Origin: a virus
Virus record (IMG/VR): IMGVR_UViG_3300033571_017142
Location: 1 to 24,325 of that record
DNA: 24,325 nucleotides
Direction: 5' to 3' (one strand)
A program made the position numbers and the translations under genes. Shown piece by piece: positions 1 through 24,325 of the stretch (its first letter is position 1; each line of letters begins with the position of its first letter). The notes beneath the pieces are model-generated. The model made no database searches, had not been told where the DNA came from, and saw nothing but the letters and a program-made list of their open reading frames with translations.

Positions 1-1085
1 TCCCCAAGAAGGGCTTGGCTCGTCAGACTCGTGACGCCTTCGCCCGCTTCTACGGCGGCGAGGTCGAGGTCGGTCTGGCGAGCGAGGGCTTGCGGCTTCC
101 TGGCCCGATTGTGGTCGCCACCGCCCAGACGCTCATCCACTTCAAGGACCGCAAGGTGACCAAAACGGAGGGCACCAGCTCCCGCAAGGTCAAGGTGGAC
201 GGCGACGAGTGGCTGCGCGAACTGATCGAATCGACGAACGTCATCTTCTTCGACGAGTGCCACCGGACCAGCTCGGAGTCCTGGCAGCAGCTCGCACAAG
301 CCTGTCCGGCGATTCGTCGCTACGGCTTGTCCGGCACGCCGCTGACCGAACGTGAGCTGGCCGACGTGCGCCTGGAAGGTGCCACAGGTCCGCTCATCCA
401 CGAGTCCAACGTCACCAAACTGATCCAACGTGGCCTCGCAGCTCGCCCCAAGATCGTGATGGTCGCGGCTGAAGCAGCTTCAGAGATGCTGGACTTCGAG
501 CCGTCGAAGTACTCGGACGCCTACCGCGAGGCGATCACCGACAGCGACGCGCACAACAACGCGGTCGTGCTGGCCGTGAAGTGGCTCATCGAGCACAAAC
601 GCCGTGTGCTCGTCCTCTGCCGCCTCAAGCAGCACTTCGTCAACCTCGCCACCATGCTCGTCGATGATGGCATCGAGATGGCCGCGCTGTGGGGCGACAC
701 CGCCACGAATGAGCGCGTCGAAGCGAAAGAGATGTTCGCCCGGCAGGACATACAATGCATCCTCGCTACTACCATCTTCGACGAGGGTGAGGACGTGCGC
801 GGCATCGACGCCATCGTGCTGGCTGAGGGCGTCACGGCGAACACCTCTGCCTTGCAGCGCATCGGACGCGGGATGCGCCGCGACTCCGAGGACGTGTGGG
901 TCGTTGACTTCGTGCCCCTTGGCAGCGACGTGTTGATCGAGCACGCCTCGAAGCGCGCAGCCATCTACGAGCGCGAAGGATACGAGGTCCGCGTTCTGGA
1001 AAGTTGGCCGGAAGATCAACCGTCGCTGCCTCCAGCCGACTTGCTGCCCTTCGAGACCTGGGACCAGACTCCGCCAGCGTCCTGA
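1..1085 (+). CDS. Superfamily 2 DNA/RNA helicase, N-terminus outside window
   Basis: An ATP-dependent helicase or translocase core, open at the left edge; the first full codon is at 3. Visible motifs in order are motif Ia/Ib (VVATAQTL), motif II FFDECH at 249-263 (a DECH box), motif III SGTP at 330-341, and motif VI QRIGRGMRR at 855-881. Motif I (Walker A) is missing only because it lies upstream of the window. The TTG at 15 is in frame but falls between motifs I and II, so it is not the real start. The family includes T4 UvsW and type III restriction-like helicases. With recombination genes downstream, a UvsW-like role in branch migration or fork remodelling is a reasonable inference, not proven. 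The C-terminal 20 or so residues are Pro/Asp-rich and probably flexible. A 100-nt spacer follows. Confidence 0.9.
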   Translation, partial: PKKGLARQTRDAFARFYGGEVEVGLASEGLRLPGPIVVATAQTLIHFKDRKVTKTEGTSSRKVKVDGDEWLRELIESTNVIFFDECHRTSSESWQQLAQACPAIRRYGLSGTPLTERELADVRLEGATGPLIHESNVTKLIQRGLAARPKIVMVAAEAASEMLDFEPSKYSDAYREAITDSDAHNNAVVLAVKWLIEHKRRVLVLCRLKQHFVNLATMLVDDGIEMAALWGDTATNERVEAKEMFARQDIQCILATTIFDEGEDVRGIDAIVLAEGVTANTSALQRIGRGMRRDSEDVWVVDFVPLGSDVLIEHASKRAAIYEREGYEVRVLESWPEDQPSLPPADLLPFETWDQTPPAS

Positions 1086-1185
1086 CCACCATCCCTTGTG
1101 GTGTCTGCTACGCGGCACCGAAGAAAATGTGGATGGCTTATGCGACCCGCACCGTTAGCGTCGCTCTCGGTGTTCAGGAGTCGTC

Positions 1186-2067
1186 ATGGAACGGATCGCT
1201 TACAGATCCGAGAGAACCGCTGTCGCTATGCCGCAAGTCGCGGAGCGGTCACTCTCGCAAAAGCTCGTCGAGTTGCATACCGAACTGAACCGACTCCCTG
1301 AGTCGGCAGAGAAGGTGTACGACCGTTTGTTCGCGTTGCACCTCGGTGAGCCATCTCGCCGCAAGGACACGCCGCGCAACCGTGCCCTGTTGGAGCGCGC
1401 TCAGGCTTGGTGCGCTCAACACCGTGTCAGTTTCGCCGACTACATCTCGGCGAACCTGATCCTCCTGCGCACACGCGGCTGGTCTCCCGAGCGGAAGAGC
1501 GCACGCTCGTACACGCGCAAAGGTCGGACGTTCCGTGTTCGGATCGTGCCGTCATGGCTGTTGGGCGCGGCAGCCGAGCGTCGGTACAACGGCGTCCTTG
1601 GCCGAGCGAACCGCCGGTATCAGACCGGCTCGACGCTCGTGTTCCCGCGCGCGACGTGGATCGGGTGCATCCGCGAGAACCTGTTCTACGCCGAGTTCGG
1701 CGCAGGTGAGCTGTTCGTTTCGCTGCGTCTTGCCGGTGACCCGATCACCTGGGAAGAAGCGGTCGCGCTGACCACTCCGAACAACCCGGACTGGTCTGAC
1801 TTCCAGCGGCAGGTCGGCCGCTTCACGCAACTGGTCACGCTCGTCAACCAGCAGCGAGCTGTTGCCGAGCGCGACTTCGCGCGTCTGCGCGCGGCATGGT
1901 CGGTCGCGCAGCGGGTGCAGCCCGGTCTTGCAGATCGCATCGGCTTCACCGAGTTTTCGTGGCCTGCGTTCGCGGACATCCTCGCGTACGCGACCGAGGA
2001 CCGGCGTGCTCGAAGGGAGAGCAACGAGATCATCTTGGCGGGTGGGCGTACTTGGGGGAACTGGTGA
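1186..2067 (+). CDS. Hypothetical protein preceding the replicative helicase
   Basis: I do not recognise this 293-residue protein. The ATG at 1186 is chosen because AGGAG lies about six bases upstream; an internal ATG at 1228 has no comparable site. It is basic, with a helical N-terminal third, a central Trp- and Arg-rich stretch (including RGWSPER and WIGCIREN), and a helical C-terminal half containing WEEA and WPAFADILAYA. I see no Walker motif, zinc ligands, signal peptide or membrane segment. The stop TGA overlaps the helicase ATG by one base (TGATG), so translation of the two is probably coupled. Its place directly before a DnaB-family helicase makes a loader or accessory factor conceivable, but nothing in the sequence demonstrates that. 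Confidence 0.8.
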   Translation: MERIAYRSERTAVAMPQVAERSLSQKLVELHTELNRLPESAEKVYDRLFALHLGEPSRRKDTPRNRALLERAQAWCAQHRVSFADYISANLILLRTRGWSPERKSARSYTRKGRTFRVRIVPSWLLGAAAERRYNGVLGRANRRYQTGSTLVFPRATWIGCIRENLFYAEFGAGELFVSLRLAGDPITWEEAVALTTPNNPDWSDFQRQVGRFTQLVTLVNQQRAVAERDFARLRAAWSVAQRVQPGLADRIGFTEFSWPAFADILAYATEDRRARRESNEIILAGGRTWGNW

Positions 2068-3599
2068 TGAGCAAGAGCGTCGTCAGCAACAACTACAATG
2101 AGGACTTCGGTCCATCGTTTCAGCGACACATCCTGGCGGTCATCGCGCGTGTTCCCGGCTTCGCGCTGCGTTGCCGCGCAGTCCTGAGCCATCGGTACTT
2201 CGTCGCGGACACGCACCGTGTCGTCGCTGAGGTGCTGCTTGCCCACCTCGACAAGCACTCCAAGCTGCCCACCAAGCCGACGCTGATCGAGGAGATGCGT
2301 CTTCGTGTCGGCACCGAAGAGATGGAGCCGATCGAGGGTCTGCTCGCCGACATCTATCGCGAGGACGTGCAGGATCACGCTGCCGTCTCCGAGAAGGTCA
2401 TCGCGTTCGGCAAACGGCAGGCGATGCTCAACGCGGTCATCGAGGGTGCCGAGCGCATCGACAAGGGCGACCCGGAGGGCGTCGAGCCGTTGATCCGCAA
2501 GGCCATGCTCGTCGGCGAAGACCTGACGAACCTGGGCACCGACTACATCGGCGAGCTGGGCGACCGCCTGCTCAAGTATCGAACGCCGGAGACACAGCGT
2601 CAGTCCAAGATCCCGACGGGCATCGCGCACGTTGACCATCTGATGAAGGGAGGTCTCGCGCGTCGCGCCCTGGGCGTCTTGCTGGCTCCGCCGAAGCGCG
2701 GCAAATCGACCTGCCTGATAAACATCGGCTTCGGTGCGCTCACCGACCTCGATGGTCTCAACGTCCTGCACTACACCTGCGAGATGAGCGAGTCGGACGT
2801 GATCCGGCGGTACGACGACCGGCTCATGGGCCAGCTCGTTCGCGAGCGGGAAGCTCATCCGGTGCGTTTCACCGAGCAACTGGAGAAGCGGATCAAGCGC
2901 GCCGTTCACGGCAAGCTGATCGTGAAGGAGTATCCGACGCGAACGGCGACCGTGGACACGCTCCGTTCGCACATCTCCATCCTCGCGTCGCAGGGGATGA
3001 TGCCTGACCTCGTGATCGTGGACTACGCAGGCATCATGAAGCCGACGAATCGCCGCGCAGGCGACTACCGGCTGGAGCAAGCCTCGATCTTCGAGGATCT
3101 GCGCGCGCTCGCTGGTGAGTTCGATTGCGCCGTTTGGACGGCACAGCAGGCCAACCGTGGGTCACTCGACAAGGAAACGGTGACCATGGCCGACGTTGCC
3201 GAGACCTTCGAGGTGGCTGCCGTGTGCGACGCGATGTTCGCGCTCTGCCAGACCAACGACGAGCGCGCAGATGGTGTGTGCCGCCTGTTCAGCGCGGCCA
3301 TCCGATCTGTTGAGGACGGCATCACGGTCAACTGCAAGATCGACCGCACCGCTTGCCGTGTTACGTCCACCAACCTTGAGGACGTTTCCCGTTCGCGCAT
3401 CTACACCCACCTCGACGCTGACTTCGAGGACGTGAACGCCAACAAGCCAACGGAGGCCGGAGAGCCTGAGAAGAAAGCTGCTCCGTCCAAGGCCGCTGCA
3501 CTCGCGACTGCTCGTCGCGTCACCGGCATGGCCGCCCCGAAGCCGTCTACTGAGCCTCGTCGCCGTCAGGCTGCTCCAACCAAGAAGGTGCCCAAGTGA
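2067..3599 (+). CDS. dnaB: Replicative DNA helicase, DnaB family
   Basis: Hexameric 5'-3' helicase expected to unwind the phage fork; 510 residues, close to usual DnaB/T4 gp41 lengths. The N-terminal 150 or so residues are helical and DnaB-N-like. The RecA-fold motor follows, with Walker A APPKRGKST at residues 207-215 (compare ARPSMGKT in DnaB), Walker B LVIVDYAGIM with D319, and a sensor segment AVWTAQQANR matching the SQLNR-type motif. The last 60 or so residues are Lys/Ala/Pro-rich and probably disordered. The ATG at 2067 is preferred because it overlaps the upstream stop and follows a GGGGGA stretch; the frame stays open further upstream, but that part reads as out-of-frame Arg-rich sequence. 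The gene overlaps the dUTPase start by four bases (GTGA). Confidence 0.92.
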   Translation: MSKSVVSNNYNEDFGPSFQRHILAVIARVPGFALRCRAVLSHRYFVADTHRVVAEVLLAHLDKHSKLPTKPTLIEEMRLRVGTEEMEPIEGLLADIYREDVQDHAAVSEKVIAFGKRQAMLNAVIEGAERIDKGDPEGVEPLIRKAMLVGEDLTNLGTDYIGELGDRLLKYRTPETQRQSKIPTGIAHVDHLMKGGLARRALGVLLAPPKRGKSTCLINIGFGALTDLDGLNVLHYTCEMSESDVIRRYDDRLMGQLVREREAHPVRFTEQLEKRIKRAVHGKLIVKEYPTRTATVDTLRSHISILASQGMMPDLVIVDYAGIMKPTNRRAGDYRLEQASIFEDLRALAGEFDCAVWTAQQANRGSLDKETVTMADVAETFEVAAVCDAMFALCQTNDERADGVCRLFSAAIRSVEDGITVNCKIDRTACRVTSTNLEDVSRSRIYTHLDADFEDVNANKPTEAGEPEKKAAPSKAAALATARRVTGMAAPKPSTEPRRRQAAPTKKVPK

Positions 3600-4030
3600 C
3601 TTACCTCGTTGTTCGCAAGTTGCACGAAGACGCGCTGACTCCGTATCGCGCTTCGCGTTACGCCGCTGGCCTGGACCTGTTCCTGTATTCTCCGAACGCC
3701 GAGCACCTGCAACTGCTTCCGCACACACCGACGCGCTTGAGCACGGGCGTTTCGGTCGAGATCCCACTCGGCAGCGTCGGGCACATCTGGGATCGAAGCA
3801 GCCTTGGTGTTCGGGGCATTCGCACGTTGGCCGGGGTCATCGACTGTGACTACCGAGGTCCGCTGCAAGTTTGCCTCATCAACCTCACCAACGAGCCGAT
3901 CCAGCTTCAGCATCGAGATCGCATCGCGCAGTTGGTTGTCATTCCCCTGACCGCTTTCGAGCTGGCGGTCAACGAGCACGCCACGGAGACCGAACGCGGC
4001 GAAGGCGGCTTCGGGTCAACGGGTCGATGA
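3596..4030 (+). CDS. dut: dUTP diphosphatase (trimeric dUTPase family)
   Basis: Hydrolyses dUTP to dUMP and pyrophosphate, keeping uracil out of DNA and feeding dTMP synthesis. All five dUTPase motifs are visible in 144 residues: motif 1 AAGLDL (23-28), motif 2 DRSSLG (66-71), motif 3 GVIDCDYRG (80-88) with the catalytic Asp83 and the uracil-pocket Tyr86, motif 4 RIAQLVV (109-115), and the flexible C-terminal P-loop-like motif 5 RGEGGFGSTG (134-143). The start is GTG at 3596, overlapping the helicase stop, with AAGAAGG eight bases upstream. The stop overlaps the primase ATG. Position between helicase and primase, with a UDG-fused polymerase downstream, fits a shared uracil-control strategy. 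Confidence 0.95.
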   Translation: MTYLVVRKLHEDALTPYRASRYAAGLDLFLYSPNAEHLQLLPHTPTRLSTGVSVEIPLGSVGHIWDRSSLGVRGIRTLAGVIDCDYRGPLQVCLINLTNEPIQLQHRDRIAQLVVIPLTAFELAVNEHATETERGEGGFGSTGR

Positions 4031-5070
4031 AGCCTGTTCGCACGCTGGTCGAGTACTTGGACTCGCGGCTCGGTCGCCACATCGGCACTCCGCCGGAGCT
4101 GACGTGGTTCTGCCCCGTTTGCATCGACCGTCGTGGAAGCGAGAGCACCAAGCAGAAGCTCCACATCAACACCACCAAGGGCATCGGGCATTGCTACCGC
4201 TGCGAGTTCGGCTTCCGCAGCCTGGAGCACTTCTTCCGCACGCTGAACAACGGGATGCCGACGCTGGAAGAGCTGCGGATCATCCGTCGCGAGATCAAGC
4301 CCGTTTCCACCAAGGCGGTCGATTCGGTCAACGCGGTCTTGCAGACGAGGACGACGACTACACAAGCTGAACTCGCTCCCGTCGCTCTGCCGAAGGAGCT
4401 GATCTCGCTGACCTCGCGGAATCTGTCCCCCATGGACGGTGTTGGTCTGCGATACCTGAAGTCGCGCGGCATCACCGATGCCCAGATTGCTCGCCACGAG
4501 ATCGGATACTGCTCGTCCGGCCGATACGCCGGATACTTGATCTTCCCAGTCCGGCAGTTTGGCGAGGTCGTCTACTTCACGACGCGATACGCCGGGAAGG
4601 TGACGGACGGACGCAAGTCGAACAACCCGCCGAAGGCTGACGGCTTCCACGCGAAGTCAACGTGCCTGCTGAACTACGACGGTTGCGTTGGCGCGAAGTC
4701 GGTTGCCATCGTCGAAGGCCCGTTCGACATGATGGCGTGGGGAAACGCTGTCGCCCTGATGGGCAAGACCATCTCGGACCGGCAGATCGCTTTGATCGAC
4801 AAGCTCGTCGAGTCGGGGACCAAGGAGATCATCGTCTCGCTCGACTCCGACGCCGTTTCGTACGCACACACGGTCTACACCGGCCTCCTTGGTCGCGTTC
4901 CGAAGGTGACCATGCTCGTGCTGCGTGACGGCGATCCGTTCGACAACCGCGACAAGATCAACGAGCTGGCGGAGACTCGGGGTGCTCCCTCGGCGGTTGA
5001 CCTCGTGTCATCGCGATACCGTGTCGGCGACCTCGTTCATCGACCGAAAACTCGCGCACGCCGCGTCTGA
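4027..5070 (+). CDS. DNA primase, zinc ribbon plus TOPRIM (DnaG-type)
   Basis: Makes RNA primers for the fork; 347 residues, compact compared with bacterial DnaG. An N-terminal zinc ribbon carries C29-x2-C32 and C56-x2-C59. After a linker, the catalytic core contains GYLIFPVR (an RNA-polymerase-fold strand), then the TOPRIM motifs: VAIVEGPFDMMAWG with E230, and VSLDSDA with D273 and D275 for metal binding. There is no C-terminal helicase domain; the helicase is a separate gene two places upstream. The ATG at 4027 overlaps the dUTPase stop (ATGA); the frame remains open further upstream inside dut, but that extension reads as shadow sequence. The C-terminus is Arg-rich. Confidence 0.92.
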   Translation: MKPVRTLVEYLDSRLGRHIGTPPELTWFCPVCIDRRGSESTKQKLHINTTKGIGHCYRCEFGFRSLEHFFRTLNNGMPTLEELRIIRREIKPVSTKAVDSVNAVLQTRTTTTQAELAPVALPKELISLTSRNLSPMDGVGLRYLKSRGITDAQIARHEIGYCSSGRYAGYLIFPVRQFGEVVYFTTRYAGKVTDGRKSNNPPKADGFHAKSTCLLNYDGCVGAKSVAIVEGPFDMMAWGNAVALMGKTISDRQIALIDKLVESGTKEIIVSLDSDAVSYAHTVYTGLLGRVPKVTMLVLRDGDPFDNRDKINELAETRGAPSAVDLVSSRYRVGDLVHRPKTRARRV

Positions 5071-5075
5071 TTCGT

Positions 5076-5399
5076 ATGCTACCCAAGTCAAGACCTCCGT
5101 GCTTCGGGTCGCCCGCGTACTGCGACGCTTGTCGCGAGTGCGCGTTCGCCTCGAAGTGCTGGCAGGAGCACATCAGCTCGCACGACGTGTTCCTGCTGCC
5201 GGAGCCGAAGCCTGCCAGAGTTCGGAGAGAAGCGACCCCTTTCACGTTGGAGCCGGTATGTCGGAAGCCCAATCCAGACTCGTCCAAGCTGGAACAGACG
5301 AACCAAAGTCCGGGTGCTGCTGGTGCCCCCTCTTCCCGTTTGCCGAAGGATTCGGCGCGTACGCCGCGCACTACCAGCGCGACGCGGAAGCGATCCTGA
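5076..5399 (+). CDS. Small cysteine-rich protein, overlapping the polymerase gene
   Basis: 107 residues from ATG 5076, five bases after the primase stop; I see no Shine-Dalgarno site, so coupling to the primase is likely if it is translated. The first 50 or so residues look real: C-FGSP-x2-C-x2-C-x2-C-x6-C, a cysteine cluster of the kind that binds zinc or iron-sulfur, encoded by codons mostly ending in G or C like neighbouring genes. The second half is Ser/Thr/Arg/Pro-rich and reads like shadow sequence of the polymerase gene, which begins inside it at 5258 in another frame (142-nt overlap). It could be a short real protein with an uninformative tail, or the start of a product continued in another frame. 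The function is unknown. Confidence 0.5.
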   Translation: MLPKSRPPCFGSPAYCDACRECAFASKCWQEHISSHDVFLLPEPKPARVRREATPFTLEPVCRKPNPDSSKLEQTNQSPGAAGAPSSRLPKDSARTPRTTSATRKRS

Positions 5400-8149
5400 G
5401 AAAGAACCGCGACGACCACGCGATCAAGACCCATTGTGTCAGCGAACCGTGGACCAAGGTCCGCGTGCTGTTCGTCGGCGAGGCTCCCAGCAAGGACGAC
5501 GACAAGAAGGGTGCTCCGCTATCCGCTGGCCCTGGCGGCCTTCTGAAGCGCACCATCGAGAACGCGACATCGCTGCGTCCAGGCGACTACGGCTTCACCA
5601 ACATCGTTGCGTGTCGTCCGTCCCGCAACCGCGCTCCGAACAACACCGAGGTCAAGTCGTGCTCACCTCGCTTGATCCGCGAGATCCAGGCTCGTCAACC
5701 CGAGCTGGTCGTCGTTCTCGGCAACCATGCTCTCGACTTCCTGACCGGCAACACCGGCATCACGTCGTTCGTTGGCCGCGTCGTTCCATGCACGAGACCT
5801 GAGTTTCCTGGCCTCAAGGTGCTCGCGTGCCTTCACCCGTCGTTCGTCCTTCGCTTCGACCACGAGATCGACAAGTTCTACACCGCCATCGCCTCGATCC
5901 CGACGGTGCTGGCTGGCAAGCACACCGTCCTTGCAGGTGAAGGCAGCTACGAGGTCTTGACCGACATCGACGAGATCGAACGCCGTTTCGCCAAGATCAG
6001 CGAAGCCAAGAAGCTCGTCGCGCACGACACCGAGACCGGAAGCCTGTCGCCGTTCCAGACCAAGTGGCCCAAGCTGCTTTGCGTCTCGTTCTCCCACACG
6101 GCCAACAAGGCGTTCACCATCCCGATCGACCACGCAGACGCGCCTGCTGAGTTCCGCAACCCCGGACCTGTTCGAGATCGCCTGAAGAAGTGCCTCATCG
6201 ACTTCTATACCGACTCTGACGTTCCGAAGGTCGCGCACAACGGCAAGTTCGACCGCAACCACATCCGCGCCACGTTCGACTGCCTGCCGGTCAACGAAAC
6301 TGACTCGATGTTGCTGCACTACGTCCAAGACGAGCGTCAGGGAACGCACGACTTGGGCAAGCTCTCGCACGCGCTCACCGGGATGGGCGGGTACGACAAG
6401 CCGCTGGACGACCACAAAGCGCGAAACGCAAACGCCGACCCGAACAAGGGAGGATCGTACGCCAACATCCCAGGCGAGATCCTGTTCAAGTATGCGGCCA
6501 TGGACGCTGACGTGACTCGTCGCGTCACGCTCGCGCTGCGGCAGGAAGCTGAGTGGGCGAACAACCCCGCGCTTCGCCGCCTCTCCAAGCACTTCTATCC
6601 CCAGTTGTCGAACGCTCTGGCCGAGCTGGAGTGGAACGGCGCGACCATCGACGTGCAGATGGTCGAGTATCTGGACAAGACGTACACGCGCGAGATGGCT
6701 CGCATCGCCGAGGAGATCCAGAGTGACCCGCAGGTCGTTCGTTTCGTCGAGGACCGCCGCGCGGACAAGGGCAAGGACGCCGGGTTCAACCCCGACTCGT
6801 GGCAGCAGCTAGGCAAGATCCTGTTCGGTTACTACGACCTGCGCCCGATCGAGCTGAACGAGAGCGGCATGGACCTGCTCAAGAGCCGACTCGAAGCCCA
6901 GCAGGTGGCTTGGCGCGATCGCCCTGGCAAGAAGATCGGTCCCGACCAGCCCGACTTCAACAAGCTCGTCGAGGCTGCCATCGACGCGAAGGAGTGGGAT
7001 CTGTTCTCGACCAAGGCCGACGTGTTGCAGGAGTACGCCCGCGCCGGGAACACGTTCGTCACCAAGATTCTGGAGTTCCGCGCGTACTCGACCCTGCACG
7101 GCACGTTCGTCGTTCCTCTGCTGACCAAGCTCGACGCGCAACGCCGCGTGCATGGCACTTACAAGCCGCACGGCACCGTGACCGGACGTTTGGCGAGCAG
7201 CGACCCCAACCTCCAGAACATCCCGAACAAGGGAGGCGGTCTGGTAAAGCGATGCTACGTCTCCCGTTTCGGCGACGAGGGCGTCATCGTGCAGGCGGAC
7301 TACTCGCAGATCGAGTTGCGTGTCGCGGCGTGCTTGTTCGAGGAGCCGACGATGATCGACGCATACCGTCGCGGCGACGACCTCCACACGTTGACGGCTA
7401 TCGCCATCTCGAAACTGCCCAAGGACAAGTTCAAGGCGTTGCCGAAGGACCAAGCCAAGGGCTGGCGAACGCGAGCCAAGCGCGTGAACTTCGGCGTGCT
7501 GTACGGCGGCGGCCCGCCCGCCCTCGTTTCCACGCTGGGCAAGGATGGTGTGTTCATCACGCAGAAGGAGGCTGAAGACCTGATCGACACCTACTTCAAG
7601 GCGCGTCCGACCCTCAAGCGCAACATGGACAAGCTCATGGAGAGCGTCCAGAAGAACGGCTATCTGGTCGCGTTCACCGGGCACCGCCGTCGCGTCCCAG
7701 AGGTGTTCTCGAAGGACGAGAAGATCGTCGCTCGCGCACTACGTCAGTCGGTCAACTTCCCCGTGCAATGCGGCGCGGCCCAGATGACCAACATGGCGAT
7801 GATTCTGATCCAGCAGCGGATGCGCGAGGTCGGTTTCAAGTCGCAGATGACCCTCACCGTTCACGACTCCATCGTGTTCGACGCGCACGTTGACGAGATG
7901 GTCGAGATCGGAAAGCTCGCCAAGGAGGTCATGGAGAACCTTCCGTCGATGAGCGAGTCGGTGCTACCGAAACTCGACTGGTCCTGGCTGACCGTGCCCA
8001 TCGTCGCCGAGCTGGAAATCGGCTTCACCTGGGGAACTGGCGTCGAGCTGAAGGAAGCCAAGCTGGGCAAGGAGGAGCGAGCGTTGGACATCAACAACCT
8101 CGACATCGACTACCTGTGGGCCGCCATGGAGGAGAGGTCAAAGCTGTGA
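5258..8149 (+). CDS. Family 4-like uracil-DNA glycosylase fused to family A DNA polymerase
   Basis: 963 residues combining repair and replication. Residues 1 to about 205 resemble an iron-sulfur UDG: C20/C21-W-C23, motif 1 GEAPS (74-78), C119 and C135 spaced as in family 4, and HPS (193-195). A 3'-5' proofreading domain follows: DTE (D257, E259), HNGKFD (D332) and YAAMDAD (D416). The polymerase domain has motif A DYSQIELR (D681), motif B with K741, F745 and Y749 (NFGVLYG), and motif C VHDS (D870). No 5'-3' nuclease domain is present; that activity is encoded at 12545-13528. The ATG at 5258 has GGAG five bases upstream and is the nearest plausible start before the first UDG cysteines. The stop overlaps the next gene (GTGA). 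Polymerases with UDG-like N-termini are, as I recall, known in SPO1-type phages. Confidence 0.93.
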   Translation: MSEAQSRLVQAGTDEPKSGCCWCPLFPFAEGFGAYAAHYQRDAEAILRKNRDDHAIKTHCVSEPWTKVRVLFVGEAPSKDDDKKGAPLSAGPGGLLKRTIENATSLRPGDYGFTNIVACRPSRNRAPNNTEVKSCSPRLIREIQARQPELVVVLGNHALDFLTGNTGITSFVGRVVPCTRPEFPGLKVLACLHPSFVLRFDHEIDKFYTAIASIPTVLAGKHTVLAGEGSYEVLTDIDEIERRFAKISEAKKLVAHDTETGSLSPFQTKWPKLLCVSFSHTANKAFTIPIDHADAPAEFRNPGPVRDRLKKCLIDFYTDSDVPKVAHNGKFDRNHIRATFDCLPVNETDSMLLHYVQDERQGTHDLGKLSHALTGMGGYDKPLDDHKARNANADPNKGGSYANIPGEILFKYAAMDADVTRRVTLALRQEAEWANNPALRRLSKHFYPQLSNALAELEWNGATIDVQMVEYLDKTYTREMARIAEEIQSDPQVVRFVEDRRADKGKDAGFNPDSWQQLGKILFGYYDLRPIELNESGMDLLKSRLEAQQVAWRDRPGKKIGPDQPDFNKLVEAAIDAKEWDLFSTKADVLQEYARAGNTFVTKILEFRAYSTLHGTFVVPLLTKLDAQRRVHGTYKPHGTVTGRLASSDPNLQNIPNKGGGLVKRCYVSRFGDEGVIVQADYSQIELRVAACLFEEPTMIDAYRRGDDLHTLTAIAISKLPKDKFKALPKDQAKGWRTRAKRVNFGVLYGGGPPALVSTLGKDGVFITQKEAEDLIDTYFKARPTLKRNMDKLMESVQKNGYLVAFTGHRRRVPEVFSKDEKIVARALRQSVNFPVQCGAAQMTNMAMILIQQRMREVGFKSQMTLTVHDSIVFDAHVDEMVEIGKLAKEVMENLPSMSESVLPKLDWSWLTVPIVAELEIGFTWGTGVELKEAKLGKEERALDINNLDIDYLWAAMEERSKL

Positions 8150-8637
8150 AACGTCGTCGTGCAGTCGCATCCACCACGCTGAGTGACAGCGTGTTGTCGG
8201 AGATCGAGTCCATCGCCATCAAGCTGGAGAGCGGAACGGTCAAGAACTTCGTCATCGCTGACGAGCTGGCCGTTTCCTCCGATCCAGTTCAAGTTCACAA
8301 GCAAGCGTTGACCGCGCACTCGCGATTCGCCTTCTGGGAGTATCAAGCTGCTCGCGCCCTGCGAACACTCCGGTCAGCCGAGATCGACCTCGCGCGCCTC
8401 GAAGGAGATCGCAGGTATCGCTACGCCAAGGCCGCGAAGCAGTCTGATCCCTATGCTGCATCAGCGGTTGTGGAGGGTCTTCTGGACAGCGATTCTTCCG
8501 TGATCGCGGCAAGAAATAACTTGAATCAGCTACGCGAGCATTGGAACATCCTCCGCTGTGTAGCAGGTGCTCTCGACCATCGAGCGCACCTGTTGCGCAA
8601 GCTGTTGGCACACGACCACGACGCCAAACGAGGTTGA
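8146..8637 (+). CDS. UvsY-like recombination mediator (candidate)
   Basis: A 163-residue helical protein starting at GTG 8146, which overlaps the polymerase stop and follows GGAGAGG by eight bases. The N-terminus is basic (KRRR). The central part is an amphipathic helix around FWEYQAARALRTLRSAEIDL. The C-terminal third, from residue 116 (DSSVIAAR) through W133-N-I-L-R to G141-A-L-D-H-R146, matches the pattern I remember from T4 UvsY (a charged 'D-x-V' start, then an aromatic-I-L stretch, then GALD). UvsY loads UvsX recombinase onto SSB-coated DNA. The neighbours support this: the gp32-like SSB is the next gene and RecA/UvsX lies 1.5 kb on. The similarity is from reading, not alignment, so the function is an inference. 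Confidence 0.6.
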   Translation: MKRRRAVASTTLSDSVLSEIESIAIKLESGTVKNFVIADELAVSSDPVQVHKQALTAHSRFAFWEYQAARALRTLRSAEIDLARLEGDRRYRYAKAAKQSDPYAASAVVEGLLDSDSSVIAARNNLNQLREHWNILRCVAGALDHRAHLLRKLLAHDHDAKRG

Positions 8638-8706
8638 ACCTCATCCGGCAACGGTCACGCGCCATCGTTCTTCCGTCTGTTCAACACCATCAACTAGAGG
8701 TGCCGT

Positions 8707-9882
8707 ATGGCTAAGGTTTCGAGGGAACTGAGAGAGAAGCTGTTGCAGCAACGTCGAGACATGACGACTTCGGGCGTCATCATCTCGCTCAAGGACTTCA
8801 CGAAGATGCGCGTCCGCCTTCTTCCGTGTACGTCCGACCTTCCTGGCGTGAAGGTGACTTCCTACTTCTGCGCGTCGCTCAACGAGCGCAAGAGCACGAT
8901 CAGCCCGGCCACGTTCGGCAAGCCGTGCCCGATCGCTGCTGCCATGGCGGACATCCGCCGTCGTGGCGACAAGGACGAGATCGAGCGTGCTCGCAACCAC
9001 GTTCGCGAGATCGTCGAGTTCTACCTCCCGGTCATCGACCGCAGCGAGGAGACGGAGAACGGTGTTCCGCGCATCCGGGTGTTCCCGGCCAAGCGGTCCA
9101 CCTATTTCCAGATCCAGAACCGTCTTCTCGACGAGGATCTTGACGACAACCTCACGGACGCGACGGAAGGCCGTGACATCCTCATCAAGCGCGAAGGCAC
9201 CGGCCTGCAAACCGAGTGGAAGGCCGTGTTCATGGACACGTCGCCGCTGCACCCGGACACCAAGGTGCGCAAGGAGCTGCTGAAGCAGTTCGAGTCCTTT
9301 GACGTGTGGGCGAGCGTCTACCAGCCGGACCACGACGTGCTTGCTGCGATGTACGAGGGTCTGACCGGCTCGCCGCTTCCCAAGAGCGAGGCAACGTCGG
9401 CCCCGGCTCCTGCCAAGCGCAAGGCCGCCGCAGCGGTCGCTGACGACGATGACGCCATCGAAGTCGGCATGACCGTTTCGTTTGAGTCGGATGGCGAAAG
9501 CTACGTCGGCAAGGTCGTGCAGATCGACGGCAAGAACGCCGTCGTCGAGGTCGATGGCGAAGAGTGGGACGTTACGGTTGCCAACCTGACGCCCGCTACG
9601 GCCACGCCTGCGTCCTCCAAGAAGGAAGATGACGAGGAGTCGGACGACGAAACGGAGTCGGACGAAGATGACTCCGAAGACGCGGAGGAGGACGAGGAGG
9701 ACGAGGAGGCCGAAGATGACTCCGAAGACGAGGAGGACGAGGACGAAGAGGTCGCTCCGGTCGTTTCTCGTCGCAAGAAGTCGGAGGAGCCTGCGGCTCC
9801 GCCGAGCGGCAAGGTCTCGCGCAAGCCGGTCGCCCGTCCGTCGGCAGCGCAGACCATCGCCAGCAAGAAGGGCAAGAAGTAG
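8707..9882 (+). CDS. Single-stranded DNA-binding protein, T4 gp32-like
   Basis: 391 residues expected to coat single-stranded DNA during replication and recombination. The N-terminus is basic. The OB-fold region contains YFCASLNERKS then ATFGKPCPIAA (residues 53-79), matching the 'P-x-T-F-G-x-P-C-P' signature of phage gp32-like proteins, though the second cysteine of the usual CPxC zinc knuckle is Ala. Residues 251-297 resemble a small SH3/Tudor-type barrel (VGMTVSFESDG, YVGKVVQIDG). Residues 305-348 are almost entirely Asp/Glu/Ser. Unlike gp32, the acidic block is not terminal: a 43-residue basic, Pro/Ala/Lys-rich tail ending KKGKK follows. The ATG at 8707 has AGAGG about seven bases upstream. 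It lies between the UvsY-like gene and RecA. Confidence 0.8.
   Translation: MAKVSRELREKLLQQRRDMTTSGVIISLKDFTKMRVRLLPCTSDLPGVKVTSYFCASLNERKSTISPATFGKPCPIAAAMADIRRRGDKDEIERARNHVREIVEFYLPVIDRSEETENGVPRIRVFPAKRSTYFQIQNRLLDEDLDDNLTDATEGRDILIKREGTGLQTEWKAVFMDTSPLHPDTKVRKELLKQFESFDVWASVYQPDHDVLAAMYEGLTGSPLPKSEATSAPAPAKRKAAAAVADDDDAIEVGMTVSFESDGESYVGKVVQIDGKNAVVEVDGEEWDVTVANLTPATATPASSKKEDDEESDDETESDEDDSEDAEEDEEDEEAEDDSEDEEDEDEEVAPVVSRRKKSEEPAAPPSGKVSRKPVARPSAAQTIASKKGKK
9663..9730 (+). repeat. 20-bp direct repeat with 48-bp period inside the SSB acidic block
   Basis: The 20-mer CGAAGATGACTCCGAAGACG occurs perfectly at 9663-9682 and again at 9711-9730. The DNA between and after is GAGGAG/GACGAG repeats, so the acidic tract probably grew by in-frame duplication of a 48-bp (16-codon) unit. 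It encodes the Asp/Glu/Ser run of the SSB. Confidence 0.85.
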
Positions 9883-9900
9883 TTCGCCGCGAGGTGACGC

Positions 9901-10215
9901 ATGGCACTCAAACCTGGTGACGTTGTGTCACTCACGCTGAACTTGCCGCTGCAACTCGGCCGTTTTCAGTATCTGAAGACTTCGGTGACCCTGACTCGAA
10001 CGGTCGGGAACTCACCGGAGTCGGACGTGACTGAGATGCGGCACGAGTTGCAGCGTCTGTACTTCAAGCAACTACAAGACGACCTCGGCATGACCAGCGA
10101 GCTGACCAAGATCGTCGAACGTGGATCAATCGAAGAACTCGCCGCATACGCACTACGTCACGCTCAAACCGATGCTCAAGCCGAAAGTCGTCCGAAGAGG
10201 CGCGTCGTCACCTAA
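9901..10215 (+). CDS. Small hypothetical protein between SSB and RecA
   Basis: 104 residues with no family I recognise. The ATG at 9901 follows GAGGTG by about seven bases and lies 18 bases after the SSB stop. The N-terminal half is strand-rich with alternating hydrophobics (VVSLTLNLPLQL, FQYLKTSVTLTR); the C-terminal half is helical and charged (TEMRHELQRLYFKQLQDD), ending in a basic segment PKRR. No cysteines, membrane segment or nucleotide-binding motif are visible. Its 3' end overlaps the likely RecA start by 44 bases. The setting suggests a recombination accessory factor, but nothing in the sequence says which. Confidence 0.7.
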   Translation: MALKPGDVVSLTLNLPLQLGRFQYLKTSVTLTRTVGNSPESDVTEMRHELQRLYFKQLQDDLGMTSELTKIVERGSIEELAAYALRHAQTDAQAESRPKRRVVT

Positions 10216-11332
10216 GCCCGCGCCGACCCCCGCGCCCGTGAAGGCGGCGAAGCCTTCCGCGCAAAGTGATTCGTTCGTTTCCTCGATCGTCCGCACCGTC
10301 AAGAAGCGCGTCCCCGACGCCACGATCGACACCCTGCTCGACTCGACCGCCCTCAGCGATGTCCGCGAGTGGATTCCGTCCGGCTTCCCCGGTCTCGACG
10401 AGATCCTGGGCGGCGGATGGGCCGTCGGTCGCGCAAGCGAGGTGTTCGGTGACGAGGGTTGTGGCAAGACCGCTCTCGCGCACCGTGCGATCCTCAGCGT
10501 GCAGAAGATCGGTGGAACCGCCGTCCTTTTGGACTTCGAGGCCGCACTCGACAGCCGGGTAGTCAAGCAGCTCGGCATCGACCCATCGCGCCTGATCCAC
10601 ACCATCCCCGATCACATCGAGCAGGCGTGGGACATCATCTGGGCGATCATGGACAAGCTCTCGGAGACTGCGCCCGAGGCTCCGTTCCTGATCGTTTGGG
10701 ACTCGATCGGTGGTGCCATCCCGAAGGCCGAACTCGTCGCCAAGTCGGCGGAAGACGCTAAGGTCGGAGAGGTCGCGCGTGCGCTCTCGCGTGGCTGCCG
10801 CAAGATGTTCAAGGCCATCGCCAAGGTGCGCGCTCACATGATGTGGATCTCACAGGAGCGTCACAAGATCGGCGGCTTCTCTCCGTTTGGCCCCGTCAAG
10901 GAGACCAGCGGCGGCAAGGGTCCGAAGTACGCTGCCTCGCAGCGCGTTCGTTGCGCGCGCGTGAAGACCATCGCGCAGGGCACTACCAAGGTCGGCTACA
11001 TCATCAAGTCGATCACCAAGAAGAACCGCCTCGCGGCACCCGAGCAGAGCGCGGAGTGGATCATCGACTTCAAGCACGGTCCGTCCCCCGAGCTGACCGC
11101 GCTTCACGAACTCCAGTCCGCTGGCAAAGTCATCGCCAGCAAGGGCAAGTTCACGTTTCGGCCGTGGGAAAACGAGAGCTTCACCCGCGACGAGTGGGTC
11201 GCCAAGCTCAAGAAGGATCGCGCCGCTGCCAAGGAAGTGATGGCGGCGTACCTCGAAATCGTCCGCGCTGGGGGCGCATACGCCATGAAGCGTGCGCAAG
11301 ACGCGGAAGATGTGCTAGATTCTGACGACTAG
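10172..11332 (+). CDS. recA: RecA/UvsX-family recombinase
   Basis: ATP-dependent strand-exchange protein forming filaments on single-stranded DNA. Residues 1 to about 35 are a Lys/Pro/Ala-rich extension. The core opens with IPSGFPGLDEILGGG, then Walker A GDEGCGKT (93-100), the catalytic-Glu strand VLLDFEAALD, Walker B FLIVWDSIGG with D177, and an L2-like segment around GGFSPFGP and GGKGPKYAASQR. A RecA-type KKNRLAAP strand and an acidic C-terminus (VLDSDD) follow. At 386 residues it is slightly longer than E. coli RecA, mostly at the N-terminus. The start is uncertain: ATG 10172 is chosen, GTG 10121 is in frame upstream, and neither has a clear ribosome site. It sits with UvsY-like and SSB genes, the usual T4 recombination partners. 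Confidence 0.93.
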   Translation: MLKPKVVRRGASSPKPAPTPAPVKAAKPSAQSDSFVSSIVRTVKKRVPDATIDTLLDSTALSDVREWIPSGFPGLDEILGGGWAVGRASEVFGDEGCGKTALAHRAILSVQKIGGTAVLLDFEAALDSRVVKQLGIDPSRLIHTIPDHIEQAWDIIWAIMDKLSETAPEAPFLIVWDSIGGAIPKAELVAKSAEDAKVGEVARALSRGCRKMFKAIAKVRAHMMWISQERHKIGGFSPFGPVKETSGGKGPKYAASQRVRCARVKTIAQGTTKVGYIIKSITKKNRLAAPEQSAEWIIDFKHGPSPELTALHELQSAGKVIASKGKFTFRPWENESFTRDEWVAKLKKDRAAAKEVMAAYLEIVRAGGAYAMKRAQDAEDVLDSDD

Positions 11333-11365
11333 CGGCTTGGCTTCTTCGCGCAACGCGCTAGATTC
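11314..11365 (+). repeat. Paired GCTAGATTC direct repeats around the recA stop
   Basis: GCTAGATTC occurs at 11314-11322 and again at 11357-11365, 43 bp apart. The first copy also forms an inverted pair with CTAGC at 11329-11333 (GCTAG, ten-base loop, CTAGC), which spans the recA stop codon. The second copy contains the candidate -10 element described separately. A shared protein-binding site or chance are both possible. Confidence 0.4.
11337..11364 (+). promoter_or_regulatory. Candidate sigma70-type promoter before the parB-like gene
   Basis: In the 65-base gap between recA and the ParB-family gene, TTGGCT (11337-11342) and TAGATT (11359-11364) lie 16 bases apart; each matches four of six consensus bases. 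This is one of the few gaps in the window large enough for a promoter. AGGAAA at 11390-11395 supplies a ribosome site for ATG 11398. No experimental support exists here. Confidence 0.3.
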
Positions 11366-11397
11366 CCCGCCCGCTTCCCCTCAACCAACAGGAAAAG

Positions 11398-12561
11398 ATG
11401 ACGACCCAGGTCAAGAGAAAGAAGGCTCCCGTCGCTACGGAAGCCAAGCTCCCCAAGCCCGCCGCTGAGGCGGCCCCAACCACGCAGCCGAGCAGCAGCT
11501 CGCTCTTCCACGGTGTCGAGATCGTCGGCAACCGCAAGAAGGGCGGCACCGCGCGTCACCCCGTGACGGCAGTCCTCACCTTGGACCAGATCCAAGTGAT
11601 GAAGGGCTTCAACCCGCGCGCCGACGTGGGTGACATCGAGTCACTTGCCAAGTCGATCAAGGCCGACGGTCTGCTGTCGTCGCTGGTCGTCCGCCCCTCG
11701 GCGAAGGAAGGCAAGTTCGACCTCATCGCAGGTGAGCGTCGCTACCGCGCCCTGAGCAGCATCGGCTGGACGGACGGTGTGCCGGTGCTGATCCGTTCGG
11801 ACCTTCTTGGCGAGGACGAGCGCGCTCTCGCGGTCGCCGTCGCGGAGAACAGCGAGGACGGTCGCTCGAACCTCAACCCCATCGAGATCGGCCGCGTCGT
11901 CCAGAAGCTACGCGATGAGCACGGCTGGGAGCCGCTGCGCATCGCCAAAGAGTGCGGTATGCACCCCCAGAAGGTGCGTCGCGCTCTCGCGCTGATGGGC
12001 ACGCCGGAGTCGGTCCGTGTGCGCATCGCGGACGGCACCATCTCGGCCAACGCCGGTCTGGAGATCGCGCGTTTGGAGAAGGGCACGCAGAACGAGATCG
12101 TCAAGGTGATCGTCGAGGAGGGTGGCGCGAGCAGCGCAGCCGACATCCGCCGCATCCGCAAGCAGATCGCTACTCAGCAGAACGTCGAGGAGACCGCCCT
12201 CAAGGGTCCGAAGACGACCAAGAGTGGTTCGGTCGCCAAGCGCGTTCCGACGGCATGGCGCGGCAGCCGCGAGAAGCAGGAGATGTTGCAGAACATCTGC
12301 GCGCACCTCGCCACTCTGCCGAAGAACGAGAGCGACGCTACGTTCCTCGAACAGCGCGCATTCGCCATCGCGCTGCTGTGGGATCGCGGCGACCTCCAGT
12401 CGCTCGACATCCCGTCGGTCGATGACCCGGCTCCGTCGGCCAAGAAGGCCAACAAGGTGCTCTGGGCGGCCATCAACGCCGAGGCCGCCAAGGCTCCGGC
12501 TCCGACCGAGGGCGCACCGGACGAGGAGTCGGACGAAGCCGACGATGGCGACGAAGGCTGA
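11398..12561 (+). CDS. ParB/Noc-family CTP-binding DNA-binding protein
   Basis: 387 residues. A disordered Lys/Ala/Pro-rich N-terminus is followed by a ParB N-terminal (ParB/Srx) domain: NPRADVGDIESLAKSIKADG, then LIAGERRYRAL with the CTP-binding GERRYRA at 112-118, then the AENSEDGRSNLNPIEIGR box. A helix-turn-helix follows at about 178-200 (IAKECGMHPQKVRRALALM). A helical C-terminal part ends in an acidic tail (DEESDEADDGDEG). In known ParBs, CTP binding lets the protein clamp and slide from a parS site. No ParA gene and no obvious parS palindrome are in the window, so a role in plasmid-like partition, transcription control or replication/recombination is open. Its 3' end overlaps the exonuclease start by 17 bases. 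Confidence 0.88.
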   Translation: MTTQVKRKKAPVATEAKLPKPAAEAAPTTQPSSSSLFHGVEIVGNRKKGGTARHPVTAVLTLDQIQVMKGFNPRADVGDIESLAKSIKADGLLSSLVVRPSAKEGKFDLIAGERRYRALSSIGWTDGVPVLIRSDLLGEDERALAVAVAENSEDGRSNLNPIEIGRVVQKLRDEHGWEPLRIAKECGMHPQKVRRALALMGTPESVRVRIADGTISANAGLEIARLEKGTQNEIVKVIVEEGGASSAADIRRIRKQIATQQNVEETALKGPKTTKSGSVAKRVPTAWRGSREKQEMLQNICAHLATLPKNESDATFLEQRAFAIALLWDRGDLQSLDIPSVDDPAPSAKKANKVLWAAINAEAAKAPAPTEGAPDEESDEADDGDEG

Positions 12562-13528
12562 GGCCGTTCTCGTCGTTGACGCCAACAGCATCATCGTGCC
12601 TGCGGTTCACGCGACCGCGCACGATGATGCTCGCATCGTCAAGCAGTTCACAGGAGCGGTCTACTCCGCCTCCATGACCGTGCGCAGGATTCTCGAAGAC
12701 CTGCAACAACAGCAGTTTTCGGTTCTCGCGGTCTACGCTGCGTTCGACGACGGCATCCCTGCTTTCAGGCGGACGCTGTTTCCCGACTACAAGCAGCATC
12801 GCGCGGCGCGTAAGCACCTTCTCGACGACGAGGAGCTTCACGCACGCGCCTTTGCGCAGATCGGAGTGTGCCGGAACCTGTGGCCGCTTCTTGGCATCCG
12901 ATGCTTGAGCTACGCAGAGCACGAAGCCGACGATGTGGTCGCGGCCATCGCGCGCCGCTGCTTGCGGAAGCAGTTGAAGACTGTCATCGCCTCGTCAGAC
13001 CGCGACCTGTGGCAATGCGTCAACTGGGGCGCGACCGTGTACGACACGCGCAACAACCAGTTCATCGACCGTCACGACTTCAGAGACCGAGCGAACGGAG
13101 TTCCAGCAGAGTCTTGGCTGCTGTACCGAGCGTTGACGGGTGACTCGTCTGACGGACTCAAGGGTGCTCCAGGCTGCGGTCCGCATCGGGCACAGCAACT
13201 GATCGCGGAGACCGCCCCGCAAGGATCGCACGAGCACCAACTACGCGCTCTGTGCAAAACGCTGTCAGAGAAGGCGAAGCCACGAAAGTTCGAGGAGGCT
13301 GTCGTTGCGAGCGAGGCGCACGTCAAGAAGACACTCGCGGCCATCGACTTGTTGGAGTCGTTCTCGCGCGAACGGCTGGCCGAGCTGAAGCGCGACATCG
13401 AAGCTCTCACACCAGTTGCCACGCGCCCGTTCTTGCTGGAATGCAAACGTCTCGGCTTCACGAAGGTACTAGCGGACCCGCATCGCGTTCTTGAACCGTT
13501 CCTTGCTGTGCAGCGCGCGCGAGGGTAA
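12545..13528 (+). CDS. 5'-3' exonuclease / flap endonuclease (T5 D15, PolI-N type)
   Basis: Removes RNA primers and 5' flaps; it complements the polymerase, which lacks this domain. 327 residues contain the full acidic metal-binding set: VLVVDANS (D12), FDDG then FRRTLFPDYKQHR (the helical-arch entry motif), EADD (E127, D129, D130), ASSDRDLW (D152, D154) and LTGDSSDGLKGAPGCG (D200, D203) leading into the helix-hairpin-helix-like DNA-binding loop GCGPHRAQQL. The ATG at 12545 lies inside the end of the ParB-family gene; no strong ribosome site is near, so translational coupling is likely. The reading frame is open far upstream, but that sequence is an Arg/Ser-rich shadow of the ParB gene. Confidence 0.93.
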   Translation: MATKAEAVLVVDANSIIVPAVHATAHDDARIVKQFTGAVYSASMTVRRILEDLQQQQFSVLAVYAAFDDGIPAFRRTLFPDYKQHRAARKHLLDDEELHARAFAQIGVCRNLWPLLGIRCLSYAEHEADDVVAAIARRCLRKQLKTVIASSDRDLWQCVNWGATVYDTRNNQFIDRHDFRDRANGVPAESWLLYRALTGDSSDGLKGAPGCGPHRAQQLIAETAPQGSHEHQLRALCKTLSEKAKPRKFEEAVVASEAHVKKTLAAIDLLESFSRERLAELKRDIEALTPVATRPFLLECKRLGFTKVLADPHRVLEPFLAVQRARG

Positions 13529-13538
13529 GAATGCTTGC

Positions 13539-13566
13539 TTTACGCGAGAGATTCTTGAGCTATCCT
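13539..13566 (+). promoter_or_regulatory. Candidate promoter upstream of the 13584 gene
   Basis: In the 55-base gap after the exonuclease gene, TTTACG (13539-13544) and TATCCT (13561-13566) are 16 bases apart, four of six consensus matches each. A strong ribosome site GGAGAGG (13572-13578) and ATG 13584 follow at once, giving a short leader. TATCCTG also appears at 21534-21540 ahead of the portal gene. Confidence 0.3.
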
Positions 13567-13583
13567 GTATAGGAGAGGGCACC

Positions 13584-14546
13584 ATGACCGCGTTCGACAA
13601 ACTCTGTTGGATGGCCGAACGGCACGAAGACGTGCTTGGCTCCAACTTGCTTCGACTGCTACGGCAAGCCGCGCTGTTCAGCTTCCCGTATGTCGCACAC
13701 GAGGTTCTTCCGAAGTCGTACACCGCCGAGGAGATCGCCTTCCAGCGCGAGTTCTTCGTCTTGCCGTTCAGCGTCACCGCCATCGAGGACAAGACCTCGT
13801 GCGTGCTGCTGTGGGATGAATCGGCGTCTTCTGGTCTGGCTGTGCGGCGGTTCTTCGTCGAGTTTGCGTCGCTCGCGTCCATGCATCGCAGCACCGCATC
13901 GAACGGCGAGCAGGCCAACGCGCTTTGGAAGAACTACGAAGAAGAGATGCAGGCCCGCAAGGAGCTTGGTCCTGACTTGATGCGTGTGCTCGACGAGTCG
14001 TACCAACTGTCGTTTGGCGAGATCACCGTCGCCGACAGCGTGCAGTACCGCTACGAGCTGCGCGGCGACGTGTTCCAGTTCGTGATCCTGAACGACCAGG
14101 GTGTCTCACCTCTTGGTCAGCTCATCTGGAACGAGAACCAGCAGCGCATCTCGGAGGGTTGCTTGCGCAACGCCATGACCGCCATCGAGGAGCTGATGGT
14201 GTTCAACCGTCCAGACCGCTTCATCGTCCGCGAAACGCCAGCACGCCTTCGCGAAGCCAACTCGATCAAGATCCCGCGCGCGCACGAGCGGCACGTCTAC
14301 ACGCTTCTGCACCCGACGGAGATCCGAACGCGACTGAATCTGCCCAGGCCGCAGGACGCTGATGCGACCGGCAAGGCGGCTCCCCGATTCGTCGGTGAGC
14401 GTCGTCGTCACGTTCGCCGCTACCCTGACGATCCGTCTCGCTGGCCGAATATGCACGGCAAGTCGATCATCATCCCTGCGACCTGGGTCGGTCCGTCTGA
14501 GTCCGTCGTCGGTCGTCGCACCTACAAGATCATGCTCGACCTATGA
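13584..14546 (+). CDS. Hypothetical protein, 320 residues
   Basis: Not recognised. ATG 13584 is chosen for the strong GGAGAGG five bases upstream; an in-frame GTG at 13491 would overlap the exonuclease gene and has no such site. The N-terminal half is mixed helix and strand with aromatic residues (EEIAFQREFFVLPF). The middle is strand-rich (YRYELRGDVFQFVILNDQG). The C-terminal 60 residues are basic, with RRRHVRRYPDD, then IIIPATW and GRRTYKIML, which resembles a C-terminal segment seen in many phage proteins of unknown function. No membrane segment, signal peptide, P-loop or clear catalytic set is visible. The stop overlaps the next ATG (ATGA), so it begins a coupled run continuing to the SbcC-like gene. 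Confidence 0.85.
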   Translation: MTAFDKLCWMAERHEDVLGSNLLRLLRQAALFSFPYVAHEVLPKSYTAEEIAFQREFFVLPFSVTAIEDKTSCVLLWDESASSGLAVRRFFVEFASLASMHRSTASNGEQANALWKNYEEEMQARKELGPDLMRVLDESYQLSFGEITVADSVQYRYELRGDVFQFVILNDQGVSPLGQLIWNENQQRISEGCLRNAMTAIEELMVFNRPDRFIVRETPARLREANSIKIPRAHERHVYTLLHPTEIRTRLNLPRPQDADATGKAAPRFVGERRRHVRRYPDDPSRWPNMHGKSIIIPATWVGPSESVVGRRTYKIMLDL

Positions 14547-14755
14547 ACAAGCGCGCCTCGTGGTCCACGGTGTTCGCCGCATCCGCCTTCGCCCACGTTG
14601 GCGTCATGTGGAGCGGTGGCTTCTCCGTCTTGTCCTGGCTGGCTTCGCTGCCGTTTCTCGGTGCGTGCGTGCTTGCCTTCGGCTTCCTGTACGCGGGCGG
14701 CACGGGCGTTGAGACGCCTGAGCAAGAGCAGCCGCCGCGCCGTGAGGATCTGTGA
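14543..14755 (+). CDS. Small membrane protein with two predicted transmembrane segments
   Basis: 70 residues, ATG overlapping the upstream stop (ATGA) and its own TGA overlapping the SbcD GTG. After a basic start (MNKR), residues 8-25 and 29-52 are hydrophobic with only Gly/Ser/Trp/His breaks, consistent with a two-helix hairpin in the inner membrane. The C-terminal 18 residues are polar and charged (PEQEQPPRRED) and probably cytoplasmic by the positive-inside rule. It is not obviously a holin: it sits in a recombination operon, with no endolysin nearby. The function is unknown. Confidence 0.72.
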   Translation: MNKRASWSTVFAASAFAHVGVMWSGGFSVLSWLASLPFLGACVLAFGFLYAGGTGVETPEQEQPPRREDL

Positions 14756-15789
14756 AGCGCGTCGCGCTCACCGCCGACCTCCAGCTTCAGCCGCAGTCAC
14801 GATACTCGACGCTCTCCGCGTCGGGTGTGACTACGCGGCTTGAGGACTTCATCCGGTGCTTCGAGTGGATCGTTGCGGAGGCGACCAAGGCCAAGTGCGA
14901 CACGTTGTTCATCCTCGGCGACTTGTTCGACTCGCGCACGGTCATCGACGTGTCGGTCATCGACAAGTCGTGCCGAGCGTTCGCTGAAGCGCGCAAGCAC
15001 CTCGACATCCACGTTCTCGTCGGCAACCACGACGCTTACCTGAGGTCATCCGCCATCAACTCGACGCAGATGCTGCGCGGCCTCGCCACGATTCACGAAG
15101 AGGTGGCGACCGTCGGGCCATTTGTTGTCGTTCCGTGGGTTGACGCGCACGACGCCTACGAGCGCGCCTTGCAGCGAGCTGACACGCTGTTCACCAAGAT
15201 GCGGGTGCCTCGGTCGTATCTGCTTTCGCACGGGATGTTCGGGTCGGCGGTTCCGATGGCGAAAGGTCTGCCGGTCGAGTGGCTTCAGAACTCTCCGTGG
15301 GCTGGCGTGTTCCTCGGTGACGTTCACGATCCGGTCGTGTTGCAGAAGAACCCGGTCATTCGCTACGTCGGCTCGCCGCTTCAGATTCACTTCGGCGACG
15401 CGGGTCGCCAGCGTGGGTTCGTCATCCTCGACGCGGAAACGGGGAAACACGACTACATCGAGAACACGGTCAGTCCGCGATTCCACGTCATCGCCGAGCA
15501 CGCTGACCTGAAGGCTGCACGAAAGAACGACTTTCTCCGCGTCAACCCGAAGATCGCGGCTCCGTGTGGCCTCATCAACCGTCTCGTTCACGACGCCAAG
15601 GCGTTGAGCACTTGGGTGACCACGGAAACGATCGTCGAAGACGACTCTCCGATGGCTCGCATCGTCAACGCCAACAGTATGCACGACGAGCAACTGCTGC
15701 GTGCGTACTGCACGTTCAGCAAGATCGCGGACCCTGATCGCCTGATCGCCACCGGACTCAATCTGCTCAAGGAGGCGCGCGAACTGTGA
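14752..15789 (+). CDS. sbcD: SbcD/Mre11-like nuclease subunit (T4 gp47-like)
   Basis: Calcineurin-fold metallophosphoesterase subunit that, with the SbcC-like ATPase encoded next, resects or opens DNA ends. 345 residues. Visible motifs: TADLQL (D9, Q11), LGDLFDSR (D57), GNHD (N92, H93, D94), SHG (H160) and GDVH (D190, H192), followed by a YVGSPLQIHFG segment and a C-terminal capping region. Motif I normally reads D-x-H; here it is D-x-Gln. The usual GHxH reads GDVH; that Asp variant I recall from phage relatives. The start is GTG 14752 in a GTGA overlap with the membrane-protein gene. The stop overlaps the SbcC GTG the same way, so the two subunits are translationally coupled. Confidence 0.9.
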   Translation: MKRVALTADLQLQPQSRYSTLSASGVTTRLEDFIRCFEWIVAEATKAKCDTLFILGDLFDSRTVIDVSVIDKSCRAFAEARKHLDIHVLVGNHDAYLRSSAINSTQMLRGLATIHEEVATVGPFVVVPWVDAHDAYERALQRADTLFTKMRVPRSYLLSHGMFGSAVPMAKGLPVEWLQNSPWAGVFLGDVHDPVVLQKNPVIRYVGSPLQIHFGDAGRQRGFVILDAETGKHDYIENTVSPRFHVIAEHADLKAARKNDFLRVNPKIAAPCGLINRLVHDAKALSTWVTTETIVEDDSPMARIVNANSMHDEQLLRAYCTFSKIADPDRLIATGLNLLKEAREL

Positions 15790-17651
15790 CGGGCTATCGC
15801 ATCGGCAAGACGGTCATTCACAACTTCATGGCGTTTGCTGACGCCACGTTCGACTTCTCACTACCCGGTCTGACGGTCGTTGAGGGTCGGATTCGTGGCG
15901 TTCCTGGCTGCGACTCGAACGGGTCAGGCAAGTCAGCGTTGCTCGAAGCTCCGGTCTGGGCCATCACCGGCAAGACGATCCGCGAGGAGTGCAGCGGCGA
16001 CAAGGTGATCCGAAACGGCACCAACGACGGCTGCTTCGTCGATGTCACCATTCGTGGTCCGAAGGCGATCCGAATCGTGCGGTATCGAGGCCATTCGACT
16101 CACGGCAACAAGGTCATGCTCTACGTCGATGGGAAGGACGTGAGCCGTGGCACGTCGGTGCAGACGGACGTTGCCATTGAGTCAGAGCTTGGCCTGGACT
16201 TCGACACGTTCCTGAACACCGTTGCGTTTGGCGCGCGGGCTGAGGTCCGTTCGTTCTTCTTCGCGACGGACACCGAGCGCAAGCGCATCATGGACAAGCT
16301 GCTTGGTCTTGAGGTGTACGAGCGCGCGCACGATCTCGCTAAGGACCAACTACACAAGTGCGCAAAGGAGTTCGAGCCGCTGTCTCGTGAGGAAGTGTCT
16401 CTCGGATTCGCCATCACCGAGAAGTCGAAGGTCATCGACGACCTGTGCGAGACCCCGACGTACGACATCGTGGACATTCAAGATCAGCAGCTCCTCGTCC
16501 GGGGAAAGGACCGGCAGATCGCGTCCTTGCGCGCCGATCTCGCCGCCGCCAAGCAGATCGCTGGCGAAGCGGAGCAGAAGCACCGAGACGCGCTACGCCG
16601 ACACGATCGCGCCTTGGAGCAGTACCAACGTGATCGTGAATCCGCTCTCCGCGAGATCACGACCAAGCTCGCTGAGGCAACCACTCACGACACCTCGCGA
16701 ACCAAGTTGAAGGTGCGGGCCGATCAGGCGGCAAAGCACACCGACACGGACTGTCCGACCTGCTTCCAACCCATCACCAAAGCGTCGTCCAAGCGCGTTT
16801 CGTCGGTTCTGGCGGAGCAAGCGCAAGAGCACTACTCCGCCGCGAAGACGCTGCGCGATCAGGCGGATGAGCTTCGCAAGCAGCTCGAACAGATCAAACG
16901 CCCAGAACCGCCCCCTGTGGACGCGGCCAAGAACCTGTCCGATGACGTGCGCGAGATCGAGCACGCGATTCGACTGGTCGAGGCAGAGAAGAAGCAGGTG
17001 CAAGAGCGTCTGCGGTCGATGCGCGAGGTTTTCGACAACATCACCAACAAGCTCGCTGCTTACAACGCGGAGCGCGACCGTTTGCAGGAGCGTCGAACTC
17101 ATAATCTCGACAAGCAGGTCAAGCTCAAGGAGCAGATGGCCGATCTCGACTTCTGGGTCTCTGCGTTCGGCAACTCAGGCATCAAGAGCTTCGTGATCGA
17201 GTCTGAACTTCCCAAGATCAACGAGACGGCAACACGCTACGCAAGGCGTTTGCTCGGCGACGGCGCGTTCGTTCGCATTCGATCGACGACGAGGCTCAAG
17301 ACGCAGCAATCGGTTGAGCGCGAAAAGATGCAGGTCGAGGCAGGCATTCCAGGCTGTGCGCAGAGCTACGCCAACGCGAGCAAGGGCCAACGTCGGCGAC
17401 TCGACCTTGCGCTGATTCTCGCCTTCCGCGCAGTCGTTTCTGCACGATCTTCGTGCCCGTTCGACCAGCTATTCGCTGATGAGCTGTTTGACGGCGTTGA
17501 CGCCACCGGAGTAGACTGCGTTGTCGAGATTCTGAAAGAAGTCTCAGCCAAGTGTCCGGTCATCTTGGTCACGCACGACGCCATGCTCTCATCCGCTGGC
17601 GACCGTCGGACGTTGGTGACGCACAACGGCGAGTTCGCAAGCATCGGTTGA
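15786..17651 (+). CDS. sbcC: SbcC/Rad50-like ATPase (T4 gp46-like)
   Basis: SMC-type ATPase partner of the SbcD-like nuclease; 621 residues, about the size of T4 gp46 and shorter than bacterial SbcC. An N-terminal ABC half carries Walker A GCDSNGSGKS (41-50, K49). Two coiled-coil arms (about residues 200-310 and 340-460, rich in Glu/Gln/Lys/Arg) flank a zinc hook CPTC (C323, C326). The C-terminal half has the signature SKGQRRRLDLALIL (from S532), Walker B FADELFDGVD (D565, E566) and VTHDAM. The coupled GTG start in a GTGA overlap implies expression in step with the nuclease. It likely prepares single-stranded tails for SSB and RecA. Confidence 0.93.
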   Translation: MTGYRIGKTVIHNFMAFADATFDFSLPGLTVVEGRIRGVPGCDSNGSGKSALLEAPVWAITGKTIREECSGDKVIRNGTNDGCFVDVTIRGPKAIRIVRYRGHSTHGNKVMLYVDGKDVSRGTSVQTDVAIESELGLDFDTFLNTVAFGARAEVRSFFFATDTERKRIMDKLLGLEVYERAHDLAKDQLHKCAKEFEPLSREEVSLGFAITEKSKVIDDLCETPTYDIVDIQDQQLLVRGKDRQIASLRADLAAAKQIAGEAEQKHRDALRRHDRALEQYQRDRESALREITTKLAEATTHDTSRTKLKVRADQAAKHTDTDCPTCFQPITKASSKRVSSVLAEQAQEHYSAAKTLRDQADELRKQLEQIKRPEPPPVDAAKNLSDDVREIEHAIRLVEAEKKQVQERLRSMREVFDNITNKLAAYNAERDRLQERRTHNLDKQVKLKEQMADLDFWVSAFGNSGIKSFVIESELPKINETATRYARRLLGDGAFVRIRSTTRLKTQQSVEREKMQVEAGIPGCAQSYANASKGQRRRLDLALILAFRAVVSARSSCPFDQLFADELFDGVDATGVDCVVEILKEVSAKCPVILVTHDAMLSSAGDRRTLVTHNGEFASIG

Positions 17652-17653
17652 AC

Positions 17654-18286
17654 ATGGTCAACGGTCGTCGCAAGGGCAACAACTACGAGAACACGATCTG
17701 TCGTGCCCTCGCGGCATGGCTCTGCGACGGCGTGACCAGCACGACACCGTTGGCACAGCTTCCGTTCCGTCGCAGATCGACCTCGATCATGCCGCTGGAC
17801 GGGCATTGGCACGGAGCAGGTGACATCCTTCACCGTCCGTCGGCGGACGGCCTTCTTCCGTTTTGCGTCGAGTGCAAGGCCATTGACGGATGGACGCTCG
17901 ACGGGTGGTTCAGCGATCGGTGGGTGGTTTGGTCTTGGTGGGAACAGGCAACGAGGCAGGCCGAACAGGTCGGCTTGTCTCCGTTGTTGCTCTGTTCGCG
18001 GAGCCGGAAAGCAGACTACGCCTTCCTGCGAGAAAGTGACGCATCATGTCTTCAACTCAAACGAACAGCGACGCTCCTCAGACCAAGCGGAGAAAGGGTC
18101 AGCGTCGCGCTTCTCGACGAACTGACGCAGGCACCAAGGCATCTGGTGCTCGCCGTCTCACAGGCGAAGAGATCAGCATCCGCATCGCTGACCGCTTCGT
18201 CGGAATCGACCTCCTCGCCGCCCGCAAAATCTGGAGCGAGGTCGTTGACCTCATCGCGGAAACGCTCTCCTCGGGCCGCCCCGTGA
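17654..18286 (+). CDS. PD-(D/E)XK nuclease, possible Holliday-junction or branch endonuclease
   Basis: 210 residues from ATG 17654, two bases after the SbcC-like stop. An N-terminal basic helix (GRRKGNNYENTICRALAAWL, E12) leads to the catalytic pattern G-D57-I and VECK with E73 and K75, followed by WSWWEQATRQAEQVG and a PLLLCSR strand, an arrangement typical of phage resolvase-like endonucleases of the PD-(D/E)XK fold. The fold appears complete by about residue 165 (RVSVALLDELTQ). The last 40 or so residues are Ser/Ala/Arg-rich and coincide with the HU-like gene in another frame; the first in-frame stop is at 18284-18286, so a 241-base overlap cannot be avoided. Resolution or trimming of recombination intermediates before packaging is an inference from context. 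Confidence 0.78.
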   Translation: MVNGRRKGNNYENTICRALAAWLCDGVTSTTPLAQLPFRRRSTSIMPLDGHWHGAGDILHRPSADGLLPFCVECKAIDGWTLDGWFSDRWVVWSWWEQATRQAEQVGLSPLLLCSRSRKADYAFLRESDASCLQLKRTATLLRPSGERVSVALLDELTQAPRHLVLAVSQAKRSASASLTASSESTSSPPAKSGARSLTSSRKRSPRAAP

Positions 18287-18453
18287 TGCTGCGGAACGTC
18301 GGCGTTCTCGAACCGTACGTCCGTCGGGCCTACAAGTACCGCCACCCGGTGTCCGGGGAGATCCAGACGGCGCGCAAGACCGGCGACCTTCGGCTTATAC
18401 TCTCGCCGAATATGCGCGGTCAGCTACGCACGCTGGCGCGCGGAGCCGAATGA
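18046..18453 (+). CDS. HU/IHF-like DNA-binding protein 1
   Basis: 135 residues. Residues 1-37 are a disordered, Lys/Arg/Gln-rich extension. Residues 38-130 match the HU fold: two helices (EEISIRIADRFVG, AARKIWSEVVDLIAETL), then SGRPVMLRNVGVLEPYVRR and RHPVSGEI, equivalent to the HU 'V-x-L-x-x-F-G' strand and 'N-P-x-T-G-E' arm, ending SPNMRGQL. The usual FG is VG here. ATG 18046 is the only start codon between the in-frame TGA at 18037 and the fold, so the start is well fixed even though it lies inside the nuclease gene. It probably bends or compacts phage DNA, perhaps at the packaging site. The stop overlaps the next ATG. Confidence 0.82.
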   Translation: MSSTQTNSDAPQTKRRKGQRRASRRTDAGTKASGARRLTGEEISIRIADRFVGIDLLAARKIWSEVVDLIAETLSSGRPVMLRNVGVLEPYVRRAYKYRHPVSGEIQTARKTGDLRLILSPNMRGQLRTLARGAE

Positions 18454-18761
18454 CGACCGAACTGCGCGATCAAGCCCGCCAACTCCTCTCCGAAGTCGCT
18501 GCTCTCCGGCAGCAAATCGCCGAACTGACCCGCGACGCTCTGGAGGCCGCCGACGCGAAGAAACTCGTCGGCGTCCCCGGCGACCTGCGCACGCACGTCG
18601 TGGAGCTGGTCAACTACGGACGGTCGTGCCGAGACACGCTGCGCACGCTGGAGACCATGATCCAGCACCTGCGTGCCTGTTCTGACCCGGAGGCCAAGGC
18701 TATCGGAAACTCGCTGGATGCGATGTTCCGCTCGGTTCCTGTGCCGCAATCCCTCCGCTGA
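18450..18761 (+). CDS. Small helical protein upstream of terminase
   Basis: 103 residues, ATGA overlap with the HU-like gene and GGAG four bases before the start. Residues 1-37 form a clear heptad-like helix (RDQARQLLSEVAALRQQIAE), and most of the remainder is also helical (DLRTHVVELVNYGRS, TLRTLETMIQHLRAC). No catalytic or membrane features are seen. Small coiled-coil proteins next to terminase genes can be terminase accessory or head factors; for this one the role is unknown. Confidence 0.75.
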   Translation: MTTELRDQARQLLSEVAALRQQIAELTRDALEAADAKKLVGVPGDLRTHVVELVNYGRSCRDTLRTLETMIQHLRACSDPEAKAIGNSLDAMFRSVPVPQSLR

Positions 18762-18773
18762 CAGCGTGTCACC

Positions 18774-19460
18774 ATGCTGACCGACGCCGAACGCGACCTG
18801 CTCTCACGGACCTTCTCCGGCGGTCCCGCCGTGTTGGTCGAGGAGGGTTACTCCGAGGACGACATCCGTGCGCTCTTCAAGCGTGCGGACGTTCAGGCGT
18901 TCTGGGCGTTGCTACAGCGCGAGCTGGACCACCGCGACGCGCTGGACATCCGGTCCAAGTTCATGCTTCGGCGGCAGCTCGGCACCTTGTCGCGAGGTGC
19001 TGTTGCGATCCTCGGGCAAGCGTTGGCTGGTCCGCAGTACTTGACCATGCGCCGGGATGACGGAACGGTCGCCATCCAGCGCGATGCGCGCGGGAACCCG
19101 ATCTTGACTCGACCGGAGGTCACCGGCATCCAGCTACGAGCTGCCGAAGTCATCCTTGAGTCGCTTGGCGTTCCGTACGCTCGCGCCAAGAACGACTCGG
19201 CACCCGGTGTCGGTGCTGGCGTTGACAACTTGTTCAAGGGCGGCGAGGAGTCCACGGTGCAGATTGCCGAAGACCCCGCGCACGAGAATCCGGCGCAGCG
19301 GGCCTTGTCGCGCGAGCGCGTGCGTAGTGTGATCGCCGTCCTCGCTGGACGTGTCCCTGAGCTGCACGAGAAGCTGAACGAGAACCTTGGCGCGGTGTCG
19401 GACACCAAGCCGAAGCGCAAGGCACCAAGTGGCAAGAAAACGCCCAAAGGTCCAAAGTAA
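18774..19460 (+). CDS. Probable terminase small subunit
   Basis: 228 residues directly before the large terminase, the position of the DNA-recognition subunit in most tailed phages. Residues 8-50 look like a helix-turn-helix region (FSGGPAVLVEEGYSEDDIRA, then DVQAFWALLQREL), as in small terminases. The middle is helical (RSKFMLRRQLGTLSRGAVAI) with a short strand pair around MRRDDGTVAIQRDARGNP. The C-terminus is very basic (KPKRKAPSGKKTPKGPK), suited to DNA contact. Start ATG 18774 has only a weak ribosome site. The end overlaps the large terminase start by 32 bases. Assignment rests on position and general make-up rather than a diagnostic motif. Confidence 0.65.
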   Translation: MLTDAERDLLSRTFSGGPAVLVEEGYSEDDIRALFKRADVQAFWALLQRELDHRDALDIRSKFMLRRQLGTLSRGAVAILGQALAGPQYLTMRRDDGTVAIQRDARGNPILTRPEVTGIQLRAAEVILESLGVPYARAKNDSAPGVGAGVDNLFKGGEESTVQIAEDPAHENPAQRALSRERVRSVIAVLAGRVPELHEKLNENLGAVSDTKPKRKAPSGKKTPKGPK

Positions 19461-21504
19461 AGACCCGACGCTCGGGTCGCTCGAAGCCCCCGACACCCCG
19501 CTCACGCAAGCCGGTGAGCGGCTGTTCGTCCGCGTGGCCGAGGAGGTCATGCACGGCCATCGCGCCTTGTTCGACTCGCTGTCGCTACACGAACGCCAGA
19601 TCGTCTTGGAGTGGCTGGCTGATGCCGTCGCGGAAGGTCGTGCCGAGAATATGCTGCACGACGTTCTGTGGGAGATCGACTTCGTGCAGAAGCCGCCTTC
19701 GATCCAAGAGTTCGTCCATAGCGACGAGTACCTTGGTCGCTCGGCCAGCGAGCTACAGCCGAAGTGGAAGGAAGACCTCTTCCGCGTGTTCGCCCCAGGA
19801 AGCGAAATCTTCGAGTGGGTGCTGACGGGCGCGATCGGCATCGGCAAGACCACGCTCGCGTGCGTCGCGCAGGCGTACAAAATCTGCGTGCTCTCGTGCC
19901 TGCGCAACCCGGCCGCGTACTACGGACTCTTGCCAGATTCGATGGTTGTGTTCGGGATCTACTCGATCACGAAACGGCAGGTGAGCGACGCCGGTTATTT
20001 CAAGCTGCGCGGCTTCCTCGACACGTCGCCGTACTTCCGAAGCAAGTTCCCGCGAAACCGGAAGATCGACTCGAAGGTCGTCTTCCAGCGGCAGAACGTG
20101 CAGATCGTTCCTGGCTCTCAGGAGATGCACGCCATCGGTCTCGACCTCTTCAGCTTCATGATGGATGAGGTCAACTTCATGCGCACGAAGGAGAACAAAG
20201 ACACCGGAAAGATGGTGGGTCAGGCGTACGACCTCTACAACGCCACCCGCACTCGTCTGATGTCGCGCTTCATGCGCCCCGGTGGAACGCTGCCGGGCAT
20301 GATGATCTTGATGTCGTCTCGAAACGCGCAGACGAGCTTCTTGGAGGAGCATCTGAAGAAGATCGACCCCAAGATCACCTACGTCAGCGACTACGCGCTG
20401 TGGGACGTGAAGCCCAAGCACCTGTTCGTCAAGCCGCGTTTCGCTGTCGAGATCGGCGACCGAACGAGCCGTTCGCGCGTGCTGAAGCCTGCGGAGACAC
20501 CACGCAAGGACTCCAAGGTCATTCAGGTTCCCGGCGAGTTCCGCAAGCAGTTCGACGAGGACGTGGACCAAGCGTTGCGCGACTTGGCTGGCGTCGCCAC
20601 GTTCAACCTGTCGCCTTTGATCCGCGACCGTCAGTCGGTGTTCGATGCCGTCCACAGCGGTATGCACCACCCGTTCAAGCGCGACGTGGTGAGCATCGAC
20701 TACCAAAACGAAGAGCGCATCGACGACTTCTTCGCACTCGACAAGGCGTGCCACATCAGCGCGTCGAAGTACGTCCCCCGCGTCAACCCCGCAGCTTTAC
20801 GCTTCCTGCACCTCGACATCGCGCTGTCCGAGGACTGCTTGGGCATCGCCATGGGGCACGCAGCGGGCATCGTGCGAAACGAAAGAACGCATGAGGACGG
20901 GACGGTCAGCGAGATCCCCAACCCGTTCATCGTGATCGACTTCATGCTCCGCGTCTCTCCGCCCCCCGGCTCCGAGATCGACCTGGGCAAGATCCGCAGC
21001 TTCATTCTGTACATCAGCAAGTTCTACAACATCGCAAAGGTCACGTTCGACCGCTTCCAGTCCGCCGACTCGATCCAGATCATGCGCAAACTCGGCTTCG
21101 ACTGCGGGCACCTGTCCGTGGACCGAGACGAGGAGGCATACGTCGCGCTGCGCAGCGCGCTGTTCGACCGGCGAATCCTCTACTACGAGTACACGCCGTT
21201 CATCGACGAGATTCTGGACCTCGAACGCGACGCCAAAATGCGCAAGGTCGATCACCCTGTGCGATCCTCGAAGGGCGGCCGAGGCAGCAAGGACGTTTCC
21301 GACGCCGTGGCTGGCGTGGTGTGGCATTGCACCAACGACCCTCGTGTCCGTGACTCGGCGTCACTCGTAGAGTTCCAGGCGCGGAGTAAGCTGCAAAACC
21401 GTGAGCAAGTGGTCGAAGCCACCAAGGCGTCTGCTGCCGAGCGCGCTGCATCCATCCCCGGAGTTGACGCCTCGTGGGATCAGTTGATGCGCAACCTGCG
21501 CTAG
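19429..21504 (+). CDS. terL: Terminase large subunit
   Basis: Packaging motor and headful or site-specific nuclease, 691 residues. The ATPase domain has Walker A GAIGIGKTT (134-142, K140), Walker B FSFMMDEVNF (D246, E247) and coupling motif MILMSSRN. The RNase H-like nuclease domain has three acidic sites: FLHLDIALS (D463), VTFDRFQS (D541) and GSKDVSDA (D622, D625). GTG 19429 is chosen because AAGG precedes it by six bases and it gives a modest 32-base overlap with the small subunit; the in-frame TTG at 19387 has no support, and ATG 19549 would remove N-terminal helical sequence. It acts at the prohead vertex formed by the portal encoded next. Confidence 0.96.
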   Translation: MARKRPKVQSKDPTLGSLEAPDTPLTQAGERLFVRVAEEVMHGHRALFDSLSLHERQIVLEWLADAVAEGRAENMLHDVLWEIDFVQKPPSIQEFVHSDEYLGRSASELQPKWKEDLFRVFAPGSEIFEWVLTGAIGIGKTTLACVAQAYKICVLSCLRNPAAYYGLLPDSMVVFGIYSITKRQVSDAGYFKLRGFLDTSPYFRSKFPRNRKIDSKVVFQRQNVQIVPGSQEMHAIGLDLFSFMMDEVNFMRTKENKDTGKMVGQAYDLYNATRTRLMSRFMRPGGTLPGMMILMSSRNAQTSFLEEHLKKIDPKITYVSDYALWDVKPKHLFVKPRFAVEIGDRTSRSRVLKPAETPRKDSKVIQVPGEFRKQFDEDVDQALRDLAGVATFNLSPLIRDRQSVFDAVHSGMHHPFKRDVVSIDYQNEERIDDFFALDKACHISASKYVPRVNPAALRFLHLDIALSEDCLGIAMGHAAGIVRNERTHEDGTVSEIPNPFIVIDFMLRVSPPPGSEIDLGKIRSFILYISKFYNIAKVTFDRFQSADSIQIMRKLGFDCGHLSVDRDEEAYVALRSALFDRRILYYEYTPFIDEILDLERDAKMRKVDHPVRSSKGGRGSKDVSDAVAGVVWHCTNDPRVRDSASLVEFQARSKLQNREQVVEATKASAAERAASIPGVDASWDQLMRNLR

Positions 21505-21566
21505 CGGGTCTAGGACCGGCCCCTGCGCGCGGGTATCCTGGCGGAAACACGTCGAAGCGAGGCTCT

Positions 21567-23381
21567 GTGTCGTCGATCAATCCGCCCAGGCAGTCCACGC
21601 AGCCGCATCAGCGCGGCTGGTTCTACGATCTTCTGCGCCATTTCAAGCGAGCGGATCACCCCGTTTCTGCCGAGCTGGACGATCTTGACTACACCCTCGA
21701 TCTTCCGGGGGCGGACACGCAGGTCATGGACCTGCTCAAGCTCGACGCCGACCGCAAGAAGAAGCTGTCGCTGTTCGACGAGATGGACGCCTTCGGCCTC
21801 GTCCAGTCCATCCTCGACCTGTACGCCGAGGAAACGACCCAGCCGGACTACGACAAGCAGCGTCGCGTCTGGATCGAGTCTAAGGCCAAGCACATGATCG
21901 ACCAGGGCGACATCGGCTTGCAGAATATGCAGGTCGAAGACCGGATCACGTCGATCGCGCGTCGCGTCGCCAAGTACGGAGACGAGTTCCGTCGGCACAT
22001 CTACGAAACGGGCAAGGGCATCCTAGGGTGGCGCACCGTCACGGCTGGCTCGATCACTCGCATCGACGATCGTTTCTCTCGTCTGGTTGGCTTCAAGCAG
22101 GACGGTAAGACCTTCCGGGCCAACACGCGCGACGTGTCGTGGCCGTGGGACTACAGCCACTTCCGACTTCCGGGCAAGGACTCGGAAGAGGTGTACGGCA
22201 CGTCCATGCTGGAGCCGATGTTCCGTCCGTGGCGACAGCTCGCGTTGACCGAGGACGCGATGCTGATGTTCCGCCTGCGTCGCGCACCGGATCGAAACGC
22301 GGTGTTCGTCAACATCGGTTCGATGGACCCGACGGAAGGCGCGAAGTGGCTGAACGCCTACCGCAAGAAGTTCAGGAAGAGCGAGTTCGTCGATCCAGCC
22401 AGCCCATCGTACAAGAAGCAGTACAACCCGCTCACGCCGCTGGAGGACGTGTTCATCCCCGTCCGAAACGGCGATGAGGTCCGCGTCGAATCGTTGTCCG
22501 GCAGCGGCACGATCGGCGAGACCTACGACTTGGAGTACTTCCGCGACGCCTTCTTTGGGTCGGCGCGTGTGCCCAAGGCGTATCTCGGCTTCGAGGGCGA
22601 CATCAACGCCAAGGCGACGCTGGTGATGCAAGACATCCGCTTTGCGCGCGGATGCAAGAAGCTGCGCAGCTCGCTGATCCTCGGCATCCGAAACGCGCTG
22701 GACATCCACTTCGTCTTGTCCAACCCGGCGGACGGTTCGATGAAGTTCGACCCGATGCTGGCCGAGAACAACTACATCGTGCAGATGTCGCCGATCTCGT
22801 ACCTTGATGAGTTCGAGCGTCTGGAGCTGGTCAAGCTGCGTTTCGACATCTTGGAGGCGCAGATGCGCATCGCAGGCGAGCTGCAACTCGACCTGCAAGT
22901 TTGGGCCGCGTACATCCTGCTCAACTACGCAAAGCTGCCAGAAGACCTCGTGATGCGTCTGCTCACCAAGGCTGCGAAGCCGCCGGAAACGCCAGCCGAA
23001 GCTCAGGCGTTCGAGAAGACCCTTTCGCCGGAGCAACGCGCTCTCTGGTCCTCGCTGCCAGGACAGACGCAGAGTCACGTTCTTGGCGGTGGCGACGTGC
23101 GCAAGGGGTTCGGCGTCATCACGCTCGACGAAGAGGTCCGCATCGCGGAAACGGTGCATCGTTCGCCGCAACTGCGAAAGGTGATCGGAGACATCCACTA
23201 CCTGTTCTCGGCTTCGTCGCTCGACGAAGCTGCGCAGCAGATCGACAGCTCGCTGATTCCGCCGCGTGTTCCAGGCGGCGCGTTCGCGAAGTTGGTCTCG
23301 GAGTCCGACGAGGAGACGCGCATCCAGCAACTGCGCGAAGACCTCGAACGTCTCGGCACGCCGGAGATGAAGCGGACATGA
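21567..23381 (+). CDS. Portal protein, T4 gp20-like
   Basis: Dodecameric ring at the head vertex through which DNA enters and leaves; 604 residues. The core resembles T4 gp20: YGTSMLEPMFRPWRQLAL from residue 210, then EDAMLMFRLRRAPDR and a VFVNIGSMD strand, then YFRDAFFGSARVPKAYLG (VPKAYLG from 335) with FEGDINAKATL. These parallel gp20's 'EDALVIYRITRAPDRR' and 'YFRKKLYRSLNVP' segments. GTG 21567 has GAGG four bases upstream; an in-frame GTG at 21474 lies within terL and would add an Ala/Gly/Pro-rich stretch that looks non-coding. The 62-base gap after terL holds TATCCTG (21534-21540), a possible -10 without a good -35. The stop overlaps the next ATG (ATGA). Confidence 0.92.
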   Translation: MSSINPPRQSTQPHQRGWFYDLLRHFKRADHPVSAELDDLDYTLDLPGADTQVMDLLKLDADRKKKLSLFDEMDAFGLVQSILDLYAEETTQPDYDKQRRVWIESKAKHMIDQGDIGLQNMQVEDRITSIARRVAKYGDEFRRHIYETGKGILGWRTVTAGSITRIDDRFSRLVGFKQDGKTFRANTRDVSWPWDYSHFRLPGKDSEEVYGTSMLEPMFRPWRQLALTEDAMLMFRLRRAPDRNAVFVNIGSMDPTEGAKWLNAYRKKFRKSEFVDPASPSYKKQYNPLTPLEDVFIPVRNGDEVRVESLSGSGTIGETYDLEYFRDAFFGSARVPKAYLGFEGDINAKATLVMQDIRFARGCKKLRSSLILGIRNALDIHFVLSNPADGSMKFDPMLAENNYIVQMSPISYLDEFERLELVKLRFDILEAQMRIAGELQLDLQVWAAYILLNYAKLPEDLVMRLLTKAAKPPETPAEAQAFEKTLSPEQRALWSSLPGQTQSHVLGGGDVRKGFGVITLDEEVRIAETVHRSPQLRKVIGDIHYLFSASSLDEAAQQIDSSLIPPRVPGGAFAKLVSESDEETRIQQLREDLERLGTPEMKRT

Positions 23382-23794
23382 TTCGGCTTCCCTACCTGCA
23401 CACGCATCGAGCCACGACGCTCAAGACGTGCATCGAGAAGGCGTCCATCGAGTCCGGCTTCTCGGCGTCGGAAGTCGTCCATGTGATGACCCACTTCTTG
23501 ACCGCGCTCGCAGACGAAGTGGCGAAGGGCCGCTGTGTCGCCATCCCCGGCTTCGGGATGTTCGTGCAGAAACGCTATCCGCGTCGCGTGCATCGCCGCT
23601 ACTTCCGGCCGACGTTCCAACCGGCCAAGGCGTTCAAGCAGCAGGTGCATCTCGGCACGCCGCCGACCGAGGCAGAAGCTCGTGTCGCACTCAACTACCA
23701 AGTGAACAACTCGCGCACGAACGACAAGGGTGAGCGTCCGTTTGCGATCTTGGAGAAGTTCCGCGAACTCGTGACTCGTCAGGTGAGCCGATGA
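23378..23794 (+). CDS. HU/IHF-like DNA-binding protein 2
   Basis: 138 residues, ATGA overlap with the portal gene and ATGA overlap with the following gene. The HU pattern is clear: helices LKTCIEKASIESGFSASEVV and VMTHFLTALADEVAKG, then CVAIPGFGMFVQK (IPGFGMF, 56-62), a very basic arm (YPRRVHRRYFRPTF) and AKAFKQQV (84-91) as the closing helix. The arm lacks the usual N-P-x-T-G turn. The last 40 or so residues are an extra tail without HU equivalent (EAEARVALNYQ). Placement between portal and head genes suggests a DNA-bound or virion-associated architectural protein; that is an inference. It is distinct in sequence from the other HU-like protein at 18046. Confidence 0.82.
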   Translation: MIRLPYLHTHRATTLKTCIEKASIESGFSASEVVHVMTHFLTALADEVAKGRCVAIPGFGMFVQKRYPRRVHRRYFRPTFQPAKAFKQQVHLGTPPTEAEARVALNYQVNNSRTNDKGERPFAILEKFRELVTRQVSR

Positions 23795-24325
23795 TTCTCC
23801 CCGACCCGTCGAAGCTGCCTGTGGACGAGGACGATCTGTTCATCTTCGCACCGTCGTTCCTGCTGGCGGAGGAGATGGCTTCGCGAGGTGAGCTGTTCGA
23901 GGGTAAGTCGGTCGGCACCGCGAAGGAGCTTGACCTGCTGTTCCTCGACCTCGATCAAACCATTCGCGCGCGCATTCGGCCCAACAAGTTCGCCGACGAG
24001 CGCAAGAAGGGCGTGACCGTGGGCAAGCGCATCCTCGACCGTGTTCAGCGAACTGTTGAGCGCGACCTACTACGGGTGATGCGCAACCAAGAGCTGGGCA
24101 AGTACGGGAGCACCAAGGCGTTTCACGACGCCGCCGTGCGCGTGATGAAGCCAGCCTGGAAGGAAGTGTTCGAGGCCGGTGTCCGCTCAACCGGCATCAA
24201 GGGCACCAACTCGAAGACGGGTCCGGTTGTTCGTCTCGACCGCGAAGACGAGAAGTGGCTGCGCAGCGCGATGCAGCACGAGATGCGTTTCCTGAACGGG
24301 TTCATCAACGCCGTCGAGGAGGGAA
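23791..24325 (+). CDS. Unknown head-region protein, C-terminus outside window
   Basis: 178 full codons are open to the right edge from ATG 23791, which overlaps the preceding stop (ATGA) and has AGGTGAG (23781-23787) just upstream. The sequence is helix-rich and charged: DDLFIFAPSFLLAEEMASRG, then KELDLLFLDLDQTIRARI, VTVGKRILDRVQRTVERDLL, KPAWKEVFEAGVRSTG and DEKWLRSAMQHEMRFLNGFI. The alternation of long helices after a portal gene is reminiscent of N-terminal parts of minor head or head-morphogenesis proteins, but I see no diagnostic motif. The missing C-terminus would decide it. Confidence 0.8.
   Translation, partial: MILPDPSKLPVDEDDLFIFAPSFLLAEEMASRGELFEGKSVGTAKELDLLFLDLDQTIRARIRPNKFADERKKGVTVGKRILDRVQRTVERDLLRVMRNQELGKYGSTKAFHDAAVRVMKPAWKEVFEAGVRSTGIKGTNSKTGPVVRLDREDEKWLRSAMQHEMRFLNGFINAVEEG

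Follow-up and report, generated by a model that had tools for sequence, protein, structure and literature searches.

The virus record analyzed here (the window; an entire record of 24,325 bases) encodes a family-A DNA polymerase that carries a uracil-DNA glycosylase (UDG) domain, a 3'-5' exonuclease, and a PolA domain in one chain. By predicted structure, the N-terminal domain has a UDG fold nearest to that of the family-4 UDGs; judged from its pocket residues, uracil excision by the window copy is probably attenuated or absent. The reading that we favor (probability, about 0.55) is a UDG module that binds DNA while tethered to the polymerase and whose uracil chemistry is weakened in the window copy. 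The fusion architecture is already known from SPO1-type phages, the PaBG group, and the solved phiLo polymerase; the window polymerase is of value as a member of a natural series whose pockets run from intact through altered to dead.

Gene and domain organization

The polymerase ATG has a GGAG 5 bases upstream and opens a single frame without stops (Table 1). Pfam domains were matched in the order UDG (residues 67 to 203), exonuclease (231 to 430), and DNA_pol_A (581 to 926), all above the cut-offs; three such matches in one 963-aa frame are far beyond chance and confirm the initial annotation, which had placed a UDG domain, exonuclease, and PolA motifs in a single frame. All of the exonuclease residues (D257, E259, D332, Y412, and D416) and polymerase residues (D681, R737, K741, H869, and D870) were found, with D257, E259, D332, D416, D681, R737, K741, and D870 invariant among 33 aligned sequences. 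One phrog_17 match ("DNA polymerase"; E, 3.3e-154) spans residues 64 to 940, so the UDG-exonuclease-PolA arrangement already lies within a known phage family. In a fold search, the full-length model (pTM, 0.84) drew mostly Klenow-type matches; its C-terminal part resembles those structures at Z 34.9. An assembly or frameshift artifact was ruled out because the fusion recurs on independent contigs (survey loci L022, L102, L103, and L104/L105).

Table 1. Coordinates of features in the window
Feature	Position	Strand	Evidence or remark
DnaB-like helicase; stop overlaps dUTPase start	1896..3599	+	phrog_19, E 2.9e-72
dUTPase, 144 aa	3596..4030	+	TIGR00576, 125.9 bits (cut-off, 102.55); PF00692, 2.5e-28
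DNA primase; start codon overlaps dUTPase stop	4027..5070	+	phrog_47, E 1.6e-41; start read from sequence
Small Cys-rich frame, just before and overlapping polymerase start	5076..5399	+	First half conserved in L103 and L104/L105
UDG-exonuclease-PolA fusion polymerase, 963 aa	5258..8149	+	Frame, Pfam, PHROG, full-length model
UDG-fold domain, residues 1-225	5258..5932	+	PF03167, E 1.2e-23; model pLDDT 89; Z 22.0 to 1ui1
CxxC, predicted cluster ligands C20 and C23	5315..5326	+	Nearly invariant in 52 fusions
Insert of ~27 residues, CxxC to motif A, about residues 33-59	5354..5434	+	Only in the window's clade
Motif A region GEAPSKDDDKKGAPL, residues 74-88 (S78, D81, L88 diverged)	5477..5521	+	Residue mapping
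N115 (uracil-binding Asn), C119, N124, C135	5600..5662	+	Residue mapping; C119 and C135 invariant in alignment A6
Motif B HPSFVLR, residues 193-199; catalytic His equivalent H193	5834..5854	+	Residue mapping
3'-5' exonuclease domain, residues 231-430	5948..6547	+	PF01612, E 4.7e-16
Family-A polymerase domain, residues 581-926	6998..8035	+	PF00476, E 1.9e-81; Z 34.9 to Bacillus Pol I large fragment

UDG fold and cluster cysteines

The N-terminal domain was modeled with AlphaFold2 using 51 relatives, and the UDG fold proposed from its motifs was borne out by both the profile match and the model (Table 1). At E < 1e-10, every hit in a sequence search of solved structures was a family-4 UDG or UdgX, and Foldseek on the model placed family-4 UDGs first (4zbx, 4.9e-13). 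The VIA-align match to Thermus 1ui1 (175 residues aligned; rmsd, 2.5) covers residues 6 to 221, so the CxxC region falls within the alignment. The earlier assignment to family 4 was nearly right: fold, ligands, and motif B agree, but the motif A Gly does not, and the best NCBIfam model, UDG_fam4 (TIGR00758), scores 97.7 bits, below its curated cut-off of 125.3. A UdgX-type cross-linking enzyme was ruled out by the lack of an R-loop; the sequence has neither the GEQPG motif nor the KRRIH loop, and TIGR03914 (UdgX) scores 53.7 bits against a cut-off of 189.95.

The four cysteines that the initial annotation read in family-4 spacing, C20 and C23 (CxxC) and C119 and C135 (C-x15-C), do lie at the family-4 positions, from which the domain would be expected to fold around a [4Fe-4S] cluster held by all four. 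From the CxxC to motif A, the window copy has 56 residues, ~27 more than other UDGs. This distance is 55 to 63 in the window copy (P0001), L022, L103, and L104/L105 and 26 to 39 in nearly all other fusions; the insert is also present in L102, whose contig begins inside it.

Uracil pocket

The pocket was mapped by the Thermus UDGa residues E41, G42, E47, F54, N80, N89, and H155 (PMC5387724). In the window copy, E41 corresponds to E75, G42 to A76, G44 to S78, E47 to D81, F54 to L88, N80 to N115, N89 to N124, and H155 to H193. E75, N115, N124, and H193 are thus kept, and position 42, here A76, is Ala or Gly in the family; the family-4 pocket is incompletely retained, with G44S, E47D, and F54L (Thermus numbering). 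The GEAP and HPS motifs reported at first are both there (G74 to P77 and H193 to S195), and HPSFVLR agrees with family-4 motif B (HPxxxxR), but motif A runs on with S78 as GEAPS (residues 74 to 78), where family 4 is defined by GE(A/G)PG (PMC10359453). In Thermus UDGa, k2/Km falls ~17-fold in F54A, ~120-fold in E47A, and >1,000-fold in H155S (PMC5387724). Since the window changes are milder than alanines and Glu47 is the thymine-blocking residue, they suggest reduced and perhaps less selective activity.

Survey of related fusions

In a profile scan of IMG/VR, 499 loci matched and 80 were kept; L102, L103, and L104/L105 came from a clade-specific scan, which also refound L022. The 96 polymerases surveyed (scan loci plus phage records) include redundant contigs, and loci were chosen by conserved exonuclease-domain peptides, so the counts are not independent events. 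A UDG domain scored >20 bits in 92 of the 96; four cysteines were found in 81 and a fully intact pocket in 44. To judge from these sequences, UDG-PolA fusions are common in uncultured phages and often have what appears to be a complete active site. Since the pocket is fully canonical in about half of the fusions, two of the four nearest to the window copy among them, selection may act on catalysis in many lineages. A search for prophage relatives in bacterial genomes found none.

Within the window's clade (43 to 49% identity), the L102 and L105 pockets are canonical; that of L103 is canonical apart from a motif A of GDKPG. L022 has AESPN, Asn80 to Tyr, Asn89 to Gly, and His155 to Ala and yet keeps all four cysteines, which argues that the cluster scaffold is more widely kept than catalysis. 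The initial annotation had taken the retained ligands as grounds for testing the domain as an active enzyme; as a pointer to activity they are unsupported, since ligands persist in L022 where the catalytic His and uracil-binding Asn are lost, and the window copy itself is altered at three pocket positions. GEAPS with an otherwise intact pocket was also found in L069 and L074. UDG/polymerase branch-length ratios were 0.41 (L105), 0.85 (L103), 1.14 (window copy), 1.24 (L102), and 1.95 (L022), a weak series of five sequences in which canonical L102 exceeds the window copy. The closely related pockets of L102 and L105 (intact), the window copy (partly changed), and L022 (dead) make up a natural series, which bears on whether such domains are working glycosylases on a replicative polymerase or repurposed DNA-binding modules.

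Elsewhere in the survey, altered pockets (GDNPN, QENPF, and ADNPT) occur alongside thymidylate-synthase (TS)-fold or dUMP-hydroxymethylase genes in SPO1 (L018), LysYB1 (L005), PMBT14 (L009), Lebethron (L013), Serbin (L015), P744 (L019), L025, and L077.

Gene neighborhood

The replication block runs in the order DnaB-like helicase, dUTPase, primase, UDG-PolA, gp32-like SSB, RecA, ParB-like protein, 5'-3' exonuclease, and SbcCD-like proteins, with terminase-like and T4-type portal genes after it. The ParB-like protein (ParB_N plus HTH_ParB; 11398 to 12561) has RecA on one side and the 5'-3' exonuclease on the other. The block also encodes a 351-aa protein (13491 to 14546) with no match in Pfam or PHROGs and a 293-aa protein (1186 to 2067) with no match in Pfam, the only library searched for it. 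In L103, the DnaB-like helicase (131 to 3043) is split at about Walker A (GKC...HNTT) by a LAGLIDADG-domain intein; the window's helicase is free of an intein of this type.

The dUTPase noted earlier ~1.2 kb upstream of the polymerase is real, with a TIGR00576 score above the cut-off; its end lies 1.23 kb from the polymerase start, and the primase gene stands between. As a conserved partner of the fusion it was rejected: of 56 records that bear the fusion or are related, only 14 had PF00692, and searches of the 74-kb L105 record and of the fragments L103 and L021 gave no match. L021, the relative with the nearest portal protein (67% identical), encodes a ThyX-type thymidylate synthase downstream of its structural genes (14373 to 15491), so phages of this group may convert dUMP to dTMP themselves, in which case the dUTPase would have an ordinary role in dUMP supply.

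Directly upstream of UDG-PolA, a small Cys-rich frame (CF/Y-x2-P-x2-CxxCxxC-x6-C-x3-H with a VxLLP tail) is shared by three lineages of the clade: the window, L103 (near 4814), and L104/L105 (7503 to 7880). It had no match in Pfam.

Proposed function and alternatives

Under the favored reading, the gene product would serve the phage as its replicative PolA and carry a family-4-type UDG domain in cis, setting a DNA-binding, uracil-recognizing surface beside the exonuclease and polymerase. Its main conserved job would most likely be binding template or product DNA at the fork, uracil recognition being the proposed ancestral function. Excision by the window copy is probably attenuated, with the catalytic His, the uracil-binding Asn, the water-positioning Asn, and the motif A Glu kept and Ser, Asp, and Leu in place of Gly44, Glu47, and Phe54.

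A catalytically dead UDG fold whose sole role is to clamp DNA or give the polymerase processivity, as vaccinia D4 does in its processivity role (PMC5682278), is a serious contender that we consider less likely than not. The survey's excess of four-cysteine domains over intact pockets and the retention of the scaffold in L022 after loss of its His and Asn point this way, but the catalytic His and both Asn kept in the window copy would be needless in a purely structural domain. Full competence, with uracil removed from template or nascent strand during replication, is rated only slightly lower. The window copy keeps H193, N115, N124, E75, and every cysteine, its sisters L102 and L105 are canonical, L069 and L074 combine GEAPS with an otherwise intact pocket, and uracil avoidance would suit an operon that also encodes a dUTPase; set against these are G44S, E47D, and F54L (alanines at F54 and E47 being costly in the Thermus enzyme), the score under the curated family-4 cut-off, and the dead sister L022. 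An abasic site at a replication fork would block the polymerase, and a glycosylase acting there would create one. A bolder version, which we consider rather unlikely, is that the phage polymerase doubles as a glycosylase and ties uracil excision to the replication it performs, the hallmarks of its clade being the ~27-residue insert beside the predicted cluster and the conserved small Cys-rich protein encoded immediately upstream.

Archaeal family-B polymerases have an N-terminal uracil pocket, and by analogy, the domain could be a read-ahead sensor, halting the polymerase when its pocket binds template uracil but leaving the base in place. The uracil-contacting N115 and H193 are kept and the stacking Phe is lost, as such a sensor might have it; the resemblance of other fusions to complete enzymes makes it improbable. 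Least probable, in our view, is a pocket retuned in part of the family for thymine-replacing phages (hydroxymethyl-dU type), so that the domain reads or tolerates modified pyrimidines. Altered pockets do occur in SPO1 (dUMP hydroxymethylase gp29), Serbin, PMBT14, and others, and a TS-fold gene was found in 14 of 24 altered records against 7 of 29 intact ones (Fisher p, 0.023, uncorrected for kinship and redundancy). However, MW202455 pairs an intact pocket with a "pyrimidine hmase," and L105 (74 kb), the longest of the window's close relatives, gave no TS, ThyX, or dUTPase match; a thymine-modification link is unsupported for the window's phage and is a lead for other lineages only.

Comparison with known systems

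The remark in the initial annotation that UDG-like N termini are known in some phage polymerases was correct but understated, as the fusion is both widespread and published. A search of the literature for reported activity of any UDG-PolA fusion found none. With Thermus thermophilus UDGa (1UI0/1UI1), the window domain shares the fold, four cysteines, motif B, and equivalents of the catalytic His and Asn; it differs in its fusion to PolA, its ~27-residue insert, and GEAPS, E47D, and F54L. The polymerase of MW202455 (Manatee Spring phage) is a UDG-PolA fusion like the window's, but its domain is fully canonical family 4 (TIGR00758, 185 bits against 97.7). SPO1-type polymerases (SPO1 gp31 and Lysinibacillus LysYB1) have the same domain order, and that of LysYB1 is the window's best match among isolated phages (32.7%). 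Both pockets are heavily altered, with dUMP hydroxymethylase or TS genes nearby, and the SPO1 polymerase, unlike the window's, is without the cluster cysteines. The phiLo family-A polymerase (PDB 9QHS, released March 2026) is solved and has a UDG-like N terminus (Z, 15.3 to the window's domain), but is distant from the window's polymerase.

The PaBG paper describes chains with an N-terminal UDG, 3'-5' exonuclease, and polymerase in eleven jumbo phages, PaBG and the Lupandier phages among them, which belong to a different phage group from the window's (PMC7412058). The work is in silico, and its account of these chains does not discuss cluster or pocket residues (PMC7412058). In the vaccinia D4/A20/E9 holoenzyme, a UDG likewise works physically with the replicative polymerase, D4 serving as a processivity subunit (PMC5682278); there, however, the UDG is a separate subunit joined via A20 and the polymerase is of family B, whereas the window's UDG lies in the polymerase chain itself.
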